Shown in pieces: positions 1-64,000 of a stretch of 64,000 nucleotides of DNA. Numbering within the stretch: the stretch's first letter is position 1; the number at the start of each line of letters is the position of its first letter. The notes under the pieces were generated by a model, which was not told the origin of the DNA, made no database searches, and saw only the letters and a program-made list of their open reading frames with translations. Source of the stretch: Kaustia mangrovi (GTDB lineage: Bacteria; Pseudomonadota; Alphaproteobacteria; Rhizobiales; Im1); contig NZ_CP058214.1 of the NCBI RefSeq assembly GCF_015482775.1, forward strand, positions 2,346,501-2,410,500. The letters are read 5' to 3'. A program made the translations under genes and the position numbers.

Positions 1-2247
1 CTGCCAGTCGAAGCCCTTCTGCTGGCGCTCCACCAGCGCGTCGCGGCCGATGAAATCGCCCTTGTTCAGGTGCACGAAGCGGTCGAGCCCCGATTCGAGC
101 GCGGCATATTCGATGGACAGCTCGCGCGGGATGAGCCGGTAGGACTTCTCCAGCCTCATGGCATCCATCGCGCGGATGCCGAAGGGCTTCAGGTCGAACT
201 CCGCGCCCGCCGCCATGAGCAGGTCGAAGATCGTGTTCTGCATCTCGATGGGGTGATGCAGCTCCCAGCCGAGCTCGCCCACGAAGTTCACCCGGATCGC
301 GCGCGCCGAGGCCGGGCCGATATTGATCCACTTGCCCGTCAGCCACTTGAAGCTGTCGTTGGAGAGATCCGCATCGGTGACCTTCTGGAGCACGTCGCGC
401 GCATGGGGCCCGGCGAGCACCAGCACGCCGTACTGGCTCGTCACCTTCTGCAGGTCGACGCTGCGGTCTTCCGGCAGGTTCTTCTTCAGATAGTCGAAAT
501 CGTGCCGCTCGAAGGCGCCGGCGGAAACCAGATAGAACTGCTGCGGGCCCTCGCGGAAGATCGTGAACTCCGAGCGCACGCCGCCATACTTGGTGAGCAT
601 GTGGGTCAGCGCGATGCGGCCCGGCTTCTTCGGGATGCGGTTGGCGACCAGCCGGTCGAGCCAGGCTTCCGCCCCCGGCCCGGAGACCTCGAACTTGGAG
701 AAGGCCGACATGTCGAGCAGCCCCGCCTTCTCGTGAACGTGGCGCGCCTCGCGGCCGACCATGTCGAAATAGTTCGACCGGCGGAAGCTGTAGCGCTCGC
801 GGATCGGCTCGTCCTGCCTTTGGGGCGGATGGTTCTCGTTCAGGATCACGTCGGGCTTGCCGAGCTCGGCCTCGGTCAAGGCATAGCCCTCCGGCGCGAA
901 CCAGTTGGGCCGCTCCCAGCCATAGACGGAGCCGAACACCGCGCCGAGCGCCTTCATGCGGTCATAGCAGGGCGCGCGCTTGAGCGGCCGGCCCGCCGCG
1001 CGCTCCTCGTCCGGATAATGGACGGTGAAGACGTTGGCATAGGCCTCCTCGTTCTTCTCCTTGAGGTAGCCGCGCGAGGCGTAAGGCCCGAAGCGGCGCG
1101 GATCGACGCCCATCATGTCGATGGACGGCTCGCCCTCCACGATCCATTCGGCGAGCTGCCAGCCGGCGCCGCCGGCCGCCGTCACGCCGAAGGAATGGCC
1201 CTCGTTCAGCCAGAAATTCTTCAGGTCCCAGGCCGGCCCGATGATCGGCGAGCCGTCCGGCGTATAGGCGATGGCGCCGTTATAGATCTTCTTGATGCCC
1301 ACCTCGCCGAAGGCCGGCACGCGGGCGATGGCGGCCTCCACATAGGGCATAAGCCGTTCCAGATCCTCCTGGAAGAGCTCGTATTCGGAGCTCTCCGACG
1401 GCCCGTCCACATAGCAGCAGGGCGCACCCTTCTCGTAGGGCCCGAGCAGCAGCCCCTTGGCCTCCTCGCGCATATAGTAGGAGGCGTCGGACTCGCGAAG
1501 CACGCCCATCTCCGGCAGGCCCTCGGCGTGGCGCCTGACGATCTCGGGATGGGGCTCGGTGACGATATACTGGTGCTCCACGGGGATCACCGGAATGTCG
1601 AGCCCGACCATCTCGCCGGTGTGGCGCGCGAAGTTGCCGGTGGCGGAGACGACGTGCTCGCAGGCGATGTCGCCCTTGTCGGTGCGCACCACCCATTCGC
1701 CGTTCGGCTGCTGCTCGATGGCCGTCACGGCCGTGTTGCGGTAGATCTCCGCGCCGCGCGAGCGCGCGCCCTTGGCGAGCGCCTGGGTGAGGTCGGCGGG
1801 CTGGACATAGCCGTCGTCGGGATGCTGGATCGCGCCGATCAGGTCGTCGGTCTCGCACAGCGGCCAGATCTCCCTGACCTCCTCCGGCGTCAGCACGCGC
1901 ACATCGACGCCGATCGTCTTGGCGACGCCGACATAGTACATGTACTCGTCCCAGCGGTCCTTCGTGCAGGCGAGCCTGATGTTGGAGACCCGGGAGAAGC
2001 CCACATGCTGCCCGGTCTCCTCCTCCAGGCTCTGATAGAGGTTGACCGAGTATTTGTGGATCTGGCCCACCGAGTAGCTCATGTTGAACAGGGGCAACAG
2101 GCCCGCCGCGTGCCATGTCGAGCCGGAGGTCAACTCCTTGCGCTCGATCAGGACAACGTCCGACCACCCCTTCTTGGCGAGGTGATAGAGCGTGGACACG
2201 CCGACCACACCACCGCCGATAACCACCACACGCGCCTGGCTTTTCAT
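1..2247 (-). CDS. Dimethylglycine/sarcosine dehydrogenase-type FAD enzyme with GcvT domain (3' end cut by window)
   Basis: Predicted oxidative N-demethylase of the dimethylglycine/sarcosine dehydrogenase family, passing the one-carbon unit to folate. The start at 2247 gives an N-terminal Rossmann FAD motif (GGGVVG, residues 11-16) and a TWHAAG stretch (44-49) that matches the site of covalent FAD attachment at His in characterised dimethylglycine dehydrogenases. The DAO fold fills about residues 5-370. After a linker, an aminomethyltransferase (GcvT-like) domain begins near residue 430 and is still open at base 1. 749 residues are visible; family members have about 800-850, so little is missing. 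It stands alone, divergent from the SRPBCC-ArsR pair. Substrate (dimethylglycine, sarcosine or a related N-methyl compound) cannot be fixed from sequence; the family is clear. Confidence 0.85.
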   Translation of the reverse strand, partial: MKSQARVVVIGGGVVGVSTLYHLAKKGWSDVVLIERKELTSGSTWHAAGLLPLFNMSYSVGQIHKYSVNLYQSLEEETGQHVGFSRVSNIRLACTKDRWDEYMYYVGVAKTIGVDVRVLTPEEVREIWPLCETDDLIGAIQHPDDGYVQPADLTQALAKGARSRGAEIYRNTAVTAIEQQPNGEWVVRTDKGDIACEHVVSATGNFARHTGEMVGLDIPVIPVEHQYIVTEPHPEIVRRHAEGLPEMGVLRESDASYYMREEAKGLLLGPYEKGAPCCYVDGPSESSEYELFQEDLERLMPYVEAAIARVPAFGEVGIKKIYNGAIAYTPDGSPIIGPAWDLKNFWLNEGHSFGVTAAGGAGWQLAEWIVEGEPSIDMMGVDPRRFGPYASRGYLKEKNEEAYANVFTVHYPDEERAAGRPLKRAPCYDRMKALGAVFGSVYGWERPNWFAPEGYALTEAELGKPDVILNENHPPQRQDEPIRERYSFRRSNYFDMVGREARHVHEKAGLLDMSAFSKFEVSGPGAEAWLDRLVANRIPKKPGRIALTHMLTKYGGVRSEFTIFREGPQQFYLVSAGAFERHDFDYLKKNLPEDRSVDLQKVTSQYGVLVLAGPHARDVLQKVTDADLSNDSFKWLTGKWINIGPASARAIRVNFVGELGWELHHPIEMQNTIFDLLMAAGAEFDLKPFGIRAMDAMRLEKSYRLIPRELSIEYAALESGLDRFVHLNKGDFIGRDALVERQQKGFDWQ

Positions 2248-2409
2248 GATCTCGACCCCATGATCGGAATGCCGTTCTTTCCAGCCAGAATAGGAGCCAT
2301 GACCCGGCCCGCATTTGGCCTGAGCGACGGAAGCGGAGCGGATTGCGACACATATGCGACACGGGGCGGGAGGCGCCGGATATGCGGCGCGAGAGGGAAC
2401 AGCACAAAG

Positions 2410-2427
2410 CGCAACTTTATAGTTGCG
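2410..2427. promoter_or_regulatory. Inverted repeat, probable ArsR-family operator of the SRPBCC-ArsR operon
   Basis: An 18-bp palindrome, CGCAACT-TTAT-AGTTGCG, has perfect 7-bp arms. It lies 47 bp upstream of the SRPBCC start codon and is more AT-rich than its surroundings. ArsR-SmtB repressors bind short AT-centred palindromes over their own promoters, and this operon ends with an ArsR gene, so autoregulation is the natural reading. The operator role is inferred; the symmetry is direct observation. Confidence 0.55.
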
Positions 2428-2474
2428 TTTCAAGATCTGCACTGGCATCGTACCGGCAACCAGGAGGTTGCCTT

Positions 2475-2921
2475 ATGACGGATCGCATCGAGAAGACCAT
2501 AGAGCTCGCCGCCCCCATCGAGCGGGTCTGGCGCGCGCTCACCGATCACACCGAGTTCGGCGAATGGTTCCGGGTCAGGCTGGACGGCCCCTTCGTGCCG
2601 GGCGAGACCTCGCGCGGCCACATCACCTATCCCGGCTACGAGCACGTCCGGTGGACGGCGGAGATCAAGGCCATGGAGGAACCGCACTATTTCGCCTTCA
2701 CATGGCACCCCTATGCCGTCGACCCGGATGTGGACTATTCCGGCGAGCCGCAGACGCTCGTCGAGTTCCATCTCAAGGAGACCGCGAGGGGCACGCGGCT
2801 GACCGTCACCGAAACCGGCTTCGACGCCCTGCCGGACCACAGGAGGCCGGATGCGCTGCGCATGAACGAGGGCGGATGGGCCGGGCAGATGAGGAATATC
2901 GAGGCCCATGTCGCACCATGA
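2475..2921 (+). CDS. SRPBCC (AHSA1/START-like) domain protein
   Basis: 148-residue SRPBCC fold protein of the AHSA1/polyketide cyclase-like group that is commonly encoded beside ArsR regulators. The fold opens with the typical sequence IEKTIELAAPIERVWRALTD near residue 5, continues with FGEWFRV and a central WTAEIK strand, and ends in a long C-terminal helix. The ATG at 2475 is chosen because AGGAGG ends 8 bases before it; an in-frame start further upstream would run through the operator. Its stop overlaps the following ArsR gene by 14 bp, indicating translational coupling. These proteins have a deep hydrophobic pocket and may bind a small ligand, but the ligand is unknown. Confidence 0.86.
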   Translation: MTDRIEKTIELAAPIERVWRALTDHTEFGEWFRVRLDGPFVPGETSRGHITYPGYEHVRWTAEIKAMEEPHYFAFTWHPYAVDPDVDYSGEPQTLVEFHLKETARGTRLTVTETGFDALPDHRRPDALRMNEGGWAGQMRNIEAHVAP

Positions 2922-3246
2922 CGCCCGGACGCGCGAGCCCGGTCCGGCATCCGTCTTCGCCGCGCTCGGCGACGGGACCCGGCTGTCGCTGCTGACGACA
3001 CTCGCCGACGGGCAGGCGCGGTCGATCGCCACGCTCGCGGCGGATACCGAGATCACCCGGCAGGCGGTGACGAAACACCTGCACGTTCTGGAGAAGGCCG
3101 GACTGGTGGAGAGCAGCCGGGTCGGGCGCGAAAGCCGGTTCGCCTTCCGCCCCGAGGCCATCGCGGACGCCCGGTCCTATCTCGACGAGGTCTCCGCGCA
3201 ATGGGACGCCGCCCTGTCGCGGCTGCGCGCCTTCGTCGAACGCTGA
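2908..3246 (+). CDS. ArsR-family winged-helix repressor
   Basis: 112-residue winged-helix regulator. FAALGDGTRLSLLTTLADG (near residues 18-36) is the usual ArsR opening helix, and ITRQAVTKHLHVLEKAGLVESSRVGRES (about 49-76) is the recognition helix and wing. No CxC metal site is seen, so it belongs to the non-metal ArsR group that travels with SRPBCC genes. It overlaps the SRPBCC gene, has no separate promoter and probably binds the palindrome at 2410. The pair presumably forms an autoregulated unit whose inducer is unknown. Confidence 0.9.
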   Translation: MSHHDARTREPGPASVFAALGDGTRLSLLTTLADGQARSIATLAADTEITRQAVTKHLHVLEKAGLVESSRVGRESRFAFRPEAIADARSYLDEVSAQWDAALSRLRAFVER

Positions 3247-3334
3247 GTTCGCGTGCTGTCCCTGTCGGGTCTGGGCTCTGAGCCTTCGCGGGAGCGAGCG
3301 GAGGAGACGTCAGGCCGTCTTGCCCACTGACCGC

Positions 3335-3360
3335 TCATGCCCGCGAAGGCGGGCATCCAG
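3335..3360. repeat. REP-like short palindromic repeat, copy 1
   Basis: This intergenic element starts TCATGCCCGC, has the tetraloop-like GAAG, then GCGGGC and ATCCAG. It can fold as a GCCCGC/GCGGGC hairpin. Related copies are at 18678 (single) and 43145 (head-to-head pair). It lies between the convergent ends of the ArsR gene and ispA. This is typical of dispersed repeats that collect at operon ends in alphaproteobacteria; no coding role is seen. Confidence 0.5.
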
Positions 3361-3400
3361 GCCCTGCGCGGACAAGTGCTCAACCCGACCGCACCCTGCG

Positions 3401-4291
3401 CTAATTCCTGCGCTCGACGATGAACCGCGCGGCCTCGCGCAGGGTCTCCGCCTCCGCACCGAACCGGTCGAGCGCGGCGCAGGCCTCAGAGACGAGCTCG
3501 CGGGCGCGGGCGCGGGCGCCCTCCAGCCCCAGGAGCTGGACGAAGGTCGCCTTGCCGGCATCGGCATCCTTGCCGGTGCGCTTGCCGGTGACCGCCGCGT
3601 CGCCCTCCTCGTCCAGAATGTCGTCGGCGATCTGGAAGGCGAGGCCGATCCGGTCGGCATAGGTCTCCAGCGCGCCGCGCACGCCATCGTCGGCGCCCGC
3701 GAGGATCGCCGGGGCGACCAGCGCATAGCGGAACAGCGCGCCCGTCTTGAGGTTCTGCAGGAGGACGATATCGTCGAGCCCGAGCGGCGTGCCGTTGGTC
3801 TCCGCCTGCAGATCGAGCATCTGGCCGCCGACCATGCCCGCCTTGCCCGCCGCACGGGCCAGCTCCAGAACGAGCTCGGCACGCACGGCCGCATCGGCAT
3901 GGGTCTCCGGCTCCGACAGGATCTCGAAGGCGAAGGTCAACAGCCCGTCGCCGGCGAGGATCGCGGTCGCCTCGTCGAAGGCGATATGGGTTGTCGGCTT
4001 GCCCCGGCGCAGATCGTCGTCGTCCATAGCGGGCAGGTCGTCATGGACGAGCGAATAGCAATGCACGCATTCGAGCGCCGCCCCCGTCCTCAGCGCGCCC
4101 TCGCGGTCCGCACCCAGGAGCCTCGCCGTCTCCACCACGAAGAACGGCCTCAGGCGCTTGCCCTGGCCGAGCGAGGCATAGCGCATGGCGTCCACGACGC
4201 GGCGCGCGCGCGCCCTATCGGGCGGCATGAGCGCGTCGAGCAGGCTGTCGACATCCCGGGCAGTCTGTTTAAGGTCGGCTTCGAAGGACAT
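3401..4291 (-). CDS. ispA: Polyprenyl (farnesyl/geranyl) diphosphate synthase
   Basis: Cytosolic short-chain trans-prenyltransferase, 296 residues, condensing DMAPP/GPP with IPP to farnesyl diphosphate for quinones and undecaprenyl phosphate. The first aspartate-rich motif (DDLPAMDDDD, residues 84-93) and second (DDILD, 223-227) are intact. GQGKRLRP (42-49), GGQMLDL (155-161) and LKTGALF are typical IspA sequences. The start giving MSFEADL is chosen by family length; longer in-frame starts add a low-complexity extension. It is divergent from mtgA with 165 bp between the starts. Whether the product is strictly C15 cannot be decided by eye, but length and motifs fit IspA best. Confidence 0.9.
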   Translation of the reverse strand: MSFEADLKQTARDVDSLLDALMPPDRARARRVVDAMRYASLGQGKRLRPFFVVETARLLGADREGALRTGAALECVHCYSLVHDDLPAMDDDDLRRGKPTTHIAFDEATAILAGDGLLTFAFEILSEPETHADAAVRAELVLELARAAGKAGMVGGQMLDLQAETNGTPLGLDDIVLLQNLKTGALFRYALVAPAILAGADDGVRGALETYADRIGLAFQIADDILDEEGDAAVTGKRTGKDADAGKATFVQLLGLEGARARARELVSEACAALDRFGAEAETLREAARFIVERRN

Positions 4292-4456
4292 GGGGCAGCA
4301 GGGACCGGATATGGCAGAACGGAGACTGGCGGCGGCACAAGCCCCTGGCGGCCTATGCTGCCGCCATGACGATCGCACCCCCGCCCGGGTTCGCAAAACT
4401 CATAGGATGAGACAGCGCTTCGTGCAATGGGCATGGGCAAGCGAGAGGGGCCGGCC

Positions 4457-5158
4457 ATGACCGGAAAGGAACGACGAGGCGGGCGCCGGCTCGCCCGAAG
4501 GATCGTTTCGGCGCTGGCCGTCGTCATGGCGCTGCCCTTTGTGCTGACCGTGCTTTATGCCGCCGTGCCGCCGCCGGTGAGCATGCTCATGATCCTCAAC
4601 GCGCTCGGCGGGCGGGGGATCGAGAAGGACTGGGTTCGGCTGGACGATATCGCGCCCGCGCTGCCGCGCGCCGTCCTCGCCTCCGAGGATGCCCGCTTCT
4701 GCGAACACAACGGCGTCGACTGGCGCGCGGTCAGGACGGTCGTGGAGGACGCACTCGACAATCCCGGCGAGGCTCCGCGCGGCGCCAGCACGATCGCCAT
4801 GCAGACGGCCAAGAACCTCTATCTGTGGCCGGGGCGGTCCTATCTGCGCAAGGCGCTGGAGATCCCGCTCGCCTACTGGATCGACCTCGTCTGGCCGAAG
4901 CGCCGCCAGATCGAGATCTATCTGAACATCGCGGAATGGGGCCCGGGCCTCTACGGGGCGCAGGCCGCCGCGCGACATCATTTCGGCAAGCCGGCCTCCG
5001 CGCTGACCCGCCGCGAGGCCGCCCTTCTGGCCGCCGTCCTGCCGGCACCGCTTGAGCGCAATGCCGGCCGGCCCGGCCCCGTCACCCGGCGCATCGCCTC
5101 CAGGATCGTGAGACGCATGGCCGGCATGGACCCCTATCTCGCATGCCTGTCGCCGTGA
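4457..5158 (+). CDS. mtgA: Monofunctional biosynthetic peptidoglycan transglycosylase
   Basis: Family GT51 glycosyltransferase that polymerises lipid II on the periplasmic face of the inner membrane, without a transpeptidase domain. A cytoplasmic basic tail is followed by one membrane anchor (about residues 15-38). The catalytic motif ASEDARFCEHNGVDW lies near 75-89, GASTIAMQTAKN follows, and EIYLNIAEWGPGLYGAQAA is the third conserved block. Length (233 aa) is normal for MtgA. I start at the ATG at 4457, which has a GAGAGGGG Shine-Dalgarno 8 bases upstream; an in-frame ATG at 4427 would add ten residues. Next gene is rpmF, a neighbour pairing common in this group. Confidence 0.92.
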   Translation: MTGKERRGGRRLARRIVSALAVVMALPFVLTVLYAAVPPPVSMLMILNALGGRGIEKDWVRLDDIAPALPRAVLASEDARFCEHNGVDWRAVRTVVEDALDNPGEAPRGASTIAMQTAKNLYLWPGRSYLRKALEIPLAYWIDLVWPKRRQIEIYLNIAEWGPGLYGAQAAARHHFGKPASALTRREAALLAAVLPAPLERNAGRPGPVTRRIASRIVRRMAGMDPYLACLSP

Positions 5159-5314
5159 ACGCGCGCCGCGTGCCGGACCCCGGGGCACGAAAAGTCGCGC
5201 CTGCCCTCTGGCGTTCCGCGCCTCATCGCTGTATAAGGCGCGCCACGGTAGATATTCGCGAAGCTTCTTAGCGACGTGCGCCCGCCGCTCCGCGGTGCGC
5301 GAGGAGTTTGAGAC

Positions 5315-5500
5315 ATGGCAGTTCCGAAGAGAAAAACGACCAGCATGAAGCGCGGCAACCGGCGCTCCGGTCACAGCAAGGAATCTGTGACCTATGTGGA
5401 GAGCAAGGAGACCGGCGAGCTTCACCGTCCCCATCATGTCGACCTGAAGACCGGCATGTATCGCGGCCGCCAGATCCTGGAGCCGCGCGAGGACTTCTAG
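5315..5500 (+). CDS. rpmF: 50S ribosomal protein L32
   Basis: 61-residue large-subunit protein, recognised end to end: [20 protein letters not shown] at the N-terminus, then [18 protein letters not shown] at the C-terminus. It lacks the zinc-binding cysteines of some L32 proteins, as is normal for alphaproteobacteria. GAGGAG sits about 10 bases upstream of the ATG. It follows mtgA by 156 bp, room enough for its own promoter. Confidence 0.97.
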
Positions 5501-5527
5501 CCTCCGGCCAAGGACGGCAGATTATCC

Positions 5528-6193
5528 ATGCCGTGGAGCGAGATCGTCGCGACGAGCTTTGCCACGCTGTTCGTGGTCATCGATCCGATCGGTCTCGTTC
5601 CGTTGTTCCTGGCCCTCACGCCGCAGTCCGACAAGGCGGAACGGCGCCGCATCGCCTGGCGGGCGATGCTGGCGAGCCTTGTCGTGCTCGTCATCTTCGC
5701 GCTGTTCGGCGACGCCGTCCTCTCCTTCCTCGGCATCAGCCTGCCGGCCTTCCGCATCGCCGGCGGCATATTGCTGTTCGTGCTGGCGCTCGAAATGCTG
5801 TTCGAGAAGCGCACGGCGCGGCGCGAGCGCAATGTCGCCGAAGCCCAGGCCGAGCACGCCGCCGACACGCAGGGGCCATCCGGCGCGTCGGAGGATGACG
5901 AGGATATCGCCGTCTTCCCGCTTGCCGTTCCGCTGATCGCGGGCCCCGGCGCCATCACCTCCATCCTGCTGCTCATGAGCCATCACCAGGGCGACTATGC
6001 CGCCCAGGCTCTCGTCGTCGCCGTCATGGTGGCCGTCCTCGCCCTTACCCTCGCCTTCTTCCTTGCGGCGGGCTGGTTCGGACACCATCTGGGACCGACG
6101 CTGATCCGCGCGCTCACCCGCGTGCTCGGCGTCATCCTCGCCGCGCTCGCCATGCAGTTCATCCTCACCGGGCTGCAGAATGCGGGCTTCTGA
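5528..6193 (+). CDS. MarC-family inner-membrane protein
   Basis: 221-residue polytopic membrane protein of the MarC family (UPF0056), with six predicted helices. The family signature FVVIDPIGLVPLFLALT is near residues 15-31 and its pseudo-repeat FPLAVPLIAGPGAITSILLL at about 137-156, implying two inverted three-helix halves. A hydrophilic loop rich in Glu/Asp/Ala (about 95-135) separates them. MarC was once linked to multiple antibiotic resistance, but that link was withdrawn and the function is unknown. It starts 27 bp after rpmF and precedes the DUF924 gene by 15 bp. Confidence 0.9.
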   Translation: MPWSEIVATSFATLFVVIDPIGLVPLFLALTPQSDKAERRRIAWRAMLASLVVLVIFALFGDAVLSFLGISLPAFRIAGGILLFVLALEMLFEKRTARRERNVAEAQAEHAADTQGPSGASEDDEDIAVFPLAVPLIAGPGAITSILLLMSHHQGDYAAQALVVAVMVAVLALTLAFFLAAGWFGHHLGPTLIRALTRVLGVILAALAMQFILTGLQNAGF

Positions 6194-6208
6194 CCTCTGG
6201 AGACAGCG

Positions 6209-6757
6209 ATGACCGATCCCCTCTCGCCGCGCGACGTTCTCGACTTCTGGTTCGCCCAGGAGCCGGAGACGCACTTCAAGGCCGATCCGGCCTTCGACGA
6301 GGAGATCCGCGCCCGGTTCGGCGCGGCGCACGAAGCCGCGCTCGACGGCGCCTTCGACGGCTGGGCGGAGACGCCCGACGGCGCGCTTGCGCTGATCATC
6401 CTGCTCGACCAGTTCGCGCGCAACATCCACCGCGACACGCCGGCCATGTTCGCCGCCGACGCCAAGGCCCTGTCGCTCGCGCGCGCCGCGGTTGAGGCCG
6501 GGCAGGACCTGGAGCTTCCGGCCCCGGCACGCAGCTGGATCTACATGCCCTTCATGCATTCCGAGGCGCTCGACGACCAGGACCGGTGCATCGTGCTGTG
6601 CGAACGCTCCGGCCTCGACGACACGCTCCACTGGGCGAAGGTTCACGCCGATATCATCCGCCGCTTCGGGCGCTTTCCTCACCGCAACGACATTCTGGGC
6701 CGGACCTCGCTCGCCGAGGAACGTGTCTTCCTCGCCAATGGGGGCTTCAACGGCTGA
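6209..6757 (+). CDS. DUF924 family protein
   Basis: 182-residue soluble helical protein of the DUF924 family (TPR-like helical fold). Recognised by DVLDFWFAQEP at the N-terminus, LLDQFARNIHRDTPAMFA in the middle, and FMHSEALDDQDRCI, FGRFPHRNDILGR near the end. An ATG follows GGAGACAGCG. It is tightly spaced behind the marC-like gene, so probably co-transcribed. No enzymatic motif is established for the family and no function is claimed. Confidence 0.9.
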   Translation: MTDPLSPRDVLDFWFAQEPETHFKADPAFDEEIRARFGAAHEAALDGAFDGWAETPDGALALIILLDQFARNIHRDTPAMFAADAKALSLARAAVEAGQDLELPAPARSWIYMPFMHSEALDDQDRCIVLCERSGLDDTLHWAKVHADIIRRFGRFPHRNDILGRTSLAEERVFLANGGFNG

Positions 6758-6832
6758 GGCCGTCTGGTCCCGTTCTTGCTCCCTGCCCTGTCGACGGGGT
6801 TCCGGAAGGCAGGAATGGGACAGGCGGGCGCG

Positions 6833-8062
6833 ATGACGGACGCAACGGCGGCAGATGGCGGGACGGCGGGCGGCGATGCGCGCGACCGGCCGGCAACAGC
6901 CGGCGCAGACCTGCGGATCGTCGCCGACCCGCGTGGGGATACCGCCTTTCTGGCCGCCTGGAGGGACCTTGCCGGCCGCGCCGCGACCCCGGTCCTCACC
7001 GCGGAGCCCGCCTGGGTGAGCGCGGCCTATGACCGGTTGCCGGCGCAGGCCCGGCGCGCGCGGCTCTGCGCCATCCATGACGGCGGCGGACCTGACGGCG
7101 CCCTCCTGGCCCTGTGGCCCTGCGAGATCGCGCGCTGGCGCTGGGGCCTGCCGATCCGCGCCATGACGGGCTGGCGCTACGAGCACGCGTTTCTCGGCGC
7201 GCCGCTGCTGGATGCCGACCGGGCGGAGGAGGCGCTCTGCGCGCTCGTGTCCGGCCATGCGCGCGAGACCGGGCCGGTCCCGATCCTCATGCGCCACCTG
7301 CCCGCGGGCGATGCCACGCTGCCGGCGCTGGAGGCGGCCTGCGCGAAGACCGGCGCCATGTGCCATGTCCTGAAACGATACAGCCGTGCCGCGTTCCGCC
7401 CGACCGGCCATGCCGGCCTCGACGACTATCTGCGTGCGACCTTTCCCCGCAAGCGCCGCAAGGAGTTCAACCGCCTGAAGGCCCGGCTCGGCGAGCAGGG
7501 CACGCTGGCGCTGGAGAGGTTCGGCGGCTCGGACGGCCACGAGGACTGGCTCGACCGCTTCGCCGCCCTCGAGGCGAAAGGCTGGAAGGGCCGCAAGGGC
7601 ACCGCGCTCGGCGCGGACGCCGAAACGCGCGCCTTCTTCGGCACGCTGGTCGACCGGCTCGCCCGGCACGGCAGCGTTCGCGGATGGGCCCTGATGCTCG
7701 ACGGCGAGCCGGTCGCCATGCTGTTCGCGATGACGAGCGGACGGCGCGCCTGGCTCGGCAAGATCGCCTATGACGAGGCCTATTCGCGCTATTCGCCGGG
7801 CGTGCTCGTCACGCTCGAGGCGACGGCGGAGCTGTGCGCGGAGCCGGGGATCGAGCTTGTCGACTCCTGCGCCATCCCCGGCCATCCCATGATCGACCGC
7901 CTCTGGCACGACCGTCTGGAGATGGCCGACATCCTGATCACGCCGGCCTGGATGGGCGGACGAGGCGGGCGGGCGCTCGCCGCGCTGGAACGGGCCCGCG
8001 TGACCGGCACGGATCGTGCAAGGAGGATCGTCAAGTCACTGGCCGGAGATCATTCATCATGA
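6833..8062 (+). CDS. BioF2-like/FemAB-type GNAT acetyltransferase
   Basis: About 409 residues with two GNAT-like halves of the BioF2-like (CelD/FemAB) superfamily. The core runs from LDDYLRATFPRKRRKEFNRL through LEAKGWKGRKGTALG to GWALMLDGEPVAMLFAMTSGRRAWLGKIAYDEAYSRYSPGVLV, the classic acyl-CoA-binding segment. Members transfer acyl or aminoacyl groups in envelope or exopolysaccharide synthesis. The ATG at 6833 is preferred because the preceding in-frame residues are low complexity; 6776 and 6815 are alternatives. It overlaps the next gene by the tetranucleotide ATGA (8059-8062), so the two products are translationally coupled. Two relatives lie at 61452-63796. Substrate unknown. Confidence 0.8.
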   Translation: MTDATAADGGTAGGDARDRPATAGADLRIVADPRGDTAFLAAWRDLAGRAATPVLTAEPAWVSAAYDRLPAQARRARLCAIHDGGGPDGALLALWPCEIARWRWGLPIRAMTGWRYEHAFLGAPLLDADRAEEALCALVSGHARETGPVPILMRHLPAGDATLPALEAACAKTGAMCHVLKRYSRAAFRPTGHAGLDDYLRATFPRKRRKEFNRLKARLGEQGTLALERFGGSDGHEDWLDRFAALEAKGWKGRKGTALGADAETRAFFGTLVDRLARHGSVRGWALMLDGEPVAMLFAMTSGRRAWLGKIAYDEAYSRYSPGVLVTLEATAELCAEPGIELVDSCAIPGHPMIDRLWHDRLEMADILITPAWMGGRGGRALAALERARVTGTDRARRIVKSLAGDHSS

Positions 8063-8973
8063 GCACCCTCATCCAGCTCCAGGCGGACACGGTCCGCGAC
8101 AACCTCTACAAGGCGCCCTTCGCGGCCCGTCACGGGCTCAGCGGCCATCCGCTCTTCACGCTCGACAGGCTCGTGCGCCTCGCCCAGTCCATGGACCGCG
8201 ACCGCATCGAATACAATGCCGGCCGCCTCGCGCCCGACCAGCGCCCGGAGGACACGCCGGGCATCGACCTGCCGGCGGTGGAGGTGATCCGCCGGATCGA
8301 GACCTGCGGCGCCTGGATGGCCATCAAGAATGTCGAGCTCGATCCCGACTACCGCGCGCTGCTCGAGGGTTGCCTCGCCGATATCCGCGCCGCCCAGGAC
8401 GCCGACGCCGAACCGGTGGAGGATATCCGCGGCTTCATCTTCGTCTCCTCGGCGGGCTCGGTGACGCCGTTCCATGTCGACCCGGAACAGAACATCCTCG
8501 TCCAGATCGCCGGCGACAAGGTGGTGCGCATCTTCGACAACGAGGACCGCTCGCTGGTCAGCGAGGAGGACATGGAGATGTCGCCCGACAAGCACCGCAA
8601 CCAGCGCTACAGCGAGGACTTCGAGACGCGCGCCCGCGCCTTCCGCCTCGGCGAGGGCGACGGCGTGCATATCCCCTATCTGTGGCCGCACTGGGTGGAG
8701 GCGGGCGAGAGCTATTCGATCTCTCTGGCGATCACCTGGAAGACGCCGAGCGTCATCCGCGCCAACAAGATCCGCTTCATGAACGGCGCCCTGCGCCGCC
8801 TCGGCCTGCCGCAGGCCGCCCCCGGCCGCCGTCCCCGGCTCGACGGCGCCAAGGTGTTTGCCTATGACGCCATGCGCGCGGGGCTGGAGCCGTTCAGGCG
8901 GTCGGAATCCCTGCGCCGCCTGCTCCGCCGGGTCCTGTTCGGCCGGAAGGCCAACTACTATTACGGAAGCTGA
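8059..8973 (+). CDS. JmjC/cupin-like Fe(II)-2-oxoglutarate dioxygenase-fold protein
   Basis: 304-residue protein with a cupin-like JmjC core. The metal facial triad is visible as HVD (H139, D141) in SVTPFHVDPEQN, with a distal His in LWPHWVEAG (H211). Such proteins usually hydroxylate a protein or small molecule using Fe(II) and 2-oxoglutarate. The C-terminus is basic and helical (SLRRLLRRVLFGRK) and may contact a membrane or nucleic acid. Start and upstream stop overlap as ATGA, and the transcript ends at an intrinsic terminator starting at 8974. The target is unknown; the upstream acyltransferase suggests both modify the same envelope component, which is inference. Confidence 0.8.
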   Translation: MSTLIQLQADTVRDNLYKAPFAARHGLSGHPLFTLDRLVRLAQSMDRDRIEYNAGRLAPDQRPEDTPGIDLPAVEVIRRIETCGAWMAIKNVELDPDYRALLEGCLADIRAAQDADAEPVEDIRGFIFVSSAGSVTPFHVDPEQNILVQIAGDKVVRIFDNEDRSLVSEEDMEMSPDKHRNQRYSEDFETRARAFRLGEGDGVHIPYLWPHWVEAGESYSISLAITWKTPSVIRANKIRFMNGALRRLGLPQAAPGRRPRLDGAKVFAYDAMRAGLEPFRRSESLRRLLRRVLFGRKANYYYGS

Positions 8974-9005
8974 GGCGGGCGCCGGACGCGCCCGCCCCCC
9001 TTTTT
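8974..9005 (+). terminator. Intrinsic terminator of the acetyltransferase-JmjC operon
   Basis: A perfect 9-bp stem GGCGGGCGC / GCGCCCGCC with a CGGAC loop starts right after the stop codon and is followed by CCCCTTTTT. It is a textbook rightward intrinsic terminator, set between two convergent genes. Confidence 0.85.
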
Positions 9006-9007
9006 GC

Positions 9008-10387
9008 TCACAGGCCGGCGGCGACCGCGTCCACCGCACTCTTGGCGGTATCGACGATGATGTCGGCCTCCTCGCGGGTGAGGCAGAGCGGCGGGGCGAA
9101 GCCGATAATGTCGCCCTGCGGCATGGCGCGCGCGATGACGCCGCGCTCGAGCATGGAGGCGGCGACCTGCGGGCCGACCTTGCGGGAGGCGTCGAACAGG
9201 CGGCGCTCCGTCTTGTCCTCCACGAGCTCGACGGCGGCCAGAAGCCCCTCGCCGCGCACTTCGCCGACCAACGGGTGATCGCTGAGCGCATCGGCCATCG
9301 CCTTGTTGAAATAGGCGCCGGTCTCGCGCGCATTGTCGACGAGCTTCAGGCTGTCGATCAGCTCCAGATTGGCGACGCCGGCCGCCGCGCAGAGCGGATG
9401 GGCCGAATAGGTCCAGCCATGGCCGATCGGCCCCATCTCGTCGGTGCCCTTCTCCAGCACCGCCCACATCTTGTCGCCCACAATGGAGCCCGACAGCGGC
9501 GCGTAGGCCGAGGTCAGCCCCTTGGCGATGGTGATGAGGTCCGGCTTCATGCCGTAATGGTCGGACCCGAACATGGAGCCGAGCCGGCCGAAGCCCGTCA
9601 CCACCTCGTCGGCGACGAGCAGGATGTCGTACTTGTCGAGGACCGCCTGGATCTTCGCCCAGTACCCCTCGGGCGGCGGCACGATGCCGCCCGTGCCGAG
9701 CACCGGCTCGCCGATGAAGGCGGCGACCGTGTCCGGACCCTCCTCGAGGATCAGCTCCTCCAGCTTCGCCGCACACCAGTCGGAGAACGCCGCCTCGCTC
9801 ATCGCCGGGTCGGGCCGGCGGAAGTAATAGGGCGCCTCGGTGTGCAGGATCGGCGCGCGCGGCAGGTCGAAGGCATCGTGGAACAGCTTCAGCCCGGTCA
9901 GCGAGCCGGTCATGACGCCCGAGCCGTGATAGCCGCGCCAGCGCGAGATGATCTTCTTCTTCTCCGGCCGGCCGAGAATGTTGTTGTAGTACCAGATGAG
10001 CTTGATGTTGGTCTCGTTGGCATCCGATCCCGACAGGCCGAAATAGACGTGGTTCAGGCCCTCCGGCGCGCGCTCCACGATCTTGCGGGCAAGCTCGATG
10101 GAGGCCTCCGAGCCGTGGCCGACATAGGCGTGGTAATAGGCGAGCTTCTTCGCCTGCTCCGCGATGGCGTCGGCGATCTCGGTGCGCCCGTAGCCCACAT
10201 TCACGCAATAGAGCCCGGCAAAGGCATCGAGGCTCGTCTCGCCCTCGCGGTCGGTGATGTAGACGCCCTCGCCGCCCTCGATCACCCGCTGCGGCGCGTC
10301 GCCGCGCGCAAACTGGGCGAGATGGGTCGAGGGGTGGAAAAAGTGGTCGCGGTCCCAGGCTTCCAGGGTGTCGCGGTTCTTCAACAT
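9008..10387 (-). CDS. doeD: L-2,4-diaminobutyrate transaminase (ectoine degradation)
   Basis: Class III PLP aminotransferase, 459 residues. The PLP lysine is K289 in LITIAKGLTSAYAPLSG and the preceding VADEVVTGFGR (D260) contacts the pyridine ring. FGLSGSDANETNIKL and GWTYSAHPLCAAA are typical of the omega-aminotransferase group. The start follows GGAGGTAAGCCC. By sequence alone this is a generic class III enzyme. Its place next to the semialdehyde dehydrogenase, asnC, enuR, eutBC and doeAB identifies it as the Atf/DoeD step, which converts 2,4-diaminobutyrate to aspartate semialdehyde. Probably co-transcribed with doeC, although a 151-bp gap holds a 26-bp palindrome. Confidence 0.85.
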   Translation of the reverse strand: MLKNRDTLEAWDRDHFFHPSTHLAQFARGDAPQRVIEGGEGVYITDREGETSLDAFAGLYCVNVGYGRTEIADAIAEQAKKLAYYHAYVGHGSEASIELARKIVERAPEGLNHVYFGLSGSDANETNIKLIWYYNNILGRPEKKKIISRWRGYHGSGVMTGSLTGLKLFHDAFDLPRAPILHTEAPYYFRRPDPAMSEAAFSDWCAAKLEELILEEGPDTVAAFIGEPVLGTGGIVPPPEGYWAKIQAVLDKYDILLVADEVVTGFGRLGSMFGSDHYGMKPDLITIAKGLTSAYAPLSGSIVGDKMWAVLEKGTDEMGPIGHGWTYSAHPLCAAAGVANLELIDSLKLVDNARETGAYFNKAMADALSDHPLVGEVRGEGLLAAVELVEDKTERRLFDASRKVGPQVAASMLERGVIARAMPQGDIIGFAPPLCLTREEADIIVDTAKSAVDAVAAGL

Positions 10388-10436
10388 GGGCTTACCTCCA
10401 TGATCTTCGGGATGACGATGCGGGGCGCCCGCCCGG

Positions 10437-10462
10437 CCCTCCCCCTGACGTCAGGGGGAGGG
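10437..10462. repeat. 26-bp perfect palindrome between doeC and doeD
   Basis: The palindrome is centred on TGACGTCA with arms CCCTCCCCC / GGGGGAGGG. It lies in the 151-bp gap between two leftward genes that otherwise look like one operon. It may be a processing or attenuation hairpin, or a member of a GC-rich repeat family. A second GC-rich stem follows (CCCCG/CGGGG near 10487-10502). No T-run follows on the minus strand, so it is not a standard terminator. Confidence 0.6.
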
Positions 10463-10538
10463 GGCTCCCTGTGGAGCCGATTTCAACCCCGTCCCAAGCG
10501 GGGACAGGGTCAGGGAGCGGGGCGTTCGCAATGAACTT

Positions 10539-12026
10539 CTACGACGCGGTGTCGATGCAGAGATATTTGAGCTCGGTGAACTCCTCCATGCCGTGGCGCG
10601 AGCCCTCCCGGCCGAGGCCGGACTGCTTGACGCCGCCGAACGGCACCGGCGCGCCGGTGATCTTGATGCGGTTGACCGCCACCATGCCGAATTCGAGCGC
10701 GCCGGCGACGCGCGACACGCGCCGGTAGTCGCCCGTATAGAGATAGGCGGCAAGACCGTATTCGGTGCTGTTGGCGATCCGCACCGCCTCCTCCTCCGTA
10801 TCGAAGGGGGCGATGGCGGCGACGGGGCCGAAGGTCTCCTCGCTCATGATCTGCGCGTCCGGCGGGACGTCGGCCAGAACCGTCGGCGCGAAGAACAGCC
10901 CGCCGAGCGCATGGGCCTCGCCGCCGGCGGCGAGCCGCGCGCCCCTGGCGAGGGCGTCGTCCACATGCTCGCGGCACTTGGCGACGGCGCGCTCGTTCAT
11001 CAGCGGACCGATCTCCACGCCATCCGTCAGCCCGTCGCCGACCCTCAGCGCGCTCGCGCGCTCCGCGAAGGCCGCGACGAACCGGTCGTAGAGGCCGCGC
11101 TGGACGAGGATGCGGTTCGCGGCGAGGCAATCCTGGCCGCCGGTCACGAATTTCGCGGCAATGGCACCGGAGACCGCGGCCTCGAGATCGGCATCGTCGA
11201 ACACGATGAAGGGCGCATGCCCGCCGAGCTCCAGAACCAGCCGCTTCACCGTCGCGGCACTCTGCTCGTAGAGCAGCCGGCCGATCTCGGTGGAGCCGGT
11301 GAAGCTCAGGGCGCGCACGCGCGGATCCTCGCAGAAGACGCCGACGATCTCCGGCGCCGGGCCCGTCACCACGTTGAACACACCGGCGGGGACGCCGGCG
11401 CGCTCGGCGAGCTCGGCCAGCGCGAGCGCGGAGAGCGGCGTCTCCATGGAGGGATGGACAACCGTCGTGCAGCCGGCCGCCAGCGCGGCCGCGGCCTTGC
11501 GGGTGATCATGGCGGCTGGGAAGTTCCACGGCGTGACGAGCGCGACGACGCCGACCGGCTCGCGGCGCACCGCCATCTCCGCGCCGGGCAGGTGGCTCGT
11601 CACCGTCTCCACATTCGGGCGCCGGGTCTCCTCCGCATACCAGCCGATGAAGGAGGCGGCATAATCGATCTCGCCGCGCGATTCCTCCAGCGGCTTGCCC
11701 TGCTCCAGCGTCATGAGCACGGCAAGGTCCTCGCGGTGGTCCATCATGGCGTCGTGCCAGGCGCGCAGAATGCGCGAACGCTCCTGCGGCAGGAGCGACC
11801 GCCAGCCCTCGAAGGCGTCGGCGGCCTCGTCCACGGCCTTGCGCGCGGCCTCCGCGTCGAGCGCGGCGACGGCGCCCAGGACCTCGCCATTGGCGGGGTT
11901 GGTGACCTCGCGGACATGGCCCGAGGCGTCCGCCGTCCAGCGGCCGCCAATATAGGCCTGCTCGCGCAACAGGCGCGGATCCTTCAATCGCCAGAGCTCG
12001 CTGCGTGCAGCCATTTCCGCCAGCAT
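10539..12026 (-). CDS. doeC: Aspartate-semialdehyde dehydrogenase of the ectoine pathway (SSDH-like ALDH)
   Basis: NAD(P)-dependent aldehyde dehydrogenase, 495 residues, of the succinate-semialdehyde dehydrogenase subfamily. Catalytic Cys is C300 in GGQDCLAANRI, the general-base Glu is E266 in LELGGHAPFIV and the transition-state Asn is N168 in TPWNFP. In ectoine catabolism DoeC/Ssd oxidises aspartate semialdehyde to aspartate. The start at 12026 is chosen because GGAGG ends 5 bases before it. Unusual feature: the Lys that normally follows the VV of the cofactor-binding strand (VVLKP in GabD) is His here (VVHPSMETP, H191). Leftward and downstream of asnC. Confidence 0.85.
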   Translation of the reverse strand: MLAEMAARSELWRLKDPRLLREQAYIGGRWTADASGHVREVTNPANGEVLGAVAALDAEAARKAVDEAADAFEGWRSLLPQERSRILRAWHDAMMDHREDLAVLMTLEQGKPLEESRGEIDYAASFIGWYAEETRRPNVETVTSHLPGAEMAVRREPVGVVALVTPWNFPAAMITRKAAAALAAGCTTVVHPSMETPLSALALAELAERAGVPAGVFNVVTGPAPEIVGVFCEDPRVRALSFTGSTEIGRLLYEQSAATVKRLVLELGGHAPFIVFDDADLEAAVSGAIAAKFVTGGQDCLAANRILVQRGLYDRFVAAFAERASALRVGDGLTDGVEIGPLMNERAVAKCREHVDDALARGARLAAGGEAHALGGLFFAPTVLADVPPDAQIMSEETFGPVAAIAPFDTEEEAVRIANSTEYGLAAYLYTGDYRRVSRVAGALEFGMVAVNRIKITGAPVPFGGVKQSGLGREGSRHGMEEFTELKYLCIDTAS

Positions 12027-12148
12027 CGGCACCTCCATGCTCTTCGGCGCCCTTCCGGGCCCGGGGATCGTCATGACCCCAAGCATGCCCGAAACGGACA
12101 AGAAGAAGAGACCAAAGAGAGGCGGGTGCGCAGACCGCGCGGCCTCGA

Positions 12149-12673
12149 TCAGCCGGCGCGTCCAGACGTTTTTTCTGGCGCGATGTCGCCGTCCGGCACG
12201 AGCGTCGCCACCGATGGCTGGAGCGCCGTCTTGACGGCGCGTGTGACCACATAGGTGAAATAGCGGTCGATGCCGATCTCGGCGATGAGCAACCGGTCGA
12301 TCAGGCGCTGATAGGTGTCGATATCGCGCGCGACCACCTTCAGGAGGTAGTCGATGCCGCCGCCGGTGGCGTAGCACTCCACGACCTCGTCGATCCCGCG
12401 CACGGCCTGCTCGAAGCGCGCGAAGTCCTCGTAGCGGTGCTGCTTGAGCGTCACCTCGACCATGACCGTCGTCACCGAGCCGATCTTCTCCAGCGCCACC
12501 TCTGCCCGATAGCCCTTGATATAGCCGGCCTTCTCCAGCCGCTTCAGCCGCTCCCAGCACGGCGTGGGCGTGAGATTGACCGTCTCCGCGAGTGCCGACT
12601 TGGTCATCCGCCCCTCGCGCTGCAGCGCGGCGAGAATCCTCAGATCGATGGAATCGAGCTTGTCCTGGCGCAT
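12149..12673 (-). CDS. doeX: AsnC/Lrp-family regulator of the ectoine cluster
   Basis: Lrp/AsnC regulator of about 174 residues. The N-terminal HTH reads LDSIDLRILAALQREGRMTKSALAETVNL TPTPCWERLKRLEKAGYI, and the RAM/ACT-like domain follows (VMVEVTLKQ..., AVRGIDEVVECYATGGGIDYLLKVVARD). In-frame ATG at 12703 and TTG at 12709 could extend the protein; 12673 matches family length. It opens the leftward asnC-doeC-doeD unit and is divergent from enuR across 64 bp. AsnC-type proteins (AsnC in Ruegeria, DoeX in Halomonas) accompany ectoine-catabolic genes and are thought to respond to pathway intermediates. Confidence 0.87.
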   Translation of the reverse strand: MRQDKLDSIDLRILAALQREGRMTKSALAETVNLTPTPCWERLKRLEKAGYIKGYRAEVALEKIGSVTTVMVEVTLKQHRYEDFARFEQAVRGIDEVVECYATGGGIDYLLKVVARDIDTYQRLIDRLLIAEIGIDRYFTYVVTRAVKTALQPSVATLVPDGDIAPEKTSGRAG

Positions 12674-12701
12674 GGCCGGCACGATGGGCACAAGGTTCCT
12701 C

Positions 12702-12723
12702 ATTGTCAATTGTCATGAAATTG
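12702..12723. promoter_or_regulatory. Putative EnuR/AsnC operator in the asnC-enuR divergent region
   Basis: Two tandem ATTGTCA heptamers (12702-12708 and 12709-12715) overlap a CAATT-N7-AATTG inverted repeat (12707-12723). The region is AT-rich and lies between divergent start codons. The same heptamer recurs, again in tandem, ahead of eutB, so it is a good candidate site for the shared regulator. MocR-type regulators often bind direct repeats; assignment to EnuR rather than AsnC is inference. Confidence 0.55.
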
Positions 12724-12737
12724 AGCATGCTTTTTTC

Positions 12738-14129
12738 ATGACGAACTGGACTCCCGATCCCAGCACACTGAAACGGCCGGTCTATCAGTCCCTGATGATA
12801 CAGGTGACCGAGGCCATCGAACGCGGCGAGCTCGCCCCCGGCGAGCGGCTGCCCACCCATCGCGGTCTCGCCGACGCCCTGGGCATCAGCGTCCAGACGG
12901 TGAGCCGCGCCTATGACGAGCTGATGCGGCGCGGCTTCATCGTCGGCGAGGTCGGCCGCGGCACCTTCGTCCGGCCCGCCAGGAGCGAGCCCTCCCCGCC
13001 CTTCATTACCGACGGGCGCCCCGGCGAGCTTATCGATCTGTCGATCCTGAAACCGGTGAGCGACGAGGCGCATGTGGAGCATATGCGCACCGCGCTCAGG
13101 GCGCTCGCCGACGAGCTGCCCCATTCCGTGCTGTTCGCCTTCCGTCCGCAATTCGCGCTCAGGCGCTACCGCGAGACCGCGCTCGACTGGCTGGAGCTGT
13201 GCGGCCTTTCCACGCGGCCGGAGAACGTCCAGATCACCAATGGCACCACGCCGGGCATCACGGTTGCCCTCATGTCGGCGGCACGGCCGGGCGACCTCAT
13301 CGTCACCGAGGGCATCGGGCATCACACCATCGTGCCTCTGGCGGGCTATCTGGGTCTCAGGGTCAAGGGCCTCAAGATCGACGGGGAAGGCATCGTGCCG
13401 GAGGCCCTGGAGGAGGCATGCGCCAATGGCTCGGTGCGCGCCCTGTTCACCGTGCCGTCGGCGGCCAATCCGACCACCGCGATGATGAGCCGCGAGCGCC
13501 GCGAGGCGCTGGTGGAGATCGCCCGGCGCCACGACCTCACCATCATCGAGAACGACGCGTGGGGCCCGCTGATCGAGGGCCGCCCGCCGCCCATCGCCGC
13601 GCTCGCCCCGGAGCGCACGCTCTATGTCACGAGCTTCACCAAATGCGTGATGCCCGGTCTGCGCACCGGCTATCTCGTCGCGCCCGACGCCATGATTCCC
13701 GCCGTTGCCAACCGGCTGCTCGTCACCAACTGGATGGCGACGGCGCTCATCGCCGAGCTCGCCGCGCGCTGGATCGGCGACGGTACGGCGCTGGAGCTCA
13801 TGACGTGGCAGCGCGAGGCGCTGCGCGTCCGCCACGAGACGGCCTCCGCGATCCTCGGCGACCTCGCCTGCCGCAGCCACGCCCGGGGGCTCCACATCTG
13901 GCTGCCCCTGCCGCCGGGCTGGCGGGAGGAGGAGTTCGTCTCCCATGCGCGCCTGCAGGGCGTCGCCCTCGCTCCGGGCAGCTCCTTCCTGACCGATGCG
14001 TCCCTGCCGGCGCCCGGCGCGGTGCGCATCAGCGTGGGGTCGACCTCGCTCGACCGCCTGCGCATGGGGCTCGCCACGGTTCTGCGCCTCGTCGGCAGCC
14101 CGCCCGAGCCGGCGCTCCTGGCGATCTGA
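12738..14129 (+). CDS. enuR: MocR/GntR-type PLP-dependent regulator of ectoine utilization
   Basis: 463-residue MocR protein. The GntR winged helix spans about residues 13-80 (LPTHRGLADALGISVQTVSRAYDEL) and an aminotransferase fold-type I domain follows. The PLP-binding lysine is K302 in YVTSFTKCVMPGLRTGYL; I recall the same numbering for the characterised Ruegeria EnuR, though that is memory, not a check. TPGITVAL, VPSAANPT and ENDAWGPL are the expected effector-domain motifs. EnuR represses import and degradation genes and is relieved by ectoine-derived alpha-ADABA and DABA bound to PLP. It is divergent from asnC and co-directional with eutB, which starts 232 bp downstream and has its own operator-like sequences. 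Confidence 0.86.
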   Translation: MTNWTPDPSTLKRPVYQSLMIQVTEAIERGELAPGERLPTHRGLADALGISVQTVSRAYDELMRRGFIVGEVGRGTFVRPARSEPSPPFITDGRPGELIDLSILKPVSDEAHVEHMRTALRALADELPHSVLFAFRPQFALRRYRETALDWLELCGLSTRPENVQITNGTTPGITVALMSAARPGDLIVTEGIGHHTIVPLAGYLGLRVKGLKIDGEGIVPEALEEACANGSVRALFTVPSAANPTTAMMSRERREALVEIARRHDLTIIENDAWGPLIEGRPPPIAALAPERTLYVTSFTKCVMPGLRTGYLVAPDAMIPAVANRLLVTNWMATALIAELAARWIGDGTALELMTWQREALRVRHETASAILGDLACRSHARGLHIWLPLPPGWREEEFVSHARLQGVALAPGSSFLTDASLPAPGAVRISVGSTSLDRLRMGLATVLRLVGSPPEPALLAI

Positions 14130-14179
14130 TCCCCGGCCCGGCCAAGGGAGACGGCACCGGAAAACAGCGCCGAACCGGC

Positions 14180-14227
14180 AATATTGTCATGACGCAATAT
14201 TTCGATTGACCGTAAATTGTCATTGTC
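14180..14227. promoter_or_regulatory. Putative EnuR operator upstream of eutB
   Basis: An inverted repeat AATATTG-N8-CAATATT (14180-14201) with a TCATGA core is followed by a tandem ATTGTCATTGTC at 14216-14227. ATTGTCA thus occurs at 14183 and 14216, matching the pair found between asnC and enuR. The block sits in a 232-bp gap ahead of the eutBC-doeAB operon and is clearly AT-richer than the surrounding DNA. Confidence 0.55.
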
Positions 14228-14361
14228 TCACGGTCGCCAGAACCACGACAAATCTCGTGGATGCCGGCAACCCGCCCAGCGCTCCCCTTGTTGGAGAAAC
14301 CCGACCGCAGAAACGGTGCGCGGGGGCAGGACATGCCGGAGCGCAACCCGAAGGGGCGGCC

Positions 14362-15381
14362 ATGGAGACAGGAACCGGCACAATCGGACAGGGCCTCGGC
14401 CTTGCGGATATCGAGGGCGCGCGCGAGCGCATCGCGCCCCATATCCGCCGTACGCCGATGGAGCCCTCGCCCTCGCTCGCCGCGCTCACCGGCGCGCCGG
14501 TGCATCTGAAGCTCGAGCACCACCAGAGCACGGGCAGCTTCAAGCTGCGCGGGGCGACGAACGCCGTGCTGAGGCTGTCGCCGGAGGAACGTACGCGCGG
14601 CATTGTCGGCGTCTCGACCGGCAATCACGGCCGCGCGCTCGCCCATGCCGCCGCCGCCGTCGGCGCGCGCGCCGTCATCTGCATGTCCGCCCTCGTGCCC
14701 CAGAACAAGCGCGACGCCATCGCCGCGGAGGGCGCGGAGATCCGTATTGTCGGGCGCTCCCAGGACGAGGCCCAGCACGAGGTCGACCGGCTGGTGCGCG
14801 AGGAGGGCATGGTCATGCTGCCGCCCTTCGACCACGCCGACATCATCGCGGGCCAGGGCACGCTGGGGCTGGAGATCCTCGACGACCTGCCGGATGTAGA
14901 GACGGTGCTCGTCCAGCTCTCCGGCGGCGGGCTCATCGCCGGCGTGGCGCTGGCGCTCAAGGCGGTGAACCCCGCCATCCGCGTGATCGCCGTCTCCATG
15001 GAGCGCGGCGCGGCCATGCACGCCTCGCTGAAGGCCGGCCACCCCGTGGAGGTGGAGGAGCTTCCGACGCTCGCCGACTCGCTCGGCGGCGGCATCGGGC
15101 TCGACAACCGCTATACCTTCGCCATGGCGCGCGACCTCGTCGACGAGGTGATGCTTCTCGACGAGGCGGAGATCGCCGGCGGCATCCGCCACGCCTACTG
15201 GCAGGAGCGCCAGATCGTGGAAGGCGCCGGCGCCGTCGGCATCGCCGCGATCCTCACCGGCCGGCTCGGCAGGACGGGCAGGACCTGCGCCATCCTGTCG
15301 GGCGGCAATATCGACATGGCGCTGCACCATCGCATCGCCGGCGGCGAAAATGTGGACCTTGCCCGGGAGCCCGCCTCATGA
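14362..15381 (+). CDS. eutB: Hydroxyectoine utilization dehydratase EutB (threonine dehydratase-like)
   Basis: Fold-type II PLP enzyme, 339 residues. PLP lysine is K61 in STGSFKLRGATNAV; the substrate Asn loop is VSTGNHGRALAHAA and the phosphate-binding glycine loop is SGGGLIAG. Threonine dehydratase-like, but without a regulatory ACT domain. In ectoine clusters EutB with EutC is assigned to processing of the 5-hydroxyectoine-derived hydroxy-diaminobutyrate branch. The preceding EnuR-like operators and the ATGA overlap with eutC show an operon. Without context it could be a serine/threonine or hydroxyaspartate dehydratase. Confidence 0.85.
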   Translation: METGTGTIGQGLGLADIEGARERIAPHIRRTPMEPSPSLAALTGAPVHLKLEHHQSTGSFKLRGATNAVLRLSPEERTRGIVGVSTGNHGRALAHAAAAVGARAVICMSALVPQNKRDAIAAEGAEIRIVGRSQDEAQHEVDRLVREEGMVMLPPFDHADIIAGQGTLGLEILDDLPDVETVLVQLSGGGLIAGVALALKAVNPAIRVIAVSMERGAAMHASLKAGHPVEVEELPTLADSLGGGIGLDNRYTFAMARDLVDEVMLLDEAEIAGGIRHAYWQERQIVEGAGAVGIAAILTGRLGRTGRTCAILSGGNIDMALHHRIAGGENVDLAREPAS

Positions 15382-16370
15382 CGACAATCCGGATTCTCAC
15401 CGAAGGCGACCTCAAGGCCCGTATCGGCCTCGACGCGGCGAGCGTCGCCTGCGTGGAGGAGGCCTTCGCCAAACTCGCCACCGACACTGTGGTGATGCCG
15501 CCGATCCTCTCCATGACCATTCCCGAGCACAATGGCGAGGTCGACGTGAAGACGGCCTATGTGCCGGGTCTTGCGAGCTTCGCGCTCAAGGTCTCGCCGG
15601 GCTTCTTCGACAATCCCAAGCTCGGCCTGCCGAGCCTCAACGGGCTGATGGTCGTGCTGAGCGCGGAGACCGGGCTCGTGGAGGCGCTGCTGCTCGACAA
15701 CGGCTATCTCACCGATATCCGCACCGCCGCCGCCGGCGCGGTGGCAGCCAAGCATCTCGCGCGCGCCGACGCCCATAGCGCGGCCATTCTCGGCGGCGGC
15801 CTCCAGGCCCGCCTGCAGCTCGAGGCGCTGACGCTGGTGCGCCCCATCGAGCGAGCCTGGCTGTGGGCACGCCGCGAGGAACAGGCGCGCGAGGCCGCCG
15901 ACGAGCTCTCCGCGAAGCTCTCCATCCCGGTGGAGGCGACCGCGGGCGCCGAGGAGGCCGTCAAGGCCGCCGACATCGTGGTCACGACAACGCCGGCGAC
16001 GAGCCCCGTTCTGGAGGCCGAATGGCTGCGCCCCGGCCAGCATGTGACCGCCATGGGCTCCGACAATGCGCACAAGAACGAGATCGCGCCGGAGGCCCTG
16101 CTGCGCGCCGATCTCTATGTCTGCGACCGGCTGTCCCAGGTCCGTGCGCTGGGCGAGCTGCACCATGCCATCGAGCAGGGTCTCGTCTCCGGCGAGGCGG
16201 AGTTTCCCGAGCTCGGCGAGGTGATTGCCGGCGCGCGCTCCGGTCGCACCGACGATACCCAGATCACGCTTGCCGATCTGACCGGCACGGGCGTACAGGA
16301 CACCGCAATCGCAACCCTTGCCCGCGAGCGCTGCGAAGCCGCGGGGATCGGGGCGGAATTCCAGGCGTAA
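15378..16370 (+). CDS. eutC: EutC, ornithine cyclodeaminase/mu-crystallin family
   Basis: 330-residue NAD(P)-binding protein of the ornithine cyclodeaminase/mu-crystallin family. The Rossmann motif is AAILGGGLQARLQLEAL (near residue 135), preceded by DNGYLTDIRTAAAGAVAAKHLA, which is highly typical. Its ATG overlaps the eutB stop (ATGA). Family members reduce imines or cyclise amino acids. Paired with a dehydratase, the likely chemistry is reduction of the imine or keto product of EutB, as in the BhcB/BhcD pair; this is inference. It is a standard member of hydroxyectoine clusters. Confidence 0.85.
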   Translation: MTTIRILTEGDLKARIGLDAASVACVEEAFAKLATDTVVMPPILSMTIPEHNGEVDVKTAYVPGLASFALKVSPGFFDNPKLGLPSLNGLMVVLSAETGLVEALLLDNGYLTDIRTAAAGAVAAKHLARADAHSAAILGGGLQARLQLEALTLVRPIERAWLWARREEQAREAADELSAKLSIPVEATAGAEEAVKAADIVVTTTPATSPVLEAEWLRPGQHVTAMGSDNAHKNEIAPEALLRADLYVCDRLSQVRALGELHHAIEQGLVSGEAEFPELGEVIAGARSGRTDDTQITLADLTGTGVQDTAIATLARERCEAAGIGAEFQA

Positions 16371-16405
16371 CAGGCCGGCAGGGCCAGCCATTCAGGAGTG
16401 CGTAG

Positions 16406-17590
16406 ATGGGCGAGGTTCAGCTCAATTTCGACCGTGCGGAATACCAGGACCGCATTGCGCGCACGCGCGCCGCCATGGAGCGCGACGGGATCGATCTCCT
16501 GATCGTTTCCGACCCGTCCAACATGGCCTGGCTCACCGGCTATGACGGCTGGTCGTTCTATGTGCACCAATGCGTGCTGCTCGGGCTCGAGGGCGATCCT
16601 GTCTGGTTCGGCCGGTTCATGGACTCCAACGGCGCCAAGCTCACCGTGTTCATGGATCACGACGACATCGTCGGCTATCCCGACATCTATGTGCAGTCGA
16701 CCGAGCGCCACCCGATGGACTATCTCGCCCGCGAGGTGATCGCGGCGCGCGGCCTGGACACGGCGCGCATCGGCGTGGAGATGGACAATTACTACTTCTC
16801 CGCGGCCGCCTTCGCCGCGCTCCAACGCCACCTGCCCGACGCCCGCTTCCGCGATGCGACCGGTCTCGTCAACTGGCAGCGCGCAGTGAAGAGCCCGCGC
16901 GAGATCGATTATATGCGCCGCGCCGCGCGCATCGTGGAGGCCATGCATGCCCGCATCCTGGAGCTCATCGAGCCCGGCATGCAGAAGAACGCGCTGGTCG
17001 CGGAAATCTATCACACCGGCGTCACCGGGGTGAACGGCTATGGCGGCGACTATCCGGCCATTGTGCCGATGCTGCCGTCGGGCATGGAGGCGACCGCGCC
17101 GCACCTCACCTGGGACGACCGGCCGTTCAAGGCCGGCGAGGGCACCTTCTTCGAGATCGCCGGCTGCCACAAGCGCTATCACTGCCCGCTGTCGCGCACC
17201 GTGTTCCTCGGACGGCCGCCGCAGAAATACCGCGATGCGGAGACCGCCGTGCTCGACGGCATCGCCGCGGGGCTGGAGGCCGCAAGGCCCGGCAACACCT
17301 GCGAGGATGTCGCGCTCGCCTTCTTCGCCGCGCTCAGGACGCACGGCTTCGACAAGGAGAGCCGCACCGGCTATCCGATCGGGCTGTCCTATCCGCCCGA
17401 CTGGGGCGAGCGCACAATGAGCCTGCGCCCCGGCGACACCACGGTGCTCCAGCCCGGCATGACCTTCCATTTCATGCCGGCCCTGTGGCTCGACGACGGC
17501 GGGCTGGAGATCACCGAAAGCATTCTCATCACCGAGACCGGGTGCGAGCCCCTGTGCGACTATCCGCGCGAGCTTTTCGTGAAGGACTGA
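16406..17590 (+). CDS. doeA: Ectoine hydrolase (M24/creatinase-like)
   Basis: 394-residue pita-bread-fold protein, equivalent to DoeA/EutD, which opens the ectoine ring to N-acetyl-2,4-diaminobutyrate. N-terminal creatinase-type domain (about 1-160, including DPSNMAWLTGYDGWSFY), then the M24 domain. At the place where M24 metallopeptidases carry paired Asp ligands, it has FFEIAGCHKRYHCPLSRTV, so the metal site is not conserved; this fits the creatinase-like, metal-independent ectoine hydrolases and argues against a peptidase. Starts 35 bp after eutC and is followed by doeB with a 3-bp gap. Confidence 0.88.
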   Translation: MGEVQLNFDRAEYQDRIARTRAAMERDGIDLLIVSDPSNMAWLTGYDGWSFYVHQCVLLGLEGDPVWFGRFMDSNGAKLTVFMDHDDIVGYPDIYVQSTERHPMDYLAREVIAARGLDTARIGVEMDNYYFSAAAFAALQRHLPDARFRDATGLVNWQRAVKSPREIDYMRRAARIVEAMHARILELIEPGMQKNALVAEIYHTGVTGVNGYGGDYPAIVPMLPSGMEATAPHLTWDDRPFKAGEGTFFEIAGCHKRYHCPLSRTVFLGRPPQKYRDAETAVLDGIAAGLEAARPGNTCEDVALAFFAALRTHGFDKESRTGYPIGLSYPPDWGERTMSLRPGDTTVLQPGMTFHFMPALWLDDGGLEITESILITETGCEPLCDYPRELFVKD

Positions 17591-17593
17591 GCG

Positions 17594-18646
17594 ATGGCCC
17601 TGAATACCAGCGTTGTCGGAAAGAAGGCGGTCCAGCAGGTCCGCTCAACGCCGCTTGCCGTGAACCCCATCGTGCCGACGGTCGATTTCGACGCCGACGG
17701 CGTGCAGCACGGCCATCTGCGCCTGCCCTATTCGCGCGACGATTCCGCCTGGGGCTCGATCATGATCCCGATCACGGTCATCCGCAACGGCGCGGGGCCG
17801 ACGGCGCTTCTGACCGGCGGCAATCACGGCGACGAATATGAGGGCCCGATCGCGCTGTTCGATCTGGCGCTCAATCTCGACCCGGAACAGGTGACCGGCC
17901 GCGTCATCATCGTGCCGGCCATGAACTATCCCGCCTTCTGCGCGTGCCGGCGGACCTCGCCCATCGACGGGGCGAACATGAACCGGCTGTTCCCGGGCCG
18001 GGCCAACGGCACGGTCAGCGAGAAGATCGCGGACTATTTCCAGACCGCGCTCCTGCCGCTGGCCGATATCGTGCTCGACTTCCATTCCGGCGGCCGCACG
18101 CTCGACTTCGTGCCTTTCGCCGCCGCCCATCTCCTCGACGACAAGGACCAGGAAGCCGAGTGCATGGCGGCGATGGAGGCCTTCAACGCCCCCTATAGCG
18201 TGCGCATGCTGGAGATCGACAATGTCGGCATGTACGACACCGCGGCGGAGAACATGGGCAAGGTGTTCGTGACCACCGAGCTCGGCGGCGGCGGCACGGC
18301 GACCGCCTGGAGCGCGTCCATCGCGCGCAAGGGCGTGCGCAACCTGCTCGTCCATGCCGGCATCCTCGACGGCGAGATCGCGCTGGAGCAGACGGTCTAT
18401 CTCGACATGCCGTCCGCGGACTGCTTCGTTTTCGCCGAGCACGAGGGGCTGGTGGAGCCCTGCATCGGGCTCGGGGACCTCGTCCGCAAGGGCGACCCCA
18501 TCGCCCGCATCCACCCCTTCCACCGCACCGGCAGCCCGCCGGCCACCTATGTGGCGAAGATGGACGGCCTGCTTGCCGGGCGCCATTTCCAGGGGCTCGC
18601 CAAGATGGGCGACTGCCTCGGCGTCGTCGCGGTGCCGGTGGGCTAG
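17594..18646 (+). CDS. doeB: N-acetyl-L-2,4-diaminobutyrate deacetylase
   Basis: 350-residue zinc deacylase of the succinylglutamate desuccinylase/aspartoacylase (AstE/AspA) family, equivalent to DoeB/EutE. Zinc ligands are H78 and E81 in TGGNHGDEYEG, and H164 in VLDFHSGG. NMNRLFPGRANGT (128-140) is the carboxylate-binding region. It removes acetate from the product of DoeA, giving 2,4-diaminobutyrate for DoeD. Three bases after doeA, so tightly coupled; DoeA and DoeB are known to act as a complex in other bacteria. The operon ends here, with a REP-like element following. Confidence 0.9.
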   Translation: MALNTSVVGKKAVQQVRSTPLAVNPIVPTVDFDADGVQHGHLRLPYSRDDSAWGSIMIPITVIRNGAGPTALLTGGNHGDEYEGPIALFDLALNLDPEQVTGRVIIVPAMNYPAFCACRRTSPIDGANMNRLFPGRANGTVSEKIADYFQTALLPLADIVLDFHSGGRTLDFVPFAAAHLLDDKDQEAECMAAMEAFNAPYSVRMLEIDNVGMYDTAAENMGKVFVTTELGGGGTATAWSASIARKGVRNLLVHAGILDGEIALEQTVYLDMPSADCFVFAEHEGLVEPCIGLGDLVRKGDPIARIHPFHRTGSPPATYVAKMDGLLAGRHFQGLAKMGDCLGVVAVPVG

Positions 18647-18677
18647 GCCGGTCGGTAGACGGCCAGGTATCCTCCGG

Positions 18678-18703
18678 TCATGCCGGCGCAGGCGGGCATC
18701 CAG
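18678..18703. repeat. REP-like short palindromic repeat, copy 2
   Basis: This element reads TCATGCCGGCGCAGGCGGGC then ATCCAG, so it shares the TCAT...GCGGGCATCCAG frame of the copy at 3335 with a few changes in the first stem arm. It lies between the convergent ends of doeB and the isocitrate-lyase-family gene. Confidence 0.45.
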
Positions 18704-18777
18704 CCCGGGTTTCCGACTGCGCGGGAACGAGCGCGGAGCGATGCCATCCGAACCTGACTGGATTGCGCTCGCGCCCC

Positions 18778-19632
18778 TCAGCGCGCCCAGCGCTTCTCGA
18801 ACGCCCAGATCTCCTCGAAGCCCATGAGGCGGGTCATCTCCGCGAACGGATAGAGGTCGAGCCCGGCTTCCGCGCTCGAGCCCTCGGCGGCGAGCGTGCG
18901 GTATGTCCGCTCCAGCGCGGCGGCGGAGGCCAGAAGGCCCGTCACGGGGAAGATCGCCATGGCGAAACCGAGCGCGGCGAGCCGGTCGCGCCCGAGAAGC
19001 GGCGTGCGCCCGCCCTCCACCATGTTGGCGAGCACCGGGCGGCCGAGCTCGGAGGCGATCCGGGCCATCTCCTCCTCCGTTTCCGGCGATTCCACGAACA
19101 GGATGTCCGCGCCCGCCTCCGCATAGGCCGCGGCGCGCTCCAGCGCCTCGTCGAGGCCGTGGGCGGTGCGCGCGTCGGTGCGCGCGACGATCAGGAAGTC
19201 GTCCGACTGCCGCGTATCGCAGGCGAGTGCGATCTTGTCGGCCATGTCGTCCGCCGCGATCACCTGCCGGCCCGGCGTGTGGCCGCACTTCTTCGGGAAG
19301 AGCTGGTCCTCAAGCTGGATGCCGGCCGCCCCCGCCCGCTCGTAGCCCTGGACGGTGCGCCTGAGATTGACGAGCCCGCCATAGCCCGTATCGCCGTCGG
19401 CAATGACGGGCACCGACACCGCCCCGGCGATGACCGCCACCCGGCCTACCATCTCCGTATAGGTCGCAAGCCCCGCGTCGGGCAGGCCGAGATGGGCCGC
19501 CACCGTGCCGAAGCCCGTCATGTAGAGGACCGGGAAGCCCGCCCGTTCGGCAAGCTTCGCCGAGATCGGGTCGTAGACCCCCGGCGCGACGATCAGCTCC
19601 CCGCGGTCCAGCAGGGTCTTCAGGGTTTTCAT
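18778..19632 (-). CDS. Isocitrate lyase/PEP mutase superfamily carbon-carbon lyase
   Basis: 284-residue TIM-barrel enzyme. PVIADGDTGYG (D79, D81) and IQLEDQ (E108) are the Mg2+ ligands; KKCGH (114-118) is the superfamily active-site loop with the catalytic Cys, as in methylisocitrate lyase and other lyases. That argues against PEP mutase itself. Substrate may be a 2-methylisocitrate, dimethylmalate or oxaloacetate-like acid; sequence alone does not say. It is divergent from the ABC importer operon, sharing a 288-bp control region with an AT-rich palindrome at 19768, so it may be regulated with the importer. Confidence 0.82.
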   Translation of the reverse strand: MKTLKTLLDRGELIVAPGVYDPISAKLAERAGFPVLYMTGFGTVAAHLGLPDAGLATYTEMVGRVAVIAGAVSVPVIADGDTGYGGLVNLRRTVQGYERAGAAGIQLEDQLFPKKCGHTPGRQVIAADDMADKIALACDTRQSDDFLIVARTDARTAHGLDEALERAAAYAEAGADILFVESPETEEEMARIASELGRPVLANMVEGGRTPLLGRDRLAALGFAMAIFPVTGLLASAAALERTYRTLAAEGSSAEAGLDLYPFAEMTRLMGFEEIWAFEKRWAR

Positions 19633-19767
19633 GGGGCAGCCTCCTCCCGGTCAATACTTCCCGCGCAATTGGCCACGCGCAGTCGCCAGAAGGCAAGGGC
19701 TTCTGATAAGCTCGCCCGTCCGGGGGCAAGAATCGACGATTTTCGAGCTGGGGGCTTGGCAGGGAAG

Positions 19768-19787
19768 ATATTTTAAACTTAAAGTAT
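19768..19787. promoter_or_regulatory. AT-rich palindrome, putative MarR-type operator (copy A)
   Basis: The 20-mer ATATTTTAAACTTAAAGTAT is 16/20 symmetric with core TTTAA-N2-TTAAA. It matches the palindrome at 52631 in 17 of 20 positions. In DNA this GC-rich, two such sites would not be expected by chance. It is set between the divergent starts of the lyase gene and the ABC importer. The second copy lies in the divergent control region of the aromatic genes, close to a MarR gene, hence the operator call. Confidence 0.6.
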
Positions 19788-19920
19788 ACCGCGTGGGGTC
19801 TGCCGGATCCGGATCATGGGGAGTGACCGGGGCCGGATGATCGGCGATGATCCGCCGGTTCGGGACCTGCCGTGCCCACAGGGGGCTTGCGCAGGACGGA
19901 GATTGGGAGGAGGAGAATCC

Positions 19921-21090
19921 ATGAGAAAGTTCATGACTGCGGCCGCGCTGGCGGCGTCGGCCCTCGTCGGTGCGGCCGCCGCCCAGGCGGAGCCGCTGAA
20001 GATCGGAATGATGGTCACGCTGTCCGGCCCGCCGGCCGCGCTCGGCGAGCATATCCGCGACGGCTTCATGCTGGGCATCAAGCATGCCGGCGGCAAGCTC
20101 GGCGGCCAGGACACCGAGGTCATCGTCGTCGATGACGAGTTGAAGCCCGATGTGGCGCTCACCAAGGTGAAGGGCTTGTTGGAACGCGACGAGGTCGATT
20201 TCGTGACCGGCATCGTGTTCTCAAACATCCTCCAGGCCATCTTCAAGCCGGTCACGGAATCGGAGACCTTCCTGATCGGCGCGAATGCCGGCACCTCGAC
20301 CTTTGCCGGGCGCGGCTGCAACGAGTATTTCTTCTCCACCTCCTGGCAGAACGACACGATCCACGAGGTCATGGGCAAATACGCCCAGGACAAGGGCTAC
20401 AAGCGCGCCTTCCTGATGGCGCCGAACTACCAGGCCGGCAAGGATTCCATCACCGGCTTCAAGCGCTATTTCGAGGGCGAGGTGGTCGACGAGGTCTACA
20501 CCAAGCTCGGCCAGCTCGACTTCTCCGCCGAGCTCGCCCGCATCGCCGCGGCGAAACCGGACGTGTTCTTCACCTTCATGCCGGGCGGCATGGGCGTGAA
20601 CCTCGTGAAGCAGTACCGCCAGGCGGGGCTGGTGGATACGATCCCCTTCCTGTCGGCCTTCACCGTCGACGGCACGACGCTGCCGGCCACGAAGGATGCC
20701 GCCCTCGGGCTCTATTCGTCCTCGCAATGGGCGCCCGACCTCGACAACGAGGCCAACAAGAAATTCGTCGCCGACTTCGTGGAGGAATACGGCTACATGC
20801 CCTCGCTCTATGCGAGCCAGGGCTACGACGCCGCCCAGCTCATCGACTCCGCGGTCAAGGCCGTCGATGGCGACCTCTCCGACAAGGACGCGGTGATCGC
20901 GGCGCTGAAGAAGGCGGACTTCGCCTCCGTGCGCGGCGACTTCTCCTTCAACAACAACCACTTCCCCATCGAGGATTATTACCTCGTGGAGGCGGTGAAG
21001 CGCGATGACGGCTTCTATGCCGTGAGCGCGAAGGAGAAGGTGTTCGACGACTATGGCGACGTCTATGCCAAGGACTGCCCGATGAAATGA
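19921..21090 (+). CDS. ABC transporter substrate-binding protein (HAAT/Leu-Ile-Val type)
   Basis: 389-residue periplasmic type-I binding protein (Peripla_BP_6). A Sec signal peptide precedes a cut near AQA-EPLKIG (residue 23). LKIGMMVTLSGPPAALGEHIRDGFMLGI is the typical opening, and GANAGTSTFAGRGCNEYFFSTSWQND is the ligand-contact area. A strong GGGAGGAGGAG ribosome site precedes the start. First gene of a complete five-gene importer. Such proteins bind amino acids, but also aromatic acids, urea or amides. The shared operator with the aromatic genes and the cupin in the same operon favour an aromatic carboxylate; the ligand is not proven. Confidence 0.88.
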   Translation: MRKFMTAAALAASALVGAAAAQAEPLKIGMMVTLSGPPAALGEHIRDGFMLGIKHAGGKLGGQDTEVIVVDDELKPDVALTKVKGLLERDEVDFVTGIVFSNILQAIFKPVTESETFLIGANAGTSTFAGRGCNEYFFSTSWQNDTIHEVMGKYAQDKGYKRAFLMAPNYQAGKDSITGFKRYFEGEVVDEVYTKLGQLDFSAELARIAAAKPDVFFTFMPGGMGVNLVKQYRQAGLVDTIPFLSAFTVDGTTLPATKDAALGLYSSSQWAPDLDNEANKKFVADFVEEYGYMPSLYASQGYDAAQLIDSAVKAVDGDLSDKDAVIAALKKADFASVRGDFSFNNNHFPIEDYYLVEAVKRDDGFYAVSAKEKVFDDYGDVYAKDCPMK

Positions 21091-21172
21091 TCGGCACGGT
21101 TGCCGGCCGGCGCCTCCGCCAGGGGGTGCCGGCCGGTCCCGACGCGTTCGCCACGATGCCCCGGTCCGCCCC

Positions 21173-22096
21173 ATGAACACAATGCTGCTCGCCGTCCAGA
21201 CCCTCAACGGGCTCCAGCTCGGCATCCTGCTGTTTCTCATTGCGGGCGGGCTGACCCTGGTCTTCGGCGTCATGGACTTCATCAATCTGGCCCATGGCGT
21301 CCAGTACATGATCGGCGCCTATTTCGCCGTGGCCTTCTACGGGCTGACCGGCAACTTCTTCTTCGCGCTCGTCCTCGCGCTCGTCGCCTCCATGGCCTTC
21401 GGCCTCCTCCTGGAGCTCGTGGTGTTCCGGCATTTCTACGACCGGGACCATCTCGACCAGGTGCTGGCCACCTTCGGCGTGATCCTGTTCCTCAACGAGG
21501 GGGTGAAGGTCGTCTGGGGCTCCGCACCGCTGACCCTGCCCATGCCGGAGGCGCTGTCGGGCTCCATCGTGCTGATGGACGGGCTGCTTTATCCCGTCTA
21601 CCGCATCGCCCTGATCGTGGCGGGGCTGGCGGTCGCCTTCGGTCTCTATCTCGTCGTCCAGCGCACCAGGGTCGGCATGCTGGTGCGCGCCGGCGCGACC
21701 AATGCGGCGATGGTCTCCGCCCTCGGCGTCAATATCGGCCGGCTGTTCATGATCGTCTTCGGCGTCGGGGCGATGCTGGCGGGCTTCGCCGGCATCATGG
21801 CCGCCCCGATCCTCGCCGTTCAGTCCGGCATGGGCGACAATCTCCTGATCCTCGCCTTCGTCGTCATCGTGATCGGCGGCATCGGCTCGATCCGCGGGGC
21901 GTTTCTCGCCGCGCTGATCGTCGGGCTCGTGGACACGATCGGGCGCTCCTTCGCCACCGACATCTTCAAGCTGGCCCTCACCCCGTCGGCGGCCAACGAG
22001 GTCGGGCCCGCCGTCGCCTCCATGCTGATCTATATCCTCATGGCGGGCGTTCTCTACTTCCGTCCGAGCGGGCTGTTCCCCGCCCCCGGCAAATAG
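21173..22096 (+). CDS. ABC transporter permease, LivH type
   Basis: 307-residue inner-membrane permease of the branched-chain amino acid family, with about eight hydrophobic segments. Family features include VQTLNGLQLGILLFLIAGGLTLVFGVMDFINLAHG at the N-terminus and RAGATNAAMVSALGVNIGRLFMIVFGVGAMLAGFAG in the cytoplasmic coupling loop (EAA-like). The GGIGSIRGAFLAAL helix end is also typical. It follows the binding-protein gene by 82 bp and is followed by the second permease after 9 bp. Confidence 0.9.
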   Translation: MNTMLLAVQTLNGLQLGILLFLIAGGLTLVFGVMDFINLAHGVQYMIGAYFAVAFYGLTGNFFFALVLALVASMAFGLLLELVVFRHFYDRDHLDQVLATFGVILFLNEGVKVVWGSAPLTLPMPEALSGSIVLMDGLLYPVYRIALIVAGLAVAFGLYLVVQRTRVGMLVRAGATNAAMVSALGVNIGRLFMIVFGVGAMLAGFAGIMAAPILAVQSGMGDNLLILAFVVIVIGGIGSIRGAFLAALIVGLVDTIGRSFATDIFKLALTPSAANEVGPAVASMLIYILMAGVLYFRPSGLFPAPGK

Positions 22097-22105
22097 GACC
22101 GATCC

Positions 22106-23110
22106 ATGACGATGAGCGAGGCCGCGAACAAGGTGGCGGAGGCGACGCAGACGGGCACCGGCCGGCGACGCTTCGCCGCCCGCCACTGGATCGCCCTTGC
22201 CGCCTTTACCGCCCTGGCGCTCGTGCCCGTCGTCGCCACGCTCGACGACGACCCGTTCCTGATGCTCATGGGCACGCGGATCATGATCTTCGCCATGGCC
22301 GCGGTCAGCCTCGACCTGATCCTCGGCTACGGCGCCATGGTGAGCTTCGGCCATGCCGCCTTCATCGGGCTCGGCGCCTATGCCATCGGGATCGCCTCCT
22401 ATCACGGGCTGGAAGAGGCGCTCGTCACCTTCCCCCTGGCCATCGTGTCGGCGGCCGTCTTCGCGCTCGTCACCGGCGCGATCTGCCTGAAGACGCGCGG
22501 CGTCTACTTCATCATGATCACGCTCGCCTTCGGGCAGATGATCTATTACACCGCGACCAGCCTGTCGGCCTATGGCGGAGACGACGGGCTGACCATCTGG
22601 AGCCGGTCGACCGTGCTCGGCTCGGGCATACTGGAGAACGACACGGTCTTCTTCTATGTCGTCCTCGCCCTGCTCGCGGGCGCCTATCTGCTCTGCCGCA
22701 CCGTCGTCGCCTCGCGCTTCGGCCGGGTGCTCATGGGCTGCCGGCAGAGCCCGATGCGCATGCGCGCGCTCGGCGTCGACCCCTTCGCCTACCAGCTCGT
22801 CGCCTATTGCATCGCCGGCGCCATTGCGGGGCTCGCCGGCGCGCTGCTCGCCAACCAGATCGAGTTCGTGAGCCCGGCCTACATGTCCTGGCAGCGCTCC
22901 GGCGACCTCATCATCATGGTGGTGCTCGGCGGCATGGGCACACTGACGGGGCCCATCCTCGGCGCGGCGGGCTATCTGGCCCTGGAGGAGATCCTCTCCC
23001 ACATCACCCAGCACTGGCGGATCATCTTCGGCCCGCTCATCATCCTGATCGTGCTGTTCGCACGCGGCGGCGCCATCCGCCTTCTGGACCGGAGGCGCGA
23101 CCATGGCTGA
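22106..23110 (+). CDS. ABC transporter permease, LivM type
   Basis: 334-residue second permease. After a short charged N-terminus, it has FAMAAVSLDLILGYGAMVSFGHAAFIGLGAYAIG, which is the LivM signature, and the coupling loop GCRQSPMRMRALGVDPFAYQLVAYCIAGAIAGLAGALLA. About nine or ten helices are predicted. Its stop codon lies inside the first codons of the next ATPase gene (8-bp overlap). Confidence 0.9.
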   Translation: MTMSEAANKVAEATQTGTGRRRFAARHWIALAAFTALALVPVVATLDDDPFLMLMGTRIMIFAMAAVSLDLILGYGAMVSFGHAAFIGLGAYAIGIASYHGLEEALVTFPLAIVSAAVFALVTGAICLKTRGVYFIMITLAFGQMIYYTATSLSAYGGDDGLTIWSRSTVLGSGILENDTVFFYVVLALLAGAYLLCRTVVASRFGRVLMGCRQSPMRMRALGVDPFAYQLVAYCIAGAIAGLAGALLANQIEFVSPAYMSWQRSGDLIIMVVLGGMGTLTGPILGAAGYLALEEILSHITQHWRIIFGPLIILIVLFARGGAIRLLDRRRDHG

Positions 23111-23855
23111 CGCCATCCTGACGCTGGAGGGGCTGGAGAAGAACTTCGGCGCGCTCAAGGTGACCGACAGCCTGTGGCTCGACGTGAAGCCGGGCGAGCT
23201 CCATGCCGTCATCGGCCCGAACGGCGCCGGCAAGACCACGCTGATCGGCCAGATCTCCGGCGCGCTCCAGCCCGATGCCGGACGGGTGCTCTTCAAGGGC
23301 GAGGACATCACCGCCGAGCCCATGCACGCACGCACGCAAAAGGGGCTCGCCCGCTCCTTCCAGATCACCACCATCCTGCCCGACTTCACGGTGCTGGAGA
23401 ATGTGGCGCTCGCCGTGCAGGCCCGCGAGGGCCACAGCTTCCATTTCTTCAGGCCGGCGGCCCGCGACGACACGCTGAACGAGCCCGCGCTCGCCGCTCT
23501 CGACCGGGTCGGACTTGGCGAGCGCGCCGCCGTGCGCGCCGGCGCCCTGAGCCATGGCGAGAAGCGCCGGCTGGAGCTCGCCATCGCCATCGCCACCGCA
23601 CCGGAGCTCCTGCTGCTCGACGAGCCCATGGCAGGGGCGGGACACGAGGAATCGGACGCGCTGGTCGAGACGCTCCGGTCCCTGCGCGGCCATTACGCCA
23701 TCGTCCTCGTGGAGCACGACATGCGCGCCGTCTTCGCGCTTGCCGACCGCATCTCCGTGCTCGTCTATGGCAGGGTGATCGCCACGGGCACGCCGGACGA
23801 GATCCGCCGCGACCCGGAGGTGCGCAAGGCCTATCTGGGCAGCGAGGCGGCGTGA
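23103..23855 (+). CDS. ABC transporter ATPase, LivG type
   Basis: 250-residue cytoplasmic ATPase. Walker A is GPNGAGKTT (about 39-47). Signature is LSHGEKRRLELAIAIAT, with H in place of the second Gly of LSGGE; LSHG is common in LivG proteins. Walker B is LLLLDEPMAG and the H-loop is VEHDM. The C-terminal IRRDPEVRKAYLG is typical of LivG. It overlaps the LivM-type gene and is 48 bp ahead of the LivF-type gene. Confidence 0.91.
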   Translation: MADAILTLEGLEKNFGALKVTDSLWLDVKPGELHAVIGPNGAGKTTLIGQISGALQPDAGRVLFKGEDITAEPMHARTQKGLARSFQITTILPDFTVLENVALAVQAREGHSFHFFRPAARDDTLNEPALAALDRVGLGERAAVRAGALSHGEKRRLELAIAIATAPELLLLDEPMAGAGHEESDALVETLRSLRGHYAIVLVEHDMRAVFALADRISVLVYGRVIATGTPDEIRRDPEVRKAYLGSEAA

Positions 23856-23903
23856 TGATACCTGGAGCGTTCTGCACCGGCCCGGACAAATGCGAGGATC
23901 GCC

Positions 23904-24605
23904 ATGCTCGAGGTTGAGGGGATCGAGGCGGCCTATGGCGACAGCCAGGTGCTGTTCGGCGTCTCGCTCGACGTGCGCGACGGCGAGATGGTGACGCTGC
24001 TCGGCCGCAACGGCATGGGCAAGACCACGACCATCGGCGCGATCATGGGGCTCCTGCCGGTCAAGGCGGGACGCATCGGCTTCGACGGCACCGATCTCAC
24101 CGGCACCCCGCCCTATCGCGCGGCGCGCGCGGGCCTCGGCCTCGTGCCGGAGGGCCGCCAGATCTTCCCGACGCTGTCGGTGGAGGAGAATCTCGTCGCC
24201 ACCGCGGCGCCCCCGCGCAACCGCACACCCGGCTGGACCCTCGACGGCGTCTACACGCTCTTTCCCCGTCTGGCGGAGCGGCGGCGCAATATGGGCAGCC
24301 AGATCTCCGGCGGCGAGCAGCAGATGGTCGCCATCGCCCGCGCGCTCATGACCAACCCGAAGCTCCTGATCCTCGACGAGGCAACGGAAGGCCTCGCGCC
24401 GATCATCTGCGAGGAGATCTGGTCCTGCCTGGAACGGCTGAAGGCGGACGGCCAGTCGATCCTGATCGTGGACAAGAATGTCGACGTGCTCGCCAGGCTG
24501 GCCGACCGGCACATGATCCTCGAAAAGGGACGGATCGTATGGGCCGGCACGAGCGCGGAGCTGAAGCGCGACCCGCAGCTCACCGAACGCTATCTGCTTG
24601 TTTGA
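23904..24605 (+). CDS. ABC transporter ATPase, LivF type
   Basis: 233-residue second ATPase. Walker A is GRNGMGKTT, the Q-loop region is GLVPEGRQIFPTLSVEEN, the signature is ISGGEQQMVAIARAL, and Walker B is LLILDEATEGLAP. The EGRQIFP motif is diagnostic of LivF. In place of the usual VEQN after Walker B, it reads VDKNVDVL. It completes a five-component importer (binding protein, two permeases, two ATPases). Confidence 0.91.
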   Translation: MLEVEGIEAAYGDSQVLFGVSLDVRDGEMVTLLGRNGMGKTTTIGAIMGLLPVKAGRIGFDGTDLTGTPPYRAARAGLGLVPEGRQIFPTLSVEENLVATAAPPRNRTPGWTLDGVYTLFPRLAERRRNMGSQISGGEQQMVAIARALMTNPKLLILDEATEGLAPIICEEIWSCLERLKADGQSILIVDKNVDVLARLADRHMILEKGRIVWAGTSAELKRDPQLTERYLLV

Positions 24606-24634
24606 CCGTGGACACCGCCAAGGGAGACACCCCC

Positions 24635-25090
24635 ATGACCATACCGACAATGACGCCCGGCATCACGCGCGCAAGCGACGGCATCGACGGCATAAGCTGG
24701 GACATTCTGGGCCAGACCTACGTGCCCAAGCAGCTCTCGGAGGACTCCTTCGCCTGGCACGCCACCCTGCCGTCGGGCACCTTCGTGCCGCCGCATATCC
24801 ACCCCACGCAGGACGAGTTCATCTATCTCGTGGAAGGCCGTCTCGACCTCAAGCTCGCCGGCGAGGACCACAACGCCGCCCCCGGCGATCTCATCCGCCT
24901 GCCGATGGGCATTCCCCACGGCATCTTCAACAATGGCGGCGACACCGTGCGGTGCCTGTTCTGGGTGGCCCCCACGCGCCGCCTGTTCGACCTGTTCGGG
25001 AAGCTCCACGGCCTGACCGACCCGAACGAGGTGGTCCGCATCTCCGCCGAGCACGAGGTCGACTTCCTGCCGCCGGACGAGGCCGCCTAG
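24635..25090 (+). CDS. Cupin-domain protein downstream of the importer
   Basis: 151-residue single-domain cupin (RmlC-like). Motif 1 is HIHPTQDEFIYLVEGRLDLKLAG, supplying two His and a Glu, and motif 2 is PMGIPHGIFNN, supplying the third His; the metal site is therefore complete. It follows the LivF-type gene by 29 bp and has AAGGGAG upstream, so it belongs to the importer operon. Small cupins in catabolic operons may be dioxygenases, isomerases or ligand sensors; which applies here is unknown. The next feature is a repeat beginning at its stop codon. Confidence 0.82.
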   Translation: MTIPTMTPGITRASDGIDGISWDILGQTYVPKQLSEDSFAWHATLPSGTFVPPHIHPTQDEFIYLVEGRLDLKLAGEDHNAAPGDLIRLPMGIPHGIFNNGGDTVRCLFWVAPTRRLFDLFGKLHGLTDPNEVVRISAEHEVDFLPPDEAA

Positions 25091-25167
25091 AGCGCTTTCA
25101 GGAAAAGTGGAGACCGGCTTTTCCGGTTCGAAAGCGCGGCAATACAGGGACCTGGAAATGCGCTCTA
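25088..25167. repeat. Intergenic palindromic repeat with CTAGAGCG ends
   Basis: The outer arms are CTAGAGCG (overlapping the cupin stop) and CGCTCTAG. Inside are further inverted segments, GCGCTTTC / GAAAGCGC and ACCGG / CCGGT. Elements of the type GAGCGCTTTCAGGAAAAGTG... are common dispersed intergenic repeats in rhizobial-order genomes; identity is from memory of such repeats. It could also terminate the importer transcript, though no T-run follows. Confidence 0.5.
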
Positions 25168-25209
25168 GGCCAGCCGGATCGCGGGGTCCGGGCCGCTTTC
25201 CCGCTTGAA

Positions 25210-25249
25210 CCGTCTCCATAATGTAATAATATAACATTTATGGAGACGG
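25210..25249. promoter_or_regulatory. Zur box inside a 40-bp palindrome
   Basis: The core ATGTAATAATATAACAT (25221-25237) matches the Zur-box pattern of an AT-rich dyad near ATGTTATAATATAACAT. It is embedded in a longer dyad with perfect 12-bp outer arms, CCGTCTCCATAA and TTATGGAGACGG. It ends 13 bp before the zur start codon, so bound Zur would block its own transcript and that of znuCB. The 3-gene context with a Fur-family regulator and zinc importer makes the assignment firm. Confidence 0.85.
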
Positions 25250-25262
25250 AAAGGCGGCCATC

Positions 25263-25751
25263 ATGAACCGGCACCTGTTTCCCGATCCCCGCCACGACCA
25301 CCGCGATTGCGTGGACGAGACGCTGGATCGGGCCGAGCGCCAGTGCGCCCGCGAGGGCGTGCGGCTGACACCGCTGCGCCGCGAGGTCCTGGGCATCATC
25401 GCATCGGGCCACGAGGCGCTCGGCGCCTACGACATCATCGAGCGCATGGGCGGCACGGACGGGCGCCCTCCGGCGCCGATCACGGTCTATCGCGTGCTCG
25501 ACTTCCTGCGCGAGCACGGCCTTGTCCACAAGGTGGAGAGCAAGAACGCCTATGTGGCCTGCAGCCATGCGCACGGACCGGCGGAACGCGCCCTGCTCAT
25601 GATCTGCGAGGACTGCGGCACGGTCGCGGAGCTGGAGGCGCCGGGCGTCTTCGCCGCGATTGACGAGGCGAGCCGCGAGTGCGGCTTCGCCAACGCCCAT
25701 TCCGTGGTCGAGCTGCACGGGCGATGCGGGCATTGCCATGCCGCAGCCTGA
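25263..25751 (+). CDS. zur: Zinc uptake regulator (Fur family)
   Basis: 162-residue Fur-superfamily repressor. The winged helix includes VRLTPLRREVLGIIASGHEALGAYDIIERM and PITVYRVLDFLREHGLVHKVESKNAYVAC. Structural zinc cysteines occur as CEDC and CGHC near the C-terminus (MICEDCGTVAEL; HGRCGHCH), as in Zur. The N-terminus is His-rich (HDHRDC). Identification as Zur rather than Fur or PerR rests on these cysteine pairs, on the Zur box at 25210 and on the overlapping znuC gene. Its last 14 bases overlap znuC. Confidence 0.93.
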   Translation: MNRHLFPDPRHDHRDCVDETLDRAERQCAREGVRLTPLRREVLGIIASGHEALGAYDIIERMGGTDGRPPAPITVYRVLDFLREHGLVHKVESKNAYVACSHAHGPAERALLMICEDCGTVAELEAPGVFAAIDEASRECGFANAHSVVELHGRCGHCHAAA

Positions 25752-26535
25752 GCCCCTCCCGCCCCGGTCCGCAGCCACGGAACCGCGCGCGCTTGTCGAT
25801 GCGCACGGCCTGTCGATCGCGCTTGGCGGACGGACCATCCTCGACCATGTGGACATGACCGTCAGCCGTGGCGAGATCGTCACCGTCATCGGGCCGAACG
25901 GCGCGGGCAAATCCACGCTGGTGAAGATCCTGCTCGGTCTCCTGAAGCCCGATGCCGGCAGCGTGGGGCGCGCGCCGGGCCTGACCGTCGGCTACGTGCC
26001 CCAGCGCTTTCCGCTGGAGAACCTCGTGCCGCTGACGGTCGAGCGGCTCATCACCATGACCGTGCGGGCGGGCCGCGCGGCAGTCACGGCGGCGCTGGAG
26101 GAGACCGGCATTCCCCATCTCAGGGACGCCGATGCGGCGGGGCTGTCCGGCGGCGAGTTCCAGCGCGCCCTTATTGCGCGCGCCCTCCTGCGCGATCCCG
26201 ACCTCCTCGTGCTCGACGAGCCGGTCCAGGGTGTCGACTTCACCGGCGAGACGAAGCTCTACCGGCTGATCGGCGAGATCCGCGACCGGCGCGGCTGCGG
26301 GGTCGTGCTGATTTCCCACGATCTCCATGTCGTCATGGCCGAGAGCGACCGGGTGATCTGCCTCAACGGCCATGTCTGCTGCGAGGGCGTGCCCGAGACG
26401 ATCCGGACGGACCCGGAATTCATGCGGCTGTTCGGCCCCGCCGCCGCGCGCCATCTCGCCATCTACCCGCATGCCCATGATCACGATCACGGCCACGATC
26501 ATGAGCACGAGCACGGCGAACGCGCCGCCTCCTGA
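25738..26535 (+). CDS. znuC: Zinc ABC transporter ATPase
   Basis: 265-residue ATPase. Walker A is GPNGAGKST (about 52-60), signature is LSGGEFQRALIARAL, Walker B is LLVLDEPVQGVD and the H-loop is ISHDLHVVM. FQR and PVQGVDF are typical of ZnuC. The C-terminus carries a His/Asp/Glu-rich zinc-handling tail (HAHDHDHGHDHEHEHGE). The ATG overlaps the end of zur by 14 bp, so the two are coupled. It is followed by znuB after 18 bp. Confidence 0.93.
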   Translation: MPQPEPLPPRSAATEPRALVDAHGLSIALGGRTILDHVDMTVSRGEIVTVIGPNGAGKSTLVKILLGLLKPDAGSVGRAPGLTVGYVPQRFPLENLVPLTVERLITMTVRAGRAAVTAALEETGIPHLRDADAAGLSGGEFQRALIARALLRDPDLLVLDEPVQGVDFTGETKLYRLIGEIRDRRGCGVVLISHDLHVVMAESDRVICLNGHVCCEGVPETIRTDPEFMRLFGPAAARHLAIYPHAHDHDHGHDHEHEHGERAAS

Positions 26536-26553
26536 GAGAAAGACGTATTCGCG

Positions 26554-27363
26554 ATGTGGACCGAACCGTTCTTCCTGCGCGCGATGGCCGCCGGCCTCGG
26601 CCTTGCCCTCATCGCCGGGCCGCTCGGCTGCTTCATCGTGTGGCGGCGCATGGCCTATTTCGGCGACACGCTCGCCCATTCGAGCCTGCTGGGCGTCGCC
26701 CTGGGTCTGCTTGCGGGCATCGACCTCACGCTCGGCGTGATCGCCTGCGCCGTCGTGCTCGCGCTCTCGCTCGTGGCGCTGCAATCGCGCCGCATGCTCG
26801 CCTCCGACACGCTGCTCGGCATCCTGTCCCACAGCGCGCTGGCCTTCGGCCTCATCGCGGCGAGCCTGCTGACCACCGTCCGCTTCGACCTCATGAGCTA
26901 TCTGTTCGGCGACATCCTGGCGGTCACGCGCGAGGATATCGCCTGGATCTATGGCGGGGGCGCGCTGGCGCTGGCGCTTCTGGCCACACTCTGGCGCCCG
27001 CTTCTGGCGCTCACCGTGCACGACGAGCTCGCGCGCGCCGAGGGCGTGCCGGACGCCCCCGTCCGCCTCGGCTTCATGCTGCTCATCGCCTTCGTCATCG
27101 CGATCGCCATGAAGATCGTCGGCATCCTGCTCATCACAGCCATGCTGATCATTCCGGCCGCCGCCGCGCGCCGTTTCGCGCGAACCCCGGAAGCCATGGC
27201 CGCCATCGCCGCGGTGATCGGCATGATCGCCGTCCTCGGCGGGCTCGCCATGTCCGCCGATTTCGACACGCCGTCGGGCCCCTCCATCGTGGCGGCCGCG
27301 GCGGTGCTCTGCCTCATCGCGCTCCTCGTCCCGAAGCGCGCGCCCCGCACGGGCCGGCTGTGA
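26554..27363 (+). CDS. znuB: Zinc ABC transporter permease
   Basis: 269-residue ABC-3 family permease with about eight helices. GPLGCFIVWRRMAYFGDTLAHSSLLGVALG near the N-terminus is the family signature, and KIVGILLITAMLIIPAAAARRFARTPEAMA near the C-terminus is the coupling region. It completes the zur-znuC-znuB operon. No znuA binding-protein gene follows; the operon ends here and the next gene is convergent, so ZnuA must be encoded elsewhere. Confidence 0.93.
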   Translation: MWTEPFFLRAMAAGLGLALIAGPLGCFIVWRRMAYFGDTLAHSSLLGVALGLLAGIDLTLGVIACAVVLALSLVALQSRRMLASDTLLGILSHSALAFGLIAASLLTTVRFDLMSYLFGDILAVTREDIAWIYGGGALALALLATLWRPLLALTVHDELARAEGVPDAPVRLGFMLLIAFVIAIAMKIVGILLITAMLIIPAAAARRFARTPEAMAAIAAVIGMIAVLGGLAMSADFDTPSGPSIVAAAAVLCLIALLVPKRAPRTGRL

Positions 27364-27466
27364 CCCCGGACACGGGGGGCCCGGAACGACAAGTCCCCCA
27401 CGCCCGAGGGGGCGAGGGGGACGCAAAGACCGCCAGCCGATGGCGGAACGGGGCAGGCGCCCGGGC

Positions 27467-28276
27467 TTACCAGGCCGGCAGGATGGAGCCCTTGAAGCGC
27501 TCCTCCAGGAAGTCCGCCACCTCGGGAGACTGGTAGGCCTCCACGAAGGTCTTCACCGCCGGCTTGTCCTTGTCCTCAACGCGCACGGCGATGATGTTCG
27601 CATAGGGATTGTTCTCGCGCGCCTCCTGGGCGATGGAGTCCTCGGCCGGATTGAGGCCCGCCTCCAGCGCGTAGTTGCTGTTGATGACGGCGGCGTCCAC
27701 ATCGTTGAGCGCCCGGGCGAGCTGCGCGGCGTCGAGCTCGACGAAGCGAAGCGCCTTCGGGTTCTCCGCGATGTCGATGACGCTCGGCGTGAGGCCGACG
27801 CCGTCCTTCAGCGTGATGAGCCCTTCCGCCTGGAGCAGCAGAAGCGCGCGCCCGCCATTGGTCGGATCGTTGGGGATGCCGACGCTGGCGCCCTCGGCGA
27901 GCTCGTCGAGGCTCTTCACGCTGTTCGAATAGGCGCCGATGGGCGTGACGAAGGTATTGCCCACGGGCACGATCTCATAACCGCGCGCCTCGATCTGGTT
28001 ATCGAGATAGGGCACGTGCTGGAAGGCGTTGGCATCGAGCTCGCCGGCCGCCAGCGCCTCGTTGGGCAGCACATAGTCGCCGAACACGACGAGCTCCAGA
28101 TCGAGCCCCTTCTTCTCGGCGACGCCCTGCACGACGGCGAGGATCTCCTCCGCCGGGCCGGACATGATGCCGACCTTGAGGCTGTCCTGTGCCTGGGCGG
28201 CGAGGCTGCCCGCCGCGAGCGTCGCGAAGGCGCCGAGGAGCGCGCCGCGAACTATTGTCCGGAAACGGGTGGTCAT
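27467..28276 (-). CDS. metQ: D/L-methionine ABC transporter binding protein (NlpA family)
   Basis: 269-residue periplasmic NlpA/MetQ family protein. It starts MTTRFRTIVRGALLGAFATL and has a Sec signal ending near AAQAQ, with no lipobox cysteine, so it is a soluble periplasmic form rather than a lipoprotein. VFGDYVLPNEALAAGELDANAFQHVPYLDNQ and GASVGIPNDPTNGGRALLLLQ are MetQ hallmarks, and PNDPTN lines the ligand pocket. Last gene of metNIQ, 141 bp after metI. NlpA proteins may bind other ligands, but the SAM-II element upstream of the operon supports methionine. Confidence 0.92.
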   Translation of the reverse strand: MTTRFRTIVRGALLGAFATLAAGSLAAQAQDSLKVGIMSGPAEEILAVVQGVAEKKGLDLELVVFGDYVLPNEALAAGELDANAFQHVPYLDNQIEARGYEIVPVGNTFVTPIGAYSNSVKSLDELAEGASVGIPNDPTNGGRALLLLQAEGLITLKDGVGLTPSVIDIAENPKALRFVELDAAQLARALNDVDAAVINSNYALEAGLNPAEDSIAQEARENNPYANIIAVRVEDKDKPAVKTFVEAYQSPEVADFLEERFKGSILPAW

Positions 28277-28417
28277 GGGTCTTTCCTTTCTTCGGATCTC
28301 CAGATCGACCTGCACTCAGGCGGACTCGCCCGAGTGCAGAAAAATTGAATAGTTTCAAATCGTTAGCGAAACTTGTCTGTGTCGGCCGGACGCAGGTCGC
28401 TCCAATGGGGGAGGCGA

Positions 28418-29074
28418 TCAGATTCGCTTGTTGAGCCGCGCCGCCAGCCGGTCTCCGGCGAACTGCACGGCGGACACGAACACGATGAGGACGACGATGA
28501 CGGCGGCCATGACCGTCGTGTCGAAACGCTGGTAGCCGTAGCGGATGGCAAGGTCGCCCAGGCCCCCGCCGCCGACCACGCCCGCCATGGCCGACTGGCC
28601 GATCAGCGCGACGATGGTGATGGTGAAGCCCGCGACGAGCCCCGGCAGGGCCTCCGGCACCAGCACCTTGACGACGAGGTCGCGGCGCGTGCCGCCCATC
28701 GCCTCGACCGCCTCGATGAGCCCCCGGTCGACCTCGCGCAGCGCCACCTCGGCAATGCGCGCATAGAACGGGATCGCCGCGATCGACAGCGGCACGATGG
28801 CCGCCACCGTGCCGATGGAGGTGCCGACCACGAGACGCGTGAACGGGATCAGCGCCACCAGCAGGATGATGAAGGGCGTGGAGCGGAAGATGTTCACGAG
28901 CGAGCCCGCGACCCGGTTGAAGCCCGGCGCCGGCAGGAGGCCGTCGCGCGCGGTGACGACGAGCAGGATGGCGAGCGGCAGGCCGAGCACGAGCGTGGCC
29001 GCGCCGGAGGCTGCGACCATGAGCAGCGTCTCCTCGGCCGCCGCGACGAACAGGTCAATGAGTTGGGGCGACAT
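28418..29074 (-). CDS. metI: Methionine ABC transporter permease
   Basis: 218-residue permease with five helices. The signature is IEAVEAMGGTRRDLVVKVLVPEALPGLVAGFTITIVALIGQSAMAGVVGGGGLGDLAIRYGYQRF, which is highly conserved in MetI. Start at 29074 (MSPQLIDLFV) has a GGAG upstream and overlaps the metN end by 20 bp, implying coupled translation. It is followed by metQ. Confidence 0.92.
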   Translation of the reverse strand: MSPQLIDLFVAAAEETLLMVAASGAATLVLGLPLAILLVVTARDGLLPAPGFNRVAGSLVNIFRSTPFIILLVALIPFTRLVVGTSIGTVAAIVPLSIAAIPFYARIAEVALREVDRGLIEAVEAMGGTRRDLVVKVLVPEALPGLVAGFTITIVALIGQSAMAGVVGGGGLGDLAIRYGYQRFDTTVMAAVIVVLIVFVSAVQFAGDRLAARLNKRI

Positions 29075-30212
29075 ATCCGACAAGCTCCGCTGACTGGGCG
29101 CGCTCGCCCAGGAAACCGACAATCTCGTCCAGCGGCCGTGGCAGGTCCGCCGGCAAGGCGATGACGAGCACGCCGACCGGCGTGCGCTTGATGTACTCGA
29201 CCGTGCCGTGGAGCACGCTCGCGGCCACGTCGAGCCGGCGCGCGAGCTCCGCGATCACGGGTTCTCCGGCGCCCTCGCCGGAGAATCTGAGGCGGATGAG
29301 GGCCTGCGCTCCGGGCCGGGGCTCCGCCTCGATGCGCTCGGCGAGCGCGGAGGGAAGGTCGGGCATGACCTCCTGGAGCAGGCTGCGCGTCACCGCGCTC
29401 TCCGGCGCGGCGAAGATCTCCGCCACCGGCCCCTCCTCCACGATGCGGCCGCGCTCCAGCACCACCATCCGGTCGCACAGGTCGCGCACCACCGACATCT
29501 CGTGGGTGATGAGCACAATGGTGAGGCCGAGCTTGGTATTGATGTCGGCGAGCAATGCGAGGATCTGGCGCGTGGTCTCCGGATCGAGCGCGGAGGTCGC
29601 CTCGTCGCACAGCAGGATACGCGGCTCGGTGGCGAGCGCCCGGGCGATGCCGACGCGCTGCTTCTGCCCGCCCGACAGCTTCGCGGGATAGGCGTCGCGC
29701 TTGTCGGCAAGGCCCACAAGGTCGAGCAGACGCGCGACGCGCTCCTCGATCCTCGCGCGCGGCACGCCGGCAAGCTCGAGCGGCAGCGCCACATTGCCGA
29801 AGACCGTGCGCGAGGAAAGCAGGTTGAAATGCTGGAAGATCATGCCAATGGTACGGCGCAGGGCGAGAAGCTCCGACGCCCCGTAGCGGGTCACGTCCTC
29901 GCCATCGATCAGGACGGCGCCCGTATCCGGCCGCTCCAGCCCGTTGATGCAGCGAAGCAGCGTGCTCTTGCCCGCCCCGCTGCGGCCGATGATGCCGAGG
30001 ATCTCGCCGGGCCGCACGGCAAGCGAGACATCGTCGAGGGCGGCCACCGTTTCGTTCTGTTTACCGAACGACTTGCGCAACCCCGACAGGCCGATAATGG
30101 CATGGCGGGCCTCGCCCGGCTGCGTGCCGGCACGGGCCGCAGTGCTCTCCGGGGCCGCATGAACGGTCGGATCCGCCTTGCTGGAACCGGACTTTATCGC
30201 CTTGTTTATCAA
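29055..30212 (-). CDS. metN: Methionine ABC transporter ATPase
   Basis: 385-residue ATPase. Walker A is GRSGAGKST, the Q-loop region is IGMIFQHFNLLSSRTVFGNVALPLEL, the signature is LSGGQKQRVGIARAL, and Walker B is ILLCDEATSALDPE. A C-terminal NIL (ACT-like) regulatory domain follows at about residues 290-385, as expected for methionine importers that are inhibited by cytoplasmic methionine. No ATG is available at a sensible place; TTG at 30212 is used, with GGGAGG 11 bases upstream. Expression is probably controlled by the SAM-II riboswitch about 80 bp upstream. Confidence 0.9.
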   Translation of the reverse strand: MINKAIKSGSSKADPTVHAAPESTAARAGTQPGEARHAIIGLSGLRKSFGKQNETVAALDDVSLAVRPGEILGIIGRSGAGKSTLLRCINGLERPDTGAVLIDGEDVTRYGASELLALRRTIGMIFQHFNLLSSRTVFGNVALPLELAGVPRARIEERVARLLDLVGLADKRDAYPAKLSGGQKQRVGIARALATEPRILLCDEATSALDPETTRQILALLADINTKLGLTIVLITHEMSVVRDLCDRMVVLERGRIVEEGPVAEIFAAPESAVTRSLLQEVMPDLPSALAERIEAEPRPGAQALIRLRFSGEGAGEPVIAELARRLDVAASVLHGTVEYIKRTPVGVLVIALPADLPRPLDEIVGFLGERAQSAELVGYVAPTH

Positions 30213-30292
30213 TGCTCTACGAGCCTCCCATGGCTAGGCGGCCGGCTTGCGAGCATGTCGGGAAACAACGCGTCGAACGGACGTCGGGGACA

Positions 30293-30350
30293 TCGCTTTA
30301 GCGGGTTTTCTAGAGCGCTCGCAAGCTGACCTTCAAATCAGCGCTTCGTT
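30293..30350 (-). promoter_or_regulatory. SAM-II riboswitch upstream of metNIQ
   Basis: Read on the minus strand, the element has P1 arms AGCGCT and AGCGCT (self-complementary), with TGATTTGA after the first arm, then GGTCAGCTTGC, the second arm, and AGAAAACCCGCTAAAG. Those conserved blocks and their order (GATTTGA, GCTTGC, GCTAAA) are the SAM-II pseudoknot consensus. It stands about 80 bp ahead of the metN start. SAM-II binding of S-adenosylmethionine usually blocks translation initiation in alphaproteobacteria. Confidence 0.85.
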
Positions 30351-30536
30351 CGTAAAATAGAACGACGTGGCGAGACGTCAACCGAAAATGCTGCGCCGCG
30401 ATATGCAGGTTTCGCATTGCAGGGTCACAGAACTGACAGATCGGGACCGCCCCGAGCCCCCCATTGCACCGGCCGGCATCTTCTGCAAGATCGGCGGAGT
30501 GGGGATCACAACGACAAACGCATCGGGGGCAGCACC

Positions 30537-31064
30537 ATGGAGTTGGCCTGGGAGATCGCGACCGGCACGCCCCTGTGGGTCTACGCGCTGTTCGCCTTTC
30601 TCGTGTTCCGCGGCATCAAGGCCATGCGGCCGGGCGCCGGGCCCCTGTGGCGGCTCGCGATCATCCCGGCGGTCTTCGCGGTGTGGGGGCTCCACGATCT
30701 TGCCACGCAGATCGGCTTCGGCCCGGCAACGCTTGGCGGCTGGGGCGCCGCGCTCGTCATCGGCGGCGCGTCCGGCTGGCTGCTGACACGGCACACGCCT
30801 GTCGCAGCGGACAAGCAACGCGGCTGGATCGGCCTGCCCGGCAGCGCCATGACATTGGTGGTGATCCTGGCGATCTTCGCGGTGAACTACGCGCTCGGCG
30901 TGGCGGCCGCCATGTCGCCGGACGCCATGGCGACGCCCGCCTTCAGGATCGTCGACATCGCCATTTCGGGGCTCGGAACAGGGATATTCGCCGGCAAGTT
31001 CCTGCAGTTCCGGCAAAAGTTCGCGGCCGCGCCCCATCGCGACCTGACGGGCAGGGCCGGATAG
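30537..31064 (+). CDS. Small polytopic membrane protein (DUF6622-like)
   Basis: 175 residues with about four to five predicted membrane helices: TPLWVYALFAFLVFRGIKAM at the N-terminus, LAIIPAVFAVWGLHDLA, WGAALVIGGASGWLLT, AMTLVVILAIFAVNYALGVA and a final helix near VDIAISGLGTGIFAGKFLQF. The opening TGTPLWVYALFAFL resembles DUF6622 proteins. No catalytic motif is seen. The start ATG at 30537 follows a GGGGGC purine-poor site, so initiation is uncertain by a few codons. It borders the sigma-factor module, but has no ECF-type promoter of its own that I could see. Confidence 0.75.
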   Translation: MELAWEIATGTPLWVYALFAFLVFRGIKAMRPGAGPLWRLAIIPAVFAVWGLHDLATQIGFGPATLGGWGAALVIGGASGWLLTRHTPVAADKQRGWIGLPGSAMTLVVILAIFAVNYALGVAAAMSPDAMATPAFRIVDIAISGLGTGIFAGKFLQFRQKFAAAPHRDLTGRAG

Positions 31065-31118
31065 GACCGGCGCCCCGGACATCCCGACGGCGCCGGCCCT
31101 TGCCCGTCTCCGGCGGGA

Positions 31119-31505
31119 TCAGTTCGCGTTCTGGCGCAGCTCCTGGATGCGGCTCGCCAGCGCCTGGTCCTGCTGGGCCGCGCGATAGATCTTGTTGTAG
31201 TCCTCCACGCTGAGGCCCGAGGACTGCACGGCCTGGGTCATCTCCGTGGTGGCCTCCTCGCGCAGCGCCTGCACCTGGTCCTGGCCCTCGGCCTCCGCCA
31301 GGCGCGGGGCCCACTTCTTGTTGAGCTCCTCGACCTTGAGCGAGGCCTCCGCGAAGGCCTTGACCGTGCCCGGGTCGAGCTGGGTGGCGGCCGGCGGGGT
31401 CTGCCCGTTGCTCTGCTGGGCGTGGGCGGCCACGACCGGGGCGGCCAAGAGGGCGAAAGCACCAAGGGCCGCTGTCGCAATGGAGCGGCGCATCGAGATC
31501 GTCAT
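31119..31505 (-). CDS. DUF4168 periplasmic protein
   Basis: 128 residues with a Sec signal peptide (MTISMRRSIATAALGAFALL..., cut near AHA-Q) and a helical DUF4168 domain (LDPGTVKAFAEASLKVEELNKKWAPRL to LSVEDYNKIYRAAQQDQALASRIQ). GAAGGAGAC precedes the ATG. Upstream on the minus strand at 31577-31602 is an ECF-like promoter, GGAAC-N17-CGTC, divergent from an equivalent promoter that drives the ECF gene. This suggests that the protein is a member of the sigma regulon. Function unknown; DUF4168 proteins are exported and some are stress-induced. Confidence 0.85.
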   Translation of the reverse strand: MTISMRRSIATAALGAFALLAAPVVAAHAQQSNGQTPPAATQLDPGTVKAFAEASLKVEELNKKWAPRLAEAEGQDQVQALREEATTEMTQAVQSSGLSVEDYNKIYRAAQQDQALASRIQELRQNAN

Positions 31506-31576
31506 GAGGGAGGTCTCCTTCGGTTTCCAGACGATAGGTGGCAGGCAACGGACAGGAGCCCGCAACCCGCAAGAAG

Positions 31577-31602
31577 GACGGGGCGGAAGGGTCGCGAGTT
31601 CC
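31577..31602 (-). promoter_or_regulatory. Predicted ECF-sigma promoter for the DUF4168 gene
   Basis: On the minus strand: GGAAC, 17 bases, CGTC. The same box order and spacing as the divergent promoter at 31677. About 72 bp separate the -10 element from the start codon. The GGAAC...CGT(T/C) pattern is typical of ECF sigma factors, including EcfG types. Confidence 0.6.
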
Positions 31603-31676
31603 TCAAGCCCGTCATCTTTTTCCGCCAGCCTCTTCCCACAGGCGCAGGACACGGCGCGCCGGCGGTCCTTTTTTCG

Positions 31677-31702
31677 GGAACCTTTGGCCGGCTCGCGCCG
31701 TC
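31677..31702 (+). promoter_or_regulatory. Predicted autoregulatory ECF-sigma promoter
   Basis: GGAAC (31677-31681), 17 bases, CGTC (31699-31702), 68 bp ahead of the ECF start codon. Same -35 and -10 with identical spacer length as the divergent site at 31577. Positive autoregulation is usual for ECF sigma genes. Confidence 0.62.
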
Positions 31703-31770
31703 TGTTGAACGGGACCCCAGAACGGCATCCGACGGGATCTGCGCCGCCCGGCCGGGCCAGGGAGCAGCAA

Positions 31771-32283
31771 GTGGACGACCTGAGATGGACGATCGCACGC
31801 CAGATGCCGCATCTGCGACGCTACGCCATCGCGCTCACGCGCAATCGCGACGAGGCGGACGATCTCGTTCAGGACTGCCTGGAGCGGGCGCTGCGCAAGC
31901 GGCATCTGTGGCGGCGGCGCGGCAATATCAGGAGCTGGCTGTTCCGCATCCTCTACCGCACGCATATCGACCACAAGCGGCGGCGCAGGCCGACAACCGT
32001 TCCCGCCAGCAGCGAGGTGATCGACCATGTCGACGCACAGGCGCCCGACCAGGAGCCCCGGCTTGAATGCCGCAATATCGCGGAGGCGCTCGACCGCCTG
32101 CCGCACGACCAGCGCGCGGTCATCCTTCTCGTCGCGCTGGAGGGGATGTCCTACGACGAGGTCGCCGATGTCATGGGAATACCGATCGGGACGGTGCGGT
32201 CCCGGTTGTCGCGGGGCCGCGAGAGTCTGAGACAGCTTCGCGCCAGCGAAACGGCCCGGCCCCGGCTGAGGAGTGTGAAATGA
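31771..32283 (+). CDS. ECF RNA polymerase sigma factor
   Basis: 170-residue group 4 sigma factor. Region 2 reads LRRYAIALTRNRDEADDLVQDCLERALRK with the -10-recognition loop WRRRGNIRSWLFRILYRTHID. Region 4 is LPHDQRAVILLVALEGMSYDEVADVMGIPIGTVRSRLSRGRESL. GTG at 31771 is chosen as the start, with AGGGAG about 8 bases before it; upstream in-frame sequence is not sigma-like. It overlaps the anti-sigma gene by ATGA. It is predicted to drive its own promoter and that of the DUF4168 gene. The neighbours lack NepR and PhyR, so it is not the general stress EcfG system in its usual form. Confidence 0.92.
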   Translation: MDDLRWTIARQMPHLRRYAIALTRNRDEADDLVQDCLERALRKRHLWRRRGNIRSWLFRILYRTHIDHKRRRRPTTVPASSEVIDHVDAQAPDQEPRLECRNIAEALDRLPHDQRAVILLVALEGMSYDEVADVMGIPIGTVRSRLSRGRESLRQLRASETARPRLRSVK

Positions 32284-33200
32284 GCAAGGACACCGAACCG
32301 ATCGGCGAACGCGATCTCATGGCCTATGCGGACGGTTTTCTGGACGCCGACCCCGCGCGCAAGGCCGCCGTCGAGCGCCATCTGGAACACGATGCCTGCG
32401 CGCGCGCCCATGTCGCCGAGATCGCGGCGCAGAACGAGGAGATCCGCGCCTTCTACGGGCGCGCGCTCGCCGAGCCCGTGCCCGAACGGGTTCAGGCCGC
32501 GCTGTCCGGCATGCCCGCCGCCCGCAGCCGCGCCACGCTCAGGGCGGCCTCGGTCGCGGCGCTGACCGTCATTGCGGCGGGCGGCGGCTGGATGTTCGGG
32601 CACTCCGACGGCGGTGTCGGCGACTGGACCCCCGACCGCTTCGTGACCAGCGCCGCGCTCCACCATGGCGAGGCGGAGACCCGGAACGCGATGGCGACGG
32701 GTGCCGGCATCGAGCCCATGGGCAAGCCGCTCGCCTGGCTCAACCAGAGGATATCGCTGGAGATCGCGGCCCCCGATCTCTCCGTGGAGGGCTTCACGCT
32801 CGTCGACAAGGAGAAGATCGGGGCGGACAGCGATCCGACCGTGCGGCTGGTCTACCGCGCCGACGACGACACCACGCTGAACCTCTTCCTGAGGCCGCGC
32901 TGGGAGGAACGGGGCGACCATATCGCACGGACGGAAGCCAATGGCGTGACCGTCCATTACTGGCTCGACGGCCCCCTCGCCGTCGCGCTCACCACCGATG
33001 CGGCCGGCGAGGATGCCGACCGGCTGGCCGCGGCGGTCCACCGCTCCGTGAAGCGCACGAGGCTCGTGGAACAACCGCCCGCGACGGCGCTGGACTCGGC
33101 CAGCCCCCGTGCCATGCCGATGGCCGTCGGAAGCGACGGCCTCGCACCGCTGCCGGCCGGCAGCGTCGCCGCCGACGCGCCGGATCGCCAGCTCAACTGA
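32280..33200 (+). CDS. Membrane-anchored anti-sigma factor
   Basis: 306 residues. The cytoplasmic N-terminal domain (about 1-80, DLMAYADGFLDADPARKAAVERHLEHDACARAHV) resembles anti-sigma domains, but only one Cys is present, so it does not have the HxxxCxxC zinc site. One membrane helix follows (about 87-107). The periplasmic region (110-306) contains beta-rich segments and no recognised domain. The start overlaps the sigma gene stop (ATGA), a strong signature of a sigma/anti-sigma pair. The trigger is unknown; an envelope signal sensed in the periplasm is likely. Confidence 0.88.
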   Translation: MSKDTEPIGERDLMAYADGFLDADPARKAAVERHLEHDACARAHVAEIAAQNEEIRAFYGRALAEPVPERVQAALSGMPAARSRATLRAASVAALTVIAAGGGWMFGHSDGGVGDWTPDRFVTSAALHHGEAETRNAMATGAGIEPMGKPLAWLNQRISLEIAAPDLSVEGFTLVDKEKIGADSDPTVRLVYRADDDTTLNLFLRPRWEERGDHIARTEANGVTVHYWLDGPLAVALTTDAAGEDADRLAAAVHRSVKRTRLVEQPPATALDSASPRAMPMAVGSDGLAPLPAGSVAADAPDRQLN

Positions 33201-33288
33201 GAAGACCGTCCAACCCCGGTTCACCAAGACGGGCATCGCCGCGGCCGCCCCGGCCGGGCGAGCCCAGAACGACAGAGGAAACATCGCA

Positions 33289-33633
33289 ATGACCTTCCTG
33301 CCGCTTTCGCCTCTCCTGCCCCTCCTGATGGCACTCGCCCTCATTGCGCTCAGCCCCGCCGCCACGGCCGCGGCGCAATGGCAGCAGCGCTTCCTGGACC
33401 TGGTTCTCGACGAGAATGCCGCGGTGACGAAGGCCAAGTGGATCGCCAGCGACGTCTTCTGGGCCGCGGTGCCCGACAATGGCGAGAAGCAGAGCGGCAC
33501 AGCCAAATCGCTGTGCAAGTATGTCGCCCGGGTCGATGCGCCGGACGATGCGCATTTCCGCATCCATCTGTGGAGCGCGCAGCAGCGCAGCCTCGGCGAC
33601 GGCGTGGTGCTCGGCGAGGCGCAATGTCCGTGA
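33289..33633 (+). CDS. Small secreted protein of unknown function
   Basis: 114 residues with an N-terminal hydrophobic signal segment (MTFLPLSPLLPLLMALALIA...), predicted cut near TAAA-QWQQ. The mature part of about 86 residues is mixed alpha/beta and has two cysteines (SLCKY and EAQCP) that could form a disulfide. Upstream GAGGAAAC is a weak ribosome site. It lies 88 bp after the anti-sigma gene on the same strand and may be co-transcribed. I do not recognise the family. Confidence 0.65.
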   Translation: MTFLPLSPLLPLLMALALIALSPAATAAAQWQQRFLDLVLDENAAVTKAKWIASDVFWAAVPDNGEKQSGTAKSLCKYVARVDAPDDAHFRIHLWSAQQRSLGDGVVLGEAQCP

Positions 33634-33749
33634 GAAGGCCGCGCCCGCGCCTTCAAATCTCCACCTTCCAGGAACAAATTCCCTGTCATCCGTGTTTAGG
33701 GGACAGGGAGGCTGCATGCCTCCGACTGCCAGAGAGAAGGAGGATCGCC

Positions 33750-33980
33750 ATGCGTGCCAACACCATTACGGGCGCTGCCGCCATACTCGCCTTGTCCATG
33801 CTGGTTGCGGCGTGCGGCCATACGCCGGGCGAGCGCGCCCTTTCGGGCGGGGCCATCGGCGCGGGCGCAGGCGCGGGCCTTGCGGCCATAACCGGCGGTA
33901 GCGTCGGCACCGGCGCGCTCGTCGGCGGCGCCGCCGGCGCCGTGACGGGTGCCGTCACCAGCGACGACGACCATTACTGA
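33750..33980 (+). CDS. Small glycine-zipper lipoprotein
   Basis: 76-residue protein with a type II signal peptide; the lipobox is LVAAC (Cys near residue 22). After the Cys, a short GHTPGERALSGG linker leads to a glycine-zipper segment (GGAIGAGAGAGLAAITGGSVGTGALVGGAAGAV), resembling the SlyB/17-kDa antigen-type two-helix membrane insert. The C-terminus is acidic (SDDDHY). AGAAGGAGG stands 7 bases ahead of the ATG. A GGAAC motif lies upstream at about 33671 but without a clear -10 at the right distance. Likely outer-membrane or periplasmic. Confidence 0.82.
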   Translation: MRANTITGAAAILALSMLVAACGHTPGERALSGGAIGAGAGAGLAAITGGSVGTGALVGGAAGAVTGAVTSDDDHY

Positions 33981-34267
33981 GGCGGGATCCGACAAACCTG
34001 CCTGTCAGGGATCGCCGCATGCGGTCTCCGTCCGGAGTGGCGGGGTCCGCATGCGGCGCATGGACCCTTTCCGCCCGGCGCCCTGTCGTCCTGGGCAACG
34101 ATGCACTACCATCGATTCCCGAGGGTGGCTCGCGTGAGAGGGGGCGTTCCGGATCAGACGATCCCGCCAGGGTCGTTCGATCTGTTTCAAGGGACTGGCG
34201 CAACCCGAATGCATCCAATCGATTGGACGCATGTTGCACCAGAGGAACGCCAGGAAAGGGAACGTCC

Positions 34268-34948
34268 ATGGCATTGCGATATTGTCTGCCAATCGTTTTG
34301 GCGCTGCTCCTGACCACCGCTCACGCACAGGCCGACTGCAAGAGCGCTCCCGGGCCGGGGCTCGACTGGTCGGGCTGCCTGAAGGAAAAGCTGATGCTCG
34401 ACGACGCCGAGCTCATGGACAGCGACCTGTCCGGGGCATTCCTGTCGGGCACGAGTTTCGCGGATGCCCGAATGAAGGGCGCGAAGCTGATCAAGGCGGA
34501 ACTCAGCCGCGCCTCCTTCAAGGGGGCCGACCTCGAAGGGGCGGACCTGTCGAAGGCGATCGGCGGGCGCATCGACTTTTCCGGCGCGAACCTCGCCGGG
34601 GCCAATCTCGAAAAGGCGGAATTCCACCGGTCGATCTTCGCCGGGGCGAATCTCGCCGGCGCGAACATGTCGAGAAGCGAATTCTCCCGCGCCACATTCG
34701 ACGGCGCGGACCTCACCGGCGTGAACCTGCACCATTCCAACATCTCGCGGGCGAGCTTCAAGGACGCCACCCTTGCGGGCGTCAACATGAAGGGCGCGTA
34801 CATGTACCGCGCCGAAATCGCCGGGACCGACCTGAGCGCGGTGGAAGGGCTCAGCGGCGACCAGATCGAGATCGCCTGCGGCGACGACGCAACGGTGCTG
34901 CCCGACGGGCTGGACCATCCCGCCGACTGGCCCTGCACGGCGGACTGA
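34268..34948 (+). CDS. Exported pentapeptide-repeat protein
   Basis: 226 residues with a Sec signal peptide (MALRYCLPIVLALLLTTAHAQA, cut near residue 22). Pentapeptide repeats of the A(D/N)LXX type span about residues 50-195 (e.g. GADLEGADLSKA, GANLAGANLEKAEF, GADLTGVNLHHS), expected to form a right-handed quadrilateral beta-helix. A Cys pair near each end (DCKS, GCLK; IACG, PCTAD) may be disulfide bonded. Exported rather than cytoplasmic, so it is not a Qnr/MfpA-type gyrase mimic. The ATG has GGGAACG 8 bases upstream. Role unknown. Confidence 0.85.
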   Translation: MALRYCLPIVLALLLTTAHAQADCKSAPGPGLDWSGCLKEKLMLDDAELMDSDLSGAFLSGTSFADARMKGAKLIKAELSRASFKGADLEGADLSKAIGGRIDFSGANLAGANLEKAEFHRSIFAGANLAGANMSRSEFSRATFDGADLTGVNLHHSNISRASFKDATLAGVNMKGAYMYRAEIAGTDLSAVEGLSGDQIEIACGDDATVLPDGLDHPADWPCTAD

Positions 34949-34971
34949 CGGGCACCGCCTCCAGAGGCTTG

Positions 34972-34994
34972 CGGCCGTTTCACGGCCGTTATTT
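34972..34994 (+). terminator. Possible intrinsic terminator after the pentapeptide-repeat gene
   Basis: CGGCCGT, a 3-base loop (TTC), ACGGCCG, then TTATTT. The 7-bp GC stem and short T-rich tail sit between two convergent genes. The T-run is imperfect. Confidence 0.5.
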
Positions 34995-36019
34995 CAGGCG
35001 AGCGCGAGCGGTGCCCGCTCCGCCGCCGTGCGCCGGTAGACGGAGGGCGGCATGGCGAAGCGCGCCTGGAACACCTTCACGAAGTGCCCGTAATTGGCAT
35101 AGCCGCAATCGAGCGCCACATCGATGAGCGCCATGTCGGTGCCGGCGATCATGGCCGCCGCGCGGTCGAGCCTCAAGGTCTGGATCACCTGATGCGGCGA
35201 CAGCGAGAGTTCGGCCAGGAAGCGGCGCTCCAGGCTGCGCCGCGACAGGCCGACGGCCGAGGCGACCTCCTCGATCCGCACGGTTCCGCCGAGCCGTTCC
35301 TCGATCAGGCGGAGCGATTGGCGAACCACCGCGCTGCGGGCATGGCGGAACCGCAGATGGGCCGGCTGCAGATGCTCGCGCGACGGCGCCCGCTGGAGGA
35401 ACAGGATGCGGGCGCTCTTCTCCGCAAGCGCCGATTCGGCATGGAGATCGAGCAGGGCGAGCGCGAGATGCGCCGCGCCGACACCGCCCGCGCAGGTGAT
35501 GCGGGGGCCGTGGATCTGGTAGAGGCTCGCCGTGTCGACCTCCACATCGTCGTAGCGCTCGCGGAACTCGTCGGCATGGAACCAGCTCAGGCAGCAGGTC
35601 GCCCCCTTCAGCAGCCCCGCCTCCGCCATGGCGAAGACACCGGTGCACAGCCCGACCACCGGGCGCTCGGCATCGGCCGCCCGGCGCAGATAGTCGCTCA
35701 CCGCGCGGTCGTATTCGCCGGGTTCGCCCAGCACCCCGCCCACCACGACGATATAGTCGAACTCCGCGGGCGAGGTCAGCGGGCGCGTCGGCACCACCGA
35801 CAGGCCGCAGCTCGACTGCACGCTGGCGCCGCGCGGTGTCATGAAGGTCCAGGAGAACCGGCGTGGATGGCTCCGGTCCGCATCGTCGGCGGCCAGGCGG
35901 ATCGGATCGATGAAGCCGCTGAGCGCGGACAGGGTGAAGCGCGGCATCAAAACGATGCCGAACCGGAGCTTCGGCGCGGGCGCGCCCGCCGCCTCAGTCC
36001 TGGGGAACCGGCTCTGCAT
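34994..36019 (-). CDS. GlxA-family AraC transcriptional regulator
   Basis: 341 residues. The N-terminal DJ-1/PfpI-like (GATase1-like) domain spans about 18-200, with LRFGIVLMPRFTLSALSGFIDPIRLA and PVVGLCTGVFAMAEAGLL, where a Cys sits in the nucleophile-elbow position. The C-terminal AraC HTH pair is IEEVASAVGLSRRSLERRFLAELSLSPHQVIQTLRLDRA and DVALDCGYANYGHFVKVFQARFAMPPSVYRRT. Such regulators control N-compound catabolism (choline, carnitine, glycine betaine). It overlaps the upstream aminotransferase by 26 bp, so the two form a coupled unit and the regulator may control it. Confidence 0.9.
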   Translation of the reverse strand: MQSRFPRTEAAGAPAPKLRFGIVLMPRFTLSALSGFIDPIRLAADDADRSHPRRFSWTFMTPRGASVQSSCGLSVVPTRPLTSPAEFDYIVVVGGVLGEPGEYDRAVSDYLRRAADAERPVVGLCTGVFAMAEAGLLKGATCCLSWFHADEFRERYDDVEVDTASLYQIHGPRITCAGGVGAAHLALALLDLHAESALAEKSARILFLQRAPSREHLQPAHLRFRHARSAVVRQSLRLIEERLGGTVRIEEVASAVGLSRRSLERRFLAELSLSPHQVIQTLRLDRAAAMIAGTDMALIDVALDCGYANYGHFVKVFQARFAMPPSVYRRTAAERAPLALA

Positions 36020-37211
36020 GGTCCCTGTCCTCGCCTTGCGCGACCGCCCGGTCCTGCGCCAGCGCGTCGATGGCCGCGCGGACGCCGGACCCGTGCGGGA
36101 TCCCGATCTCGGTCATGGCGAGCTCCACGGTGGACAGGCAGCCGAGGATCATCGGCTCGTTGACATCGCCCATATGGCCGATCCGGAACGCCTTGCCCTC
36201 CAGCTTGCCGAGCCCGCCGCCCAGCGCGACGCCGAGCCGCTCGCGGGCATGGGTCCGCAGCGCGCGGCCCTCGTCGCACAATATGGTGGTCACGGAGCGG
36301 GCGCGCTCGTCGGCAATGACGGCGTTGAAGGACAGCGCGCCGCCCTCGCTCCACGCCTCCACCGCCCGGTGCGTCGCGCGCGCCAGCCGCTCGTGGCGAC
36401 GGAAGACGGCGTCGAGCCCCTGCTCGGCGATCATGTTCAGCGCCTCGCGCAGCGCGAAGATGTGGTGCTCCGGCGCGGTGCCGGCGAAGTTCTGGTAGAA
36501 CTCGCCGTCGAGCCGCATGTCCCAGTCCCAGTAGCTGCGCGCGCGCGGCGTGTCGCGGGCCGTCAGGAGCGCGCGCTCGTTGGCCGCGACGAAGGCCAGA
36601 CCCGGCGGGCACATCAGCGCCTTCTGCGAGGCCGCGATCGCCACGTCGACGCCCCAGCCGTCCATGTCGAACGGCGTTGTGCCCAGCGAGGCGATGGTGT
36701 CGACGGCGAGAAGGGCGGGATGGCGGGCCGCATCCATGGCCTCGCGGATGGCCGCGATGTCGCTGGTGATGCCCGTCGCCGTGTCGGTCTGGACCGCCAG
36801 CACCGCCTTGATGCGATGGTCGGCATCCTTGCGCAGGCTGTCCTCCACGCTCTGGGGATCGATGGCGTGGCGCCAGTCTCCGGGCACGACGACGGGCTCC
36901 AGATCCAGATGGCGCGCCAGCCGCGCCCAGCCATTGGAGAACTGCCCCGTCTCCGGCACGAGCACCGTATCGCCCGGCGCGCAGATATTGGCGAGCGCGG
37001 CCTCCCATCCGCCATGCCCGTTGCAGGCATAGAGGAAGACGTGGGCACGGGTGCGGAACACCTCCTTGAGATCGGCCATGCAGGAATAGCTGATCTCCTC
37101 CAGGCGGGGATCGGAGAGATCGAGCGCCTGGCGGTGCATGGCGTTCAGCACGCGGTCGGGAATGGGCGTCGGCCCGGGCGTGTGGAGAAACTCGCGACCT
37201 GCTCGAACCAT
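35994..37211 (-). CDS. Class V aminotransferase (serine/alanine-glyoxylate type)
   Basis: 405-residue PLP enzyme of the alanine-glyoxylate/serine-glyoxylate aminotransferase family. The opening HTPGPTPIPDRVLNAMHRQALD is typical, the cofactor-binding Asp is D171 (LLAVDTIASLG) and the PLP Lys is K197 in AASQKALMCPPGLAFVA. C-terminal FRIGHMGDVNE is the conserved FRIGHMG motif. It probably transfers an amino group to glyoxylate. The start codon is at 37211. It is followed, with overlap, by a GlxA-type regulator. Related chemistry includes aspartate-glyoxylate aminotransferase (BhcA), but the rest of the bhc operon is absent. Confidence 0.87.
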   Translation of the reverse strand: MVRAGREFLHTPGPTPIPDRVLNAMHRQALDLSDPRLEEISYSCMADLKEVFRTRAHVFLYACNGHGGWEAALANICAPGDTVLVPETGQFSNGWARLARHLDLEPVVVPGDWRHAIDPQSVEDSLRKDADHRIKAVLAVQTDTATGITSDIAAIREAMDAARHPALLAVDTIASLGTTPFDMDGWGVDVAIAASQKALMCPPGLAFVAANERALLTARDTPRARSYWDWDMRLDGEFYQNFAGTAPEHHIFALREALNMIAEQGLDAVFRRHERLARATHRAVEAWSEGGALSFNAVIADERARSVTTILCDEGRALRTHARERLGVALGGGLGKLEGKAFRIGHMGDVNEPMILGCLSTVELAMTEIGIPHGSGVRAAIDALAQDRAVAQGEDRDHAEPVPQD

Positions 37212-37392
37212 CGCTCACCTCGTCAGTCACGGAACCGCAAAACGTGAAAGAAGCGCCGGCAACACCGGCCTCCCCGATCATTACGTCATCCCATGACGCA
37301 CGGCAATGCGCGACATCGGCAGCGCCCCCGTGCTGCCCCCTTCCGCCGGCGGCGAAGTCGGGCCATGCTGTCGATGGAGGAGGGGGGCTCGC

Positions 37393-38247
37393 ATGACCGA
37401 CCGCCGCAGAGGCGCCGGCATCCGGCTAGCGGGACACGGCGCCATCGCGCTGCTGGCGGCGCTCGCCTTCTGCCAGGCCGGGCGGCCGGCCCGCGCCGCC
37501 GACGCTGAGTGCGCCCTGTCAGCGCAGGGCGAGGCGGAGATCGCCGCGGTCGTCGATGCCCGCACCGTGCGGCTGGCCGATGGCCGCGTCCTGCGGCTCG
37601 CCGGCCTTCTCGGGCCGGATCAGGGGGCCGCCTCGCCGCCGAAAACCGGGGAGCCCCGCGAGGCGCTGGCCGGCCTCCTGCGGGGCGGGCGCGTCCTCGT
37701 CTTCCCGAACGGATCGCAGGCCGACCGGCGCGGCCGTATCGGGGCCCATCTCTTCGTCCGGCGCGACGGCCGGCTGGTCTGGGTCCAGGCAGCGCTGGCG
37801 GAGGCGGGGCTTGCCCGCGTCATGCCGCTCGCGACGGGCGCCTGCATCCGTCCGCTCCTCGCGCTGGAGGCCCGGGCGCGCGCCGCCGGCAAGGGGCTGT
37901 GGGCGGACACGGCCAACAGGGTCCGGCCGGCCGAGCCTCCCGGGCCGCTCTATCCGCTCGCCGGGAGCGTCCAGATCGTGGAGGGCACGGTCGCCACCGT
38001 CGCCCCGACGCGGGCACGGACCTATCTCAATTTCGGCGAGGACTGGCGGGAGGACTTCACCGTCGCCATTCCCGCCGGCGCACGCGGCGCGTTCGAAGGC
38101 AGCGCGGCCGACCCCGCAAGGCTTACGGGGCGGCGGATCCGCGTGCGCGGCTGGATCGAGCTGCGCAACGGCCCGATGATCGTCGCGACCCGGCCCGAAC
38201 AGATCGAGCTGCTCGACGGGCCCGATGACGAAGCGGACCGGCGTTAG
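37393..38247 (+). CDS. Exported thermonuclease-like (SNase fold) protein
   Basis: 284 residues. A signal peptide or membrane anchor (about 8-35, GHGAIALLAALAFCQAGRPARA) precedes a SNase-like OB-fold region (VVDARTVRLADGRVLRLAGLLGPD, then RRGRIGAHLFVRRDGRLVWVQAALAEAGLARVMP). The nuclease Arg/Glu catalytic set is not evident: the usual RLxGID is RLAGLLG and the acidic residues are partly replaced, so nuclease activity is doubtful. A second OB-like C-terminal half (VQIVEGTVATVAPTRARTYLNFGEDWREDFTV) probably binds DNA or partner. GAGGAGGGGGG precedes the ATG. The last 4 bp overlap the convergent dehydratase gene. Confidence 0.78.
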   Translation: MTDRRRGAGIRLAGHGAIALLAALAFCQAGRPARAADAECALSAQGEAEIAAVVDARTVRLADGRVLRLAGLLGPDQGAASPPKTGEPREALAGLLRGGRVLVFPNGSQADRRGRIGAHLFVRRDGRLVWVQAALAEAGLARVMPLATGACIRPLLALEARARAAGKGLWADTANRVRPAEPPGPLYPLAGSVQIVEGTVATVAPTRARTYLNFGEDWREDFTVAIPAGARGAFEGSAADPARLTGRRIRVRGWIELRNGPMIVATRPEQIELLDGPDDEADRR

Positions 38248-39227
38248 GGCGCGGTGTTCTCGCGTCGATGCGAGGTGTCCCCGCCCGCGACCGTCTCCGC
38301 CAGCGTCTCGAGCGGCACATTCGCACCGCAGACGAGAACGCCGACCCGCTCGCCCGGCTCGGGCGCATAGGCGCCGGAGAGCAGCGCGGCGAGCGCCGTC
38401 GCCCCGCCGGGCTCCGCCGCGATCCGCACATGCTCCCAGAGCCAGCGCTGCGCGTCCGCGATGGCCCCGTCCGGCACCAGAAGCGAGCGCTGCACGAACT
38501 CTTGCGCGATGGGGAACATGAGCGAGCCGGATCGGCGTGCGCCGAGCGAATCGGCGGCAAGCCCCGACACCGCCACATCCACCGGCTCGCCGGCGGCAAG
38601 CGCGGCATTGAGCGTCGCACAGCGCTCCGGCTCGACCGCCACGACGCGGATGCCGGCGCCCAGCGCCGCGGCGATGCCGCCGATGAGCCCACCGCCGCCG
38701 ACCGCCACGAGCACCGTGTCGAGATCGGGGCACTGGGCCTCGAATTCCAGCCCCGCCGTTCCCTGGCCGAGCAGCGTGCCCTCCTGATCGTAGGCATGGA
38801 CGGGCATCGCCCCGCTCTCCGCGATCCAGTCCTCGCTTGCCGCCAGCGCGTCGGCATAAGCCTCGCCGCCGACGACGAGATCGGCCTTGTAGGCACGAAT
38901 GCGCGCGATCTTGGCGGGCGAGGAGATGGAAGGCACGAAGATCTTCGCCGGAATGCCGAGCCTCATGGCCGCATAGGCGACCGCCGCCCCGTGATTGCCT
39001 CCCGACGCGGCCACGACACCGGCCTCCGGCACGTCCGCGGTCAGGAGATTGGCGAAGGCGCCGCGCGCCTTGAACGACCCGGAATGCTGCAGGCATTCGA
39101 GCTTGAGGGCGGCGCCGGCACGAAGCCCGATCTCGTCGGCCCCGATCTCCAGGACCGGGGTCTTGCGGATATGGGGCGCGATCTGCCGGAAGGTCCGCTC
39201 GATTGCGGCGCGGTCGATGGTCGTCAT
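38244..39227 (-). CDS. Threonine/serine dehydratase-like PLP enzyme
   Basis: 327-residue fold-type II PLP enzyme. PLP Lys is K53 in HSGSFKARGAFANLL, the Asn loop is ASGGNHGAAVAYAA and the phosphate loop is GGGGLIGG. No ACT domain is present, so it is catabolic in type. It may deaminate serine or threonine, or act on a hydroxyamino acid. The start giving MTTIDRAAIERTF matches family length. It lies 53 bp downstream of pdxY on the same strand, so salvage of the PLP cofactor and a PLP enzyme may be transcribed together. Confidence 0.83.
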   Translation of the reverse strand: MTTIDRAAIERTFRQIAPHIRKTPVLEIGADEIGLRAGAALKLECLQHSGSFKARGAFANLLTADVPEAGVVAASGGNHGAAVAYAAMRLGIPAKIFVPSISSPAKIARIRAYKADLVVGGEAYADALAASEDWIAESGAMPVHAYDQEGTLLGQGTAGLEFEAQCPDLDTVLVAVGGGGLIGGIAAALGAGIRVVAVEPERCATLNAALAAGEPVDVAVSGLAADSLGARRSGSLMFPIAQEFVQRSLLVPDGAIADAQRWLWEHVRIAAEPGGATALAALLSGAYAPEPGERVGVLVCGANVPLETLAETVAGGDTSHRRENTAP

Positions 39228-39280
39228 GGCACTGTCTTCCCTCGGTCCCGATGGTGGATGTGGCGGCCGGTGCCTGTCCG

Positions 39281-40123
39281 TCACGGATGTGCCGTGCCGC
39301 CGACGAGCGAGACGGGCCAGCCGTCCACGTCGCGCAGCCGCGTGAGGACGCCGGCAAGGTTCAGCTCGTCATGGCCGATGCTCGCATTGAGCGTCTCGTC
39401 GACCCCGGCGACGGCGCGGGTGAAGGCGTCGCGCTCCTCCAGCGCGCGCAGCCTGTGGCCGAGGAGCAGGGCGGCGATGAGGTCGCCCGTGCCCTGCGGC
39501 ACATAGGCCCGGCGGTGAACCTCCGCCGACAGCACCCGGCCGGCCCGCACAAGAAGATTGGCGAGCCGGTCGTTGCCCGCGGGAACCGAGGTCGCCAGCA
39601 CGCAGGCCACGCCGAGGCGGCCGGCGGCCGCGATGGCGGTCTCGGCGTCCTCGATCGGCATCCCCGAGAGCCAGCCGAGCTCGAACCGGTTGGGTGTGAT
39701 GCAGTCGCTTGAGGGGAGCAGCCTGTCGCGCAGGGTGGCCGCGACATCCTCGGGGACATAGAGGCCGTCCGGCAGATCGCCGAGGATCGGGTCGATGAGG
39801 ACGAAGGGCGGTGTCGGGCCGGCCTTCAGCCGGTCCACGAGACCGGCGGCCGCGCAGACCTGGCTGGCGGAGCGGAAATAGCCCGTCATGACCGCATCGA
39901 GGCCGTCGAGCCAGCCATGGCCGGCGAGCACCTCGAAAATCGCCTCCAGCGCCTCGGTCTCGACGGGAAAGCCCGCGAACGCACCATGGCCGGGGTGGCT
40001 GGTGAGCACCACCGTCGGCACCGTCATCACCTCGTGGCCGAGCGCCTGGAGCACGGGCACCGCCGCGGAGTTGCCCACATGGCCGCGGACGACCTGCGAG
40101 GAGATTGCGAGGATGCGTGCCAT
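39281..40123 (-). CDS. pdxY: Pyridoxal kinase
   Basis: 280-residue ribokinase-fold kinase that phosphorylates pyridoxal to PLP in B6 salvage. ISSQVVRGHVGNSAAVPVLQALGHEV at the N-terminus is the PdxY/PdxK opening, LSSHPGHG is present as LTSHPGHG, LIDPILGD contains the Mg-ATP site Asp, and GTGDLIAALLLG (near 225-236) is the catalytic-base and anion-hole motif, with Asp as catalytic base. ATG follows AGGAACAGG. Upstream on the minus strand is the flavin reductase-RidA fusion, downstream the dehydratase. Confidence 0.92.
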   Translation of the reverse strand: MARILAISSQVVRGHVGNSAAVPVLQALGHEVMTVPTVVLTSHPGHGAFAGFPVETEALEAIFEVLAGHGWLDGLDAVMTGYFRSASQVCAAAGLVDRLKAGPTPPFVLIDPILGDLPDGLYVPEDVAATLRDRLLPSSDCITPNRFELGWLSGMPIEDAETAIAAAGRLGVACVLATSVPAGNDRLANLLVRAGRVLSAEVHRRAYVPQGTGDLIAALLLGHRLRALEERDAFTRAVAGVDETLNASIGHDELNLAGVLTRLRDVDGWPVSLVGGTAHP

Positions 40124-40204
40124 GAGGACCTGTTCCTTCTGGGGCAGCCGGTGTCAGGCAGCGATAATCGGGCGGGTACGGGGATGTGTCTGGCGGGGGC
40201 GCAT

Positions 40205-41188
40205 TCAGTCCCCGTCTTCGGGAATGACGGCGGTGACCTCGATCTCCATCAGCCAGTCCGGCCGGGCGAGCCCCTGGACGATCAGGCCGGTGGAGACCGG
40301 ATAGACCCCCTTGAGCCACTTGCCGACAACCCGGTAGACGGGCTCGCGATGAGCCCGGTCGGTGATGAAGATCTGCACCCGGCAGATATGCTCGAGTGCG
40401 GAGCCCGCCTCCTCCAGGAGCGCCTTCACATTGCGCATTGCCTGTTCGGCCTGGGCGGCGGGATCGCCCGCGCCGACGGTCTCGGCGGTCTCCAGATCCT
40501 GACCCACCTGGCCGCGCACGAAGACCATGGTGCCGCGGGCGCGCACCACCTGGCAGAGGTCGTTGTCGAGCGCCTGGTCGGGATAGGTGTCGCGGGTGTT
40601 GAACCTGCGCAGCCGGTCATGCGCGGCGGGCGGGGCGTCGCGGCGCGCGCCGGCCTCCTTCTCCTCGTCGTGCAGGCGGACCGGGCGGCCATAGGCGCGA
40701 TTGGCATAGAGCAGCGGCGGGCCCGGATCCGCGATCACGATATCGGCGACCTCGCCGATGAAGATGTGATGGGTGCCGTGGCGCACGCTCTCCTTCAGCT
40801 CGCAGTCGAAGGCGACGAGGGCGTCGGCGAGCAGCGGGGCGCCGGTCTCCGCCTGCGTCCACTGCGCACAGTCGAAGCGGTCGCCATGGCGCGGGGCCTT
40901 GCGCCCGGCAAAGATATCGGCGACCTCCGACTGGTCGCCCTTCAGCACGTTCACGCAGAAGACGCCGTTCTCCAGGATCGCCCGGCAGGCCCGGCTGCGG
41001 TGATGGATGCAGACGAGGAGCGACGGCCGCTCCGAATCGGCCGACACCGACGTCATGGCCGACACCGTCACGCCCGCGCGGCCCGCCGGGCCGTCCGACG
41101 TCACCACATTGACGGTCGAGGCGGCATGGCTCATGGCCTCCACGAAGAGGTCCCTGAGAGCCGGGTCGCTGCGTTCGACGGTGACCAC
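40205..41188 (-). CDS. Flavin reductase-RidA (YjgF) fusion protein
   Basis: 327 residues with two domains. Residues about 10-170 are a flavin reductase/HpaC-RutF-type FMN domain (MSHAASTVNVVTSDGPAGRAGVTVSAMTSVSADSERPSLLVCI and GVFCVNVLKGDQSEVADIFAG). After a charged linker (about 171-195) comes a RidA/YjgF domain (LCQVVRARGTMVFVRGQVGQD, MRNVKALLEEAGSALEHICRVQIFITD). The canonical catalytic Arg (P-A-R-S in RidA) is V-S-T here, so classic 2-aminoacrylate deaminase chemistry is unlikely. A GTG start at 41188 is preferred, with GGAAGG about 9 bases upstream. It recalls separate RutF and RutC of the Rut pathway, fused; no rut genes are nearby. Confidence 0.85.
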   Translation of the reverse strand: MVTVERSDPALRDLFVEAMSHAASTVNVVTSDGPAGRAGVTVSAMTSVSADSERPSLLVCIHHRSRACRAILENGVFCVNVLKGDQSEVADIFAGRKAPRHGDRFDCAQWTQAETGAPLLADALVAFDCELKESVRHGTHHIFIGEVADIVIADPGPPLLYANRAYGRPVRLHDEEKEAGARRDAPPAAHDRLRRFNTRDTYPDQALDNDLCQVVRARGTMVFVRGQVGQDLETAETVGAGDPAAQAEQAMRNVKALLEEAGSALEHICRVQIFITDRAHREPVYRVVGKWLKGVYPVSTGLIVQGLARPDWLMEIEVTAVIPEDGD

Positions 41189-41367
41189 TGGCGGCGCCTT
41201 CCTTTCCCGACTGAAGCCGGTCCGCGTGGCGCACGGCGCGACGCGGACGCATATTCGATCCGGCCCGAAAGATCGGCTTCCTTGCCCGCGAAAGCAAGGA
41301 GGTCTTCAAGAATCGATATCGCCCTCGGATACGGGCGGGCGGCTCCGGCGGCGCCTGCCGTCCCGCG

Positions 41368-43050
<1,683 letters not shown>

Positions 43051-43144
43051 GGGGCTGTCTCGCTTTCGGTTGCCACTGGGTGTTCGCCAAGGTCTCGGGC
43101 GCCGTCCCGGAATGTGCCATCCACCGCACAGTCGCATTCATTCG

Positions 43145-43210
43145 TCATCCCCGCGAAAGCGGGGATCCAATGCGGCGATAGAGGCTGGATCCCCGCTTTC
43201 GCGGGGATGA
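43145..43210. repeat. Head-to-head REP-like pair forming a 66-bp inverted repeat
   Basis: A 25-bp unit (TCATCCCCGCGAAAGCGGGG then ATCCA) is followed 16 bp later by its exact reverse complement. Each unit alone folds as CCCCGC-GAAA-GCGGGG, a stem capped by a GNRA tetraloop, so the DNA can form either two small hairpins or one long stem. Related single units occur at 3335 and 18678. It sits between hutC and hutU. Confidence 0.7.
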
Positions 43211-43234
43211 CGCGACGTCTGACACCCCTGGCGC

Positions 43235-44020
43235 TCATGGGCCTGTGTCTCCCTCGTGGGGTTCGCCATGGGCGCGGATGCGGCCGGTGGGCGAGGTGGC
43301 GTAGCGGCCGCGCAGCTCGTAGCGCCCGCCGGGATAAGTGAGGGTCGCGACCGAGGCGACCTGGCCGAAGGACCATGTGCGCCGTTCGAGCGCGAGGCAG
43401 GGCTCGTTGGCGGGAACGCTCAGAAGCGCCTGCTGGGCGTCGGTGGGAAGGACCGCGCGCACCACATGCTCGAGCTGGTCCACGGGCGCGACGGAGACGA
43501 GATAGTCCGTGGTCACGACCTCGGCGTAGTTCTGCTTCAGGAAGTCGGGCGCGACGGCGGGGTTGCAGTAGCGGTCCTCCAGCTGGACCGGCAGGCCGTT
43601 CTCGCTGTGCACGATCAGCACGTGGAACAGCGCGGTGCCGGGCTCGGTCTCGAACTGGCGGGCGCGCTTGGTGTCGGCCGCGACGGTCTCGCCGGCCTCC
43701 ACACGGGCACTGTGGCGGTTGCCGCGCGCGCGGATTTCCTCCGCGATGTTGCGCAGCTCCATGAGGCTCGACTGGCCCGGCGTGCCGCGCACGAAGGTGC
43801 CCACCCCCTGGACGCGCGACAGGAAGCCCTCCTCGGTCAGCTCGCGCAGCGCGCGATGCACCGTCATGCGGCTCGCGCCGAGCTCCTCCACGAGCCGGTT
43901 CTCCGACGGGATGCGGTCGCCGACCGGCCAGTCGCCCTTGCGGATGCGGTCGACAATGTGCCCCTTGATGCGCTGGTAGAGCGGCTGGGGAACGGATGCC
44001 GGCTGGCGGAGCGGGCTCAT
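43235..44020 (-). CDS. hutC: Histidine utilization repressor (GntR/HutC family)
   Basis: 261 residues. GntR winged helix (about 12-80; [48 protein letters not shown]) followed by a UTRA ligand-binding domain (about 100-245). HutC represses hut genes and is released by urocanate. The start at 44020 overlaps the stop of hutI (ATGA). A HutC-like box lies in the hutI-hutF divergent region at 45310, which would let it control both directions. Confidence 0.93.
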
Positions 44021-45267
44021 GGGGCGAGCTCCCCCCGCACGACCGCGCCATCCTTCAGCACCGCGGCGAGCGGGTTGAAGCCCAGCGGATAGGCCAGCGC
44101 CGCCGGCGTCTCGACATCCCACAGGCAGAGATCGGCGTGCATGCCCCGCGCGATCGCGCCCCGGTCGGCGAGGCGCAGGGCGCGCGCGGCGTTGCCCGTC
44201 ACGCCCTTCAGCGCCTCTTCCGGGGTCAGGCGGAACAGGACGCAGGCCATGTTCATGGCCGCGAGCAGCGAATGGACGGGCGAGGTGCCGGGGTTGAGAT
44301 CGGTCGCCACCGCAATGGGCACGCCCGCCTCGCGCAGCTCCGCCACCGGCGGCAGCCGGGTTTCGCGCAGATAGTAGAAGGCGCCCGGCAACAGCACTGC
44401 GGCGGTTCCCGCCTCCGCCATCGCGGCGACGCCCGCGGCGTCGAGATATTCGAGATGGTCGGCGGACATTGCGCCATGGCGCGCGGCGAGCGCCGCCCCG
44501 CCGAGATCGGAAAGCTGCTCGGCATGGAGCTTGACGGGCAGGCCGTGCGCGCGCGCCGCCGCGAACACGCGGTCCATCTCGTCGACGGAGAAGGCGATAC
44601 CCTCGCAGAAGCCGTCCACCGCGTCGGCAAGCCCCTCGCGCGCCACAGCCGGGATCATCTCGTCGGCGACGAGCGCCACATAGTCCGCGCGCGCATCGCC
44701 GTATTCGGGCGGCAGGGCATGCGCGCCGAGAAAGCTCGTGCTCACGGTCACCGGGCGGGCATGGCCGAGCCGGCGGGCGACGCGCAACATCTTCAGCTCG
44801 CTCGCTGTGTCGAGCCCGTAGCCGGACTTGATCTCGACCGTGGTCACCCCTTCCGCGATCAGCGCGTCGAGCCGCCGGAGCCCCGTTCTGAACAGCGTCT
44901 CCTCGGCGGCTTCCCGGGTCGCCTTGACGGTGGAGACGATGCCGCCGCCGCGCCGGGCGATCTCCTCGTAGGGCACCCCGGTGAGCCGCATCTCGAACTC
45001 GGCCGCGCGGTCGCCGCCATGGACGAGATGGGTGTGGCAGTCGATGAGGCCGGGGGTGAGGAGCCGCCCGCGGCAATCGACGGTCCGGGCATTGCCGGCA
45101 AGGGCCGGATCGAGCGCATCGGACGGGCCGGCCCAGACGATCCTGCCATCCTCTATCGCCACCGCGCCATCCTCCACGAGCCCGTAGGGCGCACCGCCGC
45201 CGGCCATGGTGGCCATCCGGGCATGGGTCAGGACAAGGCGGGTGCTCGCACGCGCGGTTAAGGTCAT
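44017..45267 (-). CDS. hutI: Imidazolonepropionase
   Basis: 416-residue amidohydrolase, third step of histidine degradation. The metal-binding [20 protein letters not shown] motif, [30 protein letters not shown] and [33 protein letters not shown] are all conserved. Length is normal. The gene starts at 45267, divergent from hutF across 64 bp that hold the HutC-like box. It is coupled to hutC by an ATGA overlap. Confidence 0.95.
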
Positions 45268-45309
45268 GGACGCGGCCTCAAGGAACCAGAATGCCGTTGC
45301 TGTCTATGG

Positions 45310-45321
45310 TTGTCTATACTA
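45310..45321. promoter_or_regulatory. Putative HutC operator between hutI and hutF
   Basis: TTGTCTATACTA matches a TTGTATATACAA-like HutC site in 10 of 12 bases and overlaps a second TGTCTAT 10 bases upstream (45301). It lies 10 bp before the hutF start and 42 bp from the hutI start. The HutC consensus is from family knowledge; the match is by eye. Confidence 0.45.
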
Positions 45322-45331
45322 CTCTTTCCGC

Positions 45332-46729
45332 ATGCGGGAACACAAGCTCTGGTTCGAACACGCCCTGATCGGGGATGACTGGCGCCGCGACGTCGTGATG
45401 ACGGTCGGGGCGGATGGCGCGATTGCCGGCATCCGCTCCGATGCGCCGGCGGACGGCGCCGTCCGCCATGAGGGTGCGGCCATACCCGGCATCGCCAATG
45501 TGCATTCCCACGCCCATCAGCGCGCCATGGCCGGGCTGACGGAGCGCTCGGGCCCGGGGCCGGACAGCTTCTGGACATGGCGCGAGCTCATGTACCGCTT
45601 CCTCGGGCGCATGACGCCGGAGGACCTTCAGGCCATCGCCGCCCAGCTCTATGTGGAATGCCTGAAGGCGGGCTACACGGCGGTCGGCGAGTTCCAGTAT
45701 CTCCACCACCAGCCCGACGGGCGCCCCTACGAGACCCGCGCGGAGATGAGCCTGCGCACGCTGGCCGCCGCGCGCGAGACCGGCATCGCCATCACGCTCC
45801 TGCCGACGCTCTACGCCTACGGTGGCTTCGGGGGCGTGCCGGCGGGGGAAGGCCAGCGCCGCTTCCTCAACGATGCGGAGGGCTTCCTGCGGATCGTGGA
45901 GATCCTCGCCGGAACCATCGACGGCGACGCCGACGCCGCCCTCGGCATCTCGCCGCATTCCCTGCGCGCCGTGACGCCGGAGCTCATGGCGGAGACCCTC
46001 GCCGGGCTCGACGCCATCGCACCCGGCGCGCCGGTCCACATCCATGTCGCCGAGCAGGCGAGGGAGGTGGAGGAGTGCATCGACTGGTCGGGCGGGGCGC
46101 GGCCCGTGGACTGGCTCATGGACCGTATCGGCATCGACGCGCGCTGGTGCCTCATCCATGCGACCCATATGGACGAGGGCGAGACGGACCGGCTCGCGCA
46201 ATCGGGCGCGGTGGCCGGGCTCTGCCCCCTGACCGAGGCCAATCTGGGCGACGGGCTGTTCCCGGCCCCGCGCTATCTGGCGGCTGGCGGGCGCATCGCC
46301 ATCGGGTCGGACAGCCACGTCTCGCGCTCGCCGGCGGTCGAGCTCTCCATGCTCGAATACGGCCAGCGCCTGATCCACCGGTCCCGCAACGCGCTCGCCG
46401 GCGGGCCCGGGCGCTCCACGGGCCGCACCCTCTTCGACCGCGTCCGGCTCGGCGGGGCGCAGATCATGGGCCGCCGGACGGGCCAACTCGCCATCGGCGC
46501 CCGCGCCGACATCGCGGTACTGGACACCGCCGCCCCGGCGCTCGTCTCGCGCGAGGGCGACGCGCTCCTCGATTCCTGGATCTTCGCAAGCGATGGCGGA
46601 GCGGTCCGCGACGTCTATGTCGGCGGCCGGCAGGTCGTCGCCGGGGGCCGGCATGACAGGGAAGACGAGATCGCCGCACGCTATCGCGCGGCGCTGGACC
46701 GGCTTCTGGCCGAACCGTCCGCCGGATAA
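45332..46729 (+). CDS. hutF: Formimidoylglutamate deiminase
   Basis: 465-residue amidohydrolase that converts N-formimidoyl-glutamate to N-formylglutamate. Zinc-site motif is GIANVHSHAHQRAMAGLTE (near 48-66), followed by PHSLRAVTPELMAETLA, HVAEQAREVEECIDWSGGARPVDWLMD and GSDSHVSRSPAVELSMLEYGQRL. These identify HutF rather than guanine deaminase. Start ATG at 45332. HutF indicates the two-step branch to glutamate via HutG, not the one-step glutamate formiminotransferase branch. hutH follows by 13 bp. Confidence 0.95.
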   Translation: MREHKLWFEHALIGDDWRRDVVMTVGADGAIAGIRSDAPADGAVRHEGAAIPGIANVHSHAHQRAMAGLTERSGPGPDSFWTWRELMYRFLGRMTPEDLQAIAAQLYVECLKAGYTAVGEFQYLHHQPDGRPYETRAEMSLRTLAAARETGIAITLLPTLYAYGGFGGVPAGEGQRRFLNDAEGFLRIVEILAGTIDGDADAALGISPHSLRAVTPELMAETLAGLDAIAPGAPVHIHVAEQAREVEECIDWSGGARPVDWLMDRIGIDARWCLIHATHMDEGETDRLAQSGAVAGLCPLTEANLGDGLFPAPRYLAAGGRIAIGSDSHVSRSPAVELSMLEYGQRLIHRSRNALAGGPGRSTGRTLFDRVRLGGAQIMGRRTGQLAIGARADIAVLDTAAPALVSREGDALLDSWIFASDGGAVRDVYVGGRQVVAGGRHDREDEIAARYRAALDRLLAEPSAG

Positions 46730-46742
46730 GGGAGGAAGCGAC

Positions 46743-48278
46743 ATGACGCGCACTGCTGTGACCATCGGCCCGCGCCCGCTCGCCTGGGCGGATCTGCGCG
46801 CCGCCCTGCGCGGCCCCGTGAGCGCGACGCTCGACGCGCAGGCGCGCACGGCCATCGCGCGGGGCGCACAGGCCGTTTCGGACCTCCTTGCGCAAGGCGC
46901 GCCGATCTATGGCGTCAATACCGGCTTCGGCAAGCTCGCCAGCCAGCGCATCGCGCCGGAGGAGCTGTCCCATCTCCAGCGCAATCTGGTGCGCTCCCAC
47001 GCCTCGGGCACCGACGAGCCCCTGCCCGCCGGCGACACGCGGCTCGCCATGCTGCTCAAGATCAAGAGCCTCACGGCGGGCCATTCCGGGGTCAGGCCCG
47101 AGCTCGTCGAGGCGCTGATCGCGCTCCTCCATGCCGATATCCTGCCCGTCATCCCGCGCCAGGGATCCGTCGGGGCCTCGGGCGACCTCGCCCCGCTCGC
47201 CCATCTCTCGCTCGTCATCATCGGCGAGGGCGAGGCGCTTCACGAGGGGGTGCGCATCTCCGGCGCACAGGCGCTCGAGCGCGCCGGGGTACGCCCCGTG
47301 GAGCTCGCGCCCAAGGAAGGGCTGGCGTTACTCAACGGCACGCAGGTCTCCACCGCGCTCGCGCTGTCGGGGCTTGCGGAGGCTGAACGGGCCATGCGCG
47401 CCGGGCTCGTCGCCGGCGCCATGTCGGTCGATGCGATCATGGGGTCCGACACGCCCTTCGATCCGCGGCTCCACGAGCTGCGCCCCCATGCGGGCCAGAA
47501 GCTCGTCGCCGCCGAGCTCAGGCGGCTGATCGCGGGCAGCGGCATCCGCGCCTCCCATCTCGAATGCGACCGGGTGCAGGACCCCTATTCCTTCCGCTGC
47601 CAGCCGCAGGTGCTGGGGGCGGCGCGCGACCTGCTCGTGCAGTCCGGCCGCACGCTCCTCACCGAAGCGAATGCGGTCACCGACAATCCGCTCGTCTTCC
47701 CGGAGGATGGCGACGTTCTCTCCGGCGGGAACTTCCACGCCGAACCCGTCGCCTTCGCCTCCGACATCGTGGCACTCGCGGTTTCGGAGACCGGGGCGCT
47801 GGCGGAGCGGCGGGTCGCCGCCCTCATCGATCCGGGCATCAGCTACCTGCCGGCGTTCCTCACAAGCGATGCGGGGCTCAATTCGGGATACATGATCCCG
47901 CAGGTCACCGCGGCGGCGCTCGCGGCGGAGAACAAGCATCTCGCCCATCCCGCGAGCATCGACAGCCTGCCCACCTCCGCCAATCAGGAGGATCACGTCT
48001 CCATGGCGACCCATGCGGGCTGGCGGCTGAAACAGCTCAACGCCAATGTCCGCCGCATCGTGGCCATCGAGCTCATGGCGGCGGCGGAGGGCATCGAGTT
48101 CCGCCGCCCCTTGCGCTCCTCCGCCCCGGTGGAGGAGGCCCATGCGCTGATTCGTGCCGAGATCCCCAAGCGCGAGGCCGACAGGGCCTTCGGCGCGGAG
48201 ATCGAGACCGTCGCGGGCCTGATCGCGGACGGTGCCTTCGACGGCCTCGTCGGCGACCTCGTTGCGGATGCGTTCTGA
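46743..48278 (+). CDS. hutH: Histidine ammonia-lyase
   Basis: 511-residue MIO-type lyase, first step of histidine degradation. The self-cyclising tripeptide is A145-S146-G147 in GSVGASGDLAPLAHLSL. The catalytic-loop IYGVNTGFGKLA contains the conserved Tyr. Other blocks: RCQPQVLGAARDLL and TSANQEDHVSMATHAG. Length is standard. Preceded by hutF with 13 bp and GGGAGGAAGCG, so both come from the divergent HutC-controlled promoter. The next gene is convergent. Confidence 0.97.
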   Translation: MTRTAVTIGPRPLAWADLRAALRGPVSATLDAQARTAIARGAQAVSDLLAQGAPIYGVNTGFGKLASQRIAPEELSHLQRNLVRSHASGTDEPLPAGDTRLAMLLKIKSLTAGHSGVRPELVEALIALLHADILPVIPRQGSVGASGDLAPLAHLSLVIIGEGEALHEGVRISGAQALERAGVRPVELAPKEGLALLNGTQVSTALALSGLAEAERAMRAGLVAGAMSVDAIMGSDTPFDPRLHELRPHAGQKLVAAELRRLIAGSGIRASHLECDRVQDPYSFRCQPQVLGAARDLLVQSGRTLLTEANAVTDNPLVFPEDGDVLSGGNFHAEPVAFASDIVALAVSETGALAERRVAALIDPGISYLPAFLTSDAGLNSGYMIPQVTAAALAAENKHLAHPASIDSLPTSANQEDHVSMATHAGWRLKQLNANVRRIVAIELMAAAEGIEFRRPLRSSAPVEEAHALIRAEIPKREADRAFGAEIETVAGLIADGAFDGLVGDLVADAF

Positions 48279-48299
48279 CCCCTCAGGCGTGCAGGACAA

Positions 48300-48776
48300 T
48301 CAGTCGGGGTCGGGCAGGATCGCCGTCGCCTCGATCTCCACACGCGCCTCCGGCTCCACGAGCGAGACCACCTGGACCAGCGTCATGGCCGGGAAGTTCT
48401 TGCCCATGGCGGCGCGGTAGGCCTGGCCGAGCTCCGGCAGCGAGGCGCGGTATTCGTCCATATCGGTGACATACCAGGTCAGCCGCGCGATGTGGCTGGC
48501 ATCCCCGCCGGCCTCCGCGAGCACGGCGAGGATGTTCGACAGGGCCTGATGCACCTGCGCCAGGAAATCCGCCGGGAAGGTCCCGTCCGTGTCCCAGCCG
48601 ACCTGTCCGGCGATGCAGACCACCTGCCCCCGGCCCATGAGCGCGTTGCTGTAGCCGCGCGGCTTCGGCCAGCCCGCGGGCTGGAGCGGCGTGAGGCCGC
48701 CGCGTTCCGTCGTGTCGGCCAGTGCGGCGTCGAGGGACGGGCCGCGCCCGTCGGTGCGGATACTCACCTTGACCAT
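48300..48776 (-). CDS. RidA-like (YjgF/YER057c/UK114) protein of the aromatic operon
   Basis: 158 residues, a RidA-superfamily fold. GQVGWDTDGTFPADFLAQVHQALSNILAVLAEAGGDASHIARLTWYVTDMDEY is the classic core. The canonical Arg of archetypal RidA is Met here (FPAMTLVQV), so it belongs to the Rid groups that lack 2-iminopropionate deaminase activity by the usual criterion. It lies 25 bp downstream of the aryl-CoA ligase gene. In a 2-aminobenzoyl-CoA pathway, a Rid protein could help hydrolyse an enamine or imine intermediate; that role is inferred. ATG at 48776; an in-frame TTG at 48785 would add three residues. Confidence 0.85.
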   Translation of the reverse strand: MVKVSIRTDGRGPSLDAALADTTERGGLTPLQPAGWPKPRGYSNALMGRGQVVCIAGQVGWDTDGTFPADFLAQVHQALSNILAVLAEAGGDASHIARLTWYVTDMDEYRASLPELGQAYRAAMGKNFPAMTLVQVVSLVEPEARVEIEATAILPDPD

Positions 48777-48801
48777 CTCCTCCAATGAATCCGGCCGACC
48801 C

Positions 48802-50442
48802 TTACGAGGCCTGCGCGACCGAGGCCGACGCGGCCATCTCTCTCAGGCGGAAGCGCTGCAGCTTGCCGGTTTCCGTCTTGGGCAGCTTGTCGATGAACTC
48901 GACCTGCCGGGGATATTTGTAGGGTGCGAGCTCCGCCTTGACGTGCTCCTGGAGCGTGCGCACGAGCCCGGCATCGCCGCGGGCCTCGCCGGCGAGCACC
49001 ACATAGGCCTTCACCACCTGCCCGCGCTCGGCGTCCGGCACCCCGATGACGGCGCATTCCGCCACCGAGGGATAGGTCAGGAGCGCGGCCTCGATCTCCG
49101 GGCCGGCGATGTTGTAGCCCGCCGACACGATCATGTCGTCGGAGCGCGCCTTGAACCAGAAATAGCCGTTGCGGTCGCAGACATAGGTGTCGCCGGTGAC
49201 GTTCCAGCCATCCTGCACATAATCGGCCTGGCGCGGGTCGGCGAGATAGCGGCAGCCGGTGGGGCCGCGCACGGCAAGCCGGCCCGGCTGGCCGCGCGGC
49301 GCCTCGTTGCCGTATTCGTCGATCACCCTCGCCTCGTAATAGGGCACCGGCGTGCCGGTCGCGCCGGGATGGATATCCTCCTCGCGCGCGGCGATGAAGA
49401 TGTGCAGCATCTCCGTCGCCCCGATGCCGTCCATGATGGAGAGCCCCGTCCTGTCGTGCCAGTCGGCCCATGTCGCGGCGGGAAGCGCCTCGCCGGCGGA
49501 GACGCATTTGCGCAAGGAGGAGATATCGGCCTCGCCGAGCTTTGCCAGCATGGCGCGATAGGCGGTCGGCGCGGTGAAGCACACCGTGGCCTTGAACCGC
49601 TCGATCCCGGCGAGCAGCTCGTCCGGCCCGGCCTTTTCGAGAAGCGCCGTGCCCGCGCCGACCCGGAAGGGGAACAGCACCAGCCCGCCGAGTCCGAAGG
49701 TGAAGGCGAGCGGGGGCGAGCCGATGAACACATCGCTCGCCTTGGGCCTGAGGATCTGGTTCGAATAGCAGTCGCAGATCGCCAGCATGTCGCGATGGAA
49801 ATGCATCGTGCCCTTGGGCTCGCCCGTCGTGCCGGAGGTGAAGGCGATCAGGCAGACGTCGTCGGATGCCGTCGGGCAGGCGTCGAACCTGTCGGACGCC
49901 TTGTCCATGAGCGCCTCCAGGCCGTCCTCGGCCTCGCTTTCGAACCAGACGACGCGCTTCAGGCGCGGGGCGGCCTTCGCCGTCTTCTCCATCTCGTCGG
50001 CAAGCCGGCTGTCGCACAGGGCGAGGTCGATCTCCGCCTTGTTCACGATGAAGCCGAGCTCCTTGGCGCGCAGGAGCGGCATGGTCGCGACCACCACGCC
50101 GCCCGCCTTCAGGACGGCGAAATAGGCGGCGACCATCATCGGCGTGTTGGCGGAGCGCAGGAGCACGCGGTTGCCGGCGACGAGCCCCAGATCCTTCACC
50201 AGCACATTGGCGATCCGGTTGACCTTCTCCGCCAGCGCCTCGTAGGACCATTCGACCCCCGGCGCGAGCACCGCCGTGCGGTGGCCGACGCCCTCCTCCA
50301 CATGCCGGTCGACCAGCTCGGAGGCCACGTTCAGAACGTCCGGATAGCCGAGCTTCTCCAGGTTGACGAAGTCCGGCCACTGATCCCGCGGCGGGAGGTT
50401 GTCGCGGGCAAATGTGTCGACATGTGCCGTATAGTCGCCCAT
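48802..50442 (-). CDS. Benzoate-CoA ligase family enzyme, probably 2-aminobenzoate-CoA ligase
   Basis: 546-residue ANL-superfamily acyl-CoA synthetase of the benzoate-CoA ligase type. The P-loop is FTSGTTGEPKGTMHFH, the A5-like motif is MDGIGATEMLHIFIA, the A7/A8 hinge is WNVTGDTYVCDRNGYFWFKARSDDMI, and the adenylation Lys is in PKTETGKLQRF. Sequence PYKYPRQVEFIDKLPKTETGK is typical. Its position directly upstream of a RidA gene and in an operon with ECH, MarR, SDR and a divergent monooxygenase-reductase favours activation of anthranilate (AbmG-like). Salicylate or benzoate remains possible. Confidence 0.88.
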   Translation of the reverse strand: MGDYTAHVDTFARDNLPPRDQWPDFVNLEKLGYPDVLNVASELVDRHVEEGVGHRTAVLAPGVEWSYEALAEKVNRIANVLVKDLGLVAGNRVLLRSANTPMMVAAYFAVLKAGGVVVATMPLLRAKELGFIVNKAEIDLALCDSRLADEMEKTAKAAPRLKRVVWFESEAEDGLEALMDKASDRFDACPTASDDVCLIAFTSGTTGEPKGTMHFHRDMLAICDCYSNQILRPKASDVFIGSPPLAFTFGLGGLVLFPFRVGAGTALLEKAGPDELLAGIERFKATVCFTAPTAYRAMLAKLGEADISSLRKCVSAGEALPAATWADWHDRTGLSIMDGIGATEMLHIFIAAREEDIHPGATGTPVPYYEARVIDEYGNEAPRGQPGRLAVRGPTGCRYLADPRQADYVQDGWNVTGDTYVCDRNGYFWFKARSDDMIVSAGYNIAGPEIEAALLTYPSVAECAVIGVPDAERGQVVKAYVVLAGEARGDAGLVRTLQEHVKAELAPYKYPRQVEFIDKLPKTETGKLQRFRLREMAASASVAQAS

Positions 50443-50454
50443 GGGCCTTGCTCC

Positions 50455-51288
50455 TCAGTTCCCCTCGAACGCCGGCCGCCGCTTCGCGGCGAAGGCGTCG
50501 AACGCGCGGCGGTAATCCTCCGTCTGCATGCAGACCGACTGGGCGAGCGCCTCGGCCTCGATGGCCTGGTCGACGCCCATGTCCCACTCCATATGCAGCA
50601 TTCTCTTGGTCATGGCATTGGCGAAAGTAGGGCCGTCGGCAAGATCGCCGGCAAGCGCGCGGGCCTCGTCGAGCACCGCGTCGGGCGCGGCGAGCCGGTT
50701 GAAGAAGCCCCAGCGCTCCGCCTCCTCGCCCGTCATCGCGCGGCCCGTATAGAGCAGCTCCGACGCCCGGCCCTGCCCGACGATTCGCGGCAGGATCGCG
50801 CAGGCCCCCATGTCGCAGCCGGCAAGCCCCACCCGGTTGAACAGGAAGGCGACCTTGGCGTCCTGCGTTCCGATACGCAGATCGCTCGCCATGGCGACGA
50901 TGGCGCCCGCCCCGGCGCACACGCCGTCGACCGCGGCGACGATGGGCTGCGGACAGGCACGCATGGCCTTCACCAGATCGCCGGTCATGCGCGTGAAGTC
51001 GAGAAGGCCCGCCATGTCGCGCTCCAGCAACGGCTGGATGATCTCGAACACGTCTCCGCCGGAGCAGAAATTGCCGCCCGCGCCGGTGACGACGACGGCC
51101 TTCACCGCCTCCTCGTGGCGCAGCGCATGGAACAGGTCGCGCAGCTCCGCATAGCTCTCGAAGGTGAGCGGGTTCTTGCGCTCCGGCCGGTCGAGCGTGA
51201 CCGTGGCGACCTTGCCGTCGACCGCGAGGCGGAAATGCGCCGGCGCGTACTCGGCGACAGGCAGGGTGATGGTGAACCGGTCGCTCAA
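50455..51288 (-). CDS. Enoyl-CoA hydratase/isomerase family protein (aromatic lower pathway)
   Basis: 277-residue crotonase-fold enzyme. Oxyanion-hole blocks are [19 protein letters not shown] and [29 protein letters not shown]; the catalytic-Glu region [22 protein letters not shown] lacks the second Glu of ordinary hydratases (GCDMGA in place of G...E.G), so a hydrolase or isomerase role is likely, as in ring-opening crotonases. The ATG overlaps the MarR stop by 4 bp (ATGA). Confidence 0.87.
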
Positions 51289-51803
51289 GGCGTCTGCTCC
51301 CTTTCCGCGCCCTGCCGGACGGACGCCTTGAGCGTCTCCAGCAGCGCCATCAGCTCGTCGATCTGCCCGTCGGACAGCCCCTCGAAGACCTCGCCGATCC
51401 AGTCGCCATGCTCGCCGGCCATCTCCGCGAAGCTCTCATGGCCGCGCGCGGTGAGGCGCACATAGGTGGCGCGGCGGTCGTTGGGCGCGGTGCGCCGCTC
51501 GATCAGCCCGTCATTGACGAGGCGCTCCACCAGCCCCGTGACATTGCCGCTGGAGACCATCATGCGCTTGGAGACCTCGCTCAGGGTCAGCCCGTCGGGC
51601 GCCTTCTCGAGCTGCGCCATCAGGTCGAAGCGCGGCAGCGTCACGTCGAAGCGCTGGCGCAGGCGGCGGCGGATTTCCGCCTCGATCATGTTGGTGCAGG
51701 TCAACAGCCTCAGCCACAGCCTGAGCTCCGCCTTGTGCTCGCGCGGGCGCTCATGGGCCTTGGTCTCCGCGTCGAGCGGAATGAGCGGCGCCTTCTCGTC
51801 CAT
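51285..51803 (-). CDS. MarR-family regulator of the aromatic module
   Basis: 172 residues. MarR winged-helix core is [75 protein letters not shown] (about 55-130). MarR proteins near aromatic genes commonly bind the aryl-CoA or acid and release an AT-rich palindrome. It is embedded in a leftward operon (SDR-marR-ECH-ligase-ridA) with overlapping starts. Candidate target sites are the palindromes at 52631 and 19768. No HTH relationship to a specific characterised MarR can be proved by eye. Confidence 0.9.
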
Positions 51804-52564
51804 CACATGAACTCCCCGCCGGCGACCGCGATGGCCTGGCCGGTGACGGCGGACGCCGCCTCGCCCGCGAGCCACGAGACCGCATCGGCCACCTCCTCCG
51901 GCGCGACCAGCCGGCCTTGCGGATTGGCGCGCGTGAAGCTCGCGCGCACATCCGCCTCCTCCCGGCCCGTCTCCGCGGCGACGCGGGCGACGCTGCCGCG
52001 CACGAGATCGGTATCGGTGAAGCCCGGGCAGACCGCATTGACGGTGATGCCGGACCGCGCCGTCTCGAGCGCCAGTGCGCGGGTCAGCCCGATCGCGGCA
52101 TGCTTGGCCGCGCAATAGGCGGACACGTAAGGGTAGCCCTTGAGCCCAGCCGTGCTCGCCACGGTGACGATACGCCCGAAGCCCGCCTCGCGCATCCCCG
52201 GAAGGACGGCGTGGATGCAATGGACGGCACCCTCGAGATTGACCCCGAGCATGCGCCTGAGGAGGCTCGTGTCGGTGCGCTCGAACGGCGCGCTCTCCGC
52301 CGCGCCCGCATTGTTGACGAGGATGGAGACGGGGCCGGAGCGCTCAGCTGCACGCGCGAAGCCGTCCGCCACCGCCGCCTCGTCGGTGACGTCGAAACGG
52401 ACCGTGCCGGCCGCGCCGATAGCCTTCGCCGTCTCCTCGAGCGGGCCCTCCCGGCGGCCGGCCAGCGTCACCCGCGCACCGGCGCGCGCGAGCGCCGCCG
52501 CGATCGCGGCACCGATTCCCGTGCCGCCGCCTGTTATCATCGCATGTCGGCCCGCAAGCGACAT
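51803..52564 (-). CDS. SDR-family oxidoreductase
   Basis: 253-residue short-chain dehydrogenase. Cofactor motif is [13 protein letters not shown] (TGxxxGxG), the structural NNAG is VNNAGAAES, and the catalytic set is VASTAGLKG (Ser) with YCAAK (Tyr, Lys). Arg in AGRREG suggests NADP preference. It probably oxidises or reduces a hydroxyacyl-CoA intermediate of the aromatic pathway. First gene of the leftward operon, 1 bp overlap with marR; divergent from the monooxygenase gene across 215 bp containing the AT-rich palindrome. Confidence 0.89.
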
Positions 52565-52630
52565 GGATCGAAGCCTCCTCCCGTTTCGCGGTCGCCGAAG
52601 GCCTTGGGAATTGCCGTCTTGCGACCCGAG

Positions 52631-52650
52631 TTATTTTAAGCTTAAAATAT
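52631..52650. promoter_or_regulatory. AT-rich palindrome, putative MarR operator (copy B)
   Basis: TTATTTTAAGCTTAAAATAT contains an 18-bp perfect palindrome (52632-52649) centred on AAGCTT. It lies between the divergent starts of the SDR gene (52564) and the aromatic monooxygenase gene (52780). It differs from the copy at 19768 in three of 20 bases. No third copy was found in the window. Confidence 0.65.
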
Positions 52651-52779
52651 TTTCGGTGGCAAGACAAGGCGGCCTTGCCGCGGGCGCTTCACGGATTGCC
52701 GGGACAAATCCGGCAATGGCGAAGGGATGTCTGCGAGCCCCCGTGCGGCATGCAGTCCATGACTGGGAGAGGACGCGCA

Positions 52780-55116
52780 ATGAAAGTCTCGATCATCGGC
52801 GGCGGGCCGGCCGGGCTCTATTTCGCCATCCTCGCCAAGGCGGCGTGGCCGGCCATGGACATCGCGGTCCACGAACGCAACCGGCCGGACGACACGTTCG
52901 GCTTCGGCGTCGTCTTCTCCGACGAGACGCTGCAGAACTTCGAGGCCTACGATCCGGAGAGCTACCGGCTCATCACCGATCACTTCGCCTATTGGGACGA
53001 TATCGAGATCCATTTCAAGGACAGCGTCCACCGGATCGGCGGCAACGGCTTCTGCGGCTGCGCGCGCACCACGCTCCTCAAGCTTCTCCACCAGCGCGCC
53101 CGCGCGCTCGGCGTGGAGCTCGTCTTCGACGACGACGTCTCGGATCTCTCCCGCTTCGCCGACAGCGACCTCGTGGTCGCCGCCGACGGCATCAACAGCC
53201 GCATCCGCGAGGATCGCCGCGACCATTTCCGCCCGCAGGTCGACCTGCGCCCCAACCGCTTCTCCTGGATGGGCTCCACCAAGCCGCTCGACGCCTTCAC
53301 CTTCTACTTCCGGGAGACCGAGCACGGCATCTTCATCGCCCATTGCTACCAGTACGAGCCGGGCCGCTCCACCTGGGTGATGGAGACCGATCCGGAGACC
53401 TTCGCGCGCGCCGGGCTGGAGGCGATGAGCGAGGAGGCGGCGGCGCGGTTCCTCGAAGGCGTGTTCGCAGACGAGCTCGACGGGCACAGGCTCATCACCA
53501 ACCGCTCCATGTGGCGCCAGTTCCCCATGATCCGAAACGAGCGCTGGACCATGGACAATGTGGTGCTGCTCGGCGACGCCAAGGCGACAGCGCATTTCTC
53601 CATAGGCTCCGGCACCAAGCTCGCCATGGAGGACGCCATCGCGCTCTTTAAGGCCTTGAAGGCAACCGGCACCGTGCCCGACGCGCTTGCCCGGTTCGAG
53701 AGCGGGCGGCGCGAGGAGGTGGAGAAGACCCAGCACGCCGCCGACGTCTCGCTCGTCTGGTTCGAGCATATCGGCCGCTTCTGGGACATGGAGCCCGTGC
53801 AGTTCGCCTTCGGCCTCATGACGCGCTCCAAGGCCATCACCTACGACAATCTGGAGCTCAGGGCGCCCGATTTCGTGCGCGCGGCCGACCGGATGTTCGC
53901 CCGCCAGACGCGCGGGCGCGGCTTCGACGTCGATGTCGATGAGCCGGTCGCGCCCATGTTCCAGCCCTTCCGTCTTCGCGACATGGTCCTGGAGAACCGC
54001 GTCGTCGTCTCGCCCATGTGCATGTATTCCGCCGAGGAGGGCGTGCCGGGCGACTTCCACCTCGTCCATTACGGCGCCCGCGCCATGGGCGGGGCCGGAC
54101 TCATGTTCACCGAGATGACCGATATCTCGCGCGATGCCCGCATCTCGCCCGGCTGTACCGGCATCTACGACGACGCGCAGGAAGCCGCCTGGAAGCGCAT
54201 CGTCGACTTCGTCCACGAACGCTCCCGCACGAAGTTCTGCCTGCAGATCGGCCATGCCGGGCGCAAGGGCTCGACCCGGCTCATGTGGGAGGGCATCGAC
54301 GAGCCGCTGGAGGAGGGCAACTGGGAGATCGTCGCGCCCTCGCCGCTGCCCTATTTCCCCCACAGCCAGGTGCCGCGCGAGATGACGCGCGCCGACATGG
54401 ACGCCACGCTCGAGGATTACGTCGCCGCCGTCCACCGCGCCGGGCGCGCGGGCTTCGACATGATCGAGCTGCACTGCGCGCACGGCTATCTGCTCGCGAC
54501 CTTCATCTCGCCGCTGACCAACCGGCGCACGGACGACTACGGCGGCAGCCTGGACAACCGCCTGCGCTTTCCGCTCGAAGTCTTCGCCGCCATGCGCGAG
54601 GCCTGGCCGAACCGCAAGCCGATGTCGGTCCGCCTGTCGGCCACCGACTGGAAGGAAGGCGGCATCACCGGCGACGACACGGTGGAGATCGCGCGCGCCT
54701 TCGCCCGCGCCGGCGCCGACCTGATCGACGTCTCCTCCGGCCAGACGGTGCACGACGCCAAGCCGGTCTTCGGGCGCATGTTCCAGACGCCGTTCTCCGA
54801 CCAGGTGCGCAACGAGGCCGGCCTCGCCACCATGTGCGTCGGCAACATCACCACGGCGGACCAGGTGAACACCATCCTCGCCGCCGGCCGCGCCGACCTC
54901 GTCGCGCTGGCGCGGCCCCATCTCGCCAATCCGAGCTTTGCGCTCAACGCCGCCGCGGAGTATGGCTTTGGCGACCTCTATTGCCCGCCGCAATACGAGG
55001 CCGGCTTCGAGCAGGCCATGCGCAACGCCCAGCGCACCCGCGAGGAGCTGAAGGAGCTGCGCCTGAAGGCGAGGCCGCGCCATCGCTACCAGCGCATGCG
55101 CGAGGCGGCGGAATAA
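52780..55116 (+). CDS. Bifunctional aryl-CoA monooxygenase/OYE-type reductase (2-aminobenzoyl-CoA or salicylyl-CoA 5-hydroxylase type)
   Basis: 778-residue two-domain flavoprotein. N-terminal PHBH-type FAD monooxygenase (about 1-385): [10 protein letters not shown] near residue 7, middle VAADGIN, and [26 protein letters not shown] for the FAD pyrophosphate. C-terminal old-yellow-enzyme FMN domain (about 390-775): [64 protein letters not shown]. This fusion matches 2-aminobenzoyl-CoA monooxygenase/reductase of Azoarcus and is often named salicylyl-CoA 5-hydroxylase/oxidoreductase. It oxygenates and reduces the aryl-CoA ring. Start follows GGGAGAGGACG. Divergent from the SDR-marR operon. Confidence 0.93.
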
Positions 55117-55154
55117 GATTGCCCGGACAGGGAGAGACAGGGGAGGGTCAGTCC

Positions 55155-56396
55155 ATGAAAGCCATTGTTGTCGGGGGCGGGATCGGGGGCCTCGCCACCG
55201 CGCTCGCGCTCCACGAGAAGGGGATCGAGGCGGAGATCTTCGAGCAGTCGCGCGAGGTGCGCGAGCTCGGGGTCGGCATCAACACGCTGCCGCACGCCAT
55301 CAGGGAGCTCGCCGCGTTCGGCCTTCTCGACGCGCTCGACCGGGTCGCCATCCGCACGCACGAGCTGATCTACACCAACCGCTTCGGCCAGGAGATCTGG
55401 CGCGAGCTGCGCGGGACCGACGCGGGCTACGACTATCCGCAGTTCTCCATCCATCGCGGCAAGCTGCAGGCCGTGCTGCACGAGGCCGTGCTGGACAGGC
55501 TCGGGCCCGAACGCGTGAGAACGGGCCTCAGGCTGTCCGCCTTCGAACAGGACGACACGGGCGTGACCGCGCGGTTCGAGAGGCGCGACGGCGGCGCCGA
55601 GGAGGCGCGCGGAGACATCCTGATCGGCGCCGACGGCATCCATTCCACCGTGCGCGGGACCTTCTACCCCGACGAGGGGCCGCCGCGCTGGAACGGCCTC
55701 ATGCTGTGGCGCGGGGCGACATGGTGGCCGCCCTTCATGACCGGGCGCTCCATGGTGATCGCCGGCGGCATGAAGGCGAAGCTCGTCCTCTATCCGATCT
55801 ACAACGATCCGGCGCGCCCCGGCGAAACGCTCATGAACTGGGCGGTTGTGGCCAAGATCGGCGACCGCGACACGCCGCCGCCCCGGCGCGAGGACTGGTC
55901 GCGGCCCGGCAAGCGCGAGGAGCTCATGCCCTTCGTGGAAGGCTCGTTCAGCGGCTGCGTCATCGATCCGGTGAAGCTGATCGAGGCGACGGAGGAATTC
56001 TACGAATATCCCATGTGCGACCGCGATCCGCTCAAGCAATGGAGCTTCGGACGGGTCACGCTGCTGGGCGATGCGGCCCACCCCATGTATCCCGTCGGCT
56101 CGAACGGGGCGAGCCAGGCCGTGCTCGACGCCCGCTTCCTCGCCGATGTGCTGGCCCACGGCGGCGATCCGGTCGCCGCGCTCAAGGCCTATGAGGCAGA
56201 ACGGCTGGCCAAGACCGCCGACATCGTGATCCAGAACCGCTCCGGCGGGCCGGAACGGGTGATCGACGTCATCGAGGAGCGCGCGCCGCAGGGGTTTGCC
56301 GACATCGGCGATGTCGCGAGCCCGGAGGAGCTCAAGGCCATCGTCGCCGGCTACCAGAAGATGGCGGGCTTCGACCAGAGCCAGGTGAACCGGTAG
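55155..56396 (+). CDS. FAD-dependent monooxygenase (PhzS/salicylate hydroxylase-like)
   Basis: 413-residue class A flavoprotein hydroxylase. GxGxxG is VVGGGIGGLATALAL (residues 5-19), the DG motif is ILIGADGIHSTVRG, and the GD motif is RVTLLGDAAHPMYPVGSNGASQAVLDA. GVGINTLPHAIREL resembles the PhzS-like flavin-dependent oxidoreductases. It is 38 bp downstream of the bifunctional monooxygenase with a GGGGAGGG ribosome site, so shares its transcript. Substrate is unknown; a peripheral aromatic acid is the simplest guess. Confidence 0.88.
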   Translation: MKAIVVGGGIGGLATALALHEKGIEAEIFEQSREVRELGVGINTLPHAIRELAAFGLLDALDRVAIRTHELIYTNRFGQEIWRELRGTDAGYDYPQFSIHRGKLQAVLHEAVLDRLGPERVRTGLRLSAFEQDDTGVTARFERRDGGAEEARGDILIGADGIHSTVRGTFYPDEGPPRWNGLMLWRGATWWPPFMTGRSMVIAGGMKAKLVLYPIYNDPARPGETLMNWAVVAKIGDRDTPPPRREDWSRPGKREELMPFVEGSFSGCVIDPVKLIEATEEFYEYPMCDRDPLKQWSFGRVTLLGDAAHPMYPVGSNGASQAVLDARFLADVLAHGGDPVAALKAYEAERLAKTADIVIQNRSGGPERVIDVIEERAPQGFADIGDVASPEELKAIVAGYQKMAGFDQSQVNR

Positions 56397-56608
56397 GGGG
56401 ACCAGTCTCCTTTGCGTTATTCCCGAGCAACCGGAGGATTCATACCGGCCCGGACGCCGTGTGACCGGACCAGGAACGCATCGACATGGGCCTATGGAGC
56501 GTTGGGAAGCTTGAGACCTGCCATTTGTTTCTAGCGCGGCAAGCACCCGTCGTCGTGACAAAGGCGTGGGGCAATGAGGTTGGGCCGTTCGCGGCAGAGA
56601 CAGATAGT

Positions 56609-56644
56609 GAGTGCCCCGCCCGCTCCCTATTGGGCGGGGCACTC
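56609..56644. other. 13-bp-stem hairpin with a GCTCCCTATT loop
   Basis: Arms GAGTGCCCCGCCC / GGGCGGGGCACTC enclose a 10-base loop, GCTCCCTATT. No T-run follows, so it is not a standard terminator, though it could end the transcript of the upstream monooxygenase genes. The loop almost equals that of the hairpin at 57392. Confidence 0.6.
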
Positions 56645-57391
56645 ATCCCCCCGGCCTATCTTGGTGGGACCGACCGGCTGGTGCCGGCGTCGGATTGTCC
56701 AGACATTCCCCACCGGCGGAGCTGCCATCCGCTGCAGCCACGATCCGCCAGTGTCGCGATGGGTGACAGAACCGAGCGTCTCTCAGGATCGGCGCTGGTT
56801 AGGCATCCCCGCACACAACAGGCCGATAGTTCAGCTTGTCTTGGAAGAAGAATGACCGTCTTGACGAGGTCTCTGGTGAGATTTCACGCCAGTATAGCGC
56901 GGCTTTTCCCACTGACTTTTGCGCAAGATGCGCAGGAATGCCCTGTGCGCAGATGCGCACTTCCATAATGAAACTCATACCGCAGCCCCCTTTGGCAGAG
57001 CATGTCACGGACATCTCTGCCCGTGCTTGGCATCTTTGTTTTGGCTCCCCATGCAGTACGATTAATTGTTGCCCACAAACTCCAACAAATCAACATCTAA
57101 AAAAATTTAATATAATCCCATGACAATTAATATTATTATGTCAACTTCTGGTAATTGTATTATTTTATAAACTATATACATCTCTGATATTTATATATGT
57201 ATACAAATGGTACGAATATCGCAAAAATACTAATATAGTATGGGATAGTTCATTATATATCATGATCCAGTTCAGCACTTATCATTTTGCGTCATTCGAT
57301 ATTTTTAGTGGATAGGAGTGTGTCATAACGTTGTCTTCTGGACGTGCAGTATTGGTCTTGCGTGCAATACGTTGCTAGCATAGTTGGGGTG

Positions 57392-57479
57392 CGGCAAGGG
57401 CAGCTCCCTAATTGCCCTTGCCGTGCAGAGAGCGGCGGCATCCCCCTGGTGGGACTTCCCCCCGGCTGCCGCCGCTCTC
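57392..57479 (+). ncRNA. Candidate small RNA: two consecutive hairpins
   Basis: Hairpin 1 has an 11-bp stem (CGGCAAGGGCA / TGCCCTTGCCG, 57392-57423) with loop GCTCCCTAAT. Hairpin 2 has a 13-bp stem (GAGAGCGGCGGCA / TGCCGCCGCTCTC, 57428-57479) with a C-rich 26-base loop. A sigma70-like promoter, TTGGTC-N18-TAGCAT (57352-57381), is 11 bp upstream. CUCCCU in the loop could pair with AGGGAG ribosome sites. No T-run follows. Expression is unproven. Confidence 0.35.
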
Positions 57480-57752
57480 ACTCCGGATCGATATGGCAGC
57501 AGTTCTACTCTCCCGACACCAACCGCTCGCGCGCAGCGCTGGCCAGATAGGCCGAGTGGGTGATACCTGTGCGCGCGGCCGGTTCGTGGAGGCGCTCGTC
57601 CGCAAGCTCATCCTGGAGCTGGCCGAGGCCGGCGATCCGGGCGGAGCGCGCCGGCCGGAATGAGCCCGGACTTGTCCCGCCGGCGGCCTTGAGGCACTGT
57701 GCGTTCGCGAAAGACTGTTTCGCCAACCGAAATGACATCGCGAGCGATTTCC

Positions 57753-59264
57753 ATGAACGATCCGAACACCGCTGAGCTGACCGTCGGCGTCGTGGGCGCC
57801 GGCGCCATGGGGCAGGGCATCGTGCAGGTGAGCCTCACCGGCGGCATGGCCGTCAGGCTCCACGACGCCAGGCCGGGAGGCGCGGAGGCCGGCCGCGACG
57901 CCGTCTTCGCCCGCATCGACCGGCTGGTGGAGAAGGGACGGCTGGACGAGGCCGGGGCGGAGGCGGCCAAGGGCCGGCTGACGCTGATCGACGGCATTGC
58001 CGGGCTCGCCGGCTGCGACGCGGTCATCGAGGCGGTGTTCGAGGATCTTCAGCTGAAGCGCAAGCTGTTCGCCGAGATCGAGGAGACCGTGTCGGACGAC
58101 TGCCTGATCGCCTCCAACACCTCCTCCATCCTCATCGCCTCCATTGCCAGCGCGGCCAGGAAGCGGGACCGGATCGCGGGGCTCCATTTCTTCAACCCCG
58201 TGCCGCTCATGAAGCTCGTGGAGGTGGTGCGCGGGCCGGAGACCTCGCAGGCCACCGTCGACGCGCTGGTCGCGCTCGGCAAGCGCATGGGCCGCGTGCC
58301 GGTGGTCGCGCGCGACGCGCCGGGCTTCCTCGTCAATCATGGCGGGCGCGCCTTCACCACCGAAGGCATCCGCCTCCTCCACGAGCGCGTGGCCACGCCG
58401 GCCGAGATCGACGCGGTGATGCGCGACTGCTGCGGCTACCGGATGGGGCCGTGCGAGCTCATGGATCTGACCGGCATCGATGTGAACCTGCCGGTGACCG
58501 ACATCATCCATGAGGGCTTCTCGCAGGATCCGCGGCTGAAGACCTTCTTCCCCCACCGCGCCCTCTTCGAGGCCGGCCGCCATGGCCGCAAGACGGGCGC
58601 CGGCCATTACGACTACGACGAGACCGGCCGGATCACGGGCGCCCCCTCGCCCGACCATGCGAGCGATGCCGCGCCGGCCAAGGCCGTCGCGCTCGCCGAG
58701 CCCGACGCCGCCCTGAAGGCCTTTGCGGAAGGGCTCGGCGCGACGGTGCTGGACGCCGACGACGGGACGAGCCCGATCCTCGCCGCCCCGGTCGGCGAGG
58801 ACTGCGCGACGCTCGCCCACCGCACCGGCGCCGACCATCGCCGCCTCGTGGCGGTCGACCTCGTCTTCCTGAGCGAGGCGCGCGCCACGATCATGACGCC
58901 GCCCGGCGCCGATCCCAAGGCGCGCGACGCGGTGGCCGCACTCATCGCCCGAGCGGGCCGCAAGGTCACCGCCATCAAGGATTCGCCCGGCTTCGTCGCC
59001 CAGCGCATCCAGGCCATGATCGCCAATCTCGGCGCCGAGATGGCGCAGATCGGCGTCGCCGCGCCGGAGGAGATCGACACCGCCATGGAGCTCGGCCTCA
59101 ACTATCCCAAGGGCCCGCTCGCGCTCGCCGACGCCGTCGGCCCGGACCGGGTCATGGCCATTCTCGCCGCCATGCAGGATATTACGGGCGAGGACCGCTA
59201 CCGGACGAGCCTGTGGCTCAGGCGCCGCGCGCTGCTGGGCCTTAGCGCGCACGTTCCCGACTGA
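57753..59264 (+). CDS. 3-hydroxyacyl-CoA dehydrogenase (PaaH/PaaC-like)
   Basis: 503-residue NAD-dependent enzyme. The Rossmann motif is [18 protein letters not shown] (near 10-27), followed by [12 protein letters not shown] and [17 protein letters not shown], which includes the catalytic His. The C-terminal domain is duplicated ([15 protein letters not shown]... and [17 protein letters not shown]...), as in PaaH-type long forms of about 500 residues. Start options are 57753 (used) and 57732. It oxidises a 3-hydroxyacyl-CoA of the ring-derived chain. Followed by an ECH gene after 29 bp; separated from the monooxygenases by the 1.36-kb gap. Confidence 0.9.
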
Positions 59265-59293
59265 GCCGGAGGACAGAACTCGGAGGAGCCCCC

Positions 59294-60103
59294 ATGTCTG
59301 TGGATTACGGCCGCTACACGGCGCTCAAGATCGCGCGGCCCGCGCCGCGCATCCTGGAGATCGTGCTGTCGGCGCCGGGCCGGCTCAACGCGCTCGACCA
59401 TGAGGGCCATGGCGAGCTCGCCGAGATCTGGCGCGACGTCGACAAGGATCCCGACACCGCCGTCGTCCTGCTGCGCGGAGAGGGCGGCACCTTCTCCGCC
59501 GGCGGCGACCTCGCCATGGTGGAGGAGATGGCCGACGACTGGACCACCCGCATGCGCGTGTGGAAGGAAGCCTCCGACATCGTCTACAACGTCATCAACT
59601 GCTCCAAGCCCGTCGTCTCCGCCATAGAGGGCGTGGGGGTCGGCGCGGGGCTCGCCGCGGCGCTCGTCTCCGACATCACGGTGGCCGGCCGCACCGCGCG
59701 CATCATCGACGGGCATACCCGGCTCGGCGTGGCGGCGGGCGATCATTCCGCCATTGTCTGGCCGCTGCTCTGCGGCATGGCGAAGGCCAAGTACTACCTG
59801 CTCCTGTGCGAGACCGTGACGGGGGAGGAGGCCGAACGCATCGGCCTCGTCTCGCTGGCAGTGGACGATGACCGGGTCGTTGCCGAAGCGATGGCCGTCT
59901 GCGAGAAGCTCGCCGCCGGCGCGCCGGCCGCCATACGGCTCACCAAGCACGCGCTCAACAACTGGCTGCGCCAGGCCGGCCCGGCCTTCGACGCCTCTCT
60001 GGCGCTGGAGTTCCTGGGCTTCTCCGGCCCCGAGGTCCGCGAGGGCCTCGCCTCGCTGAAGGAGAAGCGCAAGCCGGACTTCGACCCCGACAGTCCGTTC
60101 TAG
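59294..60103 (+). CDS. Enoyl-CoA hydratase/isomerase family protein
   Basis: 269-residue crotonase. Oxyanion-hole blocks are [21 protein letters not shown] and [28 protein letters not shown]. The usual catalytic Glu positions carry Val/Asp substitutions ([19 protein letters not shown]), similar to the acyl-CoA hydrolase/isomerase-type members. AACTCGGAGGAG precedes the ATG. It pairs with the 3-hydroxyacyl-CoA dehydrogenase for beta-oxidation-like degradation. It ends 10 bp from the convergent flippase gene. Confidence 0.88.
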
Positions 60104-60113
60104 CTTCGACAGT

Positions 60114-61439
60114 TCAGATGGCGTCGGCCCGGTCCCGCGACGGCAGGAGGGCGAGAAGCGTGATCTCGTAGCCGGTGAGCCGCCGCGCGGAGACGGCGAG
60201 CCAGACCGACCAGCACATGACGGCGGAGACCATGGCCCAGCCCGCGCCGATCAGCCCGAATGGCGGCACCAGGACGAGGTTCAGCACGACCAGTATGGCA
60301 AAGCCCGCCACGAAGGCCGGGACGGCGCGCATCTGGTGGCCGGTCACCGTCATGAGCTGGACATTGGGCCCGAGCGCCGCGGTGGCGATCTGCGAAAGGC
60401 CTAGCACGATCAGCAGGCCGTAGCCGGGGACGAATTCCGGCCCGACAATGGCGAGCACATGCCGGCCGACGAGGGCCAGGGTCAGCGTCGCCGCCACCGC
60501 CATGCCGACGGCGATCAGGTTCGCCCGGCCGATGGCCCGCGTGACGCCCTTGCGGTCCTCGCGGACATGGGCCTCTGCGAGGTCCGGCAGCACGATCTGG
60601 TAGATCGCCTTCAGCGCGAAGCCGATAAAGGCGGTGAAGCGGAAGCAGATATTGAAGACCGCGACATCCTCCGGCGGCATCAGCATGCCGAGGATGAGCA
60701 CATCCACATCGGCGAAATAGTTGGTGAACAGCACGAGCAGGATCATCGGCAGGGCCGCGCGCTGCCATTCCGACCGGCTCTCCACCGTGCGCTCCGTGCC
60801 CGAGGCCGCGATGCCGCGCCGGCGCATCAGCACAATCTGGACGGCCGCCGCGCCCGCGATGAGCGCCAGGTTGACCCCCATGAGCGTGGCCGCCGTCACC
60901 TCGTGGCCAAGCGCCGCGATAAGCGCCGAGAAGGCGACGATCACCAGCACGGGCCGCAGGATCGTGTCCGGCAGGAAGCCCAGGAAGGGCCGCCTGTAGG
61001 CATTCGCGATGCCGCCATTGAGCATCAGCGCGCCCATGAAGACCGTCATGACCGCGCCGATGGCGAGCGCGAGGCGCAGATCGCCGGCCATCGTGCCGCC
61101 GAACAGGGCGAGCGCGGCCCAGCTGAGCGCGATCAGGGCACAGGCGCCGATGAGAAGCTGGCGGCGGCTCGCCTTCAGGAACCCCGCGATGAGATCGTCG
61201 CGCCCCTCCACGCGATAGGCGGACAGGTAGCGCATCGCGATGGAGGGAAAGCCCGTCACCGCGAAGATGGTGAGCACGCCCGCAAAGGACATGGCGATGG
61301 CGTAGGTGCCGAGCGTGTCGGCGCCGAGCCAGCGGGCGATCATGATCTGTGTGAGGAAGGTCAGGCCCGCCCCGGCGATGCGCGCGGCGACCAGCATGGC
61401 GGAGAAGGTGAAGAGCCGCGACCCCGTGATCGGTTTCAT
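60114..61439 (-). CDS. Wzx-like oligosaccharide/polysaccharide flippase
   Basis: 441-residue MOP-superfamily membrane protein with about 12 helices. SRLFTFSAMLVAARIAGAGLTFLTQIMIARWLGADTLGTYAIAMSFAGVLTIFAVTGFPSIAMRYL is the usual amino-terminal Wzx/MATE-like opening with the conserved R(W)LG turn. Two C-terminal helical bundles follow. It flips lipid-linked oligosaccharide across the inner membrane. The next two genes leftward-upstream (61452 and 62525) encode FemAB/BioF2-like acyltransferases, so this is the 3' end of a polysaccharide locus extending beyond the window. Confidence 0.87.
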   Translation of the reverse strand: MKPITGSRLFTFSAMLVAARIAGAGLTFLTQIMIARWLGADTLGTYAIAMSFAGVLTIFAVTGFPSIAMRYLSAYRVEGRDDLIAGFLKASRRQLLIGACALIALSWAALALFGGTMAGDLRLALAIGAVMTVFMGALMLNGGIANAYRRPFLGFLPDTILRPVLVIVAFSALIAALGHEVTAATLMGVNLALIAGAAAVQIVLMRRRGIAASGTERTVESRSEWQRAALPMILLVLFTNYFADVDVLILGMLMPPEDVAVFNICFRFTAFIGFALKAIYQIVLPDLAEAHVREDRKGVTRAIGRANLIAVGMAVAATLTLALVGRHVLAIVGPEFVPGYGLLIVLGLSQIATAALGPNVQLMTVTGHQMRAVPAFVAGFAILVVLNLVLVPPFGLIGAGWAMVSAVMCWSVWLAVSARRLTGYEITLLALLPSRDRADAI

Positions 61440-61451
61440 GAGCGCGTCCCC

Positions 61452-62528
61452 CTACCGTCTCAGGCGCGCGGCGAGGCCGCGCAGGCCGTGGACGCCATGG
61501 GCGAGCGCTCCGCTCAACGCGCTGTCGCAGGCCACATAGTCGCCCGGCAGGTCGACAATCGCGCCGGCGCGGCCGACGAGCTGCTTCTTGAACTGGTGGA
61601 GCCCGGCATCGCCGGCCGTGCCGCCGAGATCGTACCAGCGCGCGCCGCTCTCGGTCAGCGCGCCGATAATGTGCCAGTGAAGCGCGTAGCCGGCCTTCGC
61701 GGCGAGAGCGCGCCCGTCGGTCGCCCCGAAGAGATACATGGCCCGCTCGCCGAGCCGACCGATCACCGCGCCCGCCGTGGGGGCGCCATCGAGGGAGGCG
61801 AGATAGATGTCCGGCCTGATCGCCTCGTCGCGGGCCGCCATGAGCGCCGGCAGCGCGCCGATGCCGGAGGTGTCGTCGAACCGCTTGCGCGCGAGCATCG
61901 CCTCGTAGAGCGCCATGAAGGCATCGAGGCCCTCCGCACCCTCCACCCGGCGGATCTCGAGGCCCGCGGCCTCCGCCTTCCGGAGATTGTAGCGCCACTT
62001 GCCATGCAGGTTGGCGCGCTGGGCGTCGAGGTCGAGCGAGAGGTCGACCAGATAGCGCGCCGGGTCGGGCGCCGGCCTCAGGTGCGCGAAGCCCGCCGCA
62101 CGCAGGCTCTCCTCCCACAAGGCCGCATCGTCCGGGCCGCTGAGCGGCGTGACGGTCAGATGGTGCCGCCGGCGACCGGCGAACTCGTCGCGCAGCGCCC
62201 GCAGGATGACCGCGAGGGTGTCGCCGGGAGCCTGCGCGCCCTGCCGGTGGAGCGGGCCGAACTTGACGATGGAGAGGCCCCGGTCGAGGAACGGCAGCCG
62301 CACGGTGACGGCCACCCCGCCGCCGAGCACCGCGCCTGCGCGCTCCACCGTGAAGCACGACACGCGCGAACCGCCCCAGCGCGTGGCGTTGTAGACGGCG
62401 GTCTGCTCGTGGACAGCGTCGCGGAACCCGGCGACCGTGCCGTCCCACGCCTCGGACGAGACATGGCGCACCGTCGCCTCGCCGGCGGCCATGCGGGGAC
62501 CGGCGCGATGGTCGCTCAGCGCGGTCAT
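61452..62528 (-). CDS. FemAB/BioF2-like acyltransferase
   Basis: 358 residues with two GNAT-like halves. LSLDLDAQRANLHGKWRYNLRKAEAAGLEIRRVEG is the FemAB-type central helix pair, and LYEAMLARKRFDDTSG with AGAVIGRLGERAMYLFGATDGRALAAKAGYALHWHIIGALTESGARWYDLGG the C-terminal GNAT core. Members modify lipid II, surface polymers or exopolysaccharide. Its start overlaps the stop of the next gene upstream (ATGA). It is 12 bp from the flippase gene. Likely cytoplasmic and membrane-associated; donor and acceptor unknown. Confidence 0.84.
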   Translation of the reverse strand: MTALSDHRAGPRMAAGEATVRHVSSEAWDGTVAGFRDAVHEQTAVYNATRWGGSRVSCFTVERAGAVLGGGVAVTVRLPFLDRGLSIVKFGPLHRQGAQAPGDTLAVILRALRDEFAGRRRHHLTVTPLSGPDDAALWEESLRAAGFAHLRPAPDPARYLVDLSLDLDAQRANLHGKWRYNLRKAEAAGLEIRRVEGAEGLDAFMALYEAMLARKRFDDTSGIGALPALMAARDEAIRPDIYLASLDGAPTAGAVIGRLGERAMYLFGATDGRALAAKAGYALHWHIIGALTESGARWYDLGGTAGDAGLHQFKKQLVGRAGAIVDLPGDYVACDSALSGALAHGVHGLRGLAARLRR

Positions 62529-63796
62529 GCCCCGCCCTGCCCCAGGATCCGTGTCTTCAGCGCGAGCGCGCGCCGGACGAGGGCGAAGACGGCGGGCCGC
62601 GACTTGATCCACCGCTTGAGCGCGATGGCCGAGCGCATGCCGAGGGCGGCGACATGGCCCTTCGGCGTGATGGGCCACACGCCGTAGCGCAGCGTCCAGC
62701 TCTCGTCCGCCCAGTCGGCCTTGTAGCCCTCGTCGCCGATGGTGAAGTCGAAGCGGGTGCAGCCCCGTTCGATGCTCCATTGCATGATGCGGTGGAGCAG
62801 CAGAGCACCGGGCGAGCAGCGCTGATAGGGCCCGCCCTGATAGACCGGCACGATATAATAGAGCGACCCGCCGCCGACGAGGCAGAGCGCCGCGGCGACG
62901 GTCTCCCCGCCGGCGCTCAGGCGGAACAGGTGAAAACCGTCCGCATCCGCGAGCCGGCATGCGCCGGCGCGGAAGAAGGCCTGGACGTCGGGGCTTGAGA
63001 ACGGATTGCGCGCGGCCTGCATCTCGTCGAGCTGGCGGCTCTTGAGGGCCAGGCATTCCCCGGCAAGGGCCTCGCGCCGGGACGCGCCGGTGACGGCCTC
63101 GAAGGCGACGGGCCCGAATTTCTCCAGGCGGCGCTCCTTCTCCCGGAACCGGCGGCGCGTCTTGGTGCCGCGGCGTTCGGCATAGAACGTCTCCCAGTCC
63201 GCCCCGAGGCGGGTGCCGTGCGCGCCGGCGCTGTAGGGATGGCGGGCAAGCGCATGGAGCGGATTGGCGACCGTGCCGAGCCAGGGCGGCTGGCGGGTGA
63301 GCGCGACGAGATCCGCGCGCGGCAGCGCCTTGAGCACCGCCGCCCAGAAGGCCTCGAGCGCCGGGCCGGTCAGCCCCTGCGCGAGCGCGCGCGTGACGAG
63401 CGGGCCGTGATAGTCGCAGACGGGATCGCCGAGCGCGACGATCCGCGTGCCGAGGCGTCCCCGCTCCAGCCCGAGCGGCAGGAGGAGGCAGGCCTGCCCG
63501 TCCGTGTCGCGCAGGATCGCGATGACGGGCTCGATGCCGGCCTTCCGCCCGATGGTCTCGTACCAGACGGCGATCCAGCCATAGCTCTGGAAGGGGTGGC
63601 CCTCGCCATGGGCCTCCAGTTCGCGCCAGTCGCCTTCCGCCGCGGCGAGATCGTGCACGATCTCCAGCCGGAAGGTGCCGAGGCCGTCAAGGGCCACGTC
63701 GTGCGGCGCGGCGGCCCCTCCGGTCTGCGGCCTGTCGCCGGCGGGCCCGGCCGCGACCGGCACGGCACTGTCTCGCGATGAGGCGGTCGGGCTCAT
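62525..63796 (-). CDS. BioF2-like GNAT acetyltransferase
   Basis: 423 residues. The BioF2-like core includes EIVHDLAAAEGDWRELEAHGEGHPFQSYGWIAVWYETIG at the N-terminus, AERRGTKTRRRFREKERRLEKFGPVAFE in the centre and LSAGGETVAAALCLVGGGSLYYIVPVYQGGPYQRCSPGALLLHRIMQWSIERGCTRFDFTIGDEGYKADW, the acyl-CoA-binding region. The C-terminus is basic and amphipathic. The ATG at 63796 is preferred (MSPTASS); a longer frame is possible. Related to the protein at 6833 by family, but otherwise different. Its stop overlaps the following gene (ATGA). Confidence 0.84.
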   Translation of the reverse strand: MSPTASSRDSAVPVAAGPAGDRPQTGGAAAPHDVALDGLGTFRLEIVHDLAAAEGDWRELEAHGEGHPFQSYGWIAVWYETIGRKAGIEPVIAILRDTDGQACLLLPLGLERGRLGTRIVALGDPVCDYHGPLVTRALAQGLTGPALEAFWAAVLKALPRADLVALTRQPPWLGTVANPLHALARHPYSAGAHGTRLGADWETFYAERRGTKTRRRFREKERRLEKFGPVAFEAVTGASRREALAGECLALKSRQLDEMQAARNPFSSPDVQAFFRAGACRLADADGFHLFRLSAGGETVAAALCLVGGGSLYYIVPVYQGGPYQRCSPGALLLHRIMQWSIERGCTRFDFTIGDEGYKADWADESWTLRYGVWPITPKGHVAALGMRSAIALKRWIKSRPAVFALVRRALALKTRILGQGGA

Positions 63797-63829
63797 GGTG
63801 GCTGTCCTGTTCCCTTGCGAGGACGGATT

Positions 63830-63853
63830 GTGCCGCGGGATCGCCCGCGGCAC
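63830..63853. other. Hairpin between the BioF2 gene and the edge gene
   Basis: A perfect 10-bp stem GTGCCGCGGG / CCCGCGGCAC with the 4-base loop ATCG lies between two leftward genes. No T-run is present. It may be a weak terminator of the upstream gene or a REP-like element. Confidence 0.4.
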
Positions 63854-63925
63854 TCATCATCTGCGTCCTCCGGTCTTCGGGAGCAAGCCTCGTGCCAGTT
63901 TCCCGCACCCGGCCCGGACGGCACC

Positions 63926-64000
63926 TCAGCCGGCGCTGCGGGCGCTCTCCAGATAGAGCCGGCGCAGCGCGGTCGTGATCTCTCCCGGGGCGCCGGCGCC
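63926..64000 (-). CDS. C-terminal end of a leftward gene (cut by window)
   Basis: The minus strand is open from base 64000 to a TGA at 63926 and would encode 24 residues ending GEITTALRRLYLESARSAG. The fragment is too short to assign to a family. Its position ahead of the acyltransferases and flippase, on the same strand, suggests it belongs to the polysaccharide locus. Confidence 0.45.
   Translation of the reverse strand, partial: GAGAPGEITTALRRLYLESARSAG

Follow-up and report, generated by a model that had tools for sequence, protein, structure and literature searches.

Small RNAs (sRNAs) with conserved anti-Shine-Dalgarno (anti-SD) motifs in the loops of divergent stems are established in rhizobia, according to two reports (PMC3927594, PMC10746234). 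The alpha-r14 RNAs (SmelA075/NfeR1) are described as three hairpins exposing identical CCUCCUCCC motifs on divergent stems, and NfeR1 is reported to silence ntrBC where its translation begins. For SmelC671, the first paper (PMC3927594) mentions a single-stranded CUCCCUGU motif that is conserved, and for AbcR1 it reports partial anti-SD loop motifs. AbcR1 and AbcR2 appear as two similar sRNA genes in tandem in another paper (PMC3712013). In Bradyrhizobium, repetitive elements that comprise three palindromes are known to be transcribed. Br-REP1 and Br-REP2 are intergenic palindromes with hairpins in a row; in B. japonicum USDA 110 they occupy about 200 and at least 50 sites, respectively, and some genomes have one to five copies of Br-REP1 (PMC5082802).

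The locus described here is an intergenic gap of 1.36 kb (56397-57752) in a window of Kaustia mangrovi DNA, i.e. the whole stretch of 64,000 nucleotides that was analysed, from a host that its gene content suggests to be an alphaproteobacterium, with weak support from the organisms of similar plasmid proteins. The gap is flanked by genes assigned by Pfam as FAD-dependent monooxygenase and 3-hydroxyacyl-CoA dehydrogenase and holds two hairpin units, U1 and U2, spaced 781 nt apart. Compared with each other, U1 and U2 resemble the alpha-r14 RNAs (PMC3927594, PMC10746234) in anti-SD loop motifs that are kept on diverging stems, but in alpha-r14 a single RNA presents CCUCCUCCC three times, once per hairpin, whereas U1 and U2 display CUCCCU in one such loop per unit. 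The motif CCTCCTCCC of alpha-r14 is absent from both strands of 56591-57500, where the loops read GCUCCCUAUU and GCUCCCUAAU. The loop is kept over diverging stems only between U1 and U2, and the opposite holds between U1 and its paralogues L55 and L57. The arrangement of two similar units recalls AbcR1/AbcR2, from which U1 and U2 differ by their spacing, by the lack of an Rfam family match at gathering score and by the lack of a recognisable terminator on the + strand. No Rfam family reached its gathering score in the window, including a test of AbcR (alpha-r15) membership; Rfam presumably holds an AbcR model.

U2 could be aligned over its whole length, on the + strand and with a two-hairpin layout, to BjrC68 (RF02353; 19.8 bits, with E 0.0038 for a search of 181 nt) and CcsR1 (RF02791; 16.9 bits, E 0.052), both far below the gathering scores of 39 and 65.3. 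Neither family was among the matches of U1 at E values up to 5. The full-length alignment with BjrC68 is at best a lead, as hairpin-rich miRNA models score close to it on the same U2 stretch (E 0.034-0.18). Membership in alpha-r14, AbcR, BjrC68 or CcsR1 did not withstand the tests made, the motif being absent or the scores being below gathering. Compared with the Br-REPs, three to four copies exist here, and their printed consensus (PMC5082802) looks unlike the U1/U2-type elements when judged by eye, unaligned. No description of the element surfaced among the titles listed in a literature search (GCUCCCUA, CUCCCU, UGGUGGGAC), none of which names a bacterial RNA.

Two hairpin units and their paralogues

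As the initial annotation had described, the gap contains two strong hairpins (Table 1) with unrelated stems, which match at 9 of 28 positions and thus at about chance level, and with nearly identical 10-base loops, which match at 9 of 10. Counting G-U pairs, U1 hairpin A comprises 16 bp around an 8-nt loop (CUCCCUAU) on the + strand (56607-56646). Both units also contain ATCCCCC and the 9-mer TGGTGGGAC, the latter located 3' of the loops by 30 nt in U1 and 34 nt in U2; as a lone 9-mer it is unremarkable, with at least two copies in 6 of 100 shuffles.

Table 1. Features of the intergenic gap, with positions in the window.
Feature	Position	Strand	Description
U1 hairpin A	56608..56645	+	14-bp perfect stem, 10-nt loop
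U1 loop	56622..56631	+	GCTCCCTATT
U1 block similar to L55	56634..56776		84% identity, 124/147 columns
TGGTGGGAC copy in U1, common to U2	56662..56670	+	
Block similar to L57	56930..57027		72% identity, colinear with L57 hairpin A
AT-rich stretch between U1 and U2	57050..57349		18-38% GC per 100-nt window, no gene recognised
16-mer TTATCATTTTGCGTCA	57279..57294		identical in the L57 locus, same order
U2 hairpin A	57389..57426	+	11-bp Watson-Crick core; 15 bp on the + strand counting G-U
U2 loop	57403..57412	+	GCTCCCTAAT
U2 hairpin B	57428..57479	+	13-bp stem; loop with TGGTGGGAC (57447-57455) and C-rich stretches
HicB-like antitoxin C-terminus relic	57505..57594	-	RLHEPAARTGITHSAYLASAARERLVSGE

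The flanks of the AT-rich stretch mostly have 60-78% GC per 100 nt. An intact HicB-like relative of the antitoxin relic was found (L084, 6268-6678, PF15919), and the relic itself would be a sign of decayed mobile DNA in the gap.

A blastn search of the gap against its own genome revealed two paralogues, L55 (E 3.4e-38) and L57 (E 1.6e-6). The matched part of L55 (3932119-3932265; to about 3932305 with hairpin A) belongs to a Mu-like prophage, in which it sits between gpF and the protease I gene (PF04233, PF10123, PF10124), on the strand opposite to the surrounding phage genes. In this prophage (L082, 5324-7536), gpF and protease I are separated by about 2 kb, which contain two ORFs without Pfam match followed by L55. 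L57 (about 2471716-2472081) is located downstream of ilvD, between the ilvD-type gene (PF00920) and a DctP-type gene (PF03480), opposite in strand to both. It has in common with U1 the hairpin stem, a CCCCCGG linker, the 72% block and the exact 16-mer, all in the same order. The relation of U1 to L55 is based on 147 columns and that of U1 to L57 on several colinear pieces.

U1, L55 and L57 share GAGTGCCCCG on one stem arm and differ in their loops; most of the stem GAGUGCCCCG/CGGGGCACUC is retained in the chromosomal and the Mu-like prophage copies, and the loop changes by copy. This is the mirror image of the comparison of U1 with U2. Folded on the + strand, the loops are CUCCCUAU (U1), CUCCCUAA (U2), CCCUCC (L57) and AUCGUUCCCCCCAC (L55), with pyrimidines at 30 of 36 bases. 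All four are anti-SD-like with one polarity, compared to 3 of 24 background loops of at least 6 nt with such a motif on either strand, where the four loops were taken from folds and the background loops from a stem census. As the paralogues keep the stem and change the loop, the general feature appears to be a pyrimidine-rich loop character rather than an exact sequence.

We tentatively regard the adjacent units U1 and U2 as belonging, together with L55 and L57, to a very small family whose members are structured and non-coding. This family was probably brought in or spread with mobile DNA.

Mobile DNA and relatives in other genomes

Just as possible as the sRNA reading given below, although we would call neither probable, is that U1, U2, L55 and L57 are relics of repetitive or mobile DNA, REP-like or prophage-derived palindromes without a regulatory role, whose hairpins remain as decaying repeats or serve at most as weak terminators or insulators. 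This is in agreement with the position of L55 between gpF and protease I, with the HicB relic and the AT-rich stretch in the gap, and with copies that are alike in patches only. In a test for a REP-like repeat, three copies were found with one of two search models (R2), with U2 as the fourth. As Br-REP1 is rare in some genomes, numbering one to five copies (PMC5082802), the low copy number here is no argument against relics. In addition, the outer stem GAGTGCCCCG...CGGGGCACTC was found in 14 viral stretches (L086-L099) around unrelated inner parts and loops, in one case followed by TTTT; it may be a recurrent terminator stem of phages. Because this outer stem recurs in phages, stem identity alone is no proof of descent. 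Conversely, relics do not readily account for substitutions between U1 and L55 that are compatible with a fold, for a loop type and polarity alike in all four copies, and for a near-identical loop on two unrelated stems.

Independently of these elements, the window contains a 27-bp perfect palindrome (CGTCATCCCCGCGAAAGCGGGGATCCA, 16-nt loop, 43143-43212), which is REP-like by eye, and a 29-bp palindrome was noticed at L198, near 4559.

The models R1 and R2 were run on 396 other genomes of the order at an E value of 0.001. R1 matched none of the 396, and the one match of R2 (G186, 33.1 bits) lies inside an ABC-transporter permease gene (PF00528) and was attributed to chance. Among 39 relatives, R1 gave one match at E values up to 10 (L053, 26.1 bits), whose + strand lacks CTCCCT, and R2 gave candidate matches of 18.1-25.0 bits in 9. 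Two weak extra matches of R2 in the own genome were discarded, one being antisense at L57 and the other (L081, 22.5 bits) looking like coding sequence by eye. Convincing relatives were thus not found among the 396 other genomes of the order in these searches, which were pre-filtered (two R1 candidates in the own genome; more strictly above 40 genomes) and may miss relatives with quite different stems; covariance models are also stated to perform less well on RNA families of this type (PMC3927594). Accordingly, a small family means that no further member was seen in this sample, which includes no other genome of the genus.

Pattern searches gave a similar result. Viral contigs with the loop and TGGTGGGAC amounted to 22 stretches, in which the longest stem around a CTCCCT loop has 7 bp, which was attributed to chance; a stricter pattern in public genome contigs retrieved 5 stretches, none of which folds into the hairpin. 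A two-motif pattern occurred in 4 of 61 genomes including the own one, and the other three loci are without a CTCCCT-loop hairpin of at least 6 bp. Across at least 83 Mu-like phage loci (3 identified by protease I and at least 80 by gpT), the best scores were 15.2 bits for R2 and 21.9 bits for R1, all with E values of at least 0.5, and blastn with the four elements against the 83 loci gave nothing below E 0.13. Likewise, no match or one weak match was obtained when the gap (plasmids), L55 (phages and plasmids) and L57 (plasmids) served as blastn queries.

Fold, strand and coding potential

RNAalifold of U1 and L55 predicted 52 pairs on the + strand (-60.6 kcal/mol), with 4 compensatory and 3 one-sided neutral changes; on the - strand it predicted 55 pairs (-81.45 kcal/mol), for which the respective numbers are 3 and 5. 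The program mainly proposes pairs available to both sequences, so that a lack of broken pairs in these folds is no evidence. None of 300 column shuffles was as good as the consensus fold on either strand (z -3.14 on + and -5.25 on -). For the conserved block without hairpin A, the fold signal is marginal: on the + strand, 18 of 300 shuffles fold as well as the block (z -1.62), and on the - strand 11 of 300 do (z -1.97). Judged by its covariation term only, the block was beaten by 21 of 300 shuffles on + and by 49 on -.

On the + strand, all four copies fold better than their dinucleotide shuffles (z -2.99 to -6.66). The single-sequence z values favour the + strand for U1 (-4.51 on + against -3.83 on -), U2 (-5.49 against -4.05) and L57 (-6.66 against -5.18), and the - strand for L55. 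Longer stretches agree with this preference for U1 (-3.53 on + against -3.13 on -) and for L55 (-2.07 on +, with 6 of 200 shuffles as good). Hairpin A of L55 contains two mismatches on the + strand (-14.1 kcal/mol) and is intact on the - strand (-29.0 kcal/mol), where it is followed by UUUAUC; L55 may have been turned into a terminator of prophage genes read in that direction. The evidence on the strand of a functional RNA therefore conflicts.

We consider it unlikely that the functional RNA is the - strand, i.e. a transcript of about 170 nt with a long-range closing stem that ends with hairpin A and presents SD-like G-rich loops (AGGGAG, GGGGGGA) as a decoy or protein site. The consensus fold of the - strand with its better energy and z value, and the L55 hairpin that is intact and followed by UUUAUC on this strand only, would fit such an RNA, as would the position of the closing helix (columns 12-23/130-140) at the point where the similarity of U1 and L55 ends, although no pair of this helix varies. 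It is at odds with U1, U2 and L57 folding better relative to shuffles on the + strand and with the absence of a U-tract on the - strand after any of these three. Furthermore, CsrA (PF02599) had no match in the own genome (G000, 98.31% complete), with a control that was positive in 3 of 14 named genomes, which makes a CsrA sponge unlikely.

A protein-coding origin of the block is disfavoured by several observations: over a stretch of 112 nt without gaps, U1 and L55 differ by 15 substitutions, which split 5/5/5 over the codon positions; the alignment has two 2-nt indels; and five intergenic ORFs lack a Pfam match. In both U1 and L55, however, the 112-nt stretch has three of its six frames open, so that stop codons do not exclude coding.

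The shared loop and its possible function

The loop match was compared with chance in a census of hairpins with loops of 10-14 nt, using 60 second-order Markov windows as controls. With stems of at least 9 bp, the window contains seven such hairpins, one pair of which shares its loop at 9 of 10 positions. Comparable pairs occurred in none of the 60 randomised windows at 9, 10 or 11 bp and in two at 8 bp, an estimate that is somewhat optimistic since the pair was picked after the fact. The loop shared by U1 and U2 is hence beyond chance in randomised windows. Over the whole units the similarity appears modest, with local alignment giving p 0.0145 under lenient and 0.071 under stricter scoring (2000 dinucleotide shuffles).

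The loop motif GCTCCCTAWT occurs four times in the 4.63-Mb genome. A genome scan for hairpins with this loop, as suggested in the initial annotation, recovered the long hairpins of U1 and U2, but the other two sites lack one; a 6-bp stem is present at one of them. In 400 kb of the genome (20 stretches placed by hand) we found 28 perfect hairpins of at least 11 bp, one being the L57 copy. None carries the loop, and this sample therefore does not support a common terminator loop. Within the window, a perfect 11-bp hairpin (CCCTCCCCCTG-ACGT-CAGGGGGAGGG) was observed at 10437-10462.

A coincidence between two unrelated hairpins is very improbable in view of the randomised windows, the mere four genomic copies of the motif and the presence of TGGTGGGAC in register in both units, even though the pair was found after the fact, its whole-unit p values are unimpressive, the pairing was seen in no other genome examined and the paralogues of U1 carry other loops. 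Least probable of all is a role in cis, in which U1 would be a structure at the 3' end of the monooxygenase operon before it and U2 one in the 5' leader of the 3-hydroxyacyl-CoA dehydrogenase gene: both units are on the same strand as the two flanking genes, and about 275-365 nt separate U2 from the dehydrogenase start used (57753) downstream of it, but the best 11 of 149 orthologue loci contain no CTCCCT-loop hairpin of at least 6 bp, and L55 and L57 are opposite to the phage genes and to ilvD and the next gene, respectively.

Our preferred reading, although no more probable than that of mobile-DNA relics, is that each of the four elements may be, or may have been, the gene of a trans-acting anti-SD sRNA comparable to alpha-r14/NfeR1 or AbcR, with transcription, strand, pairing and targets all inferred. 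A GC-rich stem would display a pyrimidine-rich loop with CUCCCU in U1 and U2, CCCUCC in L57 and UUCCCCCC in L55, and next to it would be another C-rich stretch (AUCCCCC or CUCCCCC). Serving as an anti-SD seed, the loop would block translation by pairing with the ribosome-binding sites of target mRNAs. Sharing one loop, U1 and U2 would be siblings with redundant roles.

The shared loop beyond chance, the anti-SD-like loops of L55 and L57 and the rhizobial precedent give partial support to the sRNA loops proposed in the initial annotation, but promoter and U-tract could not be confirmed. A sigma-70-type scan of 54500-60000 detected a single candidate site, about 250 nt upstream of U2, where 0.6 are expected by chance, which does not bear out the plausible promoter noted before U2. 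After the + strand hairpins no U-tract terminator was found, as a C-run comes after U1 and hairpin B after U2; the terminator scan, which accepted loops of 3-8 only, listed neither unit. AGGGAG indeed precedes possible gene starts, as had been noted: in a mechanical count, ATG, GTG or TTG lies 3-12 nt after 6 of the 18 sites in the window and opens a frame of at least 100 codons. The 7-mer complement TAGGGAG is confined in the window to the two loops themselves, however, so that no specific target for the suggested pairing is seen there. Because the fold is marginal without hairpin A and REP elements can occur in few copies, we give the sRNA reading and the relic reading equal weight.

One step further, and decidedly doubtful, is the idea that the elements are riboregulators exchanged by phages, in which the clamp is conserved and the anti-SD loop can be swapped. 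With the same loop found on the unrelated stem of a tandem partner, loop and scaffold would then evolve as separate modules. If the elements are not transcribed, they represent a small set of mobile-DNA relics of little interest. If they are, they would form an anti-SD sRNA family that is answered by no Rfam 15 model at gathering score, and its members on prophage and chromosome could act on the same targets or on shifted sets of them. The prophage copy, with its near-identical clamp and different loop, bears on the question whether loop and scaffold are separable.
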